NCBI GenBank assembly: GCA_944322855.1 | Contig: CALUQG010000010.1 | Coordinates: forward strand, 1-61,215 | DNA: 61,215 bases | Reading direction: 5' to 3' | Source: Candidatus Gastranaerophilales bacterium | GTDB taxonomy: Bacteria; Cyanobacteriota; Vampirovibrionia; Gastranaerophilales; Gastranaerophilaceae | Shown here: piece after piece, positions 1 to 61,215 of the stretch | Layout: every line of letters starts with the position of its first letter | Position numbering within the stretch: position 1 is the first letter of the stretch | The notes under the pieces: model-generated | Seen by the model: the letters and a program-made list of their open reading frames with translations, nothing else | Told to the model about the DNA's origin: nothing | The model's database searches: none | Program-made: the position numbers and the translations under genes

Positions 1-24
1 AAAGTCGAGGGGGGTAGACTTCAA

Positions 25-80
25 CGGACACTTCGTGGACTTTTCAAGTAATTTGGTTTGATTATTTTCGGACACTTTCG
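25..80. repeat. Short direct repeat, possible IS-end debris
   Basis: The motif CGGACACTT occurs twice (25-33 and 69-77), 44 bases apart, in a stretch with no credible gene. Closely spaced repeats of this kind are found at the ends of some IS21-like elements, but no transposase or complete terminal inverted repeat is visible. The remainder of 1-201 shows nothing further. Confidence 0.2.
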
Positions 81-201
81 GCAGGTTGAAACCTAAACAC
101 AAAGCCACTTTTCAGCCAATAATCATTTTAACCGTACACGATTGAAATGTCTGCACAAATACAATACACATACACAAAGTACTAATTTTATTACAATTAT
201 T

Positions 202-232
202 AAAAGCCCAAATCATTAAGATTTGGGCTTTT
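202..232 (-). terminator. Rho-independent terminator of tRNA-Ser
   Basis: A perfect 13-bp stem (AAAAGCCCAAATC pairing with GATTTGGGCTTTT) with a 5-base loop lies directly downstream of the minus-strand tRNA-Ser. On the minus strand the stem runs into TTTTAATAATT, which fits an intrinsic terminator. Confidence 0.65.
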
Positions 233-235
233 AAA

Positions 236-326
236 TGGAGGAGGAGGTGGGATTCGAACCCACGGTACGCTACAAACGTACGACAGTTTTCAAGACTGCT
301 CCAATCAACCGCTCTGGCACTCCTCC
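236..326 (-). tRNA. tRNA-Ser(TGA)
   Basis: On the minus strand the acceptor stem GGAGGAG pairs with CTCCTCC. The anticodon loop CTTGAAA contains anticodon TGA, the variable region is long as expected for serine, and the T-arm reads GTGGG-TTCGAAT-CCCAC. A CCA follows the discriminator in the genomic sequence. This would read UCA and related serine codons. Confidence 0.93.
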
Positions 327-470
327 AAAGAGTTAATATTATATTTAATTTGAGTAAGAATATATTAATAAAAAAAATATTAAAAGTAAAGCTTTTTCTT
401 ATTAAAAAATTCTGTTGCATGAAAAAATTTATATGATATAAATATTTTATAACTTTAATACAATATTAAT

Positions 471-544
471 GCGTCCGTAGCTCAGCTGGATAGAGCATCT
501 GCCTTCTAAGCAGAGGGTCGCGCGTTCGAATCGCGCCGGGCGTA
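471..544 (+). tRNA. tRNA-Arg(TCT)
   Basis: The cloverleaf is complete. Acceptor GCGTCCG pairs with CGGGCGT (two G-T wobbles), the D-arm has GCTC/GAGC, the anticodon stem TCTGC/GCAGA carries loop CTTCTAA with anticodon TCT, and the T-arm is GCGCG-TTCGAAT-CGCGC. CCA is not encoded. The gene runs straight into TTTTTT, which may assist termination. It should decode AGA, an expected major arginine codon in an AT-rich genome. Confidence 0.93.
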
Positions 545-793
545 TTTTTTGTTGTCATGTTTTTAGTATATTAGTGTTTATGCATTAATTTTTTGTGTCT
601 ACATATTTGGCATATTTAATCATGAGTACAAGTTTTTGGGCACATGTTTAAAATAATTTCATCCTTTTGTTTTTATTGAGAATTCTTTCGGTATTATATT
701 TAGGTGTTTTATTCTGGTTTTATGCTAAATAACGCTAAACTTAACGAAAAAGTTTTTGACAATGCATTTTGTCTAAAATACAATAGAAAAACC

Positions 794-1300
794 ATGAAGA
801 TTTCTATTGATGATATAAAAAACTCCCAAAATCAGTCGTTAAAAATAGAATATAATAATGAAGTCAAGGGTCTTGATACACAAGGTCCTGTTGAAGCTGA
901 AATTATTTTCAGTGCATACGGTTCATATATAAATGCAAAAGGAACAATTGTTGCAAATGTTAAGCTAAATTGTGATAGGTGTTTAAAAAGTTTTATACAA
1001 AAAATTAAAGTCGATGTGGATGAAACGTATATTCTCGGACACCTGAAACCTTCCTCTGATATGCATAGCGGCCAAGAAATTGAGCTTCGAGAAGGTGATT
1101 TTATTACAGAACTCAATGGTGATGAAGTTGATGTAGAAGATTTAATTTATCAATCTGTAACATTAAACATCCCAAATCCTTGTGTTTGTGATATAAATTG
1201 TGTAGGTGACTCTGAAATGGAAAAATATATAAAAAAAGAAATTTCAGATCCGAGATTAGAAATTTTTAAGACTATAAAGATAAAAGAAGAAGGAAAATAA
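794..1300 (+). CDS. DUF177 (YceD-family) protein
   Basis: This 168-residue protein belongs to the DUF177/YceD family, whose genes are typically placed immediately upstream of rpmF, as here (2-base gap). Family members are linked to 23S rRNA accumulation; their biochemical role is unsettled. The family signature is visible as a first cysteine pair (CDRCL) and a C-terminal cluster (NPCVCDINC) after an acidic ELREGD block. An in-frame extension to 704 exists, but the start at 794 gives the usual MKI-type N-terminus and a normal family length. Neither start has a strong Shine-Dalgarno sequence, so the start is uncertain. Confidence 0.8.
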   Translation: MKISIDDIKNSQNQSLKIEYNNEVKGLDTQGPVEAEIIFSAYGSYINAKGTIVANVKLNCDRCLKSFIQKIKVDVDETYILGHLKPSSDMHSGQEIELREGDFITELNGDEVDVEDLIYQSVTLNIPNPCVCDINCVGDSEMEKYIKKEISDPRLEIFKTIKIKEEGK

Positions 1301-1302
1301 AA

Positions 1303-1677
1303 ATGGCAGTACCAAAGAAAAGAACAGGTGCATCAGCACAAGGACACAGAAGATCAAATTGGAAAGCTACAGTTCCTGAAACAACAGTTTGCCCGAATTG
1401 CGGTGAATTGGTTCTGGCTCACACTGTATGTACAGCTTGCGGTCAGTATAAAGGTAAAGTTGTTTCAAGAAAAGCAGACGGCTTTGTAGAAGAAGTCAAA
1501 GCAGAGCCTAAAAAAACTGCAAAAGCAAAAAAAGCTCCAGCAAAAAGAACTAAAAAAGCAGCAGAAGAAACAGCTCAGGTTGAAGAAGTAAAAGCTGAAG
1601 AAGCTAAAACAGAAGAAGTAAAACCTGAAGCAGAATCTGCAGAAGAAGTTAAAGAAGAAAAAACTTCTGAAGAATAA
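1303..1677 (+). CDS. rpmF: 50S ribosomal protein bL32 with long C-terminal extension
   Basis: The first 55 residues are canonical bL32: the MAVPKKRTG start and two CxxC knuckles (CPNCG and CTACG) forming a zinc ribbon. bL32 is usually 55-65 residues. This protein has 124 because of a low-complexity tail rich in lysine, alanine and glutamate; the tail is basic first (KKTAKAKKAPAKRTKK) and then strongly acidic with repeated EEVK units. The gene lies between DUF177 and plsX, the common DUF177-rpmF-plsX order. The extension is in frame with no sign of a frameshift and would be expected to protrude from the ribosome surface. Confidence 0.95.
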   Translation: MAVPKKRTGASAQGHRRSNWKATVPETTVCPNCGELVLAHTVCTACGQYKGKVVSRKADGFVEEVKAEPKKTAKAKKAPAKRTKKAAEETAQVEEVKAEEAKTEEVKPEAESAEEVKEEKTSEE

Positions 1678-1688
1678 AAAATTAATTC

Positions 1689-1711
1689 GGTGCGCTAACT
1701 AACAGCGCACC
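1689..1711 (+). terminator. Stem-loop between rpmF and plsX
   Basis: A perfect 8-bp GC-rich stem (GGTGCGCT/AGCGCACC) with a 7-base loop follows rpmF. It lacks a strong T-run, so it may be a partial terminator, a processing site or a 3'-end stabiliser that lowers plsX-fab expression relative to rpmF. Confidence 0.45.
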
Positions 1712-1766
1712 GGTTTCAAAGTTTGGTAATTAAATTAAGAAAGTTTATAGGGAGAAGAGTTTTAGT

Positions 1767-2819
1767 ATGACAAGGATAGCTATAGATGCAATGGGTGGCG
1801 ATCACGCCCCGAAAGAAATTGTTGCCGGTGCACTGTGGGCTGCAGAAGAATACAATGTTGCTATTGAACTTGTCGGCAAAGAAGATGAAATCAATGCTGT
1901 AATAGACAGTATAAGACGTGACGGCTTCAGGACAAATAATATCAATTCTCCCAAATCAAGAATTAGAGTTGATATAGACAAGCTGGATATAAAAATTACT
2001 CCGGCATCAGAAGTTATAGAAATGGGCGAAGCTCCCGGGGCTGCAATCAGAAAGAAGAAAGATTCTTCTATTGTTCTTGCCGTGAAGGCTGTTGCAACCG
2101 GAAGCTCTCAGGCTGTAGTTGCTGCAGGTTCAACAGGTGCAGCAATGGCTTCCAGCTTATTTGGATTGGGACGTTTGCCGGGTATTGAAAGACCTGCAAT
2201 TGCTACTACTTTGCCTACAATGAAGAAGCCTGTTGTTATGATTGACTCTGGTGCAAACAGCAATTGTACTCCCGAGATGTTGTATCAGTTTGCAATAATG
2301 GGCTCTGCTTTTTCAAAAAATGTTTTAGGCAATGATAAACCGAGAATTGGGGTTTTAAATATCGGAGAAGAAGCTGGAAAAGGTAATGAACTTGCTCAGG
2401 CTGCTTATAAACTTCTGGAAGAAAATAAAGACGGCTTGAATTTTATAGGTAATGTTGAGGGGAAAGAAATATTCCTCGGTGACTGCGATGTTGTTGTTTG
2501 TGACGGATTTGTAGGCAACGTCGCTTTGAAGAGCATAGAAGGTGCTTCTTCTATGTTGTTTAAGATGATAATGCAGGAATTCAAAAGAGACCCTATTTCT
2601 ATGGTTATAGGATTACTTGCTAAGTCTGCAATGAAAAGAATTTTCAAGAGAATTAACTATGAAGAATTCGGCGGAGCCCTTCTTTTAGGTGTTAAAGGAA
2701 TAACTGTTATATCACATGGCAGAAGCATGGCTTATGCTATAAAAAATGCAGTTAGGGTTGCAAAAGAAGCTGTTGAGTCAGAAGTTAATAAAAAGATATC
2801 AGAATTTTACGAAGGATAA
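1767..2819 (+). CDS. plsX: Phosphate acyltransferase PlsX
   Basis: PlsX converts acyl-ACP to acyl-phosphate, the first committed step feeding PlsY and phospholipid synthesis, as a peripheral membrane enzyme. The N-terminus (ITRIAIDAMGGDHAP-type) is diagnostic of the family, and the length of 350 residues is normal. Other typical blocks are GEAPGAAIRKK, GSTGAAMA and CDVVVCDGFVGNVALK. A GGGAGAAGAG Shine-Dalgarno precedes the ATG. The gene heads the fatty-acid part of the operon, followed after 4 bases by fabH, a common PlsX-FabH arrangement. Confidence 0.97.
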   Translation: MTRIAIDAMGGDHAPKEIVAGALWAAEEYNVAIELVGKEDEINAVIDSIRRDGFRTNNINSPKSRIRVDIDKLDIKITPASEVIEMGEAPGAAIRKKKDSSIVLAVKAVATGSSQAVVAAGSTGAAMASSLFGLGRLPGIERPAIATTLPTMKKPVVMIDSGANSNCTPEMLYQFAIMGSAFSKNVLGNDKPRIGVLNIGEEAGKGNELAQAAYKLLEENKDGLNFIGNVEGKEIFLGDCDVVVCDGFVGNVALKSIEGASSMLFKMIMQEFKRDPISMVIGLLAKSAMKRIFKRINYEEFGGALLLGVKGITVISHGRSMAYAIKNAVRVAKEAVESEVNKKISEFYEG

Positions 2820-2823
2820 TTTT

Positions 2824-3831
2824 ATGACATTAAATTTAATTCCTGTAATGATTGCAGGTGTAGGTTACGGTGTTCCTGAACATGTTATTACAAATGATGA
2901 TTTAACCAAACTCGTTGATACCAGTGATGAATGGATTACAACAAGAACAGGTATTAAAGAAAGACGTGTGGTTTCCGGTGAAGAAAATGCTGTTACACTT
3001 GGTATTACCGCTGCAAAGAATGCACTTGCCAAAGCTAAAATGGATGCAAAAGACATTGATATGATTATTGCTGCAGCATCTGTACCTGCTCATCCTTATC
3101 CTTCAACAGCATGTGAAATTCAGGCTGCAATCGGTGCTGATAATGCGGCTGCTTATGACATCACAGCTGCATGTACAGGCATGATTTATGCAATGAATAT
3201 TGCAAAAGCTTTTATTTCATCCGGTATTTATAAAAATATTTTGCTGGTTGCTACTGATGCAAATTCAAAATTTATTGACTGGTATGACAGAACAAGCTGT
3301 GTACTGTTTGGAGACGGTGCCGGTGCAATAGTTATGAAAGAGTCTGTTGATGGTGTTGATGACATTATCGCAATGGATATGCATTCAAACGGCAAAGACG
3401 GGGATTTCATCAAAATGCCTTTAAATGGCGAAAACTGTCCGCTTGTTGAGCCTTGTCAGCCGCAAAAACAAAAAATTGTTATGCTGGGAAAAGAGGTTTA
3501 TAAATTTGTTGTTACAACTATGCCCGAGTCTATCAGTAATTGTCTTGAAAAAGCCGGATTGACTCCGGATGATGTTGATTATTTGATACCTCATCAGGCA
3601 AATTACAGAATTATTGAAGCCATGGCTTCAAGATTAAATTATAGCGATGACAAAATTATCGTTAATTTACAAAAATACGGCAATACTTCTGCTGCTTCAA
3701 TACCGCTTGCTATGGCTGAAGGAATTGAAGAAGGAAAAATAAAATTGCCTTGCAAAGCTATCTTGAGCGGATTTGGTGCAGGTTTAACATGGGGTACTGT
3801 TATTGTAAGACTCAGAGAAGGCATTGCATAA
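2824..3831 (+). CDS. fabH: 3-oxoacyl-ACP synthase III (FabH)
   Basis: FabH condenses acetyl-CoA (or another acyl-CoA primer) with malonyl-ACP to start type II fatty-acid synthesis. The Cys-His-Asn triad is visible: C117 in TAACTGM, H257 in PHQAN and N287 in YGNTSAAS. An in-frame extension into plsX exists from 2746, but the ATG at 2824 sits after GAAGGA and gives 335 residues, the normal size. It is the housekeeping homologue of two divergent ketosynthases III at 12322-14518. Confidence 0.97.
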   Translation: MTLNLIPVMIAGVGYGVPEHVITNDDLTKLVDTSDEWITTRTGIKERRVVSGEENAVTLGITAAKNALAKAKMDAKDIDMIIAAASVPAHPYPSTACEIQAAIGADNAAAYDITAACTGMIYAMNIAKAFISSGIYKNILLVATDANSKFIDWYDRTSCVLFGDGAGAIVMKESVDGVDDIIAMDMHSNGKDGDFIKMPLNGENCPLVEPCQPQKQKIVMLGKEVYKFVVTTMPESISNCLEKAGLTPDDVDYLIPHQANYRIIEAMASRLNYSDDKIIVNLQKYGNTSAASIPLAMAEGIEEGKIKLPCKAILSGFGAGLTWGTVIVRLREGIA

Positions 3832-3887
3832 CGTTAAACATTCAGTTACAGATTTGAATAGAGATAAGTTTATTAAGAGGAAATAAT

Positions 3888-4841
3888 ATGGGAAAAATAG
3901 CGTTCGTATTACCCGGACAGGGTTCACAATCAGTCGGGATGGGTAAATCTTTATACGAGTCATCATATGCTGCAAAAAAAATATTTGAAAAAGCTGATGA
4001 AGTTTTGGGAAGAAGTATTTCAAAATTGTGCTTTGAAGGCCCGGAAGAAGAGCTTAAACTGACAATAAACACTCAGCCGGCAATTCTGGTAACATCAATA
4101 GCTGCATTAGAAGCTTTAAAAGAAAAATTGAATATTACACCGGATTGCGTTGCCGGACATTCATTGGGCGAATACGGTGCTTATTATGCTTCAGGTTCAA
4201 TTGATTTTTCAACAGCAATGAAATTGATTGACAAACGTGCAAAAGAAATGAATAATGCCGCACTTGCTACGAAAGGAGCAATGTCTGCAATTATCGGTAT
4301 GGACAAAGATGCTATTCTTGATGTAATTTCCAAAATTGACGGAATGGTATCAGTAGCAAATTACAATTCACCTGTACAAATTGTTATAACAGGTGAAGCT
4401 GATGCTGTTGAAAAAGCAAATGCAGCTTTGAAAGAAGCAGGAGCAAAACGAGTTGTACCGCTTCCTGTCTCAGGAGGTTTTCATTCAAAACTTATGGAAG
4501 AAGCCAGCGTAAAATTCTCGGAAATACTAGATGACTGTGAAATAAAAGATGCAGAAATACCTGTATATACAAATGTAGATGCAGAACCTACAACATCCGC
4601 AATCAGATTTAAAGCAAAAATGACTGCACAGATTTATTCATCTGTAATGTGGACTCAAACAATACAAAGAATGGCTGCTGACGGAGTTGATACGATTGTA
4701 GAAATCGGCCCGGGCAAAGTTCTCGCAGGATTAATCAAAAAAACAGATGCTTCAATCAATGTATTGAATATTTTTGATGAGGAGTCTTTGAATAATGCAG
4801 TTAGTGTATTAAATGAAAAATTCGAGGTGAAATGTCTATAA
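3888..4841 (+). CDS. fabD: Malonyl-CoA:ACP transacylase (FabD)
   Basis: FabD transfers malonyl from CoA to ACP for fatty-acid elongation. The GQGSQ N-terminal motif, the nucleophile elbow GHSLGEY (S92) and the partner histidine in GGFHSKLM (H199) are all present, and 317 residues is typical. AGAGGAAATAAT precedes the ATG. The stop overlaps the start of the next small gene, so the two are translationally coupled. Confidence 0.97.
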   Translation: MGKIAFVLPGQGSQSVGMGKSLYESSYAAKKIFEKADEVLGRSISKLCFEGPEEELKLTINTQPAILVTSIAALEALKEKLNITPDCVAGHSLGEYGAYYASGSIDFSTAMKLIDKRAKEMNNAALATKGAMSAIIGMDKDAILDVISKIDGMVSVANYNSPVQIVITGEADAVEKANAALKEAGAKRVVPLPVSGGFHSKLMEEASVKFSEILDDCEIKDAEIPVYTNVDAEPTTSAIRFKAKMTAQIYSSVMWTQTIQRMAADGVDTIVEIGPGKVLAGLIKKTDASINVLNIFDEESLNNAVSVLNEKFEVKCL

Positions 4842-5095
4842 AACTTTTTGAAAAAGGCTTGATAAAACAAAAAAAGTTTAAAATAGCAAAAATAAATTCA
4901 CCCGGGTTTTACCGTCAACATCCTGACCTTGCGCCGAGGAACATTTATCTGCAAGAAGACAGAGTTATAACAAGGAAGGATATGGACAAAGCAATAAGAA
5001 GATTGGATATGATATATAAAATTGAAGATTTCGTTCATAATATTCAATCCAAAATTAGTTTATTTTTTAAAAAGATAACAAATAGGAGTAAATAA
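4832..5095 (+). CDS. Small basic protein of unknown function
   Basis: This is an 87-residue, lysine-rich protein that I do not recognise. It starts inside fabD (10-base overlap, ATG within AAATGTCTATAA) and ends 3 bases before fabG, so it is embedded in the fatty-acid operon. A central NSPGFYRQHPDLAPRN segment looks motif-like. A predicted helix follows (residues about 50-80), rich in isoleucine and lysine and ending FFKKITNRSK, possibly amphipathic. No signal peptide or clear membrane segment is present. Coupling to fabD and fabG suggests a role near fatty-acid synthesis, but this is context only. Confidence 0.7.
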   Translation: MSIKLFEKGLIKQKKFKIAKINSPGFYRQHPDLAPRNIYLQEDRVITRKDMDKAIRRLDMIYKIEDFVHNIQSKISLFFKKITNRSK

Positions 5096-5098
5096 ATA

Positions 5099-5824
5099 AT
5101 GGAAAAAAAAACAGCACTGGTTACCGGTGCATCAAGAGGAATTGGTAAAGCATGCGCAATAGAGCTTGCAAAAGCAGGATATGATGTTGCAGTTAGCTAT
5201 GCAGGTAATGAAGAAGCAGCAAACAAGACTGTTGCCGAATTGAAAGATTTGGGTGTAAGTGCAAAAGCATACAAGTTCGATGTTTCTGATAAAGATGCAT
5301 GTGCAAAGGCTGTTGAAGAAGTTCTTTCGGATTTCGGCAAACTTGATGTACTTGTTAACAATGCAGGCATTACCCGTGACGGGTTGTTTATGCGAATGAG
5401 TGCAGACAATTGGGAAGCTGTTATCAATACAAACCTGAATAGTGCATTTTATATGACAAGTCCTGTTATAAAAACCATGATTAAACAAAGAAGCGGATGC
5501 ATTATTAATATGTCAAGCATAGTAGGTGTTATGGGTAATGCAGGTCAGGCAAATTACTCTGCTGCCAAAGCCGGCTTAATAGGATTTACAAAATCACTGG
5601 CAAAAGAACTCGGTTCAAGAAATATCAGAGTAAATGCAATTGCTCCCGGATTTATCCAGACTGATATGACAAAGGATTTGGATACTGAAAAAATTGCCGA
5701 ACACATTCCTTTAAAAAGACTCGGTCAGCCGGAAGATATTGCAAAAACAGTTAAGTTCCTTGCTGAAGATGCTCCGTATATAACCGGTCAGGTTATCGGT
5801 GTCGACGGCGGTCTGGTTGTGTAG
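5099..5824 (+). CDS. fabG: 3-oxoacyl-ACP reductase (FabG)
   Basis: FabG is the NADPH-dependent SDR that reduces 3-oxoacyl-ACP in fatty-acid elongation. The cofactor motif GASRGIG (10-16), NNAG (87-90) and the catalytic S140, Y153 and K157 (YSAAKAG) are intact, and 241 residues is normal. A terminator follows. acpP and fabF, which often come next, are not present downstream and must be elsewhere. Confidence 0.96.
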   Translation: MEKKTALVTGASRGIGKACAIELAKAGYDVAVSYAGNEEAANKTVAELKDLGVSAKAYKFDVSDKDACAKAVEEVLSDFGKLDVLVNNAGITRDGLFMRMSADNWEAVINTNLNSAFYMTSPVIKTMIKQRSGCIINMSSIVGVMGNAGQANYSAAKAGLIGFTKSLAKELGSRNIRVNAIAPGFIQTDMTKDLDTEKIAEHIPLKRLGQPEDIAKTVKFLAEDAPYITGQVIGVDGGLVV

Positions 5825-5854
5825 AACGATTATAAATTTAAATATTAAAAAGAA

Positions 5855-5877
5855 GAAAGGGGCTCGTCGCCCCTTTC
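5855..5877 (+). terminator. Hairpin ending the fab operon
   Basis: A 9-bp GC-rich stem (GAAAGGGGC/GCCCCTTTC) with loop TCGTC follows fabG by about 30 bases. The downstream T-run is poor (CATTCT), but position and stability suggest transcription termination. Confidence 0.6.
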
Positions 5878-5991
5878 CATTCTAAATGAACATAATTCAG
5901 TATTTTTAACTGATGTATATATAAAGTTTTTTTTTCGGGTGTAATTTCAAAAATCAAAAATTTTGTAATAAAACTTTACTTTAATACATTA

Positions 5992-6486
5992 TTATAGAAT
6001 TTTATTTCTCATTAAAAATTTTTCAATCCAGCCCAAGAGCTCTGGGTATCTTTTCAAATTGTGTCCCATTTTAACCATTTCGGCTTTGTTTGAAAGAAAA
6101 TCGCCAATGTGATTGAATTGCTTGTAAATCAGAGAATACATTCCAGTCCGGTCAGCACCGGCTTTGCAGTGGATATGGATTTTCCCGTTTGACTTTTTGA
6201 CTGTGTCTATGATGTTTAAAAATTCGGATATATTTTTTTCATCAGGAATTTTTGTGTATGACGGTATGTTATGGTATTTCATATTGTAGGAGTTTACAAC
6301 TGACTTTTCATCAAAATCAATGCCTGAAACAGCCATTGTCCTAAAATTGATAATATCAGTTATACCTTGATTTTTTAACCAAGCGAAATCACTGGAGGAA
6401 GGCTGTGCAGAGCGTGAAACATAATCATCAATTTTTGAATAGTTTGGCGGTTTGCCTTTAAACGAAACAATCTTTACTACATTCAT
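5992..6486 (-). CDS. Tyrosine/dual-specificity phosphatase-like protein with SFKG N-terminus
   Basis: The cysteine-phosphatase signature HCKAGADRTG (106-115; C107 nucleophile, R113) is intact. The order DDYVSRSAQPS, then IINFR, then HCxxGxDRTG resembles the tyrosine-phosphatase-like/DSP superfamily found in bacteria. At 164 residues it is a single catalytic domain. Residues 7-11 read VSFKG directly after a short start, a motif shared with unrelated proteins in this window. It lies 54 bases after the end of the glycan genes on the same strand, so it could be the last gene of that operon. The substrate (protein, lipid or sugar phosphate) cannot be told from sequence. Confidence 0.8.
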   Translation of the reverse strand: MNVVKIVSFKGKPPNYSKIDDYVSRSAQPSSSDFAWLKNQGITDIINFRTMAVSGIDFDEKSVVNSYNMKYHNIPSYTKIPDEKNISEFLNIIDTVKKSNGKIHIHCKAGADRTGMYSLIYKQFNHIGDFLSNKAEMVKMGHNLKRYPELLGWIEKFLMRNKIL

Positions 6487-6540
6487 AATAAGAATTGTAA
6501 TTCATTTATTATAAATATTCAAATCCTATTCTAATTTGAG

Positions 6541-7506
6541 TCAAATTTTTTTTGAAAATCTAAAAACAGGAATGTTAAAAACCTTTATAATTTTATGTTT
6601 TTCAAAGCCTTTTTTGTAAGTCAGCATCTGCAGAACAAACGGCAGCCCTTGTTTTTTGTAGCAGGCACCGTTTTTTGCTACGTCAATAACATCCGGCAGT
6701 ACTTTTTTAGTGTCTAAGTTTTTTAGAAGTTTTTCTTCGTTTTCACGTGTAAGCTTGTTGAAAAGAGACATTCTCTCATTGTTTTTTATTGCATTTGAAT
6801 TGTGCCATCTGTAAGAAAACAAAATCTCGTCAATATATTTCATTCTTGAATATTTTGATATTTGCAGCATCATATACCAGTCTTCAAGCGGTGCATCATT
6901 GCTAAACGGCGGAAAAAGTGAAAAGATTGACTTTCTGACAAGATATCCGTTTGGAATGTAATTTGAATAATAAAGCGTTTCGTATGTTCCAAACTTGTCC
7001 GATAGAAAACTAAATCCACGCTTTACTTTCAAAAAGTCAACAAAGGTTTTGTATTTTGCCTTAGATTTCTCATAAATAATTTTTCTGTCCTTGTCCCAGT
7101 AGCAGGCTTTACCCTCAAAATCAATGATTTCATTGTTGCCGACAACAAGCGCAAAGTCGGGATTCTGGTTCAAAAATTCAACTTCTTTTTCAATTGCCTG
7201 TGGTTTTGCAAGATCATCTGACGCAATAAAATAGATGTATTCGCCTTGAGCTTTTTCAAGCAGGCGGTTAATAGTGATACAACTTCCCTCATTTTCTTTT
7301 GTTTCAAAATAGACATTGCAAAAGCGCTGTTCACATTCAGGTTTCATTTCTTGAATTTTTTGCCATGTTGAATCTACAGAGCCATCATCAATGATAATGA
7401 GTTCAATATTTTTGTAAGTCTGGGCGATGAGAGATTTTATTGTGTCTTGAATGTAGTTCTCATGGTTGTATGCTGATATTATTGCGGATACAAGAGGTTT
7501 TTGCAT
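6541..7506 (-). CDS. Family 2 glycosyltransferase
   Basis: This is a 321-residue GT-A glycosyltransferase. The N-terminal fold is clear: SAIISAYNHENYI, then IDDGS (39-43), then the metal-binding IASDD (94-98), followed by an acceptor domain with WYMMLQISKYSRM. It probably transfers a sugar during assembly of the surface glycan. The C-terminus ends IIKVFNIPVFRFSKKI, one copy of a hydrophobic GI-type segment that recurs in other proteins of this locus. It is spaced 5 bases from the preceding gene. Confidence 0.9.
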   Translation of the reverse strand: MQKPLVSAIISAYNHENYIQDTIKSLIAQTYKNIELIIIDDGSVDSTWQKIQEMKPECEQRFCNVYFETKENEGSCITINRLLEKAQGEYIYFIASDDLAKPQAIEKEVEFLNQNPDFALVVGNNEIIDFEGKACYWDKDRKIIYEKSKAKYKTFVDFLKVKRGFSFLSDKFGTYETLYYSNYIPNGYLVRKSIFSLFPPFSNDAPLEDWYMMLQISKYSRMKYIDEILFSYRWHNSNAIKNNERMSLFNKLTRENEEKLLKNLDTKKVLPDVIDVAKNGACYKKQGLPFVLQMLTYKKGFEKHKIIKVFNIPVFRFSKKI

Positions 7507-7511
7507 GTAAT

Positions 7512-8345
7512 TTATTCAATCCTATTTTTGCCTAATGTCAAATGAAGTCTGATACCGAAAAGATAGAGTTTTGTGTAAAAAATTGTGTTAACCTGCGGCA
7601 GAAGGCAGATAGAAAGCCCTTTCTTGAGTTTTGATATACAAAGTATATACGGGGGGGGGGTAGGATTTTCTTGAATGCCCAGTGCAATACGCTGGTTCTC
7701 AAAAAACAACTGAGACAGCTTTAAGTTATCCAGAAAATTCCAGTTGAAATTAGTCCATGTGTAGTCATAAACATTTTCTTTTCTTTTATATCTGGCAATC
7801 TTCAGATGCGGAAGTTCTATATATTCATCTTTTTCACAATCAAAAGCTTGAAAATATATATTAATCTCACAATCCGGATATACCTCTTGAATTGTATTAA
7901 GTAAACTTTTTACAGCATCTGTCGGCAGATCGCAAATTACAGATAGTATAAACAGAACTTTCTTTGAATTTTTAAGGAAAAAATCAAGCCTGTCACATCT
8001 TTTTCTGAATAAAGCAATTACTCTGTCAATTTCTGCCTCTTCATCTTCAGTTTTATAAAAATGATTGTAGTATTTGAAGTTTGTTGCTTTATCAAGAAAC
8101 TGTATTCTGTCAGAGTGCCAGCTTGAATATTTTTTGCCTTCCAATTTTTCAAGATTTTCTTTTTTCATAAAGTCAGAAAAATTATTTTTAAATCCTGCAG
8201 CTAAGCAATTCAGTGCATCAACAGAATTAAACCATGTCCAGTCAAAAGGAAGTGCAATTTGTCTCAGTCCTCTTAATTTTAACTCGTTTGATGCGGAGCA
8301 ATTTGCACCGAGAGAACAGATTAAATCATATTCAATTGTATCCAT
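7512..8345 (-). CDS. DUF1796 (putative papain-like cysteine peptidase family) protein with an internal C10 tract
   Basis: The N-terminus ([19 protein letters not shown] at 11-29, then LPFDWTWF at 32-39) matches the DUF1796 family, annotated as putative papain-like cysteine peptidases and common in polysaccharide loci; the activity is unproven. C16 is the candidate nucleophile. The coding strand contains ten consecutive C (7651-7660), read here as NPTPPP. In this frame the protein continues about 45 more residues to [16 protein letters not shown], which carries the locus-specific GI segment, so the present state appears to be the full-length one. One base more or less would replace that tail. 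It overlaps the upstream aminotransferase by 14 bases. Confidence 0.72.
7651..7660. repeat. Homopolymeric G10/C10 tract inside a gene
   Basis: Ten G on the plus strand lie within the minus-strand DUF1796 gene, in an AT-rich genome. Tracts of this length are classical slipped-strand phase-variation sites. With nine C the tail would become a different sequence of about 38 residues; with eleven C it would end after about 20 residues. Confidence 0.75.
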
Positions 8346-9420
8346 TCAAAACCTCCACGACTTGTTGTATTTCAGTATCAGTCATAACAGGTGATATCGG
8401 GATACTGATAATAGTATTGTGAATTTCTTCTGTAATAGGAAAACTCAAATTGTTCCACTCTTTGTAAGCTTCCTGCTTGTGGGGCGGAGTCGGATAGTGG
8501 ATAATTGTTTGAATTTCGTTTTGGGTTAAATACTGTTGAAAACCGTCTCTGTCTTTGGTTCTTACGGCAAAAACATGCCAGACATGAGCTTTTTCATCAT
8601 AAGCTTCCGGCAAAATGAGTTTCGGGTTTTTAATATTTTCACGGTAGTATTTTGCTATTTGTCTTCTTTTTTCATTGTCCATATCCAGATGAGGGAGCTT
8701 TACGTCGAGTATTGCAGCCTGAATTTCGTCAAGACGTGAGTTAAGCCCCTTGTAGAGATTGCAGTATTTTTTGTGACTGCCGTAGTTTGCGAGAGCTCTG
8801 ATTTTTTGTGCAAGCTCATCATCATTTGTTGTAACGGCACCGCCATCACCCATGCAGCCGAGGTTCTTTCCGGGGTAAAAAGAAAATCCGCTTGCATCTG
8901 AAAGATTGCCGGTTCTTTTACCTTGATAAACTGCACCATGAGCTTGTGCAGAGTCTTCGATAATTTTCAGATTGTGTTTTTTGGCTATTTGCCAGATCTT
9001 TTCCATCTGAACAGCCTGCCCGTATAGATGCACAACCATTATGGCTCTGGTTTTTTCTGTAATTTTTTCTTCAATCAAATCAGGATTTATGTTGTAAGTA
9101 TTTATGTCAGGTTCAACAAGAACCGGAGTACATCCGTTTTCTGATATGGCAAGAATGGAGGCAATGTATGTGTTAGCCGGAACAATGATTTCATCGCCTT
9201 TTGAAAATCCGTATGCTCTGATTATCAAAGTAAGTGCCTCAAGCCCGTTTGCGCATCCGATACAGTGCTTGACACCGCAATAATCAGCAAAATTCTTTTC
9301 AAAAGCCTTGTCCTGATTTCCGAGCAGATACCATCCGCTGTCGAGAACTTCTTTTATTTTTTCATCGATTTCTTTTCTGAACCGCTCATTTATCTTATGT
9401 AAATCCAAGAATTTTATCAT
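8332..9420 (-). CDS. DegT/DnrJ/EryC1 sugar aminotransferase (FdtB/QdtB-like)
   Basis: This PLP-dependent aminotransferase of 362 residues belongs to the DegT/DnrJ/EryC1 family acting on nucleotide-linked ketosugars. The PLP lysine is K185 in [15 protein letters not shown], and EDSAQAHGA (155-163) supplies the PLP-ring aspartate and glutamine. Two FdtA-like 3,4-ketoisomerases occur in the same locus, so the likely reaction is transamination of a dTDP-3-keto-6-deoxyhexose to a 3-amino sugar (Fuc3N or Qui3N type). Substrate specificity is an inference from neighbours. The closest alternative is a 4-aminotransferase of the same family. Confidence 0.88.
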
Positions 9421-9432
9421 TGTATTTCTCCG

Positions 9433-10830
9433 CTATTTTTGCAATTTTTTACTGAATATATTTGGAAATCTGTATCTGCCTACAGATGTGCTTGTTGCTA
9501 TTGTAAACAGACCGAATAGTTTGTATTTTCTGTTATAAAGATTATAATTTTTTATTTTTAATAGCCTTATTCCAAAGACTTTGTAAATTGTATTTGAGCC
9601 TTTTCTTATTATATGGATAACAGGAATTCCCAAAAATTTGTAATATTGATTTATTACCTTGTTATAAGGCATAAATTTGAATAAATTATTTAATTTTTTA
9701 TAAGTTAATGTTGAGTTGTTTATATTTTCAAAAAGTATGTTAATATCACGTTCAATGTTAGAATGATTAAACTTATAATATTCATAGCATTTCGAAGCAA
9801 TTTCACTCTTTTTATTCTGTACGTATATTTCATCTAAAATAGTTTGCAAAGAAACTGCTTTAGGGTTTATTTTGTTTATTTTTTTAAGTTTGTCAGGCAA
9901 ACCAAGTTGAAGACCTTTTTCATCATATAGCCAGATAAATCTGTCAAGGTTCAACTTGTGATTTGAGGTTTCGCTCACTCCTGCAACAGGAAGCGATATA
10001 GATGCACCATTCAGCATTGATGTTCCCATTGCAAAAAGTATATCAACATTGTTAGTCAAAAAGCTGTTAAGCTCATTTCCTGTCAAAACTCCTTTAAATA
10101 TAATATCGACATTCAAATCATTGATTTTTTCAATATCTTTTATCAATTCTTTTTTATACAGTCCGTCGCCTATTATGTGTATCCGTTTTGTTTTTGAAGT
10201 ATTTATTTGGTTAAAATGTTTAATTAAGTTTAATAAACTAAAGCACTTTGTATCAGATAATCTGCCAAGCCAGGCAATATTAATTTCATTTTCATTGATA
10301 ATATTGTTATTTGGTTCTACAGTAGACTGTGAGTTATGAAAATATAATGGAAGATAAGAGTCTTTAAATTTTCTTTTGAGCTGATTTTCACAGGCAAACT
10401 GACAGCCGGCATCCAGAAACATCAAAGAATCTGTATTAAAAAGTAGGTCAGCATATTTTTTTAATATATGATTGGGGTATAAAAGTTCCCAGCCAACCAT
10501 TGTCTCCCAAAGTATTGTAATTACTTTTACCGATGTATTATATTCTTTCTTTACAAGCGGTTTTAATAGACACAATCTTTCTACGGGGCAGAATATTACG
10601 GATTCGGGTTCAATATCCCATTTGTCTTCTTCATAATCAACAAAATCAATATTTCTGTCAATGAGGCTTTCTCTCATGTAGCCGTCTTTAAAATCGATTA
10701 AACCGACAGGTATAATAGAGTTATCCAGCAAAAACCTGATAATTTCGAGCATAAAATTTGCTCCGCCTCTTACACCATATCCATTATCAAAAAAATAGAT
10801 TTTATTGACATTTTTTAATGCTGTTATCAT
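9433..10830 (-). CDS. GT4-like glycosyltransferase with repeated C-terminal GI segments
   Basis: A 465-residue protein with GT-B organisation: an N-terminal domain (IYFFDNGYGVRGGANFML at 11-28, resembling the glycine-rich acceptor loop) and a nucleotide-sugar domain with INIAWLGRLSDTKCF and HIIGDGLYKKEL. The usual EGxGLxxxEA block is replaced by GTSMLNGASISLPVAG. The last 100 residues contain three tandem variants of the locus segment: YYKFLGIPVIHI, IYKVFGIRLLKI and KYKLFGLFTIA. It probably adds a sugar during glycan assembly; the substrate is unknown. Confidence 0.8.
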   Translation of the reverse strand: MITALKNVNKIYFFDNGYGVRGGANFMLEIIRFLLDNSIIPVGLIDFKDGYMRESLIDRNIDFVDYEEDKWDIEPESVIFCPVERLCLLKPLVKKEYNTSVKVITILWETMVGWELLYPNHILKKYADLLFNTDSLMFLDAGCQFACENQLKRKFKDSYLPLYFHNSQSTVEPNNNIINENEINIAWLGRLSDTKCFSLLNLIKHFNQINTSKTKRIHIIGDGLYKKELIKDIEKINDLNVDIIFKGVLTGNELNSFLTNNVDILFAMGTSMLNGASISLPVAGVSETSNHKLNLDRFIWLYDEKGLQLGLPDKLKKINKINPKAVSLQTILDEIYVQNKKSEIASKCYEYYKFNHSNIERDINILFENINNSTLTYKKLNNLFKFMPYNKVINQYYKFLGIPVIHIIRKGSNTIYKVFGIRLLKIKNYNLYNRKYKLFGLFTIATSTSVGRYRFPNIFSKKLQK

Positions 10831-11364
10831 TTAGCCAAGTATCCCCATTATTTTTGCTTTATTTTTTTCAAAATCTTCTTTCGAGAGTTCAAAAAAGTAG
10901 TCTATATCATTTTCATCGACTATTTTTGCTCCGCAGAGTTTGTGAAATCTGACGACTTTTTTGTTCTCTTTTCGCACATCAAAACAGTTCTTTTTAAAGC
11001 CAAGGACATCAAAAGAATATTCCTTCATCAAAAAATCACCTTCAACTGTCTGCTGTGCTGATGCTCCGTCTATCATAAGCCAGCTGCCGCCTGTATATTT
11101 TTCACCTTCGACATCATAAATTCTGACAGTGCCAAGCGGCTTGTGGTTTTTGTCTTCAATGATAAAATACCATTCGTTATCAAGAGTCAGATAGCGTTTT
11201 ATGTAATCAATTTGTTTTTGCAGGTTGTTTTCTGTTTTGTGAAGAAATCTGGATTTTTTTTCATCACACCGGAGGTCTAAAACAAACTGAGCATCGTCAA
11301 CCGTGATTTCTCTGAGATTTATATATTTCCCCTGCAGTTTTTCTTTTTGCGGAAGTTTTGCCAC
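10831..11364 (-). CDS. GNAT-family N-acetyltransferase
   Basis: A 177-residue GNAT protein of the RimJ-like/sugar N-acyltransferase type: YINLREITVDDAQFVLDLR at 14-32, then GTVRIYDVEGEKYTGGSW, and a late RFHKLCGAKIVDENDIDYFF block. It starts with GTG (11362-11364, after GGAGG), sharing one base with the SDR stop codon, so the two are coupled. In this context it probably N-acylates the amino sugar made by the DegT enzyme, possibly taking the acyl group from the ACPs encoded upstream. The donor (acetyl-CoA or acyl-ACP) cannot be read from sequence. Confidence 0.82.
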   Translation of the reverse strand: MAKLPQKEKLQGKYINLREITVDDAQFVLDLRCDEKKSRFLHKTENNLQKQIDYIKRYLTLDNEWYFIIEDKNHKPLGTVRIYDVEGEKYTGGSWLMIDGASAQQTVEGDFLMKEYSFDVLGFKKNCFDVRKENKKVVRFHKLCGAKIVDENDIDYFFELSKEDFEKNKAKIMGILG

Positions 11365-12101
11365 TAGAACACCCCTCCGTCCATTACATAGTTTTGGCCT
11401 GTTATCCAGCGTGCTTTGTCTGAAAGAAGGTAAACTGCCATATTTGCAACATCTTCCGGTTTGCCTATGCCAAGAGGGTAGTCTTCTATATTTGTACCGA
11501 TATTTTCAAGGTTTTTGAAATACATAGGTGTTTCTACATAAGCAGGAGAAATAGAATTAACCCTAACTCCTTTTGGTGCTAATTCTTTGCTTATGGATTT
11601 CATAGATGCAATCAAAGCCGCTTTTGATGCTGCATAAATTGTTTGCCCTTTGTCAGGGTAAACTCCTGCACTTGATGCAATGAAAACAATTCCTGCATTT
11701 TGCGTTCTGTTCCGTTTATCAGCAAAACCTTTAGCGAGAAAAACAGGAGCAAAATAATTTATGTCAAAAACTTCTCTGGACATTTGTTCTTCTATAATTT
11801 GCAAAGCTCTTGGATTGTCCACACCTGCAGCACAGACAAGGCCTTTTAGTTTTCCGTATTTTTCTTTAAGCTCTTTTACATAAACAGGAAGAGATTCTAT
11901 ATTTTCCGTAAGCTCTTTTACCTCACAAAAAATGCAGCCGGAACCGGAGGCTTCTGACTTTAGGGCATTCAATCTGTCTTGGTTTCTTCCGATTGCAATA
12001 ACCGATGCCCCCTGCTCATTTAACATCAGAGCTATTGCTTTTCCTATACCTGAGCTTGCTCCGGTTACGAGAAAAATATCTTCTTTGCAAAATTCTGTCA
12101 T
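11364..12101 (-). CDS. SDR-family oxidoreductase (FabG-like)
   Basis: A classical short-chain dehydrogenase of 245 residues: GASSGIG (14-20), AAGVDN after the fourth strand, IASS around S143/S144, and Y156/K160 in YAASK. It ends TGQNYVMDGG, as FabG does. It sits directly after an ACP and two ketosynthases III, so the likely job is reduction of a 3-oxoacyl-ACP to a 3-hydroxyacyl-ACP for decorating the sugar. It is distinct from the housekeeping FabG at 5099. Confidence 0.88.
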   Translation of the reverse strand: MTEFCKEDIFLVTGASSGIGKAIALMLNEQGASVIAIGRNQDRLNALKSEASGSGCIFCEVKELTENIESLPVYVKELKEKYGKLKGLVCAAGVDNPRALQIIEEQMSREVFDINYFAPVFLAKGFADKRNRTQNAGIVFIASSAGVYPDKGQTIYAASKAALIASMKSISKELAPKGVRVNSISPAYVETPMYFKNLENIGTNIEDYPLGIGKPEDVANMAVYLLSDKARWITGQNYVMDGGVF

Positions 12102-12320
12102 CTATATACCTGCCTTTTTTGCAATGTCTTCTATTGTTTTAATGCTTTCAAAATCAGAAAATGTTGTTTTTACGCCGAAATTTGAATCAAGAAAAGCTAC
12201 TGTAGCCATCTTTGAAAGTGAATCCCACTCTTCAAGATCATCCAAATTCATATCAAAACTCAATTCTTCATCTGTCTGCAAAATATCCTGCATTTGTGTC
12301 AAAAATTCATTTCTGTCCAT
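12102..12320 (-). CDS. Acyl carrier protein (glycan locus, copy 1)
   Basis: A 72-residue acidic four-helix ACP. The phosphopantetheine serine is S34 in EEWDSLSKM. It lies tightly between a ketosynthase III (1-base gap) and the SDR (no gap), so the three are co-translated. It likely carries the acyl intermediate of a short dedicated elongation pathway. Confidence 0.9.
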   Translation of the reverse strand: MDRNEFLTQMQDILQTDEELSFDMNLDDLEEWDSLSKMATVAFLDSNFGVKTTFSDFESIKTIEDIAKKAGI

Positions 12321-12321
12321 T

Positions 12322-13446
12322 TTATTCTCCTTTAAAATGTTTTATCCAATTTTCTATCATATCTTCTCTTGAGGGCAGGTTCTTATCTTTCATGAAACGA
12401 ATACCAAGGTTATTTAATTCACTGATATTCACAATAGCATTACCCCACGACAACCCGACCCCGAAAGCTTCAAGCATTATGTAATTAGAAGTTTTGTCTT
12501 TTAATTTGTCGCAAACCACTGTTGCAACAGAGTTTGTAGAATTGTTTCCGTATTTTGAAAAGACTTCCGATGTAGTTTTTTCTTTTGGAATACCGGATTT
12601 GGCTATAATCGTGTCTACAATTTGTTTGTTTGCCTGATGGATTGAAAAATAATCTATGTCGTCAATGCTTTTTCCTGAATATTCAAGTGCTTCCAACATA
12701 TTTTGCGGTGCAACTTCCATAGTGAAGTTGAAAACGTCAATTCCTTTTAAAATCTCATCATACAAATGCCATTTGTTGCCGCTGTTATCGGTTATTTCAA
12801 GGCCGGAAATATCTTCTCTGACAGGAAGCCTGCGTCCTGTTGCCGGAGCAACTATTTTATCCCATCCGGAACCCCTTGTTCCCATTACAAAATAAGCGGT
12901 GTTTTCTTCATCAGTATGTTCAATTAGAGTTGCACTGGCGGCATCGCCAAACAATGGATTTGATATTCTGTTTTCTCTGCAAGAATGCGTGCTTGCATCA
13001 TCTCCTGCAAGAAGAAGCACTTTCTTGGATGCACCGCTTGATACTAATGAATGAGCCAGCCACAAACCGTAAACATACCCCGAGCATCCCAGTCCGACAT
13101 CAAATGCAGCACAATTTTCACCCAGCCCTAATCTGCCGTGCAAGATACACGATGAAGCAGGATACAGGTAGTCAGGACTCTGAGTTACAAGTATCAAAGT
13201 GTCAATTGTGTTTTTGTCTTCTTTTAATTCTTCGATGAGTATTTCGGCGGCTTCCTGAGCCATATCAACAACCGTCATATTTTCAGAAACAACGTATCTG
13301 CTGCCAAATCCTACCATTTTTTTTGCACGGTCAAGTTTTTTTTGATTGTTGTCAAAATACCCGATTTCATCATCTATATCAATCCTGTTTTGCGGCAGTA
13401 CCGTTACAATTCCTTTTATTTTAACATTATTAAATCTGGATTTCAT
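12322..13446 (-). CDS. Ketoacyl-ACP synthase III homologue (glycan locus, copy 1)
   Basis: A thiolase-fold KASIII of 374 residues, longer than FabH. The triad is kept: C121 in GLGCSGYVYG, H270 in SIHQAN and N301 in KYGNNSTNS. Its N-terminal KGIVTVLPQNRIDI and the GCSGYVYGLW block are closer to the adjacent copy than to housekeeping FabH, indicating duplication within the locus. It probably extends or primes an acyl group on the neighbouring ACP. FabH-like enzymes that acylate or condense with other thioesters are an alternative. Confidence 0.9.
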   Translation of the reverse strand: MKSRFNNVKIKGIVTVLPQNRIDIDDEIGYFDNNQKKLDRAKKMVGFGSRYVVSENMTVVDMAQEAAEILIEELKEDKNTIDTLILVTQSPDYLYPASSCILHGRLGLGENCAAFDVGLGCSGYVYGLWLAHSLVSSGASKKVLLLAGDDASTHSCRENRISNPLFGDAASATLIEHTDEENTAYFVMGTRGSGWDKIVAPATGRRLPVREDISGLEITDNSGNKWHLYDEILKGIDVFNFTMEVAPQNMLEALEYSGKSIDDIDYFSIHQANKQIVDTIIAKSGIPKEKTTSEVFSKYGNNSTNSVATVVCDKLKDKTSNYIMLEAFGVGLSWGNAIVNISELNNLGIRFMKDKNLPSREDMIENWIKHFKGE

Positions 13447-14518
13447 CTGCGCCTCCGTATATTTCAGGCTGCAGGCAGACTGTGTCTTTCATGTCAAGAA
13501 CACAGGCACCCCAGGACAGGCCTATTCCAAACCCCTGCATCAAAACTTTTTTTGCTCTGTCATTAAATTTGTCTCTCAAATCTTCACAGATTGCAGAAGG
13601 AATAGAGGCAGAATTCTGGTTTCCGTATTTTGCAAAAATCTTTGAAGGAGCTTTTTCGAGCGGTATTTTGGCTTTTTTCAAAATTGTTTCTACAATATAA
13701 ACATTTGCCTGATGCAGAACAAAATAATCGATATCTTCTTTCGTGGTATTTGAAAACTCTAGTATTTCATTCATCAGTTTGGGTTGTTCGCTCAATGTAA
13801 AATTAAATATCTCAAAGCCGTTCATATATATATTTTCCTGACTTCTGATATTTCCGTTTTTGTCTGCAATCTCTTTTCTTGTTTCGTCAGTAGATGGAGT
13901 TCTATAAGCCCCTGCAGGCTGCAGCATTGACTCTATGCCGTTTCCGTCAGATTTGAGCATAAAGTAAGAAGCACCGGCGTTCTCATTGTATTCAATCACT
14001 GTTGCACTGCCGGAATCCCCGAACAATGGCGCCTCTGTCCTGTCTTTTTTGTTTGCTGATTTTGACAATGTGTCTCCGGTCAAAAGCAATACTCTTTTTA
14101 ATCCGGAATTTATCATCATAAAAGCTGTCCACAAACCGTAAACATATCCAGAACAACCAAATTCCATATCAAATGCGGCCGTCTCTTTCGGGAATTCAAG
14201 GTCTCTGTGTATAACGTGGGCATTGCCTGGCATGTAATAATCAGGAGTCTGCGTGACTGAAATTATTGCATCGACTGAATTTTTATCAATATTCAGTTTC
14301 TCAAGCAGATTTTTTGCAGCCTGTCTGCATAAATCAGCAGTGGTTGTTTCCGGTTTTGACCAGTAACGTGTATCAAAGCCTATCATCTTTTTCAGCTTTG
14401 CAAGCTGTTCTTCATCATTGTTGTAATATTCAGGCTCATTCGCAAAGACTCTTTTTTCTTCGCCAAGCACAATTGATAAACCTTTTATCGATATATTTTT
14501 GAATATACTCTTAGCCAT
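13430..14518 (-). CDS. Ketoacyl-ACP synthase III homologue (glycan locus, copy 2)
   Basis: A 362-residue KASIII paralogous to the next gene, overlapping it by 17 bases. C122 (GCSGYVYG), H269 (VLHQAN) and N300 (KYGNQNSAS) are all present, so it should be active. Two successive KASIII enzymes could act in two condensation steps or form a heteromer. Known O-antigen and flagellin-glycan loci in other bacteria use KASIII-ACP-SDR sets to make hydroxyacyl groups on amino sugars, which fits this context. Confidence 0.9.
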   Translation of the reverse strand: MAKSIFKNISIKGLSIVLGEEKRVFANEPEYYNNDEEQLAKLKKMIGFDTRYWSKPETTTADLCRQAAKNLLEKLNIDKNSVDAIISVTQTPDYYMPGNAHVIHRDLEFPKETAAFDMEFGCSGYVYGLWTAFMMINSGLKRVLLLTGDTLSKSANKKDRTEAPLFGDSGSATVIEYNENAGASYFMLKSDGNGIESMLQPAGAYRTPSTDETRKEIADKNGNIRSQENIYMNGFEIFNFTLSEQPKLMNEILEFSNTTKEDIDYFVLHQANVYIVETILKKAKIPLEKAPSKIFAKYGNQNSASIPSAICEDLRDKFNDRAKKVLMQGFGIGLSWGACVLDMKDTVCLQPEIYGGADEIQI

Positions 14519-14945
14519 TTTCAGATATCCTCAACTGAACAAGCTCTACTATCATCATATTTGGAAGCACCATAAAACATATTTTTTCAAAATACCGAGC
14601 CTTTGTGACCGGTACAATTACTTTGGCTCTCAATTTTTCCGTAAAATATTTCAAGTCGTTTTCTATATCTTTTGTCTCGTAAGCAAAATGATAAAACTTG
14701 TTGCCTTTTAAAAGATGAGACTTTATCGGATTGTTTTCTTCAATTCCTTCAAGCAGCTCCAGGCATGGCTGATTTGGCGCTTGAATAAAGAGACCTTTTA
14801 TTTTTTGGATTTCATCACAAAAGATTTCTGAACATTTGCTGTAGCCGAGTTTTTCAAAGGTTTTAAATTCTTTTTCAATATTCCTTGCAGCCACACCTAT
14901 ATGATGGAATTTTAAATTTATTTTATTTTCTGTTTCTTTATCCAT
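14511..14945 (-). CDS. VOC-superfamily (glyoxalase/methylmalonyl-CoA epimerase-like) protein
   Basis: A 144-residue vicinal-oxygen-chelate protein with two beta-alpha-beta-beta-beta modules. Candidate metal ligands are FHHIGVA (H14/H15), LELLE, FYHFAYET and MIVELVQ, the layout of methylmalonyl-CoA epimerases. It overlaps the ketosynthase gene by 8 bases. It might epimerise or isomerise an acyl thioester used by the KASIII enzymes, but VOC proteins catalyse many reactions and this is only a contextual guess. Confidence 0.78.
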   Translation of the reverse strand: MDKETENKINLKFHHIGVAARNIEKEFKTFEKLGYSKCSEIFCDEIQKIKGLFIQAPNQPCLELLEGIEENNPIKSHLLKGNKFYHFAYETKDIENDLKYFTEKLRAKVIVPVTKARYFEKICFMVLPNMMIVELVQLRISENG

Positions 14946-14973
14946 AACTTATTCCTGTACAAAAATTCTGCTG

Positions 14974-15984
14974 TTATACAGTCTCTTCCTCTTTATTTAA
15001 CAATCCTTCTTTTTGAACATGCTTGCCCAGTCCGGAACAGTGTTTGCAAGGGTCTTTTGTATAAAAGGTTTTTGCCCATTCTCTGTACTTTTTGCCATGC
15101 CAGAGCTGTGCAATAGATTTGTTTTTTATATTTCCGAATGTCGGTTCAAGGTGCCAGTTTATACAGCAGGTCGCAAGATTGCCTTTAAAATCAAAATTAA
15201 TTAAATTGTTAGGCTGTTCGCATTTTTTTGCTGTTTGTTCATCATTTCTTGATTCAACTACACCTGCAAAAGAATGAACTCTTGTGTAATTAAGCCTGTC
15301 AACTCCAAGCTCTTTGAAAAATTTTTCAAAATCAGGATACTGTCCCATATTCAGTTCATTTTCCGTAAATCTTACAAATATCTCTGCTCTGCATCCGTTT
15401 GTTTTTTTGTATTCAATTAAGCTTTTGATATTTTCTATAACTACTGGCAGAAAATCTTTTGAACCGTGTATTTTCCCGTAAGTCTCAGGATCAATACTGT
15501 CAACCGAAATAGAGAATTCATCCATTGAGTTTAATAATCTTGATATATCCCTCTTGTTGATTGCAAGCCCGTTTGTATTTAAAGAAATCCATTTGAAATG
15601 GTTCTTTTTTGCTGCATATTCATAAAAATCTTCGATATGGTCATTTAGCAGCGGTTCTCCCATCGGTCCACATAATGATAACCAGATTATGCTTTTATAT
15701 TTAACTGCATTGTCTATGATTTTTTTATATGTTTCAAAAGACATTGTGTGGTTGTTTTTGTAAGTTTCAAGAATATTTTTTAAGTATTCAGGATTGTTTT
15801 TTCTCCAGCAAAAATCACAGTTGTTATTACATTTTACGGTTGTATCAACAATAAGACCGTATGGATTGTGTTTCAGAAATCTTCTAGAATCAAAAAATTT
15901 CATCTTCAATCCAAGAATTGTCAAAACTCTGTGAGCATCTGAATTTTTTACTGAAAAAATATTTTCCCAAAAGCTGTTAGACAT
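14974..15984 (-). CDS. Radical SAM/SPASM protein
   Basis: The radical SAM cluster motif CNNNCDFC (C52, C56, C59 from this start) is followed by a TIM-barrel-like region and a C-terminal cysteine-rich SPASM-type domain (KKCEQ, ATCCINW, DPCKHCSG). The first 30 residues carry the SVKNSDAHRVLTILGLKMKF segment found also in the upstream gene. The second methionine at 15984 is chosen because GGAG lies 9 bases before it; the earlier ATG at 15999 has no room for a Shine-Dalgarno sequence. It overlaps the upstream gene. It may modify a sugar or a peptide of the glycan system; the substrate is unknown. Confidence 0.85.
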   Translation of the reverse strand: MSNSFWENIFSVKNSDAHRVLTILGLKMKFFDSRRFLKHNPYGLIVDTTVKCNNNCDFCWRKNNPEYLKNILETYKNNHTMSFETYKKIIDNAVKYKSIIWLSLCGPMGEPLLNDHIEDFYEYAAKKNHFKWISLNTNGLAINKRDISRLLNSMDEFSISVDSIDPETYGKIHGSKDFLPVVIENIKSLIEYKKTNGCRAEIFVRFTENELNMGQYPDFEKFFKELGVDRLNYTRVHSFAGVVESRNDEQTAKKCEQPNNLINFDFKGNLATCCINWHLEPTFGNIKNKSIAQLWHGKKYREWAKTFYTKDPCKHCSGLGKHVQKEGLLNKEEETV

Positions 15985-17272
15985 TGTATTCCACTCCATT
16001 CTCTTTAAAAAACTCTCCTCTAAGTTTGATTAGATAGTCTATAGCCTCTTCAATCTCACACCTGCTGTTTGTTTCCGGGTTGACCCAGTGCGTGTAAACG
16101 ATATAGGTTATATAAAATATCTCTTCCAGTGAACGTTTGTTTGTTCGTCTCGGGCATTTTTGCAAATCTTGTGTCAAACCCCATCCTGCATAAAAAGGCA
16201 TCCCGTATACTTTTACGTCTTTGCCGCACATAAGTGCCTCAAATCCAAACTGCGAAGTGCAGACATATACTTTGTCGCAATATTTTAAAAGCGATATCGG
16301 ATTAATCAAATCAGTCATCGGATAGACATTGTCATGCTGTTTTAGTCCCGTAAAGTATCCTCCTGCTCCTGTTTTTGTGTCGGGATGAGTCTTTACGATA
16401 ATATCAGCATCGGGATTTTCTGCTATTGCATCTTGAAGCATTTGCTCAAATGTACTATCAGAAGCCAAACCATAACGTATTGAAGCATCTTTGTAAGTCT
16501 GATCAATTACAAGTACCTTTTTTACACCGTCTCTGCCTATTTTAGGAGTATATACAGGCTGGTTGTTGTATTTTGAAAGATAGTTGTCCACTATTTTTTT
16601 TATACATTTTCTTGCACGTTCAAGCTGTTCGTCCGTGACAACAAAATCAGGATTGTTTAGCATTTCTTCAAGATAGTTTGTTTTTCTGGCATCAAAAAAT
16701 GTTCCTTTATTATCAAAAATAAATCCTATCATTGAGTTGAATTCTTTTGCTTTTTTAGGTGAGTTTATGCCGCTTGCAATATACTGTATAGTTGATAAAA
16801 ATGCTTGCTCAGTTATCACAATGGGGGTGTTGAATACAGTGGCATTGTACATTGCTGTTATACCACCATCGTTAGCCTGAGTACCAAACATAATAACTTT
16901 GTCTGAAATATAGTCATTTGGTTTTGAAGTTATTTTAATTTTACTGTTCGGAAAAAGTATTTTATAATTCTTCAGTGCATGAATAAAACCTTCATTAGGA
17001 ACTGTGCATAAAATATTTTTTGTCCTAAACAAGTCTTCAATAAACTCTTGATAAGTCTGATTGTTGTCTTTTAAACGTGAGTTCAAAAAATTTTCAAAAG
17101 CCAGTCCGTTCAAGCTCAAAAGCCAATCTCTATGCACAAGTGATGAGGCATAACTCTCATCAACTCTTTTTGATATTAAAAATTTAAACTTTATGCCGAG
17201 TATTGTAAAAACCTTGTGTGCATCTTTGTTTTGCACTGATATTATACTTGTGCAAAACTTCTTAAATGACAT
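15977..17272 (-). CDS. KpsC-like capsule polysaccharide glycosyltransferase
   Basis: The C-terminal half contains the hallmark of the capsule-synthesis KpsC/KpsS family: IIVKTHPDT, then VYVCTSQFGFEALMCGKDV and VYGMPFYAGWGLT. In Gram-negative ABC-transporter capsules these proteins build the Kdo linker. Here a single domain of 431 residues is present, preceded by an N-terminal part with the SVQNKDAHKVFTILGIKFKF segment shared with the radical SAM protein. No kpsS, kpsM or kpsT gene is in the window. The substrate sugar may therefore differ from Kdo. Confidence 0.8.
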   Translation of the reverse strand: MSFKKFCTSIISVQNKDAHKVFTILGIKFKFLISKRVDESYASSLVHRDWLLSLNGLAFENFLNSRLKDNNQTYQEFIEDLFRTKNILCTVPNEGFIHALKNYKILFPNSKIKITSKPNDYISDKVIMFGTQANDGGITAMYNATVFNTPIVITEQAFLSTIQYIASGINSPKKAKEFNSMIGFIFDNKGTFFDARKTNYLEEMLNNPDFVVTDEQLERARKCIKKIVDNYLSKYNNQPVYTPKIGRDGVKKVLVIDQTYKDASIRYGLASDSTFEQMLQDAIAENPDADIIVKTHPDTKTGAGGYFTGLKQHDNVYPMTDLINPISLLKYCDKVYVCTSQFGFEALMCGKDVKVYGMPFYAGWGLTQDLQKCPRRTNKRSLEEIFYITYIVYTHWVNPETNSRCEIEEAIDYLIKLRGEFFKENGVEYNV

Positions 17273-18848
17273 TGCAAAACTCCTTTATATTAAGTCCAAA
17301 AGTTTTTATTTCTGCAGGCAATGTGTAGCTTACAGTGCCTTTTTCTTTCAATTCCTCTTTTACAAAATTGGTTAGCCAGTTCAATGCCGGAGTGTTTCTC
17401 GGACCTTTTTGGTAATCTATCTTTATATCACCTGTTGTTTTTAAATAATCCGCAGACATCTTGAGCATTTTGGAAATGACTATATCTTCAATATTTCTGC
17501 CAAGTGCTCTGCAGGAAAATGTTAACTCATCAACAACTGCTGTTACTCTGTCTTTTCGTGCTATTAAAATTGCTATAATCCCACTGTCAGAGAGTTTATC
17601 AGACATTCTGGCCGTCACTATGCACGCATCTTTTGAACTAAGCAACTCTTCTACCTGTGAAAGGTTATATCTCCTGTATGACAGTATAAACTGATTTGTT
17701 TTATTCAACAGTTCCGTAATGCGGTTGATATTCTCTCTGTCATTCAATGTCAACTCTATTTTCATTTCCAGCTTTTTGAAATATTCTTCTTTGGAAAGTT
17801 TTTTTGATAGTTCCGCACGTTCTTTGTTTGCTTTCAAATCATCAGAACGCAGCGCATCTTCCTTTGATATACTTTTTTTCATTAAGCCCGGATAAAGATT
17901 TAAATACCTCAAAACATCATCTTCCGATGTTGCCAGTATTGTTTTTATATCGGGTATAGAGGCTTTTACGCTTTCTATTTCCGCAATATTGTCATCTATA
18001 AAGAGCATTGCATCTACACCGATATTCAAATCTCCGGCAATTTTTTCAATATTATCGGCTTTTGAATTCCAGTTTATTCTTACAGATGTAAAATCTTGCC
18101 ATTTTAAAACAAAATCCTTGCGTTTTTCAAACAGAGCTTTTGCGTCTTGTTCTTCATTTTTTGAAGCAATACAAAGCAAAAATCCCTGTTCTTTGAATTC
18201 TATAAGCTTTTTTTGAAGCTTGTTGTTTGCAGAGACATTTTCTATTCCGTCTTCACCGATAATTCCTTTGTACAATGTATTATCAAGGTCAACGACAATT
18301 GCCTTTAAAGACGGTTTCAAAACAGAAGGTATTATTTTGAGTCCAAGATATTGTGCTATTTTCACAGAAGCTTTTGCAGAAAGTCTTGTACCGGAGACAG
18401 GTTCTTTTTCTATATCAAATGCTTTTTCTCCAAGCGGTGCAACAATATCATCAATACTAACCGTATACACATCCGTTGTATTAATTTTTATATCATTGTT
18501 TTTTAAACCGAGCAAAGCAAGCAATACAGGTGATTTTGTCAATGTACGCAGTTCTGCAGTTTTTTCCTGCACAAAATCAGTGACTCGATTTTTATCATAT
18601 CTTTCCAAATCCAGCCATAAAATATGCAAATCAGCATCTTCCATGTCATTTGTGAAAGTCAGACTATCGTCATAGCTGCTATAAATAAAATCCGCTTCTA
18701 TATCTGAAAAGTTTAGAAAAGCGTTAATGACATTGCCCGTCATTTCAAACGAATGATTGCGGTGTACATATATTTTTGTGTTTTTATCTATATTTTTCTT
18801 ACAAGATAACGCTTTTATGCGTGTTATATCATCATTAAATAAAATCAA
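17262..18848 (-). CDS. HAD-IIIC (FkbH-like) protein
   Basis: A 528-residue FkbH-type enzyme. The HAD motif I is VVDLDNTLYKG (aspartates D187 and D189), after an N-terminal SGNH-like region, and the C-terminus is GNAT-like. FkbH proteins take a 1,3-bisphosphoglycerate-derived glyceryl unit, dephosphorylate it and load it on an ACP; an ACP gene lies 7 bases upstream, which supports that role. The start is TTG (18846-18848) after GAGG; no ATG occurs near the N-terminus. In this locus it may supply a glyceryl- or hydroxyacyl-type decoration. Confidence 0.85.
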   Translation of the reverse strand: MILFNDDITRIKALSCKKNIDKNTKIYVHRNHSFEMTGNVINAFLNFSDIEADFIYSSYDDSLTFTNDMEDADLHILWLDLERYDKNRVTDFVQEKTAELRTLTKSPVLLALLGLKNNDIKINTTDVYTVSIDDIVAPLGEKAFDIEKEPVSGTRLSAKASVKIAQYLGLKIIPSVLKPSLKAIVVDLDNTLYKGIIGEDGIENVSANNKLQKKLIEFKEQGFLLCIASKNEEQDAKALFEKRKDFVLKWQDFTSVRINWNSKADNIEKIAGDLNIGVDAMLFIDDNIAEIESVKASIPDIKTILATSEDDVLRYLNLYPGLMKKSISKEDALRSDDLKANKERAELSKKLSKEEYFKKLEMKIELTLNDRENINRITELLNKTNQFILSYRRYNLSQVEELLSSKDACIVTARMSDKLSDSGIIAILIARKDRVTAVVDELTFSCRALGRNIEDIVISKMLKMSADYLKTTGDIKIDYQKGPRNTPALNWLTNFVKEELKEKGTVSYTLPAEIKTFGLNIKEFCNVI

Positions 18849-18855
18849 CTCTACC

Positions 18856-19083
18856 TCATAAACATTTTTCTACAGCTTCCGCCAACAGTTGGAAAGAAGT
18901 CAATTTCGGGATGTCTTCAATCGGCAGGCTTATATCAAATTCTTCCTCAATTGTTGAAATAATTTCAATATGTTTCATAGAATCCCAAATCTCACAATTA
19001 TCCATAGATACACTGCTGTCAGCTTTTATATCCTGCCCCAGCAGCAGTGTCATAATCTGTGCTAATTTTTCTTTTGTTTGCAT
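18856..19083 (-). CDS. Acyl carrier protein (glycan locus, copy 2)
   Basis: A 75-residue ACP with the phosphopantetheine serine S35 in EIWDSMKHIE. It immediately precedes the FkbH-like gene, the expected partner. Its first 65 bases overlap the end of the upstream FdtA-like gene in another frame. The methionine at residue 11 would delete most of helix I, so the full start is preferred. Confidence 0.88.
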   Translation of the reverse strand: MQTKEKLAQIMTLLLGQDIKADSSVSMDNCEIWDSMKHIEIISTIEEEFDISLPIEDIPKLTSFQLLAEAVEKCL

Positions 19084-19477
19084 TTTTAACCTCGTTTAAA
19101 AATTCCTCATAGTCTCTTATATATTCTTTTTCATCGTACAAAGTACTTGCCAGAACTACTAATTTACATCCGTAAGAAAAATGTCTCATTTCTCTCCACA
19201 TGTTAGGTCCTATATAAAGCCCTACATCAGGACGGTTAAGCCATATTTTTTCTCTTTTTTCTCCGTCATCAAGTACAAATTGACATGAACCGTCTATTGC
19301 AATGATTATCTGTTCTAAGTCTTTATGAGCATGCTTTCCTCTTTCAAAATCAGGTATTGTGTCGTAAATGTAGTAGACTCTTTTTATTTCAAACGGAATA
19401 TTCTTGTTGCTTTCTAAAGATATAAGCTTTCCTCGTTCATCGCCAAAGATATTCATATGCACAAGTTTATAATTCAT
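19019..19477 (-). CDS. FdtA/WxcM-like sugar 3,4-ketoisomerase (copy 2)
   Basis: A small cupin of the FdtA/QdtA/WxcM family, whose members isomerise dTDP-4-keto-6-deoxyglucose to the 3-keto form. The hallmarks are MNIFGDERGKLISLE, FEIKRVYYIYDT, RGKHAHKDLEQ (metal/active-site histidines) and LYDEKEYIRDYEEFL. A GGGGGAG Shine-Dalgarno precedes the ATG at 19477; an in-frame upstream extension is rejected. The tail extends 17 or so residues past the family end and overlaps the ACP gene. It is a tandem paralogue of the next entry. Confidence 0.88.
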   Translation of the reverse strand: MNYKLVHMNIFGDERGKLISLESNKNIPFEIKRVYYIYDTIPDFERGKHAHKDLEQIIIAIDGSCQFVLDDGEKREKIWLNRPDVGLYIGPNMWREMRHFSYGCKLVVLASTLYDEKEYIRDYEEFLNEVKNANKRKISTDYDTAAGAGYKS

Positions 19478-19533
19478 ATTCTCCCCCTTATGCAACCATA
19501 CCATATGGCTGAAAATCAGTCAGAGATAGGGTT

Positions 19534-19947
19534 TTACCCCCCCCCTAAGTCTGGGGTGGCTGCTCTGAGATATTCGTTATAATCTCGAATGTATTCTTTT
19601 TCGTCGTATAAAGTGTTTGTTAGAACAAGCAAAATTGCATTGTATGAAAAATCAAACATTTCTTTCCATAACATTTTGTCGAGATACAGAGCTTTGTGAG
19701 GATCACTCAGTTTTACTGTCTCCGATGAAGAACCATCATCAATTCTGACTTTACAGCTTCCGCTTATCGGAATAAGCATGAACTCGGAGTTTCTGTTTGC
19801 GTGAGCGCCTCTGGCTATTCCCGGTTTTGTGTCGAAGATATAAAATGCTCTTTTCACCTCAAAAGGACAATTGTTTCCTTTTTCTAAGGAAATCAAATGA
19901 CCTCTTTCATCACCAAAAACCTTCATGTCTATCAACTTGTAGTTCAT
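19534..19947 (-). CDS. FdtA/WxcM-like sugar 3,4-ketoisomerase (copy 1)
   Basis: First gene of the minus-strand glycan locus, 137 residues, with the same blocks as copy 2 (KVFGDERGHLISLE, VKRAFYIFDT, RGAHANRNSE, YDEKEYIRDYNEYL). The pair may have specialised for the Fuc3N and Qui3N branches, or one may act on a different ketosugar. The ATG at 19947 follows GGAG. The gene ends in nine G read as GGG before TAA, so slippage changes only the last few residues: eight G would add about 16 residues, ten G about six. Confidence 0.88.
   Translation of the reverse strand: MNYKLIDMKVFGDERGHLISLEKGNNCPFEVKRAFYIFDTKPGIARGAHANRNSEFMLIPISGSCKVRIDDGSSSETVKLSDPHKALYLDKMLWKEMFDFSYNAILLVLTNTLYDEKEYIRDYNEYLRAATPDLGGG
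19537..19545. repeat. Homopolymeric C9/G9 tract at a gene end
   Basis: Nine C on the plus strand, placed exactly at the 3' end of the first FdtA-like gene and immediately before its stop codon. It is a second candidate slippage site in the glycan locus. Confidence 0.65.
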
Positions 19948-20237
19948 CAATACTCCATAAAAATCTCAATGCCTAACTTTACATATTATATATAATGTAA
20001 TGTAACGCTTTTAAAATTTTAGCATAAATAAAAATTTTTCCATATTTTATATATATAAGATTTAGTTTTGTAACATCATATTTAGGGTTTAAAAAATACT
20101 AATTTTATAAAATGTTGTATTAAAGTTTTCGTTTATATATTGCTGTAGACGTATAACGCCATAATGTTTTAATTATTCTCTCTCCGACGGGAAACACAGG
20201 TGAGGGCTGGAGTGAGGGGCAGCCTGTAGTGTCGTCG

Positions 20238-20257
20238 GTTGGGCATACTTGCCCAAC
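20238..20257. repeat. REP-like palindrome, copy 1
   Basis: GTTGGGCA, a 4-base loop, then TGCCCAAC: a perfect 8-bp inverted repeat. Related copies occur at 20638-20657 and 21148-21167 (6-bp stem) and 21275-21294 (perfect), with half-sites near 20778 and 21340, often followed by CGACG. The family is confined to this intergenic region within the window. Confidence 0.65.
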
Positions 20258-20304
20258 AACATCATCAACAGCATTAATAAGTATGAGATTTATTTTCAAA
20301 TGCA

Positions 20305-20313
20305 GGGGGGGGG
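20305..20313. repeat. Homopolymeric G9 tract in non-coding DNA
   Basis: Nine G in the intergenic region upstream of the glycan operon. No gene spans it. It could be a remnant of a coding tract or a spacer element. Confidence 0.6.
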
Positions 20314-20450
20314 CGGCACGTCCCTGACAGCGTAGTTTATGGATTAGAGCTTTTTAGCATTTGAAGAAAATTTACTCAGTCCTGTTCTGAGAAATTTCCG
20401 CACTAAGGTTTTAAAAGCTCTTTGGATATAGCGCCGCTTTCTCTTTTTTG

Positions 20451-20499
20451 TGATACTTTTTTCTCTTTGCCTGCAAGATACAAAGAGAAAAAAGTATCA
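20451..20499. repeat. Long perfect hairpin 1
   Basis: A 19-bp perfect stem (arms 20451-20469 and 20481-20499, core GATACTTTTTTCTCTTTG) with an 11-base loop. It is pyrimidine-rich on one arm, and no gene ends within 500 bases, so it is not an obvious terminator. It precedes copy 1 of the 183-bp repeat. Confidence 0.7.
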
Positions 20500-20560
20500 G
20501 AGAAAATGAGGATTTTTTTGTTAATAACAAAGAAATTATTGTCTTCACCCTAAAATTCAA

Positions 20561-20743
20561 AGATCCTGAACACACCGGTCTAAAACATTAATTCCCAAAA
20601 TCACGCTTCAGGATGACAGGAAGATAATCGGTTTGCTGTTGGGTAGGTATGCCCAACCTACTTTGTGTCAGCATGAAATCCGTGTCTTGGATTATTGGCA
20701 GTTCGGTCGGAGTAACGTCCGCCCTCACAGGACGTGCTCGCTC
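20561..20743 (+). repeat. 183-bp direct repeat, copy 1
   Basis: By reading, this block is identical to 21071-21253 over its full length. It contains one degenerate REP-like palindrome (20638-20657). The sequence is higher in GC than its surroundings. Confidence 0.85.
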
Positions 20744-20986
20744 CCTACGGTCGACTCCGCACTAACCAAAATCCGCTATGCCCAACCTACGACTAGCTAG
20801 CTTCTTGGCGAGTGTGAAACACAACTCAACCTCGAAGAGGTAATACGGCTTTGCCGTTGTGACTTTGGTTAAACACTGTTGATTTTCAGTATGAATTTTG
20901 ACAGACCGAAACATTAGTGTAGTGGATGCAAAATTTATGATGAAAATTTACAGTGTTTTTTAGAAGCGTAAGTTTCTTTCTTTTGA

Positions 20987-21033
20987 GATACTTTTCTTTC
21001 TTTGCACACGCAACTCAAAGAAAGAAAAGTATC
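20987..21033. repeat. Long perfect hairpin 2
   Basis: An 18-bp perfect stem (arms 20987-21004 and 21016-21033, core GATACTTTTCTTTCTTTG) with an 11-base loop. It is clearly related to hairpin 1: the same GATAC end and TCTTTG end, with compensating substitutions in both arms. It precedes copy 2 of the 183-bp repeat. Confidence 0.7.
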
Positions 21034-21070
21034 AAAGAAACAAAAATAATTGTATTTACACTAAATTCTA

Positions 21071-21253
21071 AGATCCTGAACACACCGGTCTAAAACATTA
21101 ATTCCCAAAATCACGCTTCAGGATGACAGGAAGATAATCGGTTTGCTGTTGGGTAGGTATGCCCAACCTACTTTGTGTCAGCATGAAATCCGTGTCTTGG
21201 ATTATTGGCAGTTCGGTCGGAGTAACGTCCGCCCTCACAGGACGTGCTCGCTC
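21071..21253 (+). repeat. 183-bp direct repeat, copy 2
   Basis: Second copy of the block at 20561-20743, offset by 510 bases. Identity ends sharply at both edges. Together with the preceding related hairpins it suggests duplication of a hairpin-plus-block module. Confidence 0.85.
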
Positions 21254-21274
21254 TACAAGGACTTTATCTATGTT

Positions 21275-21294
21275 GTTGGGCAAGTATGCCCAAC
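21275..21294. repeat. REP-like palindrome, perfect copy
   Basis: GTTGGGCA and TGCCCAAC around an AGTA loop, followed by CGACG; the reverse complement of the copy at 20238-20257. Confidence 0.65.
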
Positions 21295-21590
21295 CGACGC
21301 CCCCTACTCGTTGATTACGTTATTAGGGGGACACTTCATACTTGCCCAACCGACGACCGCATCTTGTATTTCCTTCACGCTCAGATAGTCTTTGCATAAG
21401 CCGGCTCAATGTCCTCGCTCCCAGGGTTTTACCCGTCAAAAAATCCGCTAATACATTAGAGGTAAATCAGCTTCCTCTCTGTCCTCCTCAAATTAACCAT
21501 AGTGCTGCAATTAGAAGCGATTGGAATTTATATGGATAGCCTTTTTATTAAATTATTAATTTTTTAAAAACTTAACAATCTTATAAAGAA

Positions 21591-21620
21591 TTGGTCATAT
21601 TTATTTTTTTTAAATATAAT
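21591..21620 (+). promoter_or_regulatory. Sigma-70-type promoter of ssb
   Basis: TTGGTC (21591-21596), an 18-base spacer and TATAAT (21615-21620) lie 35 bases before the ssb start codon. Confidence 0.55.
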
Positions 21621-21654
21621 AAAAATTGATTTGAGCAGTATAAGGGAAAATTCG

Positions 21655-21993
21655 ATGATAAATTCAGTTGTAGTAGTAGGCAGGGCAGGACAGGATCCTG
21701 AGATGAAGTATTTTGAATCAGGTAAAGTTAAAACAACTTTTTCAGTCGCAGTAGGAAGATGGGATTCGAAAACTAAAGCAGAGGTTACAGACTGGTTTAA
21801 TATTGAATTATGGGATAAGCTTGCTGAAGTTGCAGGTGAGTATGTAAAAAAAGGTAAACTTGTCGCAATTGACGGAAGATTGGCTTCCAGCAAATGGACA
21901 GATGCCTCTGGTTCACAAAGGGAAAGATTTTTTATTAGAGCTTCAAATCTTAGACTTCTTTCAGCAGGCAGAGCTGATCAACAACAGGTATAG
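21655..21993 (+). CDS. ssb: Single-stranded DNA-binding protein, cyanobacterial short type
   Basis: A single OB-fold SSB of 112 residues. It opens INSVVVVGRAGQDPEMKYF and contains WFNIELWDKLAEVAGEYV, WTDASG and a LRLLSAG end. It lacks the glycine-rich linker and the acidic DDDIPF-type tail that recruits partner proteins in most bacteria, as do short cyanobacterial SSBs. The ATG at 21655 is preferred over an in-frame TTG at 21631 because AAGGGA lies 8 bases upstream. It is followed after 3 bases by the kinase gene, an unusual operon partner. Confidence 0.93.
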   Translation: MINSVVVVGRAGQDPEMKYFESGKVKTTFSVAVGRWDSKTKAEVTDWFNIELWDKLAEVAGEYVKKGKLVAIDGRLASSKWTDASGSQRERFFIRASNLRLLSAGRADQQQV

Positions 21994-21996
21994 AAT

Positions 21997-23301
21997 ATGT
22001 TTATTTCAAATAATATCGGGATAGTTGCGGATGATTTGACGGGTGCAGATGATACGGCTTTGCAGTTTCATTTGAGAGGGGCAAATACCCAAATTTTACT
22101 TGATTATTCTATGTTTCCTGAAAATAAAGCTAATACTCAGGTGTGGGCTATCCCTACAGAAACAAGAAATACTGACGCTCCGACTGCTTATGAAAAAGTA
22201 AAACAGGCAACAAAAGTTCTTCTTGAAAATTTGAATGTTGAATATTTTTACAAAAAAATTGATTCAACTATCCGTGGGCATATTGCTGTTGAAGCACTCG
22301 CTATGTTAGATGTATTGGATTGGGATGCTGCTGTTATTTTGCCTGCTTTTCCGCAAGAGGGCAGAACGACAATCGGCGGTTATCATCTATTAAAAGGCAT
22401 TCCGATAGAAAGAACTGAATATGCCAGAGATCCAAGATTTCCGATTTATGAGTCTCATATCCCGACTGTGCTTAGAACTGAATTGCAAAATGAACAGGAT
22501 GATCTTGTTGATTTAATTGAACTTCGTACCGTAATAAAGGGTGCCGGGCCTATTTTAAAAAAGATGAATGAACTTATCGATAAAGGTGTGAAGTTAATTG
22601 TTGTTGATGCAATATCTGTTACTGATATCGAGCAGGTTGTTCTTGCAATGGAAAAAAGTTCATATAAAATTTTGCCTTGCGGTTCTGCCGGATGTGCACA
22701 GGTGCTTGGAAATATCTGGCTTCCGGAAAAGGAAACTCATCAGCAGGAAAAAACTATTCCTCCATTACCGAAACTTATTGTTTCAGGCAGTGCTACTCAG
22801 GTTACTGCTTCTCAAATTCAAAAACTTCAAGACGACGAGGATATTGATAATATTTACTCCATTGATTTAAAAATGGAAGATATTCTTGAAGGAGTTAATG
22901 ATGAGATTATAAATCGTGTTTCTGAAAATCTCGTTAAAGACAATGTTGTTGTAGTTCATACATCAGATTTAACGGTAGATTCAAAAATTATTTCCCAGCT
23001 ACTGTTTGATAATGAGTTATCTAAAAATCAGTTTATATCAAAAATCGGAGAATACCTTGCGGCTTTAACAAAAAGGGTATTGTTTAACAGAGATGCTATA
23101 TTGATTTCTGTCGGCGGCGAAACATCTTTTAAATGCTGTAAAGCAATAAACAGTAATAATTTACAGATTATTGATGCAATATGCCCGGCAATTCCTTTGT
23201 GTCTTGACTCTAAGGCTCAGTGGATTGTTACTAAGTCAGGAAATCTGGGTAATTCTAATACTTTGATTGATATAATTAAATATTTTGAACATCATGAATA
23301 A
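21997..23301 (+). CDS. Four-carbon acid sugar kinase (DUF1537 family)
   Basis: A 434-residue kinase of the DUF1537 family. It has an N-terminal sugar-binding domain (GIVADDLTGADD; DDLTGA is the family signature) with KIDSTIRGH, and a C-terminal nucleotide-binding domain with ISVGGETSFKCC. Members phosphorylate D-threonate, D-erythronate or related acids. Its stop overlaps the start of a PdxA-type dehydrogenase, the known partner that oxidises and decarboxylates the 4-phosphate to DHAP. It probably serves catabolism of a C4 aldonate; the exact substrate is unknown. Confidence 0.88.
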   Translation: MFISNNIGIVADDLTGADDTALQFHLRGANTQILLDYSMFPENKANTQVWAIPTETRNTDAPTAYEKVKQATKVLLENLNVEYFYKKIDSTIRGHIAVEALAMLDVLDWDAAVILPAFPQEGRTTIGGYHLLKGIPIERTEYARDPRFPIYESHIPTVLRTELQNEQDDLVDLIELRTVIKGAGPILKKMNELIDKGVKLIVVDAISVTDIEQVVLAMEKSSYKILPCGSAGCAQVLGNIWLPEKETHQQEKTIPPLPKLIVSGSATQVTASQIQKLQDDEDIDNIYSIDLKMEDILEGVNDEIINRVSENLVKDNVVVVHTSDLTVDSKIISQLLFDNELSKNQFISKIGEYLAALTKRVLFNRDAILISVGGETSFKCCKAINSNNLQIIDAICPAIPLCLDSKAQWIVTKSGNLGNSNTLIDIIKYFEHHE

Positions 23302-24238
23302 AAGAATTGCAATAACCTCAGGCGATTTTAACGGTATTGGGCCTGAAATAATTATTAAATCACTGAACAAATTAAAATTGAGTGCTGATAATATCGTTTT
23401 GATTGGCTCTAAGGCTTTGTTTCCTGATATTAGTAACGATTTTGAAATAGTAGAAATTCCTTTTAATAAAGAATGGATAAATTACGGCAAAGAAACCAAA
23501 GAAGCCGGTGAATTTTCTTATCAATGTCTTTTAAAAGCCTGTGAAATGGCAAACAATAGACAGATAAATGCAATTGTAACGGCACCTGTTTCTAAAAATA
23601 CGCTTTATATGGCAGGGCACAACTTTTCAGGGCAAACAGAGGTTATTGAAAAAAATCTTGTGAAAACTTCTCCTTTGCAAAAAGCAGAAATGTTGTTTGT
23701 ATCTGATGATTTTAGAATATTACTTTTAACAAGACATTTGCCTTTAAAAGATGTAAAAATAACAAAAGAACTGCTGATTGATAAAATAACAAGGATAAAC
23801 AATGTACTTATTCATAATTTTGGGATTAATAACCCTAAAATTGCTCTGTGTTCGTTAAATCCTCATGCCGGCGAAAACGGAATACTCGGTAAAGAAGAAA
23901 TTGAGGAATTTGAACCTGCTGTTACAAGTTTGAGAAATACTGGAATTGATGTAACATTTCCAATGCCTGCTGATACTTTATTTGCGAAAGCTGCTAAAAA
24001 ATTTTTGAATGGGGAAAAACAGAATTTTGACGTATATTGTGCATGTTACCATGACCAGGGACTTATACCGATTAAAGTTCTCGCAATGGACAAAACTGTT
24101 AATATGACAGTCGGATTGAATGTAATAAGAACTTCGCCTGCACATGGCACTGCCTATGATATTGCAGGAAAAAATTCCGCTGATGAAAGTAGTATGATTT
24201 GTGCAATAAAGCAGGCTCTTAAATTTTTAGATACATAA
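23294..24238 (+). CDS. PdxA-family dehydrogenase, probably PdxA2 type
   Basis: A 314-residue member of the PdxA family. The metal-binding histidines are in TRHLPL (H148), NPHAGE (H191) and CYHDQG (H253), and the N-terminus is AITSGDFNGIGPEI. PdxA acts in vitamin B6 synthesis, but the PdxA2 subgroup next to DUF1537 kinases is 4-phospho-D-threonate/erythronate dehydrogenase. The 8-base overlap with the kinase favours the PdxA2 role. B6 synthesis cannot be excluded if this is the only PdxA in the genome. The ATG at 23294 is used rather than an in-frame TTG at 23285. Confidence 0.88.
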   Translation: MNKRIAITSGDFNGIGPEIIIKSLNKLKLSADNIVLIGSKALFPDISNDFEIVEIPFNKEWINYGKETKEAGEFSYQCLLKACEMANNRQINAIVTAPVSKNTLYMAGHNFSGQTEVIEKNLVKTSPLQKAEMLFVSDDFRILLLTRHLPLKDVKITKELLIDKITRINNVLIHNFGINNPKIALCSLNPHAGENGILGKEEIEEFEPAVTSLRNTGIDVTFPMPADTLFAKAAKKFLNGEKQNFDVYCACYHDQGLIPIKVLAMDKTVNMTVGLNVIRTSPAHGTAYDIAGKNSADESSMICAIKQALKFLDT

Positions 24239-24351
24239 TATGTAATATGCTTAGCGAGTATAATTTTATATTTAATACAGGTATTTGATATTTTTGAGTA
24301 TGTTGTAATAATAATTATTATTATATTTAAGTCATTTTGCAGGAATATTTT

Positions 24352-24930
24352 ATGAATATCAATGATTTTTTAAATTATATGAATACACAAAAACCTGTAT
24401 GTTCGGGTACGGAGGTTTTTGAAATGTTTGATAAACTTGCTCAGGAGGCCTTGAAAGTGACAATGGAAATAAACAACAAATACCATACACCTGAAGAACT
24501 TGTTGAGCTTTTTTCAAAACTAACAGGGAAACAGGTGCATAGTTCATTCCGCTTATTTCCGCCCTTTTATACAGATTGCGGTAAAAATATTACTGTCGGA
24601 AAAAATGTTTTTATAAATGCTTGCTGTAAATTTCAAGACCAGGGTGGCATTACCATAGGAGATAACTGTCTCATTGGGCATAATGTTACACTTGCGACAT
24701 TAAATCATCATTTTAATCCGAAACTGAGGGCCAATTTGTATCCTTCTCCGATAAAAATAGGCAATAATGTTTGGATAGGCTCGGATGTAACTGTTCTTCC
24801 AGGGGTTACAATCGGTGACGGAGCGATTATAGGTGCAGGAAGTATCGTTACAAAAGATATAGCTGCAAATACAGTTTCAGCAGGTAATCCTTGTAAATTC
24901 ATAAAATTTATCGATATAAAAGAATCCTGA
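24352..24930 (+). CDS. Hexapeptide-repeat acetyltransferase (maltose/galactoside O-acetyltransferase-like)
   Basis: A 192-residue left-handed beta-helix acetyltransferase of the LacA/Maa type. It has an N-terminal helical part and then hexapeptide turns (ITVGKNVFINACC, ITIGDNCLIGHNV, IKIGNNVWIGSDVTVLPGVTIGDGAIIGAGSIV). The catalytic histidine is expected in LATLNHHFNP, and the end SAGNPCKFIK is typical. AGGAATATTTT precedes the ATG. The acceptor sugar is unknown. Its stop codon abuts the stop of the convergent gene. Confidence 0.88.
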   Translation: MNINDFLNYMNTQKPVCSGTEVFEMFDKLAQEALKVTMEINNKYHTPEELVELFSKLTGKQVHSSFRLFPPFYTDCGKNITVGKNVFINACCKFQDQGGITIGDNCLIGHNVTLATLNHHFNPKLRANLYPSPIKIGNNVWIGSDVTVLPGVTIGDGAIIGAGSIVTKDIAANTVSAGNPCKFIKFIDIKES

Positions 24931-25527
24931 CTAGTCTAAAATATATTTTTTCATTTTAAAAAGCTCTTTAAACTCACCGTTTTTTATTACAATTTCAATT
25001 GTTTCTAATATTTTAGATAAATCATCATCAGAAACTTTTTTAATTCTTTCCGGAAGTTTAATGTCTGCTGTTGTTTTTGCATTGACAAGAAAATTGTTTA
25101 TAATTAGAAACTCTTTATATACGTCCATTACAAGCGACCAATCATCAGGCAGGTTGCAATTTTTGCCAAGATAATATTTACAGTCTTTTTTTAGTTTGTC
25201 TATATATTTAATTGCGTAGTTAACTTCAAATAACATATTTTCTTCATCAACCTGTTTGTCCAGATAATCATTATCGAGAATATCTTTTGGTTCTATAGAA
25301 AATTTATTTGTAATAAAAGTCGCCCATAGCAGGCATCCAAGGTAAAAAGATACAGTATGTTCCAGAAGTTTTAATAACTGCGGATATACAAGCTGAAATT
25401 TGAATTTTCTTTGGTGAGGTGATTTTATTGAAAACAAAACATTGTATGCTGCGTCTATATTTTGTGAAAACGCAAGAGTATATTTACTATATCCGGGATC
25501 AAATAAAACACCTCTTGAAAAATCCAT
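24931..25527 (-). CDS. Hypothetical protein
   Basis: A 198-residue protein that I do not recognise. It is mostly helical by composition with hydrophobic stretches (LLEHTVSFYLGCLLWATFI at about 52-70) and an acidic middle, with no signal peptide or metal motif. GGAG lies 6 bases before the ATG at 25527, supporting a real gene. It is transcribed alone, divergent from the activase gene, with about 140 bases between the starts. Confidence 0.6.
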   Translation of the reverse strand: MDFSRGVLFDPGYSKYTLAFSQNIDAAYNVLFSIKSPHQRKFKFQLVYPQLLKLLEHTVSFYLGCLLWATFITNKFSIEPKDILDNDYLDKQVDEENMLFEVNYAIKYIDKLKKDCKYYLGKNCNLPDDWSLVMDVYKEFLIINNFLVNAKTTADIKLPERIKKVSDDDLSKILETIEIVIKNGEFKELFKMKKYILD

Positions 25528-25611
25528 TATTATCTCCAATATTGTCTGACTAGTTGATTATATCTTTTTATCTTATAAAAATAAAGTTTTATAACACAAT
25601 CCAAAAATAAT

Positions 25612-25640
25612 TTGAACTTGGTTTTTGTTTAAATTATATT
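25612..25640 (+). promoter_or_regulatory. Sigma-70-type promoter of the activase gene
   Basis: TTGAAC (25612-25617), a 17-base spacer and TATATT (25635-25640), 27 bases before the ATG, with GAGG as the ribosome-binding site. Confidence 0.6.
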
Positions 25641-25667
25641 AAAAATAAGATTTTAAGAGAGGTAGAA

Positions 25668-26672
25668 ATGGCACTTAATGTATATTTAGGGATTGATGTC
25701 GGTTCTGTTACAACAAAGCTTGCGCTTGTTGATGAGGCAGGAAAATATGTCGACAGTTATATGCTGAGAACAGCAGGCAAGCCTGTAATAGCTGTTCAAA
25801 CAGGTATGAGAGAACTGCAGAAACAGGCTTTATGTGAATATAATATTTGTGGTGTCGGAACTACAGGAAGCGGAAGAAACCTCGCAGGTGCTCTTGTTGG
25901 TGCGGATGTTATAAAAAATGAGATAACAGCCCATGCTGTTGCTGCCAGTACTTATGTCCCGGGGGTTCAAACTATCTTGGAAATAGGCGGTCAGGATAGT
26001 AAAATCATTATTTTAAGAGATGGTATTGTTACAGATTTCGCAATGAATACCGTATGTGCTGCCGGTACAGGCAGTTTTCTTGATCAGCAGGCAAATAGAT
26101 TGAATGTTCCGATTGAAAATTTTGGTGAAACTGCTTTAAAATCAACAAATCCGGCCAGAATTGCAGGAAGATGCGGAGTATTTGCAGAAAGCGATCTTAT
26201 TCACAAACAGCAGCTCGGGTATCCTGTAGAAGACCTCTTATATGGTCTTTGTCAAGCACTTGTAAGAAATTACCTGAGCAATCTCGCATTGGGTAAGGAA
26301 CTATTGCCGATTGTTACATTCCAGGGCGGTGTTGCTACAAATTCAGGCATGGTTAAGGCTTTTGAAGAGGCGCTTAATACCAAAATAGTAGTTCCTGATA
26401 ATCATCAGACTATGGGCGCAATAGGTGCTGCATTGCTGGCTATGGAAAATCATCAATATACTGAAAATCTAACTAAATTTAAAGGCTGGGAAGTTGGCAA
26501 TATGCACTTTAATTCCATAACAAATCAGTGCAACGGATGTTCTAACAATTGCGAGGTTATTACTATCGTTGAGGGGGATATTCCTGATGAACATCCTAAA
26601 GATATTAAAGATATAAAGGGAAATATCATTGCTCGCTGGGGCGGCACCTGCGGAAAATGGGATATTTCATAA
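25668..26672 (+). CDS. BadF/BadG/HgdC-type 2-hydroxyacyl-CoA dehydratase activator
   Basis: An ASKHA-fold ATPase of 334 residues: GIDVGSVTTKLAL (8-20), IGGQDSKII and FQGGVATNSG. The two cysteines that hold the [4Fe-4S] cluster at the dimer interface are C130 (NTVCAAGTGSF) and C169 (AGRCGVFAESD). Such proteins drive ATP-dependent electron transfer to an oxygen-sensitive dehydratase or reductase, which implies anaerobic life. A C-terminal cysteine-rich tail (CNGCSNNC and GGTCGKW) is added; in long members of this family a similar cysteine region leads into a DUF2229 part that is missing here. No dehydratase gene is adjacent. Confidence 0.9.
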   Translation: MALNVYLGIDVGSVTTKLALVDEAGKYVDSYMLRTAGKPVIAVQTGMRELQKQALCEYNICGVGTTGSGRNLAGALVGADVIKNEITAHAVAASTYVPGVQTILEIGGQDSKIIILRDGIVTDFAMNTVCAAGTGSFLDQQANRLNVPIENFGETALKSTNPARIAGRCGVFAESDLIHKQQLGYPVEDLLYGLCQALVRNYLSNLALGKELLPIVTFQGGVATNSGMVKAFEEALNTKIVVPDNHQTMGAIGAALLAMENHQYTENLTKFKGWEVGNMHFNSITNQCNGCSNNCEVITIVEGDIPDEHPKDIKDIKGNIIARWGGTCGKWDIS

Positions 26673-26683
26673 TTAAAAATTTC

Positions 26684-26718
26684 AAAACAGGGTTTTGGTT
26701 ATTCCAAGGCCCTGTTTT
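26684..26718 (+). terminator. Terminator of the activase gene
   Basis: A 9-bp stem AAAACAGGG/CCCTGTTTT with a 17-base loop ending in TTTTCTT, 12 bases after the stop codon. Confidence 0.7.
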
Positions 26719-26802
26719 CTTAAGAAATCATTGCAGATTATTTTGTAAAAAAAAAGTAATAAACTAACAAATTAAATATATTAAAAGGTTTAAATAAGCA
26801 TT

Positions 26803-28239
26803 ATGAAGATATCTTCAACATATTTTAATAATTATCCAAAAGGGAACTTATACGCTGCCGGTAAAATTTATAACAGCGGAATTGATTATAACTTGCAATT
26901 GAATTATTTAAAAGACTATCAATGTGATTCTGTTAGTTTTAAACGAATTCCTGATACCACTTTTATAAATGATTTGCGCGAATTGCCTAATTTAACATGC
27001 GGCTGCTGTGGTATTAAAATGCTAAAAAACTCGGTGGTTAATGACTTTTTAAACAGAAAAATATATTATCCGGCATCTATTGCTTTGAAAAGGATAAAGT
27101 CTGAAAACTATTTTAATGAAAGTCATGCTTCTGATGAAATGAAAACTGCATATGCTTTTTTGAAGAATTTTGCAGATAGAAATCCCAAACTTACAATGCA
27201 GGATATTCTGGCTAAAAAGGCTGTAAAGGCAAAAAGACAAACTTTTCCTAAAGAAGTCAGTGCTGCTTGTGAAACAATCAGGGATATGACAAAACTTGTT
27301 GCTCATAATTCTAAGTATATGATTGATGAAATCTCAAAACTCAATCCTAAATTTCATAAAACCGAGAAAAAAGTTTTCAAAGAACTGCAGATGCTTGCCA
27401 AAGAATATCCTCAAGAAACATTCTATGATATTCTTAACAAATCTGAAGTCAATAAATATTACCTGACAAGACTGCAGAAGAAACAAATTGATATACTGGA
27501 CAATGTTGTTGGCGCAGTTGAAGATGCTCCTGAAAATATAAAAACTATGGTTCTTGATGTTACGGAAAAAGCCAGAGATATTTTTGAAAAAGAAAGTGTT
27601 GAAATACTTCATAAAAGAGGTAGGGTAATATCTCATTATCAATCTTTGCTTAATGATTATAAAGATGATAGTTGTGTTCAAAAAGTATTAGAAATTATAA
27701 ACGAGCTACCTGATTCAAAAACAGATTCCGATGCTTTTTTGATTAAAGGTGCTCAAAAAAGCTCAAATGCTATCGTGGAAATTTTACTAAGCCGTGTTAG
27801 AAGTACATTTGAACATGTAAAGCCGCATAAAAGAGAAGGCGACAACGGTCCGAGTAATATTTTTAACTATATTGCGCTTTGCGGTAAATGTAATTCCGAA
27901 AGACAAAGAACAGGATACGATATATTTACCAAAGCTCATCCTGAGATGATTGAAAATGAACAAATCCAGATTAATAAAATTATACATTTTATTAATCATG
28001 GAATACTTGCAGGGTATGATGAGTACCCTGTAAAAATAAAAAAAGCTCTGGATATCGAATCAAAAGGAGCAATAAAGATTAATATTAATAAACTTAATTT
28101 GCTACAGGCCAAAAACAACAGAAAACTCCGTCAGAAGAAAATAATTGAAAAAAAGAAAAGTCTTAACGGCAGTAAAGCAATCTATAAATTTGGCAAAGGA
28201 TTGTTTAAAAGAAATGTAATGGGAAAGAATGATAAGTGA
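26803..28239 (+). CDS. Split-HNH/zinc protein, paralogue 1
   Basis: A 478-residue protein with an HNH-nuclease-like C-terminal segment. It has EHVKP (337-341; candidate H338), N355 and LCGKCNSER (C360, C363). The usual first zinc knuckle seems to sit far upstream as LTCGCCGIKM (C66, C68, C69), with about 268 lysine/glutamate-rich, mainly helical residues between the halves. A conserved ELPDSKTDSDAFLIK block precedes the HNH part and a DEYPVKIKKAL tail follows it. Residues 44-47 read VSFK. It is the first of three tandem paralogues. It may cleave or bind nucleic acid; no partner or target is visible. Confidence 0.75.
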   Translation: MKISSTYFNNYPKGNLYAAGKIYNSGIDYNLQLNYLKDYQCDSVSFKRIPDTTFINDLRELPNLTCGCCGIKMLKNSVVNDFLNRKIYYPASIALKRIKSENYFNESHASDEMKTAYAFLKNFADRNPKLTMQDILAKKAVKAKRQTFPKEVSAACETIRDMTKLVAHNSKYMIDEISKLNPKFHKTEKKVFKELQMLAKEYPQETFYDILNKSEVNKYYLTRLQKKQIDILDNVVGAVEDAPENIKTMVLDVTEKARDIFEKESVEILHKRGRVISHYQSLLNDYKDDSCVQKVLEIINELPDSKTDSDAFLIKGAQKSSNAIVEILLSRVRSTFEHVKPHKREGDNGPSNIFNYIALCGKCNSERQRTGYDIFTKAHPEMIENEQIQINKIIHFINHGILAGYDEYPVKIKKALDIESKGAIKININKLNLLQAKNNRKLRQKKIIEKKKSLNGSKAIYKFGKGLFKRNVMGKNDK

Positions 28240-29552
28240 TGAGGATACTGCCTGTTTACACTCCAAATAGAAAATATACAAGTATAAATTCTCAAAATAA
28301 CCGGAATTTTACCCGTTATAACAACTCTTTGTCTGATTTTAAATCTATTGATACAGTTTCGTTTAAATCAAGGGTCAAACTTATTACGGATTTAAGAAAT
28401 ATACCTGATATCCCTTGTGCTTGTTGTGGTGTAACTACAATTCCAAATGGTGTCATTGACAAATTTATGGAAGAAAAAATTTATTATTCTGCAAGAAAAG
28501 CTATGGATGTTATAGAATCGAGCGGCATATTTTGTAAAAGTAAACTTAATCCTCATCAGCTGCAAGCATATAAATTTTGCAAAATGATTTCCCGTCTTTA
28601 TGAAGGTACGCTCTCTTCTATACTTGACAGGCCTGCTGTTGTTCATAAGATGGGTGAATTATCGAAAGATGTTGTAGCTGACATAAAACTAATTGAAAAA
28701 ATGACAAAAAGAGTCTTCCATGATTCATCATATCTTATAAAAGAATTGGAACAATTTGAGCCGAAGATGAATAAAGTGGAAAAAGAAGCATTTAATATAC
28801 TAAGAAAGTATTCCAAAATTTATCCTAAAAAATCGTTTACAGAAATATTTAATGAGCCTAAATTATTCAACAAACATTTATTAAAGCTTGAAAGGAAACA
28901 GGGAAATATTCTGTGGCAGATTGACTGTATCGCAGAAAATATGTCTACTCCATCAAAACAAAAAATTCGCAGGCTTGTGAAAAAATCTTATAACATTATT
29001 TTGAAAGAATCTTTTTTAATAAAAAATAAAAGAAGCCGAATTATTGAAATGTTTGAAAATATTGATGAAAAAATTCCTGAAAGAGAACTTATGCAGGAGA
29101 TTCTTTTTCTTGTAAACCAGCTTCCGAGTTCAAAAAATAGTGTAAGTGCATTTATAGTAAAATATCGGGATTACAATCCGAATAAAATTGCTGAAAGAAT
29201 TTTAAGAGGTTCAGCCGCTACAATTGAACATGTTAAGCCTGCCAGAAGAGTTAATGACCCGGGTGAGAATGAAATAAAAAATTATATAGTTCTTTGTGCA
29301 AATTGCAATTCCGAGCGAGGACAAATTCCGTATTCTGAATTTATAAAGACACATCGTGATATGCCTCATAACATTCAAAAATATATAGAAAAAGTCATTG
29401 AATATATAAATAACGGCAGGCTGAACGGATATGGTCAATATCCTCAGCTTATAAGACAGAGAGTAATCGACGAATCTGAAGGTAAGATAAAACTTGATAT
29501 ATCAAGTTTAAATTTAAGAAATTACGTTCAAAAAAATAAAAATAGAAAATGA
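28239..29552 (+). CDS. Split-HNH/zinc protein, paralogue 2
   Basis: A 437-residue paralogue of the previous gene. Its ATG shares one base with the upstream TGA, so translation is coupled. It has VSFKS near residue 40, IPCACCGVTT, a long helical insertion, then QLPSSKNSVSAFIVK, IEHVKPARR and VLCANCNSERG. The key histidine, asparagine and cysteines of the HNH-like segment are all kept. It diverges from paralogue 1 mostly inside the insertion. Confidence 0.75.
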   Translation: MRILPVYTPNRKYTSINSQNNRNFTRYNNSLSDFKSIDTVSFKSRVKLITDLRNIPDIPCACCGVTTIPNGVIDKFMEEKIYYSARKAMDVIESSGIFCKSKLNPHQLQAYKFCKMISRLYEGTLSSILDRPAVVHKMGELSKDVVADIKLIEKMTKRVFHDSSYLIKELEQFEPKMNKVEKEAFNILRKYSKIYPKKSFTEIFNEPKLFNKHLLKLERKQGNILWQIDCIAENMSTPSKQKIRRLVKKSYNIILKESFLIKNKRSRIIEMFENIDEKIPERELMQEILFLVNQLPSSKNSVSAFIVKYRDYNPNKIAERILRGSAATIEHVKPARRVNDPGENEIKNYIVLCANCNSERGQIPYSEFIKTHRDMPHNIQKYIEKVIEYINNGRLNGYGQYPQLIRQRVIDESEGKIKLDISSLNLRNYVQKNKNRK

Positions 29553-29561
29553 TATATGGTT

Positions 29562-30659
29562 ATGAAAATTCAAACAACATTTTTTAAATATAATATAAAC
29601 AATCAAACAGGAGCTAATGCTTCAAGCATTAGTGTTATTCCTAAAAATACAGGAATAACAAAAGATGTTGTTAGTTTTTCTTCAGCAAACGTTGACAAAG
29701 AGGATGCATATAACTTGAGAAATCTGCCGGGGCTGACCTGTGCCTGCTGTGGTAAAAAGATGATAAATGAGGCAGATTATCGTCGTTTGAAAACAAAAGA
29801 TTTTCAAGGCCCTGCATATCCGGTTTTGAAAAAGCTGAAACCTTTTGTTCCTTTTATGAAGCCTACAGAAAAAACTGTTTATAATTTATTAAAACGTGCA
29901 TCAAGTAAAGATCCGAATGCTGATTTGAATACTCTTTTAAGAAAAAGATACTATTATCATCTCGGACGTCTTGAAGTAAAGCAGCTTGGTATAATTAATA
30001 AAGCAATTTCTCAAAAACTTGAGTTGAGCAGTGAATCTCAGGCTGAATTAGACAAAACTATGCAAAAAGTAAGAGAAATTTTATTTGTAGAGCCTAAACA
30101 TTCAAGACAGAAAAGGGAACGTGTTATCAATGAGTTTGTTAAACTGAAACAAATTTGTCCTGAAAAAAATGAAATAGATAAAATTATAAAAGTTGTTCAA
30201 ACTTTGCCAAACTCAAAAGATGATGTTGATTCTTTTATAATAAAATATACGCAGCGAGGCAACAGGGAAATCGGACAAAGACTCTTATCTCCGTCTTTAC
30301 CCACTTTAGATCATATAAAACCAGCCTCAAAAAGCGGACATGATGATTTTTCTAATCTTATTGTCATGTGTGAAAAATGTAATAGCGCAAGAGGCTCCAT
30401 CCATTATCAAGAATGGTTTAAAATCCATCCGGAAATGCCTGAAAATATACAAAAAAATATCAATAAGATAATTAAAGCAATTAATACAAAAAAGCTGCAG
30501 AATTTTGATACTTATCCGCTTGATATAAAAGAAACACTGGAAAAAGAAACAAACGGGCAGATTATTCTTAATATAGATGATTATCATGCCCCGGTGAGAG
30601 AGTTGATGGTGTTAGATGATTTAGATTCCGCTTCATCGACAATAAATTTTGGTGTGTAA
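29562..30659 (+). CDS. Split-HNH/zinc protein, paralogue 3
   Basis: A 365-residue, shorter paralogue. It has VVSFSS near residue 35, LTCACCGKKM, a shorter helical insertion, TLPNSKDDVDSFIIK, then LDHIKPASKSGHDDFSN and VMCEKCNSARGS, which is the most canonical HNH sequence of the three. The start at 29562 aligns with the MKI start of paralogue 1; an ATG six bases earlier is possible. Its last 76 bases overlap the 3' end of the convergent DUF262-like gene. Confidence 0.75.
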   Translation: MKIQTTFFKYNINNQTGANASSISVIPKNTGITKDVVSFSSANVDKEDAYNLRNLPGLTCACCGKKMINEADYRRLKTKDFQGPAYPVLKKLKPFVPFMKPTEKTVYNLLKRASSKDPNADLNTLLRKRYYYHLGRLEVKQLGIINKAISQKLELSSESQAELDKTMQKVREILFVEPKHSRQKRERVINEFVKLKQICPEKNEIDKIIKVVQTLPNSKDDVDSFIIKYTQRGNREIGQRLLSPSLPTLDHIKPASKSGHDDFSNLIVMCEKCNSARGSIHYQEWFKIHPEMPENIQKNINKIIKAINTKKLQNFDTYPLDIKETLEKETNGQIILNIDDYHAPVRELMVLDDLDSASSTINFGV

Positions 30660-31237
30660 TCTTTCAGTATAAGCATTTTGTTTATTTCTGTACTCAAACC
30701 TGCAAAAGAAAGTGCTATTTGAGAAGGCTTTTTGGAATTTCTTTCTTCAATAAACCCGATTACAGTATCCAGAATTTCAAGAAGCATTGCCCTGTTAATA
30801 TGTGCAAATTCAAAATCTTCAAACACTTCCATTAAAAAAGGATATGCATCTTTTGCGTTGTAAGCATTAATCTTTTTTATTTTTATACGAATATCTCCGT
30901 CAGAGATATCAGCGAATGTAATTTTTCTGTAATATACAGAATATCTGAATATATTTTTTATGATTATTTCTTTATCTTGAAAACGGGAGGCTTTTTGATA
31001 AAAATCCACAAAATTTGCAAATAGATTTTCTTTTTTTGTGATAATTCCGTTATTTTGGATGGTCAAATAATCAATAAAAAATTTTTCTAACAAATTTTTA
31101 TTGACTTTTTCACCAGCCTCAAGATATGCGTTTTCCATATCAAGCCAGTATGTCGTATAAACATCAAGCAATCCTGAGTTTATAAGTTCGGCTGATATAA
31201 ATTTTCTTATTCTGGATATATTGCTTAAATTATTCAT
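30584..31237 (-). CDS. DUF262/GmrSD-like fragment
   Basis: A 217-residue protein that resembles the middle/C-terminal helical region of DUF262 (GmrSD-type) proteins: YTTYWLDMENAY, FFIDYLTIQN, FANFVDFYQKAS, RIKIKKINAYNAKDAYPFL and LLEILDTVIGFIEER. The N-terminal catalytic DUF262 part with its DGQQR-type motif and the C-terminal HNH part of GmrSD are absent. It may be a decayed restriction gene or a stand-alone derivative. The match is from memory and moderate. It converges on the third split-HNH gene with a 76-base overlap. Confidence 0.5.
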   Translation of the reverse strand: MNNLSNISRIRKFISAELINSGLLDVYTTYWLDMENAYLEAGEKVNKNLLEKFFIDYLTIQNNGIITKKENLFANFVDFYQKASRFQDKEIIIKNIFRYSVYYRKITFADISDGDIRIKIKKINAYNAKDAYPFLMEVFEDFEFAHINRAMLLEILDTVIGFIEERNSKKPSQIALSFAGLSTEINKMLILKDYTPKFIVDEAESKSSNTINSLTGA

Positions 31238-31242
31238 CGTAA

Positions 31243-31265
31243 TACCCTATTACAATAATAGGGTA
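31243..31265. other. Perfect 10-bp hairpin
   Basis: TACCCTATTA and TAATAGGGTA around a CAA loop lie between the TPR gene and the DUF262-like gene, both on the minus strand. No T-run follows on either strand. It could be a weak terminator after the TPR gene or an operator for the next gene. Confidence 0.4.
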
Positions 31266-31305
31266 AATAAAATGAAAATACAAAAATATTAAGATTTACT
31301 AATAA

Positions 31306-32991
31306 TTAAACTTCAAATAATTTGTAAAGCCTGTATCGAATATCTTCATCGTCCAGATCATTAGTTATTGCGTTTAAATCAAGAGCCTGCTGAAAGTATT
31401 TAGCGGCTTTTGTATTTTCTTTGAGAATTGCGTAAGCTCTACCGAGATTGAAATAAGCCAGTGTGTAATGGCTGTTGTTTTCCACTGCGTGTTCAAAAAG
31501 CTCTATTGCTTCTTTAATATTTCCTATATCATCAAGATAAATGACACCAAGATTATTGTATGCAATTGCATAATCAGGATTTAGTTCAATTGCTTTGTGA
31601 TAAGCAACAATTGCTTCTTCCGTGTAATCTTTTTCCCATAACGCCATTGCGCATTTGCAATAAGATTTTGCATTTTCTGGATTGATTTTGATTGCGTCAC
31701 AGTAAGCTTTTATAGCATTGTCATAATCATCCAGAGAAAAATATGTATCGCCGACGGCAATATGGCTTTCTTCTGAATCCGGATTTAATACTGCGGCTGT
31801 TTGATATAATACTATCGCTGCTTCGGGATTTTCTTTGATTTCTAAATAAACTGAACCTAAGGCCTGGCATACTATTGATGTCCAGTATGGGTCAGGGTTG
31901 ATATTTATTGCTTTTTGATAATGATCAATTGCATCATCATACTGTTCCAGTTGTACAAGAGCAAATGCCATGCTGTTGTGATAAAACGGATTTTCTTCAT
32001 CTTTTTCTAAAGCCATAGAAAAAGCATTTACTGCGGATAAACTTTCATTTTTTTGCAGATAAAGGTGCCCCAGTTCATAATATACTTTGTCATTTTCCGG
32101 TTCTATTTCTAATAACTTTGTATAACAATCTATTGCATCGTCTTGTTTTTCCGGAAAATATGTCTGAATCAGTGTAGCAAATTTAATTAGTGCAGTTCTG
32201 TCATAAGGATTTGCTTCAAGAACTTTTTTGTATGCATCAAGAGCAATCTCAGGAGCATGTTCTTTAATGCAAATGTCTCCTATACGGTTATAGAAATATT
32301 CATCCCGTCCTGTATTCTCTGCTGCAGAGTCATACGTAGCAATAGCAAGAGAGCTATTTTTAATTTTTTCTAAAAATCCACCGTAAGATTTATACATGAA
32401 TACAAGTGCATCATCGCTTATATTCTTATACATCATTTTTAAAGATGCAAAATCCCATAAAACAGTTAGACATCCGGAACAAGCATAATACATCATTCTT
32501 AGAAAATCTATAAAAGACGGTTTTACTTTATTGATTTTTTCATACAGCATTGCTGCTAAAATAATTCGAGGGCGAGCCGATTTCAAAGGGTTAAGAGATA
32601 TTGCACTTTGAAATTCTTTTTCTGCTGAATCAAAATCTCTGGCTAATTTCAGAAAATATCCGGTGTATAGATGTGCATTAGTATTTTTCGGATCTATATT
32701 TATTGCCATTTTGCATTGTTCAATTGCAGAATCCAATGATATTTGACCGTTTTCAAACATGAGACTTGCCAGCCTGTAGTAGGTTTCTGGTATTTGAGGG
32801 TTTTGCTTAATTGCTTGTATGTAATAGTTTACAGCAGTTTCTAAATCGGAACTGTTGCTCCTTAGCAAATATTTTTCATGATAAATTCTTGCTTGCTCGA
32901 GCGTTTTATATACTAAAGACTTTCTGTCTTGCTCTGTTTTAATATTGTCTATTTCTATATTTTTATTACTATTCATGTGTTGTTCTAGCAT
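31306..32991 (-). CDS. Tetratricopeptide-repeat protein
   Basis: A 561-residue protein made almost entirely of TPR units, about 14 by eye. They have the usual A-x-x-x-Y/F-x-x-A-I-x-x-x-P pattern, for example AIDHYQKAININPD, AIKAYCDAIKINPE and AIVAYHKAIELNPD. The unit between about residues 165 and 200 is degenerate and includes cysteines. No signal peptide or membrane segment is seen, so a cytoplasmic scaffold is likely; partners are unknown. GAGG lies 5 bases before the ATG. Confidence 0.9.
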   Translation of the reverse strand: MLEQHMNSNKNIEIDNIKTEQDRKSLVYKTLEQARIYHEKYLLRSNSSDLETAVNYYIQAIKQNPQIPETYYRLASLMFENGQISLDSAIEQCKMAINIDPKNTNAHLYTGYFLKLARDFDSAEKEFQSAISLNPLKSARPRIILAAMLYEKINKVKPSFIDFLRMMYYACSGCLTVLWDFASLKMMYKNISDDALVFMYKSYGGFLEKIKNSSLAIATYDSAAENTGRDEYFYNRIGDICIKEHAPEIALDAYKKVLEANPYDRTALIKFATLIQTYFPEKQDDAIDCYTKLLEIEPENDKVYYELGHLYLQKNESLSAVNAFSMALEKDEENPFYHNSMAFALVQLEQYDDAIDHYQKAININPDPYWTSIVCQALGSVYLEIKENPEAAIVLYQTAAVLNPDSEESHIAVGDTYFSLDDYDNAIKAYCDAIKINPENAKSYCKCAMALWEKDYTEEAIVAYHKAIELNPDYAIAYNNLGVIYLDDIGNIKEAIELFEHAVENNSHYTLAYFNLGRAYAILKENTKAAKYFQQALDLNAITNDLDDEDIRYRLYKLFEV

Positions 32992-33242
32992 GCCTACCTC
33001 AGTCTCATGTCTTTATATGCGTCGACAAGCTGTTATGAAAATTAAAATTTTTATAAAGAAATCATCCTTTTATACCAAATTTGAAATTTGAAATTAAAGT
33101 TTTTTTAGAGCTTATTTTATTTATTTGTTTTTTATGATTAGTTTTTATTATTTGAAATTTATTGTGAAATATTAAGAGTTTAGAAATGATAATTTTATTT
33201 GTTAAAATAATTATTAACTAGACAAAGGAAGATGGTATTTAT

Positions 33243-34532
33243 ATGGAAAGAAAAATAAAATCAATAATTCTTGCTGCTGGCAAAGGTACAAGAATGAAAT
33301 CAGAAAAATCTAAAGTTTTGCATACTATTTTTAATAAAGAACTATTGGGCTATGTTCTTGATGCAGTGAATAATACCGGTATGGCTGAAGAAAATTTTGT
33401 GATTGTTGGACACCAGTCAGAAGCTGTAGAAGAATTTGTCAAGAATAATTATGCAAATGCAAAGTGTCGTCTTCAATCACCCCAGCTGGGTACAGGCCAC
33501 GCTGCTTTTCAAGCTTATGATGACTTAAAAGATTTTGATGGTGAAGTCTTGATTTTGTGTGGAGATACTCCGCTTTTGACTTCGGAAACGCTAACAAAAT
33601 TTATTAATGCGCATAGAGAAGGACAGGCCGCTTTAACGGTAATGTCAGCTATTTTTGATGATCCAACAAATTACGGCAGAATAGTCAGAGATGAAAACGG
33701 AAATCTCAAGGCAATTGTTGAAGAAAAAGATGCTCAAGACGCTCAGAAAAAAATCAAAGAGATTAATACAGGTGTTTATCTACTCGATTGGAAAAGAGTT
33801 TCGCCGTCTTTTCTGGAAATGAATGCAGATAACGCACAGCACGAGTATTATTTGACAGATATCGTTAAATGGACTATAAAAAATGGCTTAAAAGCGCAGT
33901 CTTATGTATTAGAAAATAATGAAGAATCTTTTGGTATCAATTCTAAAAAACAGCTTGCCCAGGCAACAAAAATTTTGAAAGAAAGAGTCATGGATAAATT
34001 GTTTGCAGCAGGAGTAACAATTGTTGATCCTGATACAACATATATTTCTCCGGATACTCAAATAGAACCTGACACAATTATTTATCCTTGTACTTATATA
34101 GAAGGAAAAAATAAAATAGGTAAAAATTGCAAAATAGGGCCTTTCGCAAGACTGAGAGGAGATGTCGAACTTGGTGATTTTGTTAAAATAGGGAATTTTG
34201 TTGAAATAAAAAAATCAAAAATCAAAAATCATACAAATGTGTCGCACTTGAGCTATGTAGGTGACAGTGATTTGGGTTCAAATGTCAATATAGGTGCAGG
34301 TACGATTACTGCAAATTACAACCATATTACAAAAGAAAAATTTAATACTGTTATAGAGAATAATGCGTCTACGGGATCCAATTCAGTGCTTGTTGCACCT
34401 GTTAAAATCGGTGAAAATGCATCAATAGGCGCCGGTTCTGTTATAAGCAAAGATGTTGATGCTAATGCTCTCGGATTGACAAGAGCTCCTTTAAAAATAT
34501 TTAAAGACTGGTTTCAAAAAGTAAAAAAATAA
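33243..34532 (+). CDS. glmU: Bifunctional UDP-GlcNAc pyrophosphorylase/GlcN-1-P acetyltransferase (GlmU)
   Basis: GlmU makes UDP-GlcNAc for peptidoglycan and surface glycans. The N-terminal uridyltransferase carries LAAGKGTRMKSEKSKVLH (10-27), the GTGHA-type loop and ILCGDTPL. The C-terminal left-handed beta-helix holds GPFARLRGDVELGDFVKIG, HLSYVGDSDLG, NIGAGTITANYNH and LVAPVKIG. At 429 residues it is about 25 shorter than typical GlmU, mainly at the C-terminal end, but all catalytic blocks remain. Confidence 0.96.
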   Translation: MERKIKSIILAAGKGTRMKSEKSKVLHTIFNKELLGYVLDAVNNTGMAEENFVIVGHQSEAVEEFVKNNYANAKCRLQSPQLGTGHAAFQAYDDLKDFDGEVLILCGDTPLLTSETLTKFINAHREGQAALTVMSAIFDDPTNYGRIVRDENGNLKAIVEEKDAQDAQKKIKEINTGVYLLDWKRVSPSFLEMNADNAQHEYYLTDIVKWTIKNGLKAQSYVLENNEESFGINSKKQLAQATKILKERVMDKLFAAGVTIVDPDTTYISPDTQIEPDTIIYPCTYIEGKNKIGKNCKIGPFARLRGDVELGDFVKIGNFVEIKKSKIKNHTNVSHLSYVGDSDLGSNVNIGAGTITANYNHITKEKFNTVIENNASTGSNSVLVAPVKIGENASIGAGSVISKDVDANALGLTRAPLKIFKDWFQKVKK

Positions 34533-34559
34533 TAGTCAAAAAATTTTTTAATCAAAAGT

Positions 34560-34602
34560 AAAAAACAAAAAACTGAAAATTAACCAGTTTTTTGTTTTTT
34601 TT
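34560..34602 (+). terminator. Terminator of glmU
   Basis: A 16-bp stem (six A, C, six A, CTG pairing with CAG, six T, G, six T) with a 9-base loop and a continuing T-run. Confidence 0.75.
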
Positions 34603-34653
34603 ATAAACTTTTGTAAATTTTTTGAAATTTAAAAAAAAATCTAAAAAATACTG

Positions 34654-34680
34654 TTGACGTGTAATTTTGTTTAATATAAG
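34654..34680 (+). promoter_or_regulatory. Promoter of the S10 ribosomal operon
   Basis: TTGACG (34654-34659), then TATAAG (34675-34680) with a 15-base spacer; a 17-base spacer to an offset box is also possible. It lies about 120 bases before rpsJ, leaving a structured leader. Confidence 0.5.
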
Positions 34681-34694
34681 GTTATTAGTACACT

Positions 34695-34755
34695 AGCTGG
34701 ATATGCGCACAAATATGTGCTTTTCCTGAAAAGCATCCATCACAGCATCCCCAGC
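34695..34755 (+). promoter_or_regulatory. Structured leader of the S10 operon
   Basis: Two hairpins share bases and cannot form together: GCACA/TGTGC (34707-34720) and GCTTTTC/GAAAAGC (34719-34734). GCTGG (34696-34700) can close the region by pairing with CCAGC (34751-34755). Mutually exclusive stems before a ribosomal operon suggest autogenous control. It does not match the enterobacterial L4 leader by eye. Confidence 0.45.
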
Positions 34756-34798
34756 CGGTTTAATGAAACAATAAGTTAAAATGAAGGAAGTATAACAA

Positions 34799-35119
34799 AT
34801 GAGTACAGCTCAAAAGAGACAAAGAATTAGAGTTTGCTTAAAAGCATATGATCATAAACTTATTGATGTATCAGCAGAGAAAATAGTTGAAACTGCAAAA
34901 AGAACAGATGCAAAAGTTGCAGGGCCTATTCCTCTTCCGACAAAAAGAAGATTATATTGCGTTTTAAGATCACCTCACGTGGATAAAAAATCAAGAGAAC
35001 ACTTTGAGATGCGTATCCACAAAAGAATTATCGACATCTATGATCCGACTCAACAGACAACTGAAGAGTTAAGCAGAATGGATTTACCTGCTGGTGTTGA
35101 TATCGAAGTAAAATTATAA
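34799..35119 (+). CDS. rpsJ: 30S ribosomal protein uS10
   Basis: uS10, 106 residues, small-subunit head protein and transcription antitermination factor NusE. It has [42 protein letters not shown] in blocks typical of the family, and a [12 protein letters not shown] end. GAAGGAAG precedes the ATG. First gene of the operon. Confidence 0.97.
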
Positions 35120-35267
35120 GCTTCGTATTGGGATCTGAAAATCCGAAACAAATAACACATTACAATTGAATATGATTTAATGTGATCTACAGTCCGTAAC
35201 AAAAGAGAAGCGGCAGGGACATCCGCTCAAAAGTAACAAGTAGCGCTCACAAGGAGAAAGGTAGAAT

Positions 35268-35945
35268 ATGACTACAAACGCTAAAAGCGCCCAGAAATCT
35301 GCCAGCAAAAACAGATTAGGCGTTATCGGTAAAAAATTAGGAATGACTCAAGTCTTTAATGAACATGGACTTGCAATTCCTGTAACAGTTATCAAGGTTG
35401 ACCCGTTGACAGTCACTCAAGTTAAGACTGTTGAGTCAGATGGTTATAATGCTATTCAGGTTGGTTTTGAACCTGCAAAAGAAAAACATCTTTCAAAAGC
35501 TCAAATCGGTCATTTTGCAAAAAACGGTCTTGATAACTTCAGACATTTGCAGGAATTTAGAGTAGAAAACTCATCAGAATATAAAGTTGGACAACAGATT
35601 GATTTGTCTGTTCTTGAAAATGTTGAAAAAGTTGATGTTACTGGAAAATCTATAGGTAAAGGTTTTCAAGGTACAGTTAAAAGATGGAACTTTTCAAGAG
35701 GACCGATGGGACACGGTTCAAAAAATCATAGAGAACCCGGTTCTATTGGTGCAGGTACTACACCTAGCCGTGTTATAAAAGGCAAAAGAATGGCCGGAAA
35801 CATGGGAAATGAAAAAGTAACTATTACAAAACTGACAGTTGTTCAAGTCGACAAAGACAGCAACTTGCTTTTGGTTAAAGGTTCTGTTCCTGGCCCCGAA
35901 GGCAAAATGGTTACAGTAATTCCTTCAAGAGTTAAATGGAACTAG
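35268..35945 (+). CDS. rplC: 50S ribosomal protein uL3
   Basis: uL3, 225 residues. It has an N-terminal extension of about 15 residues before LGVIGKKLGMTQVF, then GFQGTVKRWNFSRGPMGHGS, IGAGTTPSRVIKGKRM and LLVKGSVPGP. AAGGAGAAAGG precedes the ATG. The 148-base gap after rpsJ is long for this operon and contains a small AGCGG/CCGCT stem (35209-35227). Confidence 0.97.
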   Translation: MTTNAKSAQKSASKNRLGVIGKKLGMTQVFNEHGLAIPVTVIKVDPLTVTQVKTVESDGYNAIQVGFEPAKEKHLSKAQIGHFAKNGLDNFRHLQEFRVENSSEYKVGQQIDLSVLENVEKVDVTGKSIGKGFQGTVKRWNFSRGPMGHGSKNHREPGSIGAGTTPSRVIKGKRMAGNMGNEKVTITKLTVVQVDKDSNLLLVKGSVPGPEGKMVTVIPSRVKWN

Positions 35946-35989
35946 AAGTTTAAGTCTTGAGAACAATAAATTCAATTGAGGTTAAAAAA

Positions 35990-36625
35990 ATGACAAAAGA
36001 AGTTTCAATACTAAATACAAAAGGAAGCGCAGTCGGACAGATCGCTTTGGACGAAAAAGTCTTTGGCGTTGAACCGAATTTGCACGTTATGCACCTTGCA
36101 TTAAGACGTCAGTTAAACAATGGCAGATCAGGCAGTGCTAACACAAAAACTAGATCAGAAGTATCCGGCGGTGGAAGAAAGCCATGGAAACAAAAAGGTA
36201 CAGGCAGAGCTAGAGCAGGTTCTTTGAGATCACCTTTGTTCGCAGGTGGTGGTGTAATCTTTGGACCAAAACCGAGAGATTACAGTTTTTCAATGCCTCA
36301 AAAAGCCAGAAGATTGGCTCTTAAATCTGCTTTGTCAGCAAGAATCGATAATACCGTTCTTGTAAAAGATTTCTCAGAAATTAATGAACCTAAAACAAAA
36401 TTGATGGCAGAAACTTTAAAAGCTCTTAAAGTTGAAGGCAAAATTCTTATCATTGCAGATGTTAAAGCAGCAGAAAATGCTTATCTTGAACTCGCTGCAA
36501 GAAACATTCCGAGCGTAAGAATTATACTTCCGTCAAATTTAAACGTTAAGGATTTGCTAGAAGCAGATAACGTTATTATTACAGAAGCAGCAATTAATGA
36601 AATAACTGAAAGGTTGTCAAAATAA
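35990..36625 (+). CDS. rplD: 50S ribosomal protein uL4
   Basis: uL4, 211 residues from the ATG at 35990 (GAGG 9 bases upstream; an in-frame TTG at 35957 is rejected). The exit-tunnel loop shows GGRKPWKQKGTGRARAGSLR and PLFAGGGVIFGPKPRDY. The stop overlaps the start of rplW (TAATG). Confidence 0.97.
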   Translation: MTKEVSILNTKGSAVGQIALDEKVFGVEPNLHVMHLALRRQLNNGRSGSANTKTRSEVSGGGRKPWKQKGTGRARAGSLRSPLFAGGGVIFGPKPRDYSFSMPQKARRLALKSALSARIDNTVLVKDFSEINEPKTKLMAETLKALKVEGKILIIADVKAAENAYLELAARNIPSVRIILPSNLNVKDLLEADNVIITEAAINEITERLSK

Positions 36626-36933
36626 TGAGCAACATGAGAAAAAATACAGAAAGACTTTACGACATCATTAAAAGACCTATCATAACTGAAAAGTCTATGG
36701 AAGCTACAACATTGCAGCAATACACATTCGAAGTTGTAAAAGATGCAACAAAAGTTGAAATAGCTCAAGCTGTCGAATTGGCTTTCCCGGGCAGAAAAGT
36801 AAAAAAAGTAAGAACTGTGTATATGCCTTCTCACGCAAAAAGAGTCGGCTACAGCGCAGGCAGAACTCAATCAGGCAAAAAAGCAATTGTGTCTATTGAG
36901 GGCGATCCAATCGAAGAACTCGTTGGAGCATAG
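36625..36933 (+). CDS. rplW: 50S ribosomal protein uL23
   Basis: uL23, 102 residues, exit-tunnel protein that docks trigger factor and SRP. It has DIIKRPIITEKSMEA, YTFEVVKDATKVEIAQAVE and KKVRTVYMPSHAKRVG. Translation is coupled to rplD by a one-base overlap. Confidence 0.96.
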   Translation: MSNMRKNTERLYDIIKRPIITEKSMEATTLQQYTFEVVKDATKVEIAQAVELAFPGRKVKKVRTVYMPSHAKRVGYSAGRTQSGKKAIVSIEGDPIEELVGA

Positions 36934-37038
36934 GCAAATGCCTAAAGCCGGTTTCCGGCATAAAGATACATGAGGTATAACGGTGGCGCAAACGGCCGAT
37001 GGTTATACAACCCTAGAAGAAACAGGAGCAAAAAGAAA

Positions 37039-37866
37039 ATGGGTATAAAAGTAATAAATCCAACTTCACCTGGACAAAGAGGTATGACAAAGAGTGATTT
37101 TTCTGAAATCACTGCTTCTAAACCTGAAAAATCCTTGTTGAAGCCAATCAAAAAGACAGCCGGTAGAAATAATACCGGTAGAATTACTTGTCGTCACAAA
37201 GGCGGCGGAGTAAAGAAAGCATATCGTGTAATTGATTTCAAACGTGAAAAATTCGGTGTACCTGCTACAGTAAAAACTATTGAGTACGATCCGAACAGAA
37301 ACGTTAGAATTTCACTTGTATTCTACGCTGATGGTGAAAAAAGATATATTTTGACACCTCAAGGGTTGAATGTTGGTGATACTATCATATCCGGTCCAAA
37401 TGCAGATATCATTACTGGTAATGCTTTACCGTTGGAATTAATTCCGTTAGGTACAATGGTACACAACGTTGAGATGATTCCCGGCCGTGGTGCAAAATTA
37501 GTCAGAACAGCAGGTGCTGCTGCACAGTTGATGGCTAAAGAAGGCAACTATGTAACAATCAAATTACCAAGCTCAGAAATGAGAATGATAAGAAAAGAAT
37601 GTTTGGCAACAATCGGTGTTCTCGGCAACGCAGAACAAAAGAACATGAAAATCGGTAAAGCAGGTCGTAAAAGATATATGGGTATCAGACCTACTGTACG
37701 TGGTGTAACAATGAACCCTTGCGATCACCCACACGGTGGTGGTGAAGGTAAAACAGGTCCCGGCGGACACCCGAAAACTCCATGGGGCAAACCGGCTCTT
37801 GGTTACAAAACTAGAAAATCTAATAAACATTCTGACAAGTATATTGTTAGAGGCAGAAAACGTTAA
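37039..37866 (+). CDS. rplB: 50S ribosomal protein uL2
   Basis: uL2, 275 residues from the ATG at 37039 after GGAGCAAAAAGAAA; an open upstream extension to 36970 is not family-like. It contains [16 protein letters not shown], the peptidyl-transferase-region block [15 protein letters not shown] and a [11 protein letters not shown] end. Confidence 0.97.
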
Positions 37867-37884
37867 TAAGTAAGGAGATAATGA

Positions 37885-38166
37885 ATGGCTCGTTCGCTAA
37901 AAAAAGGTCCATTTGTACAAGAATCACTTCAGAAAAAAATCGCTAAAATGAACGAAGCTGGAGAGAAAAAAGTAATTAAAACTTGGTCAAGAGCATCAAT
38001 GATTGTACCTGATATGCTGGGTCACACAATTGCTGTTCACAATGGTAAAAGCCATGTACCGGTTTATATTACAGAACAAATGGTTGGTCATAAATTAGGT
38101 GAATTTGCACCTACCAGGTTATTCAGAGGCCATGCAGGTCAAGATAAAACAGCTAAAAGGAAGTAA
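37885..38166 (+). CDS. rpsS: 30S ribosomal protein uS19
   Basis: uS19, 93 residues: [50 protein letters not shown] lies upstream of the ATG. Confidence 0.97.
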
Positions 38167-38169
38167 ATT

Positions 38170-38511
38170 ATGCAAGAATCAATGGCAAGACAAACAAATA
38201 TAAGTATGCCTGCTCGCAAATTACGCAGAGTAATTAACGAGTTGAGAGGCAAGTCTGCTTTAGAAGCAGCTAAAATCTTAAAATTTATGCCTTACTTCGC
38301 AGCAAGAGTTGTTGAAAAAAACTTGGTTGCAGCAATTGCGAATGCTAATGAAAAATTCGGTGCAAGTGCTGAAGACCTTAAAATTTCAGAAATTTTCGCT
38401 GATGAAAGTTCGACATATAAGAGAGGTAAACCGAGAGCTCAAGGCAGAATCTACAGAAGACTCAAAAGAACTTCTCATTTAACAGTTAAATTAGCAAGTA
38501 GTAAGAATTAA
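38170..38511 (+). CDS. rplV: 50S ribosomal protein uL22
   Basis: uL22, 113 residues: [21 protein letters not shown]-type start (read in two parts), and a beta-hairpin loop [19 protein letters not shown] that lines the exit tunnel. The gap to rpsS is 3 bases. Confidence 0.97.
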
Positions 38512-38522
38512 GGAGGCTGACC

Positions 38523-39254
38523 TTGGGACAAAAGACACATCCAAAAGGATTCAGAGTAGGTATAATCGAACCTTGGGAAAGCACATGGTATGCTAAGAGA
38601 AAAGATTATCCCGAATTTGTAAAAGAAGATGACAAATTGAGAAAATATATCAAGAAAAGATTATATGCTGCAGGCATTTCTAAAATCTTAATTGATAGAA
38701 AAGCTCAAAACCTCAACATAACTGTAGTTACAGCAAAACCAGGTATCGTTGTCGGCAGAGGCGGACAAGGTATCGAAGAGTTGAGAGCAGATGTTGCAAA
38801 ACTTGTAAATAGAACAGTATCTATTGATGTTGTTGAAGTTGCAAGAGTTGATGCTGATGCTCAGCTGGTATCTGAAAATATCGCTCTTCAGCTTGAAAAA
38901 CGTATTGCTTTCAGAAGAGCTATGAAACAGGCTATTCAGCGCACAATGAGATCAGGCGTTCAAGGTATCAAAATTATGGTATCAGGTCGTTTGGGCGGTG
39001 CTGAAATTGCAAGAAGCGAATGGGTAAAAGAAGGAAGAATTCCTCTTCAAACACTCAGAGCTGATGTTGATTACGGCTTTGCTGAAGCAGATACAATAAT
39101 GGGTAAAATCGGTGTTAAAGTTTGGATATTCAAAGGCAACTTGATGCCCGGTGAAAAAGCAGATATGAATATCAAAGCTAAAAAAGCCGGTTCTCATGAA
39201 GAAAAACCACTTGGCGGCAGAAGAAGAAAAAGAGCTTCCGAAGCTGCTGAATAG
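38523..39254 (+). CDS. rpsC: 30S ribosomal protein uS3 (TTG start)
   Basis: uS3, 243 residues, with KH domain [20 protein letters not shown] and the C-domain block [13 protein letters not shown]. The start codon is TTG at 38523, preceded by AAGGAGGCTGACC, a near-perfect Shine-Dalgarno; the following [13 protein letters not shown] is the exact family N-terminus, so no other start is possible. A lysine-rich 30-residue tail follows. Confidence 0.97.
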
Positions 39255-39297
39255 ATAGTTAATTAATACAAAATAAATAATTAGGAGCGACACTAAA

Positions 39298-39717
39298 ATG
39301 TTAATGCCCAAAAAAACTAAATATCGTAAAAAAATGAAAGGCAGAATGAAAGGCCATGAAACCAGAGGTACCAAACTCGAATTTGGCAATTACGGTTTGA
39401 TTGCTTGCGATCCTGCTTGGATTACCTCCAGACAAATAGAAGCCGCAAGACGTGCTATGACACGTAACATCAAAAGAGGCGGTAATGTTTGGATTAAAAT
39501 ATTTCCGGACAAACCAATTACTGCAAAACCTGCTGAAACTCGTATGGGTAAAGGTAAAGGTAACCCTGAATACTGGGTTGCAGTTGTTAAGCCGGGCAGA
39601 GTTCTCTTTGAACTTGATTTCCCACAGAGAGACATTGCTGTTGAGTCACTGAAACTTGCTGCTCAAAAGCTTCCTATCAAGGTTAAAATTATTGAAAAAG
39701 AAGCTGCTGAAGCATAG
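39298..39717 (+). CDS. rplP: 50S ribosomal protein uL16
   Basis: uL16, 139 residues: [53 protein letters not shown]. The first ATG (39298) after AGGAG is preferred to the third-codon ATG. Confidence 0.97.
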
Positions 39718-39758
39718 GTTAAGTGAATAATTACCAATCGTAATTAAAGGATAAAACA

Positions 39759-39953
39759 ATGAAGTTACAAGAATTAAAAGAAAAATCAATAGATGAGCTT
39801 AATACTTTAATTGATGAGACAAAAAAGCAGTTGTTTGATTTGAGAATGCAAAAAGCATTGCAAAAACTTGAAAACACTGCTCAAATCCGTCAGTTAAAGA
39901 CTGTTATTGCTCAGGCTAAAACGTTAATTAAAGAAAAGTCAGAGGTAAAATAA
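39759..39953 (+). CDS. rpmC: 50S ribosomal protein uL29
   Basis: uL29, 64 residues, two-helix protein: LKEKSIDELNTLIDETKKQL, FDLRMQKALQKLENTAQIR. AAGGATAAAACA precedes the ATG; rpsQ follows after 2 bases. Confidence 0.95.
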   Translation: MKLQELKEKSIDELNTLIDETKKQLFDLRMQKALQKLENTAQIRQLKTVIAQAKTLIKEKSEVK

Positions 39954-39955
39954 AG

Positions 39956-40201
39956 ATGCCGAAGAAAGAAAAACAAGGTGTTGTAGTAAGCAACAAAATG
40001 GATAAAACAGCTGTTGTTAAAGTAGCTGAATATAATAAACACCCGAAATACCACAAAATTATTGAAACACATAAGAATTACAAAGCTCATGATGCTGAAA
40101 ATGTTTGTGGCGAAGGAGATGTAGTTAGAATAGTTGAATCTAAACCTATCTCCGGTGACAAAAGATGGGTTGTGGCTGAAATAGTTGAAAAAGCTAACTA
40201 G
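39956..40201 (+). CDS. rpsQ: 30S ribosomal protein uS17
   Basis: uS17, 81 residues, OB-fold: KQGVVVSNKMDKTAVVKV, HPKYHKIIETHKNYKAHD, GDVVRIVESKPISGDKRW. Confidence 0.96.
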   Translation: MPKKEKQGVVVSNKMDKTAVVKVAEYNKHPKYHKIIETHKNYKAHDAENVCGEGDVVRIVESKPISGDKRWVVAEIVEKAN

Positions 40202-40277
40202 GCTATAACCGCGCAGTTTGAATTTTCAAATTACGTAAAATTAATTTCAAAATTAAATGAAATAAAGGATAAAGACA

Positions 40278-40646
40278 ATGATACAACAAGAAACCAGATT
40301 AGTCGTAGCTGACAACACAGGTGCTAAAGAGCTTCTTTGTATCCGTGTAATGGGCAGTTCTAATAAGAAATTTGCTCACGTTGGCGACGTAATCGTAGCA
40401 ACAGTTAAAGATGCTACACCTAATATGGCTGTTAAGAAATCTGATGTAGTTAAGGCAGTTGTTGTCAGAACAAAAGCTGACATTAAACGTGCTGACGGAT
40501 CTGTAATCAGATTTGATGAAAACGCAGCTGTTATTATTAACAAAGACGGCAACCCGAGAGGAACCCGTGTATTTGGTCCTGTTGCAAGAGAATTAAGAGA
40601 TAAAAACTTTATGAAGATTATCTCACTTGCTCCGGAAGTTATTTAA
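40278..40646 (+). CDS. rplN: 50S ribosomal protein uL14
   Basis: uL14, 122 residues: [58 protein letters not shown]. Normal length. Confidence 0.97.
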
Positions 40647-40654
40647 GGTGTGTG

Positions 40655-40764
40655 AAACCCGTCGGGGTTCGAGACTTCGAAGCCCAGAGGGTGTAACCGT
40701 TCCAAACCGCCGTTGTGACGTAGCGAAAGCGAAGGAATGAACAAATCTTTGATTTGACAGGCGG
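40655..40764 (+). other. GC-rich structured spacer between rplN and rplX
   Basis: This 145-base gap is clearly richer in GC than its neighbours and can fold. AACCC/GGGTT closes a GTCG loop (40656-40669), GC-GAAA-GC forms a tetraloop (40723-40730), CAAATC/GATTTG is a hairpin (40742-40756), and CCGCC (40707-40711) pairs with GGCGG (40760-40764) to enclose the last two. It could be a regulatory structure or an inserted small repeat. Confidence 0.5.
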
Positions 40765-40791
40765 ATAAACAACTTAATTAAGGAAAGAACA

Positions 40792-41142
40792 ATGAAAAAT
40801 AAGAAAAAACCAGTAGAAAAACATGATTTGCACGTAAAAACCGGTGACCGTGTTATCCTGACATCTGGAAAGGATAAAGGCAAAATCGGTAACGTGAAGA
40901 AAGTCATTGCATCTGAAAACAAAGTTATAGTTGAAGGTGCAAATATGATTACAAAAGCACAAAAACCAAATCCTATGGCAGGTATTCAGGGCGGTTTAAA
41001 CAAAATCGAAGCTGCTGTTGATTCTTCAAAGGTAATGGTTTATTGCACATCTTGCGAAAAAGCAACAAGAATCAAACATGATATTGTTGATGGCAAGAAA
41101 GTTCGTGTTTGCAAAAAATGCGGCGAACAAATTGATGCTTAA
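40792..41142 (+). CDS. rplX: 50S ribosomal protein uL24 with C-terminal zinc ribbon
   Basis: uL24, 116 residues. The KOW motif is VKTGDRVILTSGKDKGKIG and is followed by VEGANMITKAQKPNP. The C-terminus has CTSC and CKKC pairs, a zinc ribbon present in some bacterial L24 proteins. Confidence 0.96.
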   Translation: MKNKKKPVEKHDLHVKTGDRVILTSGKDKGKIGNVKKVIASENKVIVEGANMITKAQKPNPMAGIQGGLNKIEAAVDSSKVMVYCTSCEKATRIKHDIVDGKKVRVCKKCGEQIDA

Positions 41143-41184
41143 TTAATGGCATTGCTGTATTAGTTTGAGTATGGGTGCCTTATT

Positions 41185-41197
41185 TGCGCACAAATAT
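41185..41197 (+). promoter_or_regulatory. Leader-like motif repeated before rplE
   Basis: TGCGCACAAATAT here is identical to 34704-34716 in the rpsJ leader. Both copies are followed at a similar distance by TAAAATGAAGG and then the start codon. This suggests a shared regulatory site within one operon. Confidence 0.4.
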
Positions 41198-41244
41198 TAT
41201 GTTTGTACTAAAATGAAGGTACATTCTACGAAAAGGAAAGAAAA

Positions 41245-41808
41245 ATGACTACATTAACAAAAGACTTAAAAGTTAGATACGAAGAAGAAGTAAAAGAATC
41301 TTTAAAATCTCAGTTTGGTTATGAAAATGTTAACCAGATACCGAAATTGAACAAAATTGTTATCAATATGGGTGTTGGCGAAGCTTGTCACAACTCTAAA
41401 CTGGCTGAAACAATAGTAAAACAATTAACAAAAATTGCAGGCCAAAAAGCTGTAATTACAAAAGCAAAACAATCAATTTCATCTTTCAAATTGAGAGAAG
41501 GTATGCCTGTTGGTTGTATGGTTACTCTCAGAGGCGAAAGAATGTATGATTTCTTACAAAAGCTCATATGCGTAGTTCTTCCGAGAATTCGTGACTTTAG
41601 AGGTATTTCTTCAAAAAGTTTTGACGGCAGAGGCAACTACACATTAGGCTTGAAAGAACAAACTTTGTTCCCTGAAATTTCATATGATGAAGTTGATGCT
41701 GTTTTCGGTATGAATATTTCTATTATTACTACCGCAAAAACTGACGAAGAAGCAAGAGCATTGCTTGCTGAGTTGGGTATGCCATTTAAAAAGAAATCTA
41801 ATAATTAA
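41245..41808 (+). CDS. rplE: 50S ribosomal protein uL5
   Basis: uL5, 187 residues: [57 protein letters not shown]. It binds 5S rRNA. AAAGGAAAG precedes the ATG. Confidence 0.97.
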
Positions 41809-41885
41809 TAATGTTTTGCAACAGAATATGCAAAGCAAGGATAAAAAATAAATAATAATGCAATTTGCATAAAAAGGAGAAAATC

Positions 41886-42092
41886 GTGGCTAAAAAATCA
41901 ATGATAGCTAAAGAACAAAGAAGAGAATTACTTGTATCAAAAGGTAAATATCCTAAAGTAAGACTCCATAACAGATGTTCTATATGCGGCCGTCCTCACG
42001 GATATCACAGAGATTTCGGTCTTTGCAGAATATGCTTGAGAAAAATGGCTCATGAAGGTTTGTTACCCGGTGTAGTAAAAGCAAGCTGGTAA
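41886..42092 (+). CDS. rpsN: 30S ribosomal protein uS14, zinc type (GTG start)
   Basis: Short zinc-binding uS14 of 68 residues: [15 protein letters not shown], then [10 protein letters not shown] and CRICLRK, which form the zinc knuckle. The start is GTG at 41886 after AAGGAG; the open frame continues upstream to 41865, but that part is not conserved. Confidence 0.95.
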
Positions 42093-42200
42093 TTCTGCTT
42101 TCTTTACTATACTGCCTGACAATGGTAATGATTGTTCATGTAAGTAGTAAGAGTGTGATTAAAATTTTTTACTCTCACTCGCAAGAAAAGGAAAAATAAA

Positions 42201-42596
42201 ATGTTTACAGATCCAATAGCAGATATGCTGACAAGAATCAGAAACGCAAATATTGTTTCTCACACAGATGTTGAAATGCCATCTTCTAAATTGAAAGTCG
42301 AACTTGCAAAAGTTCTTAAAGAAGAAGGTTACATCACTGACTATACAGAAAAAGAAGTTGGCAAGTTTAAAGTTTTGTCAATTGTTTTGAAATATGATGA
42401 AACTCATAAACCGGTTATTTCTAATTTGAAAAGAATTTCTAAAACCGGTTTGAGAGTATATTCAAAAGCAAAAGATCTTCCGCAGGTATTTGGCGGTCTT
42501 GGTATTGCTATTATTTCTACAAGCAAAGGCCTTATGACTGACAGAAAAGCAAGAAAAGAAAACCTTGGCGGCGAAGTTCTTTGCTATGTATGGTAA
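42201..42596 (+). CDS. rpsH: 30S ribosomal protein uS8
   Basis: uS8, 131 residues: [51 protein letters not shown], ending [19 protein letters not shown] precedes the ATG. Confidence 0.97.
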
Positions 42597-42653
42597 TCAC
42601 CGTATAATCAGTATTTAAAATATTTAGTTAAAAAATTAAATTGGAGATAAAAA

Positions 42654-43196
42654 ATGTCACGTATAGGTAAAAAACCTGTTATTATACCGGATGGCGTTGA
42701 AGTAAAAGTTGAAGATCACGTATTAACTGCTAAAGGACCTTTGGGAACTGAGACAGTTGAATTTCGTCCGGAAATTTCAGTTAAAATTCAAGATAAAGAA
42801 ATTATTGTTGATGTTCACAATCATGATGACAGAAAATCAAGAGCATTGTGGGGATTGACAAGAACATTGATTAACAATGCTGTAGAAGGTGTAAAACACG
42901 GCTTCACAAAAAAATTAGAAATCCAGGGTGTTGGCTACAGAGCTAACATGGAAGGTTCTAACCTCAACCTTGTATTGGGTTATTCTCACCCGATTTTGAT
43001 TACACCTCCGGAAGGTATAAAAATTGCTGTTGAAGCTAACACAAAAATCACTGTTACCGGTCCTAACAAACAAATGGTTGGCGATGTCGCTGCTGAAATA
43101 AGAAGCAAACGTCCTCCTGAAGTTTACAAAGGAAAAGGTATCAGATACGAAGGCGAATACGTAAGACGTAAAGCCGGTAAAACTGGTAAAAAATAG
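42654..43196 (+). CDS. rplF: 50S ribosomal protein uL6
   Basis: uL6, 180 residues: MSRIGKKPVIIPDGVEV, LQGVGYRA-type block (KLEIQGVGYRANMEG) and KGIRYEGEYVRRKAGK end. GGAG precedes the ATG. Confidence 0.97.
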   Translation: MSRIGKKPVIIPDGVEVKVEDHVLTAKGPLGTETVEFRPEISVKIQDKEIIVDVHNHDDRKSRALWGLTRTLINNAVEGVKHGFTKKLEIQGVGYRANMEGSNLNLVLGYSHPILITPPEGIKIAVEANTKITVTGPNKQMVGDVAAEIRSKRPPEVYKGKGIRYEGEYVRRKAGKTGKK

Positions 43197-43205
43197 GAAT
43201 AATCC

Positions 43206-43529
43206 ATGAAAATTTCTTTTTCAGGTATTTATGATATCCGTTTTCCAGCCGGGGTTAAGTCTGAGGTTATTGATCAGAAGGCTGAAAAGGCTAAAGAGTT
43301 CTTTGAGGTTAATTTCCCTGGCAACGAAGGAATGTATGATGTTAGAACATTAGATTATTTCAACGTAACCAAAACGGATAAACCTGTAACTGATAAAGGA
43401 ATTAGAATTTCAACAACTTTTGATAATCCTTGGATTTTATGTTCTTTGTTTGAACATATAGACAAAAGACTCGGTCAAGAGTATGTTGATAAATCAAAAG
43501 TAGAGTTATTATTAGATACAAAAGCATAG
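43206..43529 (+). CDS. Unknown 107-aa protein inside the ribosomal operon
   Basis: This gene sits between rplF (9-base gap) and rplR (76-base gap), where rplF normally directly precedes rplR. I do not recognise it. It begins MKISFSGIYDIRFPAGVKS, so the SFxG motif found in other proteins of this window is at residues 4-7. It continues with a small mixed alpha/beta sequence (VIDQKAEKAKEFFEVNF, GIRISTTFDNPWILCSLFEH, VDKSKVELLLD). It has no signal peptide, membrane segment or metal motif. Codon use looks like the ribosomal neighbours. Strong expression is implied by the position. Confidence 0.8.
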   Translation: MKISFSGIYDIRFPAGVKSEVIDQKAEKAKEFFEVNFPGNEGMYDVRTLDYFNVTKTDKPVTDKGIRISTTFDNPWILCSLFEHIDKRLGQEYVDKSKVELLLDTKA

Positions 43530-43605
43530 CCGGTATAGGCCCTTATAGAATATTTGAATGAAATCAAAATTCCAAGTAAGAAGGCTTCGGTGAAAGGAAA
43601 GAAAA

Positions 43606-43974
43606 ATGATTAAAACAAGAAACAGAAAAGAACAGGTAAGAAAAAGACACCAGCGTGTAAGAACAAAAATCTTCGGTACTGCAGAAGCTCCGAGATTGGC
43701 TGTTTACAGAAGCACAAAACACATCTATGCTCAATTGATTGATGATGTTGCAAAAGTTACACTTTGCTCTGCTTCTTCTATCGATAAAGACTTGAGAGAA
43801 AAACTCGCTCATGGCGGTAATGTAGAAGCTGCAAAAGCTGTAGGTGAAGCTATTGCTAAGAAGGCTTTAAAAGCAGGTGTTAAAGAATGCGTCTTTGATA
43901 GAGGCGGATTCCTTTATCACGGCAGAGTATCTGCTTTGGCTGACGCAGCTAGAGAAGCTGGTTTAAATTTCTAA
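43606..43974 (+). CDS. rplR: 50S ribosomal protein uL18
   Basis: uL18, 122 residues: [58 protein letters not shown]. It binds 5S rRNA. It is the last gene of the operon here; rpsE, rpmD, rplO and secY do not follow. Confidence 0.97.
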
Positions 43975-43985
43975 TTTTAATTTAT

Positions 43986-44024
43986 AAAAAAGACCTCTTC
44001 ATTTATTGAAGAGGTCTTTTTTTT
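43986..44024. terminator. Strong bidirectional terminator after rplR
   Basis: A 15-bp perfect stem (core GACCTCTTC/GAAGAGGTC flanked by A-run and T-run) with a 7-base loop, 12 bases after rplR and 2 bases before the stop of the convergent gene. It serves both strands. Confidence 0.85.
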
Positions 44025-44025
44025 A

Positions 44026-44487
44026 TTATAAGAATTGATTAATTTGGTCGATTAGGGAAAATGCCGCATATGTAAATATTACTATGGAAACAAGCTCTAT
44101 AATTACCCCTGCTGCAGCCCATTTTTTTTGTACTTCATGAAATTGTTTTAAATCTATCCATTCTTTATTTTGCCAGGCCCATTCGTTTCCTTTTATTCCG
44201 CAGTATATAGAAAATATTAAAGCTAGTATAATCCCAACATACGGAATGAAGCTTAGAACTATCGAAAGACAGGCAATCGGGGTATTGTTCCCCAATCCCC
44301 ATATTGGAGTAAGAATACAAGCACCCCAGTTAAATTGGTTTAATCTTTCAGGAAAGGCTTCGCCTTGAACCCTGTATCGGTTTTCTTGTTTTAGTTTTTC
44401 TTGATTATAACGAAATTCCAGTGCTCCTGATTTTGAACTTTGTCTGTTGAGTGCATTTCTTATTCTTGGTGTATTTTCATTATCCAT
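44026..44487 (-). CDS. Small membrane protein of unknown function
   Basis: A 153-residue protein. A polar N-terminal 50 residues are followed by FNWGACILTPIWGLGNNTPI and hydrophobic spans at about 65-98 and 124-148, so two to three transmembrane helices are likely. The GIKGNEWAWQNKEW block between them is distinctive and occurs, as far as I recall, in a family of uncharacterised membrane proteins. No function can be assigned. It is downstream of the min genes on the same strand, about 100 bases away. Confidence 0.65.
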   Translation of the reverse strand: MDNENTPRIRNALNRQSSKSGALEFRYNQEKLKQENRYRVQGEAFPERLNQFNWGACILTPIWGLGNNTPIACLSIVLSFIPYVGIILALIFSIYCGIKGNEWAWQNKEWIDLKQFHEVQKKWAAAGVIIELVSIVIFTYAAFSLIDQINQFL

Positions 44488-44584
44488 TTCTAGTTTCTCA
44501 TTTTATTTAAAAACAGTATAGCAGAGTATTCGAAAAAAGCGAAGATTTATTCTTCGCTTTTTCTTTTATATATTGGATGCAGAA

Positions 44585-45193
44585 TTAATCTTTGTTTTTC
44601 TTTTTATTTTTTTCAGATTTTTGAGAATTATTGTTCTCTTCGGTTGGCTCAATGTCAGAGGATTGTTCATCTTCAGTATTTGATGTTTCTTCTGTTTCAG
44701 GCTGTTCGTCTTTTTCTTTTGAAGAATTTTCCTCTGAATTTTCGGAGTTGTCTTCTTGCGAGTCTTGTTGCTCTGTTTCATTATCATCTGTGTCATCTGA
44801 AGAAACATCGTTTTCTTTTGCCAGTGCTTCTTCGATAGCAGCTTTTTTAGCCTCTTCAATTTCTTTCAGTTCTTTAGCCTCTATTTCTTCAATCTCTTCT
44901 TTTGTACGGGCTCTTATAACTGGAATATTAAGCATAAGTGCAATTTCCTCACCATCGCCTTCGAGGTTGAGATCAAGAGCTTCTGTATCTATTTCAATAT
45001 ATTTAGAGATAACAGAAATAATCTGCTCTCTCATTTTTTGCATTGTTGCTCCGTCAAGATTAGAACGGTCTTGCAGCAGAACAAGTTTGAGCCTGTTTGT
45101 TGCATTATCTCTTGCTGAATTTTCGTCTTGCTTATTCGATGTAAAGAAGTTCAAGACTTTTGAATAAAAATTTGAAAAAATATTCTCTTTCAT
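44585..45193 (-). CDS. minE: MinE with an acidic C-terminal extension
   Basis: MinE stimulates MinD ATPase to drive Min oscillation and place the division septum. Residues 1-20 (ENIFSNFYSKVLNFF) form the membrane-targeting segment. ATNRLKLVLLQDRSNLDG and REQIISVISKYIEID are the anti-MinCD and dimerisation parts, and normal MinE would end near residue 112. Another 90 residues follow, almost entirely glutamate, serine, aspartate, asparagine and lysine. The tail is in frame and ends in KKKNKD. Its gene follows minD by 15 bases. Confidence 0.9.
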   Translation of the reverse strand: MKENIFSNFYSKVLNFFTSNKQDENSARDNATNRLKLVLLQDRSNLDGATMQKMREQIISVISKYIEIDTEALDLNLEGDGEEIALMLNIPVIRARTKEEIEEIEAKELKEIEEAKKAAIEEALAKENDVSSDDTDDNETEQQDSQEDNSENSEENSSKEKDEQPETEETSNTEDEQSSDIEPTEENNNSQKSEKNKKKNKD

Positions 45194-45208
45194 ATCTTGT
45201 CCTCCTTT

Positions 45209-46021
45209 CTAATCTTTTGCACCGAATAATTTTTTAATTTTTGCTATGATAGCAGCAAAACCTTTTGGCTCATTTATGTCGAGTAAAGGAATGTCTTCCC
45301 CTTTGATTCTTTTTGCAACATTGATATAAGCTTTTCCTGCCATAGAGTTTTCGTCGTTTACAATAGGTTCGCCTCTGTTTGTAGAGGTAATTATTCCTGT
45401 ATCTTCAGGGATAACACCGATTAGCTCACAGGATAGAATGTCAACGACATCGTCAACACTCATCATATCATTTGATTGAACCATATTAGGGCGGACTCTG
45501 TTTACAAGAAGTTTATATGATTTAATTTCTTCTTTTGCTTCCAAAAGGCCTATAATTCTATCTGCATCTCTTACAGCTGACATTTCGGGTGTTGTAACAA
45601 CAATTGCTTCAGATGCTCCGGCTATTGCTGTTTTGAAACCGTCTTCAATACCTGCAGGGCAGTCAACAAGAATAAAATCAAAATCTTCTTTAAGCTGGTC
45701 TGTGATTTCTTTTAATTGTTCAGCTGTTACAGCGGATTTGTCTCTTGTTTGCGCAGCTGCTAAAAGGCAAAGGTTTGGATTTTTTTTGTCTTTTACAAGT
45801 GCCTGTTTTAATTTGCATCTCTCTTCAACAACATCAACGAGTGTGTAAACAATACGATTTTCAAGCCCTAACAGCAAATCCAAGTTTCTTAAGCCTATAT
45901 CTGTATCAACAAGAACAACACTGGAACCGCTTTTTGCCAGTGCTGTACCAATATTGGCGCTGGTGGTAGTCTTGCCTACACCGCCTTTGCCGGAAGTAAT
46001 TACTATTACTCTCCCTGTCAT
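45209..46021 (-). CDS. minD: Septum-site ATPase MinD
   Basis: MinD, 270 residues. The deviant Walker A is SGKGGVGKTTT (10-20, with the signature lysine K11), the switch is DTDIGLRNLDLLLGLENR, and the DCPAGIE Walker B follows. The C-terminus (AIIAKIKKLFGAKD) is the amphipathic membrane-targeting helix. It forms the MinCD filament/inhibitor with MinC. Confidence 0.97.
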   Translation of the reverse strand: MTGRVIVITSGKGGVGKTTTSANIGTALAKSGSSVVLVDTDIGLRNLDLLLGLENRIVYTLVDVVEERCKLKQALVKDKKNPNLCLLAAAQTRDKSAVTAEQLKEITDQLKEDFDFILVDCPAGIEDGFKTAIAGASEAIVVTTPEMSAVRDADRIIGLLEAKEEIKSYKLLVNRVRPNMVQSNDMMSVDDVVDILSCELIGVIPEDTGIITSTNRGEPIVNDENSMAGKAYINVAKRIKGEDIPLLDINEPKGFAAIIAKIKKLFGAKD

Positions 46022-46053
46022 GTTATTAGTACTCCTTTTTATATTTGTTCTCT

Positions 46054-47250
46054 CTATTTATCATTTATTTTTAAAATCACAATGCTGCCGTTAATATTTC
46101 TAGCTTCTTCAGGAGTGAAGGTGTTAGATTTTTCAACGTAAATATTTTTTATGTGATCAGGTCTTCTTGCATAAGAATCTGCAATTCTCAGTTGTATAGC
46201 ATTGAGATTAAGAGCTCTTATTCTTGCTCTTGTATTACCATTGCATCCTGCATGTGCAATTCCTCCAAGAATTCCCCAGACAGTAATGTCTCCTGCTGCA
46301 TGAATTTCACATCCCGGGTGGCAGTCTCCAATGATTACAACATTGCCATTGGATTTGATAACCTGACCTGAGCGTACAGTTTGTTTGTGATATTGGGTGT
46401 TCATTTGAAGAATTTCATAATCTTCATCAGTCATTTCTTCTTCGGGAATTTCTATATCACTATCAATACCTGTTTCTTTAGTCAGCGGCCAATTTTTCAT
46501 AGCATTGATATCTTTGTCATCACTCAAAATATTTTCAAGTTTTGTTTCAGAATCAAAAATGCTGTCTAATTCATCCTTTATTTCTTCATCAGTGTTTGTC
46601 TGAGAAACAGGGGAGCTATTTTCTGTTTGTTCCTGTATATCTTCAGGCTTTTTTAAAAAAGGATATTCTATTTCATCTTTTTTATCTTCAGTTTTTTCAG
46701 CATCATCTTTGCTTTCAATTATCTCTGCTGAAGTAGTTTCATTGTCTTTTTCATTGCTTTTATCAGTTTTGTCAGATTTATTTTCAGGATTTTCTTCTGC
46801 GGTGTTATCTTCTTCAGTTTGTTCAGAAGCTTCTTTGTCTAAGGAATTTTCCTCTGTATTTTTTAGTTCATTGTCTATATGGTCAGTCATTGGAATATAT
46901 TGTTCCGTAGGCTTTTCAAAATCGGTGTTTAAAGGTGCTTCCGGAGTGTTTTGTTCCAATTCTTCTTTAATCTCTTCTTCCACATCTTTGGTGCAAATAC
47001 CAAGAGTTGCTGCAGCAAGTTCTGTCTGCTGTGATTGTGATTCAATCAGTGATAGAGTTGAATTTATGCTGTTAATAAGAGAATTTATACTCAAAATCTG
47101 TGATTGGTTGAGCTGGATATCACCTAATTTCAGCCATATTTTTTGGTTTGCAGCTTCCGGCTTTTCTATTATGTTGCTCAACTCAAAAACTATGTCCGCA
47201 GGAGATTTTGCCTGAGACAAGTCTATAATATATCTTTTGTTTAGTTCCAT
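46054..47250 (-). CDS. minC: MinC with an expanded acidic linker
   Basis: MinC, 398 residues against a usual 220-270, the FtsZ inhibitor of the Min system. The N-terminal domain ends at about residue 85. The C-terminal beta-helix (about 290-398) contains VIIGDCHPGCEIHAAGDITVWGILGG in blocks, GNTRARIRALNLNAIQLRIA and ARRPDH. Between them lie about 200 residues dominated by glutamate, aspartate, serine, threonine and lysine. ATG 47250 is taken as the start, with GTG 47262 as an alternative. Confidence 0.92.
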   Translation of the reverse strand: MELNKRYIIDLSQAKSPADIVFELSNIIEKPEAANQKIWLKLGDIQLNQSQILSINSLINSINSTLSLIESQSQQTELAAATLGICTKDVEEEIKEELEQNTPEAPLNTDFEKPTEQYIPMTDHIDNELKNTEENSLDKEASEQTEEDNTAEENPENKSDKTDKSNEKDNETTSAEIIESKDDAEKTEDKKDEIEYPFLKKPEDIQEQTENSSPVSQTNTDEEIKDELDSIFDSETKLENILSDDKDINAMKNWPLTKETGIDSDIEIPEEEMTDEDYEILQMNTQYHKQTVRSGQVIKSNGNVVIIGDCHPGCEIHAAGDITVWGILGGIAHAGCNGNTRARIRALNLNAIQLRIADSYARRPDHIKNIYVEKSNTFTPEEARNINGSIVILKINDK

Positions 47251-47276
47251 ATCCTTTAACACCTGTATTTAAAATA

Positions 47277-47306
47277 ATATTACACAAAAAGATGTAATGC
47301 CTGTAA
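47277..47306 (-). promoter_or_regulatory. Candidate promoter of the min operon
   Basis: On the minus strand TTACAG (47306-47301), an 18-base spacer and TAATAT (47282-47277), about 27 bases before the minC ATG. Confidence 0.4.
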
Positions 47307-47370
47307 TTAAAGGATATATGAAATATGTATTAAATACAATTGTTTGTAATTGATTGTTTCAATTTGTTAT

Positions 47371-47411
47371 AAAAAAATAGATTTCATTTATTTTCTTTGA
47401 AATCTATTTTT
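47371..47411 (-). terminator. Terminator overlapping a stop codon
   Basis: A 14-bp perfect stem (AAAAATAGATTTCA/TGAAATCTATTTTT) with an 11-base loop. On the minus strand it ends in seven T. Its 5' arm includes two bases of the stop codon of the coiled-coil gene. Confidence 0.7.
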
Positions 47412-48324
47412 ATTTTTCGCTTAATTGTTTATTTAATTTTTCAACAAGCGGATTTGCTTGTTTTATTTTTGCATCTAGAGCATTTGCTGTAGCATTGTTC
47501 TGGTTCATAATTTCTGTTTGTACAGCAATTTTTTCTTCGTAATCTTTTATTGATTTTTCGCATTCTTCAACTTTTTTCTCAAGTTCTTTTATGTCTTTTT
47601 TGAGCTTTTTAATTGTGTCTTTTTGAGTTTCAGTTAACTGAGATTGATCTATTTTTTCAAGTTCTTGTAGTTGAAGTGTTAAATCAGCGATTGATGCTGT
47701 ATAACCGTCTTTTTCTGCTTTTTTCTCGGTAAGATTAGTGTTAAGTGTTTTAATATTCTTTGATGCTGTTTCCGCATCATTTATTGCCTGATTTTTTTGT
47801 TTTTGAGCTGTAGTTATATTTTCCATCAGGTTTTCAGCTGCCTTTCTGACAGTGGATTCTGATGCATTTTCATCTATACTGTTTGCTGTTTCTATAGAAC
47901 TGTCAAGAGCTTCATTTATTTTTTCAGTATCCTGAGTATTTCTGTTTATCTCTTTACGTTCTTTTCTTGAAAAACCGGCATTTTCAGTGTTATTTTCTTT
48001 GTTTTGTTTTATTGTGCCTATTACAGAAGCTGCAGTAGCACCGAGTGTAAAGATGGAACCGACTATTGCTAAGCCCTTCAAAGCTTTTGCTGCTTTATCA
48101 GAACCGGAGTTGTTGAAATCAGTTATTCTGTCATTAGTACTGTATTTATTCCAATCAATACTCGGAGATGAAGTCCAAACATTAGACAGGCTGCCATGTT
48201 TTCCGTAATAAGGTGTTGATACGGCTTCACGATTTCTTGTACGTTCAATGCTTGTATTATCAATATGAGCTTTGACGTTTATCGTTGGAGTATTATCTTT
48301 GTATTTTTCTAAGCTGCTGCCCAT
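47410..48324 (-). CDS. Coiled-coil protein with a single hydrophobic segment
   Basis: A 304-residue protein of unknown function. It has a polar N-terminal region of about 85 residues, then a hydrophobic stretch (LKGLAIVGSIFTLGATAASVIG, read in two parts) that could be one membrane span. The rest is a long coiled coil rich in lysine, glutamate, asparagine and glutamine (ETQKDTIKKLKKDIKELEKK). GAGAGG precedes the ATG at 48324; the open frame extends upstream without support. It resembles many low-complexity structural proteins, so no name is given. Confidence 0.7.
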   Translation of the reverse strand: MGSSLEKYKDNTPTINVKAHIDNTSIERTRNREAVSTPYYGKHGSLSNVWTSSPSIDWNKYSTNDRITDFNNSGSDKAAKALKGLAIVGSIFTLGATAASVIGTIKQNKENNTENAGFSRKERKEINRNTQDTEKINEALDSSIETANSIDENASESTVRKAAENLMENITTAQKQKNQAINDAETASKNIKTLNTNLTEKKAEKDGYTASIADLTLQLQELEKIDQSQLTETQKDTIKKLKKDIKELEKKVEECEKSIKDYEEKIAVQTEIMNQNNATANALDAKIKQANPLVEKLNKQLSEK

Positions 48325-48484
48325 GTAAGCCTCTCTTTTATATCTCTTATATATATAAAGTATATAGTATATAAAAAATTGCCTTTTTAATATATACTTT
48401 CTTAACATTTGTTTACATTAAAATTTGACCCTGCATTTATATTTGTGCTAAATTCTAATGGTTAGGTCATCAGAGACTATAGTT

Positions 48485-49423
48485 ATGGGTGAAAAATTAG
48501 ATATTATTACTATTGGTGAAAGTCTTATAGAACTTTCAAGCAATCAAAGCTTGGCTTATGCGCAAACGCTGGATAAGTATTATGGCGGAGATACTTTGTG
48601 TACTGCTATTGCTGCATCCAGGCTCGGTTCAAAAGCTGGATATATAACAAGAGTCGGAAATGATCCGTTTCGGGAATATTTGATGGACAGCTGGCAGGCA
48701 GAGGGGCTTGATATTTCACAGGTAAAATTGATAGACGGGTTTAATGGAATATATTTTGTCGGACATCCTGAATATGCAGATAAAGAATTTGCTTATTACA
48801 GAAAAAAAACTGCAGCAACAAGGCTGTCTATTGAAGATATCTCACAAGAATATATTTTAAGTGCAGATATTGTGTATGCGACAGGGGTTACACAGTCTTT
48901 GTCCCTGTCTGCTAAAGAGGCTGTAAAAAAAGCTTTTATGATTGCAAAAGAACAAAATATGACAACAGCTTATGATGTTAATTACGACAATCGCTTATGG
49001 TCTGCTGAAGATGCAAAAGATGCATTTGAAGAAATTCAGGATTATATACAGATTCTGTTCTTAAGTATGGAACATGATGTGAACAGAATTTTTGATATGG
49101 AATCTCCTGACAAATGTATAAAATATTTCTGGGATCTTGGAATTCAGATTGTTGTTGTAAAATCAGCAAAAGACAGAGGCTATTTTGTAGGTTTTGAAGG
49201 TGATGTTACATTTATAAATTTCTTTACTGATGAAGTTGTTGATTCTACCGGCTCTGGAGATGCTTTTAACGGTGCATTTTTGCATGGCATAAATTCAGGT
49301 ATGACTCCTATAGAAGCGGCAAAACTCGCATCTATAGATGCAGGACTTCAATGTCACGGTGTTGGCGCAATAAAATCAACTCCTTATAAAGAACAAGTGT
49401 ATTCAGCTTATTACGGTAGTTAA
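48485..49423 (+). CDS. PfkB-family sugar kinase
   Basis: A ribokinase-fold kinase of 312 residues: IITIGESLIELS start, YYGGDTLCTAIAASRLG (substrate-binding glycines), and the catalytic DSTGSGDAFNGAFLHGI near the end. It resembles 2-keto-3-deoxygluconate kinases and fructokinases. The ATG at 48485 is favoured over 48458 because the protein core starts there, but no strong Shine-Dalgarno marks either. Its stop shares a base with the csaB start. Confidence 0.85.
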   Translation: MGEKLDIITIGESLIELSSNQSLAYAQTLDKYYGGDTLCTAIAASRLGSKAGYITRVGNDPFREYLMDSWQAEGLDISQVKLIDGFNGIYFVGHPEYADKEFAYYRKKTAATRLSIEDISQEYILSADIVYATGVTQSLSLSAKEAVKKAFMIAKEQNMTTAYDVNYDNRLWSAEDAKDAFEEIQDYIQILFLSMEHDVNRIFDMESPDKCIKYFWDLGIQIVVVKSAKDRGYFVGFEGDVTFINFFTDEVVDSTGSGDAFNGAFLHGINSGMTPIEAAKLASIDAGLQCHGVGAIKSTPYKEQVYSAYYGS

Positions 49424-50448
49424 TGATGAACAAGAAGAATATTGCTGTTTCGGGATACTACGGGTTTGAAAATTTTGGTGATGAAGCAATTTTAAAAGTT
49501 ATTGTTTCTGAACTAAAAGCAAGAGACTATGGTGTTACTGTGTTTTCTAAAAATCCTAAAAATACAAAAAATAAACTCGAAGTAAATTCTGTTTATACAT
49601 TTTCTTTAAGCGGAATTTTTAAGACCTTAAAAAATTCTGATATCTTGATAAGCGGAGGCGGTAGTTTACTGCAAGATGTTACAAGTTTAAAAAGCCTTTT
49701 TTACTACCTGTTTGTTATTGGAATAGCTTTATTTTTAAAAAATGAAGTAATAATTTTTGCGCAGGGCATCGGGCCTATTAATAACCCTATCGGACGACTT
49801 TTGACAAAAATTCTGTTAAAAAAATGTAAATATATAACTGTAAGAGATGAAAAAAGTCTATTCCGGCTAAGAGGTTGGAATTTAAAGCCGGAACTTGTCT
49901 CTGATCCCGTATGGAGTCTGCCTGTTGGAAATAGGATGCCTGAAGGTCGTGTAGGAGTTCAGCTTCGTAGCTGGAAAAATCTTTCTAGAAGTTATTTGTC
50001 TAAACTTGCAAAAAACGTTGTTTCTAATTTTTCGGATAAAGATATATATATTTATTCTTTTCAAGATGCTTTGGATTTAGAAGTTTGCAAAAATTTTGAA
50101 GCCGAGTTAAAACTTTTAAAACCCGATATAAATACACAGATTTTAAATAGACTTTCTATAGATGAGACTATTGAGTCTTTTTCTCATTTGGATTTTCTGG
50201 TTGGTATGAGATATCATGCCTGTCTGCTTGCTTTAAAATACGGCATACCGACACTGGCATTAAGCTATGATGAAAAGGTCGAAAAAATTGCAAAACGTTT
50301 TGATTTGCCATGTTCTTTCTTGCAGGATGAGGAAAATCTTAAAGATTTATTTGTAAGTTTAATGGAATTAAATCCTGATAAAATCAAAGAAAATGCGAGG
50401 AAATGTCTTTTTAATTTTGACAATATTGTTGAAAAAATAGAAAGTTAG
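49423..50448 (+). CDS. csaB: Polysaccharide pyruvyl transferase CsaB
   Basis: A 341-residue pyruvyltransferase: AVSGYYGFENFGDEAIL at the start, ILISGGGSLLQDVTS, FAQGIGPI, and VGMRYHACLLALKYGIP near the end, all family hallmarks. CsaB adds pyruvate ketals to cell-wall polysaccharide, the ligand of SLH domains; cyanobacterial outer-membrane proteins with SLH domains are thought to depend on it. It is coupled to the PfkB kinase and its stop overlaps the stop of the convergent permease gene. Confidence 0.92.
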   Translation: MMNKKNIAVSGYYGFENFGDEAILKVIVSELKARDYGVTVFSKNPKNTKNKLEVNSVYTFSLSGIFKTLKNSDILISGGGSLLQDVTSLKSLFYYLFVIGIALFLKNEVIIFAQGIGPINNPIGRLLTKILLKKCKYITVRDEKSLFRLRGWNLKPELVSDPVWSLPVGNRMPEGRVGVQLRSWKNLSRSYLSKLAKNVVSNFSDKDIYIYSFQDALDLEVCKNFEAELKLLKPDINTQILNRLSIDETIESFSHLDFLVGMRYHACLLALKYGIPTLALSYDEKVEKIAKRFDLPCSFLQDEENLKDLFVSLMELNPDKIKENARKCLFNFDNIVEKIES

Positions 50449-51296
50449 CCTTTAACTGCACCGTCATTTTCTCCAGAGATAAAGTATTTTTGCATAGCAA
50501 TAAAGAATACCAGAATAGGTATTGTTGCTATGATAGAACCTGCAGCAATAAATCTCCAGTTAGCGCTGAACATTCCTTGAAGGTCGTTAACACCAACAGG
50601 AAGTGTGTACAAAGCTTTTTTTGTAAGTACAATGCTTGGCCAGAGAAATTCTCCCCAGGAACCTATAAATGTGAATATTGCAAGTACTGCAAGAGTCGGC
50701 TTAACCATAGGCAGTAATACTTTCCACCAGATTTGAAAAACATTGCAGCCGTCAACAAATGCTGCTTCTTCCATTTCTTTCGGAATAGCAAGAAAAGCCT
50801 GTCTCATTAAAAATATTCCAAATGCGTTAACAGCAAAAGGCAGTATTAATCCGATATATCCCATAACAGAGCTAACTGAGTCAACCATATGTAGTTTCAA
50901 AACTATTAAATAAACGGGCAGCATAATGGCTTGAAATGGTATCATAATCGTCGCAAGCGTTGCATAAAACACAGTCTTTTTACCTCTAAAGTCCATTCTG
51001 GCTAATGGATATGCAGCAAGGGCAGAAAGTATAAGATTTAGCAAAACTGTAAAACCTGCGACAATCATGCTGTTCAGAAAATACAGCATAAAAGGTATCT
51101 GATGCCACACACCTTTGAAGTTTTCCCAGGTAAGATGTTCAGGAAAAAACACCGGAGGATACTGGAAGATGTTTTCAGTGCTTCCTTTCATTGCTGTTGA
51201 CATAAGCCATAAAAACGGAAAAATTGACAGAAGAGAAACAGCTATCAGTGTAGCGTGTATAAAGAAACCTCTTGATATACTTTTAAAATTTCTCAT
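50445..51296 (-). CDS. Sugar ABC transporter permease (MalG/UgpE type)
   Basis: A 283-residue inner-membrane permease with six predicted helices. It carries the EAA loop EEAAFVDGCNVFQIWWKVLLP, which docks on the ATPase. The ATG at 51296 lies after AGGAGAG; an upstream TTG at 51338 would overlap the next gene. Its partner is the permease encoded just before it. No ATPase or solute-binding protein gene is adjacent. Confidence 0.92.
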   Translation of the reverse strand: MRNFKSISRGFFIHATLIAVSLLSIFPFLWLMSTAMKGSTENIFQYPPVFFPEHLTWENFKGVWHQIPFMLYFLNSMIVAGFTVLLNLILSALAAYPLARMDFRGKKTVFYATLATIMIPFQAIMLPVYLIVLKLHMVDSVSSVMGYIGLILPFAVNAFGIFLMRQAFLAIPKEMEEAAFVDGCNVFQIWWKVLLPMVKPTLAVLAIFTFIGSWGEFLWPSIVLTKKALYTLPVGVNDLQGMFSANWRFIAAGSIIATIPILVFFIAMQKYFISGENDGAVKG

Positions 51297-51312
51297 CCGT
51301 AACTCTCTCCTT

Positions 51313-52185
51313 TTATAGTTGATACTGTTTATTTTCAAAACAGCTGAAATTAATTATTGATAATACAAGTACAATGAGCAAAAGTAATACGGAGGCTGCA
51401 GATGCAATACCTAAATCCAGATTTTCAAATGCCCGTTCATAAATGTAATATACAATGGTTTTGCTCGCATCCAGCGGGCCGCCTTTTGTCATAACATATA
51501 TTTCGACAAATACCTTCATCGCTGATATAGATGAAATCATTGTAACAAGACCTATTGTCGGCATTAAATGAGGAAGAGTTACTGTAAGATGTTTTGTAAC
51601 AGGGTTTGCTCCGTCTATGTCACAGGCTTCGTAAAGGTCTTTTGGCACACCCATTAAAGCCGAAAGGTAAATCATCATGTAATATCCGATACCTTTCCAT
51701 ATAGTTACTATTATGACTGAATATAAAGCTACATTTGGGTCAGTCAGCCAGCTTATTGCAGGTATGTGAAACAATGCCATAAAATAATTCAAAATTCCCT
51801 GCTGTGCATACAGCCATTTGAAAGCTATTGCTGCAACTACAATTGAAACAATAACTGGCAAATAGATTAAAATTTTGTATAAAGTAATCCCCTTTATTTT
51901 CTGGTTAATCATTATTGCAATAATTAGCGGAAAAACAACAAGAAAAGGAACTGCAACTATCAAATATATAAATGTGTTCCACAATACTTTATAAAATACC
52001 GGTGATTTTAAAAGTGTTATGTAATTATCCAGAGAGACAAATACCGGCTGGTAAATGTTGGAATTGTAGTCAAAAAAGCTTAAAACTATTGTTTCAAAAA
52101 ACGGTATAAAAAAGAACAATATCAATATAACTGCAGCAGGCAGTAAAAATAGATACGGTACATATTTTTTGTAATATTTATACAA
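51313..52185 (-). CDS. Sugar ABC transporter permease (MalF/UgpA type)
   Basis: A 290-residue inner-membrane permease with six helices and the EAA loop YEACDIDGANPVTKHLTVTLP. The N-terminal YKKYVPYLFLLPAAVILILF block is typical of MalF/UgpA carbohydrate permeases. It starts 22 bases after the beta-propeller-like gene, so the two are probably co-transcribed. Confidence 0.92.
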   Translation of the reverse strand: MYKYYKKYVPYLFLLPAAVILILFFFIPFFETIVLSFFDYNSNIYQPVFVSLDNYITLLKSPVFYKVLWNTFIYLIVAVPFLVVFPLIIAIMINQKIKGITLYKILIYLPVIVSIVVAAIAFKWLYAQQGILNYFMALFHIPAISWLTDPNVALYSVIIVTIWKGIGYYMMIYLSALMGVPKDLYEACDIDGANPVTKHLTVTLPHLMPTIGLVTMISSISAMKVFVEIYVMTKGGPLDASKTIVYYIYERAFENLDLGIASAASVLLLLIVLVLSIINFSCFENKQYQL

Positions 52186-52207
52186 GTTTTCTCCTTAGAT
52201 TTTTAGT

Positions 52208-53200
52208 TTACTGATTATATTCTGCTTTCAGGCATGAGCCGTTTTGTGTGACTTCAAAATTTGTGCTTGTTAAAGACATCAGCATTGAACGATCTCCATG
52301 ATAGTCAATAGACCAGGCTCCTAAGAACTTTGGCTTTTCTCCTGTTGCTGCATATGCAAAAACGATTATCCTTTCAGGGTTGAGTGCATCCCATCCGATG
52401 GGATATATGTCCCATCGATAGTCTCTGAGATGGAGGTTGTGGTTTTCTCTCCAGTAATATCTTATTGCTTCTCTGACTTCGCTGAGGTCTTTCATTTTTC
52501 CTGTTGTCAAATCGTAAACAAGAAGATTGGTTTTCCATAATCCGTCAGGGGTATAAGATATTTTTTCTTTGAGAGCAATTCTTTTTCCGTCTTGAGACCA
52601 GTCAATAACAGTTAACGTCTTTTGTACATCCAGTTCAAGAGCATCCATTCCCGTTCTATAAATTGTTCTTTTTCCCTGATTTACGTGAGCTGTTTCTATT
52701 CTCTGGTGAATGCTTTTTGAAGTATCAAGTTTCATCAGATACAATTCAGTTCCTGCCGTTTTGGTTGATGGGTAGTAATATACTGTTGAATATACCATCT
52801 TGTCAAACGAAGGTGAGACAACACCAATTGAGTTTATTTTTCTTGTTTTTTTTAGGTTGTTTAAATTTATATCAACATACCCTGGTGGATTGTTATATTT
52901 TACAAGAGTAATAGATGGGTCAGGAATGTCTACTATCTTTTCATCTTTAGGAAATTTGGGCGATGGTATTTCTCTCGCACTGTCTGCTGCTTTGTTAGCT
53001 TCTCTGTAATATTCATTCATTGTTTTTGGCATATTATTTGTCGGGGGTGGATTTTTTGCTTTATATTCTTTTGTCCAGAATAAATGAGGCGCAATGTCCT
53101 GAGAAAAGCTAAATCCGAAAGCCTGCGTTTCTGGTAAAAAGAAAAATATAATTACAAGAATGCTTATTTTTACAAAATTATTTTTTGCATAGCAAAGCAT
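52208..53200 (-). CDS. Secreted beta-propeller-like protein
   Basis: A 330-residue exported protein. Residues 1-30 form a signal peptide (FVKISILVIIFFFL with a cleavage near PETQAFG). The body shows TolB/WD40-like repeats in which structured blades end in SPSFDKMVYSTVYYYP and IDWSQDGKRIALKEK, followed by LLVYDLTTGKMKDL. I do not recognise the family further. It lies between a response regulator and the two permeases, where a solute-binding protein would be expected. Confidence 0.7.
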   Translation of the reverse strand: MLCYAKNNFVKISILVIIFFFLPETQAFGFSFSQDIAPHLFWTKEYKAKNPPPTNNMPKTMNEYYREANKAADSAREIPSPKFPKDEKIVDIPDPSITLVKYNNPPGYVDINLNNLKKTRKINSIGVVSPSFDKMVYSTVYYYPSTKTAGTELYLMKLDTSKSIHQRIETAHVNQGKRTIYRTGMDALELDVQKTLTVIDWSQDGKRIALKEKISYTPDGLWKTNLLVYDLTTGKMKDLSEVREAIRYYWRENHNLHLRDYRWDIYPIGWDALNPERIIVFAYAATGEKPKFLGAWSIDYHGDRSMLMSLTSTNFEVTQNGSCLKAEYNQ

Positions 53201-53201
53201 T

Positions 53202-53879
53202 TTACACAAGCCCCTCTCTCATTGCTGTTACGGCTGCCTGTGTTCTGTCATCTACATATAATTTTTGCAAAATACTATGAACATGAGCTTTTGCTGTTGC
53301 ACGGGAAATAAATAGTTTTTCAGCAATTTCAGGATTTGTAAGACCGTCTACAATCAATGCAAGAACTTCCATTTCCCTGTCCGTTAATCCAAAAGTGTTT
53401 TTTGCTGTTTTATAATTTATTCCAGAAGATTGAGTATCGGCTCCTTTTTGCTGCTGTACACTTGAAAGAACAAGCCTTGCAATAGCTGGATCTAACCAGG
53501 CTGTTCCTTCATTTACTGCAACAATTGCACTTGTTAATTGTTCAGGGGTTGCACCTTTCATAATGTATCCGTCTGCACCGGCAGCAAGTGCAGCAAAAAC
53601 GTCATCATCATTGTCTCTTGATGTGAAAATCAAGATTTTTGCATTGGAATCAGCTTCTTTTATCTGACGTGTAGCTTCAATTCCGTCAATGACAGGCAAT
53701 CCGATATCCATTAGAATTACATCCGGATTGTATTTTTGAGCCATTTCAACACCTTGCTGACCGTTTTCCGCTTCAGCAACCATAGAAATACCTTGTGCTT
53801 TTTCGATAACAAGTGCCGTTCCCATTCTAATCATTGTATGGTCTTCAACAAGAAGTACTTTTATATCATTTTCTGCCAT
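53202..53879 (-). CDS. NarL/LuxR-type response regulator
   Basis: A 225-residue regulator. The receiver domain has the phosphoacceptor D58 (VILMDIGLP), the acidic pair E12/D13 and a conserved threonine/lysine region (IFTSRDN, MKGATPEQL). The C-terminal LuxR-type helix-turn-helix is LTDREMEVLALIVDGLTNPE with AEKLFISRATAKAHVHSIL. It is probably the partner of the sensor kinase encoded 15 bases upstream. Confidence 0.93.
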   Translation of the reverse strand: MAENDIKVLLVEDHTMIRMGTALVIEKAQGISMVAEAENGQQGVEMAQKYNPDVILMDIGLPVIDGIEATRQIKEADSNAKILIFTSRDNDDDVFAALAAGADGYIMKGATPEQLTSAIVAVNEGTAWLDPAIARLVLSSVQQQKGADTQSSGINYKTAKNTFGLTDREMEVLALIVDGLTNPEIAEKLFISRATAKAHVHSILQKLYVDDRTQAAVTAMREGLV

Positions 53880-53894
53880 ATTTTTTCCTTATTA

Positions 53895-55457
53895 TTATAT
53901 TTTTTCTGCTATTTTTAATGAATCAGGTATCATAAAGGAAAATACACTGCCTTCTGATACCTTGCTTTCTGCCCAGATTTTTCCGTTATGAGCTTCTATT
54001 ATCTGTCTTGAAAGATACAACCCGAGTCCAGTACCTGCAGAACGTTTCTGACTTGTTCCTTGAGAAAATCTTTTAAAAAGTTTGGATAAATCATTTGATG
54101 GAATACCAATACCGTTGTCTTTTACGTTTAGTATCAAATCATTTTCTTTATTTGATACGGTTATTTCTATTTTTCCGCCATTTTTTGTATGATTTAGTGC
54201 ATTACCGCATAAATTCAAAATTACTCGGCGAAGCTCGTTTCTGTCTGCTGTTATTTCTGAATTTTCAGAATTCTCATTATATGTCACTGTAATTTCTATG
54301 TTTTTCTTGTCCGCAAGAGCCTGTATTTGTGCAATGCATTCATTTATAAATTTTTTCAATTCAAAAGTTGTTTTACAAAGATTTAGCTTTCCTGATTCAT
54401 ATTTGTAAACTTCTAATAGAGCATTGACCAGTCCCAGCATGTCTTCATTGCTCTTTTTCATAGTATCAAGAAGTGTTTTCGGTTTGTCTTCAATATGACC
54501 CAGAGTTCCGTCAAGAAAGAACTGAAGAGTTTGTATTGCGGCAAGCAGAGGTGTTCTCAAATCGTGCGTCAGAGTTGCGATGAAGTCGTCTCTCAGTCTT
54601 TCCATTTCTTTTTGAAGACTGACATTCCTTACTACTGCAACAATATTCGGCTTGTTGTCACTTTTGTCAGACAGTATTGGAGCAAAGCTTATTTCAACCG
54701 GTATTTGTTTTTCGTTTATTATGTTTTTTACAAATACATCTCTAAGCAGCAGTTCTTTATTTTGTGATGTTATATTTTTTAAAGAGTTTTCTTTTGTACA
54801 AACAAGTTCATTAAAATCTTTGTTTTCGAGAAGGTGTATATCAAGTCCGGTAAGATTTTCAAAGGCTGGATTTGCCTGTAATATTTTTAAATCTGATGAA
54901 ATAATCACAATCCCGTCAGCGCAGTAGTTGATAATTGCGCTGAGTTTTGTGTTAGATTCCACTAAGTCTGCTGTTTTTTGCATAACAAGCTCTTCGAGGG
55001 AATGCGAGTATTTTTCAAGCTGTGATTTTGCAGCGGAAAGCTCTTCTATTTTTTGATTTAATCGGGATATTAAATCGCTTCTTTCTATACCGTTTCTGAT
55101 ATTGATTAACAAATCTTCGTTATCCCATGGTTTTTCAATATATTTGTATATTCCAACTTCGTTAATAGCTTTGATTGCATTTTCTTTGTCAGCGTACCCT
55201 GTAAGCAAAATCATGCTTACATCACTGTATAATTTTTTTGCTTCTGAAAGAAATTCTATACCGTTCATTTGAGGCATAACAAAGTCTGAAATTATCAAAT
55301 CAGGTTTGTTGGCTTTTATGTATTCCAGTGCTTTTTGAGGGCTTGTAAATCCTTCTACGTTGTCAAATCCTTCGATATTCAAAAGCATCTTTAATGTGGA
55401 AAGAACAATTTCTTCGTCATCAACTGCTATTATTTTTTTAGACTTATACTCTTCCAT
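53895..55457 (-). CDS. Hybrid sensor kinase with N-terminal receiver, PAS, HisKA and ATPase domains
   Basis: A 520-residue soluble kinase. It has a receiver domain (D58 in LIISDFVMPQMNG), a coiled coil (about 125-170), a PAS domain (about 172-285; YCADGIVIISSDL), HisKA with H298 in ATLTHDLRTP, and an HATPase_c domain with NLCGNALNH, NGIGIP and GTGLGLYLSRQI. The receiver-first order and the absence of membrane spans suggest it works downstream of another kinase or senses an intracellular signal. The start at 55457 gives the family N-terminus; upstream in-frame codons exist. Confidence 0.92.
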   Translation of the reverse strand: MEEYKSKKIIAVDDEEIVLSTLKMLLNIEGFDNVEGFTSPQKALEYIKANKPDLIISDFVMPQMNGIEFLSEAKKLYSDVSMILLTGYADKENAIKAINEVGIYKYIEKPWDNEDLLINIRNGIERSDLISRLNQKIEELSAAKSQLEKYSHSLEELVMQKTADLVESNTKLSAIINYCADGIVIISSDLKILQANPAFENLTGLDIHLLENKDFNELVCTKENSLKNITSQNKELLLRDVFVKNIINEKQIPVEISFAPILSDKSDNKPNIVAVVRNVSLQKEMERLRDDFIATLTHDLRTPLLAAIQTLQFFLDGTLGHIEDKPKTLLDTMKKSNEDMLGLVNALLEVYKYESGKLNLCKTTFELKKFINECIAQIQALADKKNIEITVTYNENSENSEITADRNELRRVILNLCGNALNHTKNGGKIEITVSNKENDLILNVKDNGIGIPSNDLSKLFKRFSQGTSQKRSAGTGLGLYLSRQIIEAHNGKIWAESKVSEGSVFSFMIPDSLKIAEKI

Positions 55458-55521
55458 TGAAAATTTATCCCAAATCTCTTCAATATAAAGCATATCCCAA
55501 CTTTTATACAGTGACAAATAT

Positions 55522-55550
55522 TTTACATTTGTAAACCAATGTAATATAAT
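55522..55550 (+). promoter_or_regulatory. Promoter with overlapping operator-like palindrome
   Basis: TTTACA (55522-55527), a 17-base spacer and TATAAT (55545-55550) form a near-consensus promoter for the Lrp gene. The -35 box is half of a perfect inverted repeat TTTACA-TT-TGTAAA (55522-55535), a plausible autoregulatory site. Confidence 0.65.
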
Positions 55551-55594
55551 CTGTAAAAATAACCTATTATAAAAACATTCAGGAGAAGTCTGTT

Positions 55595-56077
55595 ATGAGA
55601 GATGAGTTGCTTTCTATTCTTGAGAAAAACAGCAGAATTGATTTTAAAGAGCTGGCTGTTCTTTTAGGTGTTTCAGAAGAGCAGGTTCTTCAAGAAATCA
55701 CAAAGCTTGAAAAAGAAAATATTGTTTGTGCGTATCATACTTTAATCAACTGGGAAAAAACAGATATAGAAAAAGTTTCCGCACTTATAGAAGTTAAAGT
55801 TACTCCTCAAAGAGGACAGGGTTTTGACCGAATTGCAGAAAGGATATACAAATATCCGGAAGTGAGATCAGTGTATTTGATTTCTGGCGGATATGACCTT
55901 CTGGTTTCTTTGGAAGAAAAGAGTTTGAAAGAAATAGCAGCTTTTGTTTCTGATAAACTTTCTACAATGGAGAGTGTTTTGAGCACTGCCACTCATTTTA
56001 TTCTTAAGAAATATAAAGATCACGGAACTATCATTAACGAAGCAACAAAAGATGAGAGAGAGGTTATTACTCCATGA
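55595..56077 (+). CDS. Lrp/AsnC-family transcriptional regulator
   Basis: A 160-residue regulator. The N-terminal winged helix (SRIDFKELAVLLGVSEEQVL) is followed by the RAM ligand-binding domain (VRSVYLISGGYDLLVSLEEK). AGGAGAAG lies before the ATG. Its last 4 bases overlap the aminotransferase gene (ATGA), so the two are coupled and the regulator probably responds to an amino acid related to that enzyme. Confidence 0.9.
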   Translation: MRDELLSILEKNSRIDFKELAVLLGVSEEQVLQEITKLEKENIVCAYHTLINWEKTDIEKVSALIEVKVTPQRGQGFDRIAERIYKYPEVRSVYLISGGYDLLVSLEEKSLKEIAAFVSDKLSTMESVLSTATHFILKKYKDHGTIINEATKDEREVITP

Positions 56078-57240
56078 GAAATTTTCTCTCAGATAAAGTT
56101 GTGAATTTGAAACCGTCAGGAATACGTAAATTTTTTGATATAGTGACAGAAATGGAAGATGCTATATCTCTAGGTGTAGGTGAACCTGATTTTGATACTC
56201 CGTGGTTTATTAGAGATGAAGGAATTTATTCGCTTGAAAAAGGGCGAACTTTTTATACATCGAACTCAGGGTTAAAAGATTTACGCAAAGAAATTTCTAA
56301 CTACATTCAAAGAACACAGCAGATTAATTATAATCCTGACAATGAAATAGTGGTGACTGTTGGTGGTTCTGAGGCAATTGATATTTGCCTTCGTGCAGTA
56401 ATTAATCCAGGCGATGAGGTTGTTATTCCGCAGCCTTCTTATGTATCATATGAACCTTGTTCTGTTCTTGCAGGTGCAAAGCCGGTAATTATTAAGTTGA
56501 AAAATGAAAATGAATTCCGCTTAAAACCTGATGAACTGCTTAATGCCGTTACGGATAAATCCAAGGTATTGATATTGCCTTATCCTAATAATCCTACAGG
56601 GGCAATAATGGAAAAAGAAGACCTTGAAAAAATTGCCAAAATAATAAAAGAAAAGGATTTGTTAGTCTTATCAGATGAAATATATTCTGCATTGACCTAT
56701 AAGGGCAGGCATGTATCTATAGCATCTGTTGACGGTATGAAAGAGCGGACAATTTTGATTAACGGATTTTCAAAAGCTTATGCAATGACAGGCTGGAGAC
56801 TCGGATATGCCTGCGGTCCAAAAAATTTGATAAAACAAATGACAAAAATTCACCAGTTTGCTATTATGTGTGCTCCTACAACAAGTCAGTATGCTGCTGT
56901 TGAAGCTCTGAAAAAAGGTGATGAAGAGGTTGAAAAAATGCGTCAATCCTATAATCAGCGAAGAAGATTTTTGATGGATGCTTTCAAAAAAATGAATCTT
57001 GATTGTTTTGAACCGTACGGGGCTTTTTATGTATTTCCTTGTATAAAAGAATTTAATATGACTTCTGAAGAATTTGCAACAAGGCTTCTTAGGGAAGAAA
57101 AGGTTGCAGTTGTTCCGGGAACAGCTTTTGGTGATTGTGCAGAAGGGTATTTAAGAATTTCTTATGCATATTCTATAGATAATCTAAAAGAAGCACTTTT
57201 CAGATTAGAAAAGTTTATTAACAGATTACGGGTTTCTTAA
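56074..57240 (+). CDS. Class I/II aminotransferase (PatA/AspC-like)
   Basis: A fold-type I PLP enzyme of 388 residues. The Schiff-base lysine is in NGFSKAYAMTGWRLGY. PYPNNPTGAIM and LSDEIYSALTY supply the asparagine and the aspartate/tyrosine contacts, and RISYAYS carries the carboxylate-binding arginine. The family includes aspartate and N-acetyl-LL-diaminopimelate aminotransferases; substrate is not determinable. The pairing with an Lrp regulator is common for this subgroup. Confidence 0.92.
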   Translation: MRNFLSDKVVNLKPSGIRKFFDIVTEMEDAISLGVGEPDFDTPWFIRDEGIYSLEKGRTFYTSNSGLKDLRKEISNYIQRTQQINYNPDNEIVVTVGGSEAIDICLRAVINPGDEVVIPQPSYVSYEPCSVLAGAKPVIIKLKNENEFRLKPDELLNAVTDKSKVLILPYPNNPTGAIMEKEDLEKIAKIIKEKDLLVLSDEIYSALTYKGRHVSIASVDGMKERTILINGFSKAYAMTGWRLGYACGPKNLIKQMTKIHQFAIMCAPTTSQYAAVEALKKGDEEVEKMRQSYNQRRRFLMDAFKKMNLDCFEPYGAFYVFPCIKEFNMTSEEFATRLLREEKVAVVPGTAFGDCAEGYLRISYAYSIDNLKEALFRLEKFINRLRVS

Positions 57241-57248
57241 TAAAAAAA

Positions 57249-57282
57249 ACCTCTTTGCGCAAAATAGTTTGAGCGAAGAGGT
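57249..57282. terminator. Hairpin after the aminotransferase gene
   Basis: ACCTCTT (57249-57255) pairs with AAGAGGT (57276-57282), with an inner CGC/GCG pair. An A-run precedes it and no T-run follows on the plus strand, so its terminator role is weak. Confidence 0.35.
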
Positions 57283-57464
57283 GAGCACTAAGTACAAGCA
57301 ATCAGAAGAGTTGAGGATTTACTATGACAATATAGCCTGTATATGAGCCTTTTTCATTGCACAAAACTGCTATATTATTTATGCTACTTTACGGTAATGA
57401 ATTTGAGTTAATAAAAAAAACATGATTTAATAGACTTAGTTTGATTTTGGTATTTTGAATAGAA

Positions 57465-59225
57465 ATGAATTCTGATTTGCGAGATAGATTTTTTACATAT
57501 TTTATAAAATTTCAATGGGAAATTCTTTTAGGAATTGTTTTTACAATAATTTGTCTGTGCTTTTCTAATCATCTTTGGTTGAAAATTTCTACGTTAGATA
57601 AGAATTTAATAGTTCCTGAACATGCCGTAAGAGGCTATTATTTATTTTTTGGAAATAAAGAAACTTTTGGAAATAAAAATGGCACAGGAAGAATTCTTCT
57701 AAATTCTTTAAATATCTATGATAAAAAAATATCTGTAAAAGCTTTAAACAAAAATATTTTAAAATTAGAAATTGATACCTCAAAATTTGGAAAAGCTTCT
57801 GAGTTGAGTAATTTAAAAAAGGTTTCTGAAAATCAATATTTTACTCAAAATGAAAAAATTGGTTTTAATATTGTTACTAACGAAGTAAGAGTAGACTTTT
57901 TTAGTAGTTATCTTTATGCTCTTTATCAGCCGCCTTTTCATTTTTATACAAACACATCTCTAAATTATTGTTTGTTTGTTATTATTGCTTTCTTTTCATT
58001 TGTATTTTTTTATTCATTATTCAAATATCTTTTTGATTTAAAAAGAAATCACAATGAACCGGGTGTAGACATAATTTTCCTGTTAATTATTTCCGTGCTT
58101 TTACTTTTGCCGGCAGGTTTTATGAATAAAGATATTGTTTCAGTGAGTGAAAACAGGAAACTTGCAAAATTTCCCGAATTGAAGATTGACGGGTATTTTA
58201 ATAATAACTGGGGGAAAGAATTTGAAAAATATTTCAATGACAGATTCTTCGGCAGAGATGTCTTGAATGTTTTTTATAAAAATTTTGTGAATATGTTTTC
58301 TAATGTTTATCAAGACAAAGAAGTTATTGTTGATAAAAGAAAAGGCATTTTTACATACAAAGAAGCAATTAAAAATCTTTATATGGTACGAACAGAAAAT
58401 GAATTACAAGAAGCCAAAGAGATATTTGACAGACTGTCATTATTTTGTGGCAACAACGGAGCGAAACTTTATATTATTGTAATTCCGGACAGAACAAATG
58501 TATACAGAGAAGATATACCTTATCATCATCTGGAAGATTTCAAAACAGTAGGTGAGCAGCTTCAGAATTTTCTGATGAAATTTGATAATTTAGATTATGT
58601 TTATATTTATCCAAAAGAAGATTTGCTTGAAGCAAAGAAAAAAAACAAAAAAGAACTTTATTTTAAGACAGATGCTCATCAGTCTGACTTTGGCGGATAT
58701 ATTTCATATATTGCATTAATGAAAGTATTGAAAAAAGATTTTAAAAATCTAAAAGCAGCTTCTTTATCAGAATATGATATGAAAAAAAATAAAATGATAT
58801 GTTTTTCTGAAGAAGAGGGCTGTGGTATTGGAAATGCTAATAAATCTTCTTTAAATAATGTAAAATATTTGAATACAGAGTATGAATATTATTATCCGAA
58901 AAAGAATATAAAATTATTTTCAAAACCATATGGCAATTCTGATCTGCTTTTGAATAAGTCATATTACCCTAAAGGATATAATAAAAAAGTTTTACTCATC
59001 GGATCTTCTTATGTTGAAAAACTGTATATCTTTTTAAAACAAACATTCAGATATACAGACAAGGTGCGTGTCAATAACTTACGTGAACAAAATTTCCATA
59101 TGAGCAGATTTGAAAACAAAATCAGAGAAGAAAAACCTGATATTATGATAGTTGTTTTAAATGAAAGTGAAGCTTTCCAATATATTCAAACTATGTATGA
59201 TGATAGTAAGGAATTGGATTTTTAA
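57465..59225 (+). CDS. DHHW/AlgX-like SGNH-fold membrane protein
   Basis: A 586-residue protein with an N-terminal hydrophobic segment (about 15-35), a second and third membrane region at about 168-190 and 200-220, and a C-terminal catalytic domain. The latter has ENRKLAKFPEL, YIIVIPDRTNVY and TDAHQS, the aspartate-histidine motif of AlgJ/AlgX/DHHW proteins, then LLIGSSYVEKL with the candidate serine. It is followed after 2 bases by an MBOAT gene; such pairs O-acetylate extracytoplasmic polysaccharides. No SD of note precedes the ATG. Confidence 0.8.
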   Translation: MNSDLRDRFFTYFIKFQWEILLGIVFTIICLCFSNHLWLKISTLDKNLIVPEHAVRGYYLFFGNKETFGNKNGTGRILLNSLNIYDKKISVKALNKNILKLEIDTSKFGKASELSNLKKVSENQYFTQNEKIGFNIVTNEVRVDFFSSYLYALYQPPFHFYTNTSLNYCLFVIIAFFSFVFFYSLFKYLFDLKRNHNEPGVDIIFLLIISVLLLLPAGFMNKDIVSVSENRKLAKFPELKIDGYFNNNWGKEFEKYFNDRFFGRDVLNVFYKNFVNMFSNVYQDKEVIVDKRKGIFTYKEAIKNLYMVRTENELQEAKEIFDRLSLFCGNNGAKLYIIVIPDRTNVYREDIPYHHLEDFKTVGEQLQNFLMKFDNLDYVYIYPKEDLLEAKKKNKKELYFKTDAHQSDFGGYISYIALMKVLKKDFKNLKAASLSEYDMKKNKMICFSEEEGCGIGNANKSSLNNVKYLNTEYEYYYPKKNIKLFSKPYGNSDLLLNKSYYPKGYNKKVLLIGSSYVEKLYIFLKQTFRYTDKVRVNNLREQNFHMSRFENKIREEKPDIMIVVLNESEAFQYIQTMYDDSKELDF

Positions 59226-59227
59226 CA

Positions 59228-60682
59228 ATGCTATTTAGTTCAATGACATTTATATATGTATTTTTGCCAATTGTTTGTGTTATATACTGGCTGGTAAGAA
59301 AAGAAGCCAGGAATTTTGTACTTTTGTTGGCCAGTTTAATTTTTTATGCGTGGGGAGAACCTAATTATCTTGCTATTATGCTTCTAACCATACTTACAAA
59401 TTACCTTGGCGCAATTCTGCTTGAAAAATATCATCAAAGAAAAAAACTTGTATTGTTTTTTACTGTCCTGATAGATTTGGGTTTTTTGATTTATTTTAAA
59501 TATTTTAATTTTATTCTAGATAATATAAACCATTTATTTAGGTCAAATATAGATTTTATTCATGTAGTTATGCCGATAGGCATATCTTTCTATACATTTC
59601 AGGCCATGTCTTACATCTTTGATGTTTATAAAGGTGAGGTTGCACCACAAAAAAATCTTTATAAGCTGGCTTTGTATATATCCTTGTTCCCTCAGTTAAT
59701 TGCCGGGCCTATATTGAAATACAGTGATATAGCTCCGCAGCTGGATGACAGAAAACATTCATTTGATATGGTTTCACTCGGGGTAAAACGCTTTATCATA
59801 GGATTGTCCAAGAAAGTTTTGATAGCAAATACTCTTGGTGAGATTGCCGATAAAGTTTTTTTGCAAGCTCCTGATACATTTTCACATCTGACAGCATGGC
59901 TGGGGGTTGGCTCTTATATGCTGCAGATTTATTATGACTTTAGCGGATACTCGGATATGGCAATCGGGTTGGGCTTGATTTTCGGGTTTAAATTTATGGA
60001 AAATTTCAATCATCCGTATTATACAACTTCTATGACTGAAGCCTGGCATAAATGGCATATATCTTTGACCAACTGGTTTAGAAACTATGTTTTTGGTTTC
60101 AGATGGTATAATCTTGTTCCTAAATTTATAAGGAATGCTGATTTATGGAAAAAATTACCGAAAACAAAATATCGTTTCAAAAGAACATATGTAAATGTTA
60201 TGGTTGTTTTCTTTTTAATCGGACTCTGGCATGGGGCAAGCTGGACTTTTGTTTTGTGGGGAATTTGGAATGGATTTTTTGTTGTTTTTGAAAATTTAAC
60301 AGGATTGAACAGAAAATCAAATAGTTCCTTTGTTAATTTTTTCAAAAATGTATATGCTGTTCTTGTTGGATTGTTCGGGTTCGTATTTTTCCGCTCAGAA
60401 ACTTTGTCATATGCGATTTCATATTTTAAAAATATGTTCGGCCTTCTGCCGGTGCATGATGTGAAGTATTCTTTATCATATTATTTTGATTATTTGCAGA
60501 TAATAATCTTTGTTATTGCATTTATTTGTTGTGCTCCGATATTCTCAAAAATGCTGTCAATAAGTAAGGACAGGGTGATTATTCGAGGAATTGTAAATAT
60601 ATGGCTTATTTTACTGTTTGTGCTGTCTACTGCAGCAATTGCATCTTCAACATATAATCCTTTTATATATTTTCGTTTTTGA
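59228..60682 (+). CDS. MBOAT O-acyltransferase (AlgI-like)
   Basis: A polytopic membrane acyltransferase of 484 residues. Diagnostic blocks are FYAWGEPNYL, MPIGISFYTFQAMSYIFDVY, LFPQLIAGPI, YYDFSGYSDMAIGLG, WHKWHISLTNWFRNYVF and the catalytic histidine H335 in GLWHGASW. AlgI-type proteins pass acetyl groups across the inner membrane to a periplasmic AlgJ/AlgX-type partner, here the preceding gene. The glycan acceptor is unknown. Confidence 0.93.
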   Translation: MLFSSMTFIYVFLPIVCVIYWLVRKEARNFVLLLASLIFYAWGEPNYLAIMLLTILTNYLGAILLEKYHQRKKLVLFFTVLIDLGFLIYFKYFNFILDNINHLFRSNIDFIHVVMPIGISFYTFQAMSYIFDVYKGEVAPQKNLYKLALYISLFPQLIAGPILKYSDIAPQLDDRKHSFDMVSLGVKRFIIGLSKKVLIANTLGEIADKVFLQAPDTFSHLTAWLGVGSYMLQIYYDFSGYSDMAIGLGLIFGFKFMENFNHPYYTTSMTEAWHKWHISLTNWFRNYVFGFRWYNLVPKFIRNADLWKKLPKTKYRFKRTYVNVMVVFFLIGLWHGASWTFVLWGIWNGFFVVFENLTGLNRKSNSSFVNFFKNVYAVLVGLFGFVFFRSETLSYAISYFKNMFGLLPVHDVKYSLSYYFDYLQIIIFVIAFICCAPIFSKMLSISKDRVIIRGIVNIWLILLFVLSTAAIASSTYNPFIYFRF

Positions 60683-60729
60683 TTATGGGAACTGATTTTA
60701 TGTATGCAAAAAATTCCCCGTATTTTATT

Positions 60730-60801
60730 CGCTTGAGATGCAGGCGAGATATGCGAGCCTTACAGATCAGGATGCTCGAAGACTAGAACCAGAGAGGATT
60801 T
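60730..60801 (+). repeat. 72-bp direct repeat, copy 1
   Basis: About 72 bases, similar (roughly 8 mismatches by eye) to 61062-61133; both contain AGCCTTACAGATCAGGATGC. The interval 60683-61215 has no credible gene; between the copies lies a GC-richer stretch (CGAACCCGGGGCCCATG at about 60863) of unknown nature. Confidence 0.6.
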
Positions 60802-61061
60802 TTCGATAGAAAATCCGAGTCGGTGAGGTGGATTTTGTACGGGCACTCAGTGTGAGAAAAACGAACCCGGGGCCCATGTTAACAAGGTTGATGAAATGGA
60901 AAATTCTTATTTTAAAAATTTGGAATGAAGTTCTAAACCTTGTGAACGTCAATAATCAAAGACAAGTTATTATAATGACAACAAACTGGACATTAAAATA
61001 CATTCGAGTCGGTAAGAGTATAAAAATAATTATTTTACAAAAAAATGCCCCGGATTGGAGT

Positions 61062-61133
61062 CGCTTGAGCTGTAGGCGAGAGACACGAGCCTTACAGATC
61101 AGGATGCTCGAAGAGTAGAACCAGCGAGGATTT
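61062..61133 (+). repeat. 72-bp direct repeat, copy 2
   Basis: Second copy of the repeat at 60730-60801, offset by 332 bases, starting CGCTTGAG and ending near CGAGGATTTT. Confidence 0.6.
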
Positions 61134-61151
61134 TCCGGTGTAAAGAACAAC

Positions 61152-61185
61152 CAGTTCAGGAATATTTGACAGACAGTTCAGGAAT
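61152..61185 (+). repeat. Tandem CAGTTCAGGAAT repeat near the window edge
   Basis: CAGTTCAGGAAT occurs at 61152 and 61174, a 22-base period, each followed by a GACAGA-like end. Such spaced repeats resemble insertion-sequence ends, but no transposase is in the window. Confidence 0.3.
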
Positions 61186-61215
61186 TTTGGGACAGATAAA
61201 TTTAGAAACTTAAAT

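What the first reader, a model, noticed from the sequence alone, without database searches (positions are those of the whole stretch)
26803..30659. Three tandem paralogues with an HNH-like domain split by a very long helical insertion
All three proteins have a CxCC knuckle near the N-terminus and a second CxxC knuckle (CGKCNSER, CANCNSER, CEKCNSAR) only after EHVKP, EHVKP or DHIKP. In a canonical HNH nuclease the first knuckle lies a few tens of residues before the histidine; here about 200-270 mainly helical residues intervene. A conserved LPxSK...AFxIK block just before the HNH part and a conserved tail after it show one unnamed family. Tandem duplication with divergence mainly in the insertion fits recognition of variable targets, as in conflict systems, but no partner gene is clear.
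Basis: partly seen in the sequence, partly recalled or inferred. Interest (0 to 1): 0.75.

Follow-up and report, generated by a model that had tools for sequence, protein, structure and literature searches.

The report
Gut-bacterial nuclease split by helical insert
A group of gut bacteria related to cyanobacteria carries, in nearly every genome, its own family of predicted DNA-cutting enzymes whose zinc-holding core is interrupted by 180-300 extra residues and whose front end bears a short tag also found on unrelated proteins, which hints at an undescribed protein-sorting signal.

Summary
Three adjacent genes (26803-28239, 28236-29552, 29556-30659) encode paralogous HNH proteins. Knuckle 1 (CxxC; the extra middle Cys is not essential) lies 188-269 residues before the catalytic His; canonical HNH proteins have 11-29. 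AlphaFold2 models, structurally aligned to zinc-bearing Cas9 HNH domains, bring knuckle 1 and the C-terminal HNH into one domain with a helical bundle spliced between. In 124 relatives the catalytic [DE]-H and the last Asn are invariant (124/124), with Gmet_0936 'HNN' spacing. Zinc cysteines are lost in some branches, and knuckle 1 is never lost while knuckle 2 stays.

The family is near-universal in its GTDB family (Candidatus Gastranaerophilales; 183/191 genomes), usually multicopy, absent from sampled outgroups, syntenic within the genus and under purifying selection, insert included (dN/dS about 0.14). The conflict-system reading is not supported. Most likely these are resident metal-dependent DNA endonucleases; the substrate is unknown.

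Unexpected: a disordered N-terminal leader ends in a near-invariant F-x-[GSAR] motif (78/80). The same kind of leader precedes unrelated enzymes (18/18 GNAT homologues, 4/6 metallophosphoesterases, phosphatase, amylase), suggesting a lineage-specific targeting or processing signal. New variant of zinc-ribbon HNH nucleases.

The parts
26803..28239 (+). Paralogue 1 (P0001, 478 aa): split zinc-ribbon HNH protein with long insert
28236..29552 (+). Paralogue 2 (P0002, 437-438 aa; GTG at 28236 or ATG at 28239): split zinc-ribbon HNH protein with long insert
29556..30659 (+). Paralogue 3 (P0003, 367 aa): split zinc-ribbon HNH protein with short insert (lacks the first about 90 insert residues)
26803..26943 (+). 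P0001 disordered leader, ending in the VSFK motif (26932-26943)
   Evidence: pLDDT below 50 for residues 1-50; F of the motif 78/80 in non-redundant relatives
26998..27009 (+). P0001 zinc knuckle 1 (C66, C69)
27022..27702 (+). P0001 helical insertion (about residues 74-300)
   Evidence: helices in AF2 model, pLDDT mostly above 90
27706..27747 (+). P0001 LPDSKTDSDAFLIK block
   Evidence: Pro and Phe nearly invariant
27799..27903 (+). P0001 HNH core: E337-H338, N355, C360/C363-N364, R367
28356..28367 (+). P0002 leader motif VSFK
28416..28427 (+). P0002 zinc knuckle 1 (CACC)
29214..29321 (+). P0002 HNH core (IEHVKP...CANCNSER)
29670..29681 (+). P0003 leader motif VSFS
29739..29750 (+). P0003 zinc knuckle 1 (C62, C65)
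29763..30200 (+). P0003 helical insertion (about residues 70-215)
30204..30245 (+). P0003 LPNSKDDVDSFIIK block
30300..30401 (+). P0003 HNH core: beta 249-253, D252-H253, N267, C272/C275-N276, R279, alpha 273-279

Best explanation
These are three members of a Gastranaerophilales-specific family of zinc-ribbon HNH (HNN-type) endonucleases. One beta-beta-alpha-metal domain is encoded in two pieces: the first zinc knuckle sits after an N-terminal leader, the chain then makes a helical bundle of about 120-240 residues, and returns to supply the LP block, the catalytic [DE]-H, two Asn and the second knuckle. The four cysteines probably hold one structural zinc; the Asp/Glu and last Asn hold the catalytic metal and the His is the general base, so the protein should nick or cut DNA with Mg2+ or Mn2+. 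The helical bundle, tethered on both sides to the active-site domain, probably acts as a clamp, lid or oligomerisation module. The family is a resident, vertically inherited part of the cell rather than a mobile or arms-race nuclease, and the leader with its F-x-[GSAR] motif is a docking, targeting or processing signal shared with other proteins of this lineage. Shown: sequence anatomy, conservation, distribution, purifying selection. Predicted: fold, one zinc. Inferred: catalysis, DNA substrate, role of the insert, role of the leader.
For: Motifs and HNH profile hits. AF2 of P0003 (pLDDT 79.8, pTM 0.72) and P0001 (83.0, 0.76) with most of the core above 90. VIA-align: P0003 residues 49..334 (105 aligned) on AnaCas9 HNH 552..666, Z 7.3, and about 20 further Cas9 HNH entries with a similar N-terminal anchor; P0001 44..421 on NbaCas9 321..424. 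[DE]252, H253 and N276 in 124/124, N267 in 122, R279 in 121; spacing D-to-N and N-to-N of 15 and 9 residues is identical to Gmet_0936 D53-H54, N68, N77 (PMC3765158). Knuckle loss: both present 56, both lost 12, only knuckle 2 lost 12, only knuckle 1 lost 0 (Fisher 4.5e-8, not corrected for kinship). 183/191 genomes of the family; outside it only HNH-core-level matches. Median dN/dS 0.14, HNH 0.05. Shared leader.
Against: No biochemistry exists. Z 7.3 is middling and the coordinates could not be inspected, so zinc geometry is inferred from alignment ranges. On the tree knuckle 1 changed state only about 3 times, so the kinship-aware test of joint loss has no power. Sublineages without zinc cysteines show that zinc is not obligatory. 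Substrate and role of the insert are unsupported by any direct evidence; the insert has no specific fold match.
Confidence: 0.62

Rival explanations
1. Exported or compartment-targeted effector nuclease: the leader sends the protein out of the cytoplasm (to the surface, another cell, or an internal compartment), where it degrades foreign or environmental nucleic acid.
For: A polar, disordered leader with the same F-x-[GA] motif is on GNATs, phosphatases, amylase, metallophosphoesterase, an FtsH-like protease and a helicase; it is dispensable for the domain in two metallophosphoesterase orthologues; several cargo types resemble effector repertoires.
Against: The leader has no hydrophobic signal-peptide core; the own genome has no contractile-sheath protein and only one secretin; no immunity gene is evident next door; cargo such as helicase and protease looks cytoplasmic.
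Confidence: 0.2
2. Conflict-system nuclease whose insert diversifies to recognise variable targets, kept as tandem paralogues.
For: Tandem paralogues; insert identity between paralogues 16-35% against 41-44% for the HNH part; weak PtuB profile hits.
Against: Insert under purifying selection (dN/dS about 0.14); the same trio is conserved between species; near-universal presence and fixed synteny in the genus; PtuB hits cover only the HNH core and no PtuA-like neighbour was found.
Confidence: 0.08
3. Domesticated homing or mobile-element HNH endonuclease that spread by duplication.
For: HNH proteins are typical of homing elements; up to 8 matches per genome.
Against: No relative found in a scan of 2.9 million viral contigs and only HNH-core hits in phages; recurrent chromosomal positions.
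Confidence: 0.04
4. Two independent metal sites, or a non-catalytic zinc scaffold: knuckle 1 is a separate zinc ribbon and the C-terminal part is no longer a nuclease.
For: Some members lack cysteines; knuckle 1 alone weakly resembles other zinc-ribbon knuckles (RNA polymerase subunit P, E=0.67).
Against: Catalytic residues are more conserved than the cysteines; structure alignments join both knuckles in one domain.
Confidence: 0.06

Closest known systems
Gmet_0936 / GVE2-type zinc-ribbon HNH (HNN) nicking endonucleases (PDB 4H9D; PMC3765158, PMC5304195)
   Same: [CxxC]2 zinc site, D/E-H, N, N catalytic residues with identical spacing to Gmet_0936 (15 and 9), second knuckle directly before the last Asn
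   Different: In Gmet_0936 the first knuckle is 13 residues before the His; here 182-309 residues with a helical bundle between; no such leader reported there
HNH domain of type II-C Cas9 (AnaCas9 4OGE, AcCas9 8D2K) and IscB
   Same: Best structural and sequence matches of the HNH part; AnaCas9 D581 and N606 correspond to D252 and N276
   Different: No full-length match to guide-RNA nucleases: NCBIfam IscB score 30.8 against a cut-off of 175; the Cas9 HNH is contiguous
Pfam HNH PF01844 / HNH_5 PF14279
   Same: Core matched in all three proteins; P0003 well above cut-off
   Different: First 11 or more profile positions (first knuckle) unmatched because of the insertion
Septu PtuB
   Same: HNH core only (E 8e-4)
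   Different: No PtuA partner found; different architecture

Membership tests
Zinc-ribbon HNH (HNN) endonucleases | Catalytic [DE]-H ... N ... N in beta-beta-alpha-metal order and spacing | tested here: met
   124/124 for [DE]252, H253, N276; N267 122/124; spacing as in Gmet_0936
Zinc-ribbon HNH (HNN) endonucleases | Two CxxC knuckles forming one zinc site | tested here: inconclusive
   All four Cys in 83/124; AF2 plus VIA ranges join them; joint loss pattern; no coordinates or metal data
Zinc-ribbon HNH (HNN) endonucleases | First knuckle within a few tens of residues of the His | tested here: not met
   182-309 residues in 118 members against 11-29 in controls; hence variant, not typical member
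Zinc-ribbon HNH (HNN) endonucleases | Beta-beta-alpha fold | tested here: met
   E249-253, E268-272, H273-279; alignment to Cas9 HNH; prediction only
Zinc-ribbon HNH (HNN) endonucleases | Nuclease activity | not testable with these tools
   needs purified protein
Pfam HNH PF01844 | Score above gathering cut-off 21.4 | tested here: inconclusive
   P0003 34.2 and P0002 22.6 above; P0001 20.4 below
IscB / Cas9 | Full-length equivalog score (RuvC plus HNH) | tested here: not met
   30.8 bits against 175; HNH part only
Septu (PtuAB) | PtuB next to a PtuA ATPase | tested here: not met
   Five neighbours scanned with PADLOC: no PtuA; the upstream ATPase is BcrAD_BadFG

The most novel reading that the evidence does not exclude
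The nucleases are cargo of an undescribed N-terminal sorting or processing system of Gastranaerophilales: a short, polar, disordered leader ending in F-x-[GA] (F-x-[GSAR] in the HNH family) placed directly before otherwise unrelated domains (split HNH nucleases, GNATs, phosphatases, metallophosphoesterases, amylases, protease, helicase), recognised by an unknown receptor or protease.
Probability: 0.45. Interest if true: 0.82.

Novelty: new variant of a known kind. Interest (0 to 1): 0.55.

Why it matters
It suggests that the HNH zinc ribbon, one of the most widespread nuclease folds, tolerates insertion of a whole helical domain between its two zinc knuckles while keeping its active site, and that profile libraries see only half of such proteins. 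The family marks almost every genome of an uncultured, gut-dwelling sister lineage of cyanobacteria, yet has no name or function. The shared leader, if it is a signal, would open a way to study protein sorting in a lineage with no genetics, and its motif makes the cargo set directly listable.

Tried and rejected
Viral origin: no relative in a scan of 2.9 million viral contigs; no full-length fold match in BFVD. A 21-row alignment was too diverse for the search for related loci, so the one genome-contig scan used the three window proteins and found only Gastranaerophilales MAGs. Two possible cyanobacterial relatives (E 1e-9) are HNH proteins with canonical 13-residue spacing. PDB look-up of the insert gave only generic helical bundles. 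Diversifying selection in the insert: not seen. A kinship-aware test of joint knuckle loss had too few events. Unbiased k-mer scans for the leader were swamped by hydrophobic N-termini; targeted tests gave modest support, and family-by-family comparison was clearer. Literature searches found no description of the family or the leader; only open-access papers are held.

Full report
What is there. The window belongs to a Candidatus Gastranaerophilales genome (inferred from the titles of the closest named relatives; the window is contig C10 of a 2.0 Mb, 98% complete assembly). Three ORFs follow each other at 26803-28239, 28236-29552 and 29556-30659. Paralogues 2 and 3 are 36% and 33% identical to the first. 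Each has: a leader; a VSF[KS] motif; R-x-[LI]P-x-x-x-C-x-C-C-G; a helical stretch; LPxSK...xFxxK; [DE]HxKP; N; CxxCNSxR; and a conserved tail. Pfam sees only the C-terminal part of the HNH profile, because the first knuckle is 188-269 residues upstream.

Is the long gap real? In 118 relatives the gap between the second knuckle-1 cysteine and the catalytic His is 182-309 residues, median 200. HNH proteins taken from sister families and phages have 11-29, and two cyanobacterial HNH proteins 13. The essential knuckle is CxxC: C62 116/124 and C65 102/124, the middle Cys 73/124.

Do the two knuckles meet? AlphaFold2 with 15 family members gave confident models (P0003 mean pLDDT 79.8, P0001 83.0; leader 1-46 or 1-50 below 50). 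Structural alignment placed P0003 residues 49..334 (105 aligned) on AnaCas9 residues 552..666, a continuous HNH domain, with Z 7.3; about twenty other Cas9 HNH entries anchor the same N-terminal piece. P0001 aligned in the same way (44..421 on NbaCas9 321..424). The simplest reading is that the chain leaves the HNH domain after knuckle 1 and returns at the LP block. Evolution agrees: of 80 non-redundant members (below 70% identity) 56 keep both knuckles, 12 have lost both, 12 have lost only knuckle 2, and none has lost only knuckle 1. The losses need at least 3 and 7 changes on a tree, too few for a kinship-aware test.

Is it a nuclease? [DE]252, H253 and N276 are present in 124/124 members, N267 in 122 and R279 in 121. 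The spacing from [DE] to the first Asn (15) and between the two Asn (9) equals that of Gmet_0936 (D53-H54, N68, N77; zinc by C38, C41, C73, C76), an Mn-dependent nicking enzyme (PMC3765158). D581 and N606 of AnaCas9 coordinate the Mg2+ in its HNH motif (PMC5304195). Members that lost the zinc cysteines keep the catalytic residues, so catalysis rather than zinc binding seems to be what selection holds. Activity itself is untested.

Distribution and evolution. 183 of 191 genomes of the same GTDB family have the family, 1-8 matches each. In class- and phylum-wide samples, genomes outside this family match only at HNH-core level. Within the genus the locus sits between a BcrAD/BadFG-type gene and a convergent 217-aa plus TPR gene pair; several other genera have it beside YebC/TsaB/TsaE-like genes (identified by reading the sequence, not by profile). 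The trio is conserved as orthologues in L066 (HNH part 81-89% identical, insert 48-72%). Median dN/dS over 27 close pairs is 0.14 overall, 0.05 in the HNH, 0.14 in the insert and 0.33 in the leader. This is a resident, conserved gene family, with no sign of diversifying selection.

The leader. The most unexpected feature is the leader. It is predicted disordered and its sequence is poorly conserved, yet the Phe of the terminal motif is present in 78 of 80 non-redundant members, more than any zinc cysteine. The same kind of N-terminus precedes unrelated proteins. Eighteen of 18 GNAT-like homologues have a variable leader ending in F-x-[GA] immediately before the domain. Four of six close metallophosphoesterase homologues have it and two start directly at the domain (a seventh, distant homologue was not counted). 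It is also on a DSP-type phosphatase in this window (5995-6486, minus strand), an amylase-like enzyme, an FtsH/M41-like protein and a DSHCT-type helicase. Sample-wide statistics are modest: forward motif against reversed motif in the first 80 residues 22:11, 7:2 and 7:2 in three samples of this family (my sum 36:15; the first sample helped to define the motif), 4:1 in outgroups; [SN]FK[GSA] is 3.7-fold enriched near N-termini in the first sample (p=7e-4) and not significant in the two smaller ones. I treat it as a strong lead, not a proven signal.

Mechanism. Shown: anatomy, conservation, distribution, selection. Predicted: one split beta-beta-alpha-metal domain with one zinc. Inferred: metal-dependent nicking or cutting of DNA, with the helical bundle acting as clamp, lid or oligomerisation arm because both its ends are tethered to the active-site domain; the leader as docking, targeting or processing signal. 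The conflict-system idea has little support: no defence partner, no hypervariability, near-universal presence.

Verdict. A real, lineage-specific new variant of zinc-ribbon HNH nucleases. The split is the clear result; the leader is the part with the greatest upside.

Noticed in passing
window 26803-26943, 28239-28367, 29556-29681, 5995-6486(-); L227-L244; L219-L222; L083:16597-18645; L072:14616-16388; L114:7763-10381(-): Shared N-terminal leader ending in F-x-[GA] on unrelated Gastranaerophilales proteins (18/18 GNATs, 4/6 metallophosphoesterases, amylase-like, phosphatase, protease, helicase); candidate targeting or processing signal.
   Followed up: partly
L004 / L091:12563-14593 (own genome contig C16); many 660-711-aa frames: A fourth relative: a 677-aa protein with two HNH-family modules in tandem, the first degenerate, the second with knuckle, DH and CxxCN; similar-sized frames recur across the family, here beside a ClpC-like gene.
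   Followed up: partly
L023, L026, L033, L117, L119, L125, L131 and others: Sublineages that lost zinc cysteines (e.g. SRDWNSGR, ASREWNTKR) but keep the catalytic residues, a natural zinc-free series.
   Followed up: partly
L029, L112, L113, L114, L027, L028, L031: Family members with long C-terminal, coiled-coil-like extensions (500-800 aa in total).
   Followed up: no
window 30584-31237 (-): 217-aa protein, convergent with and overlapping the end of paralogue 3, matches PADLOC 'Orf5' (E 4.5e-15, partial) but no Pfam family; syntenic with the nuclease locus in 8 genomes.
   Followed up: no
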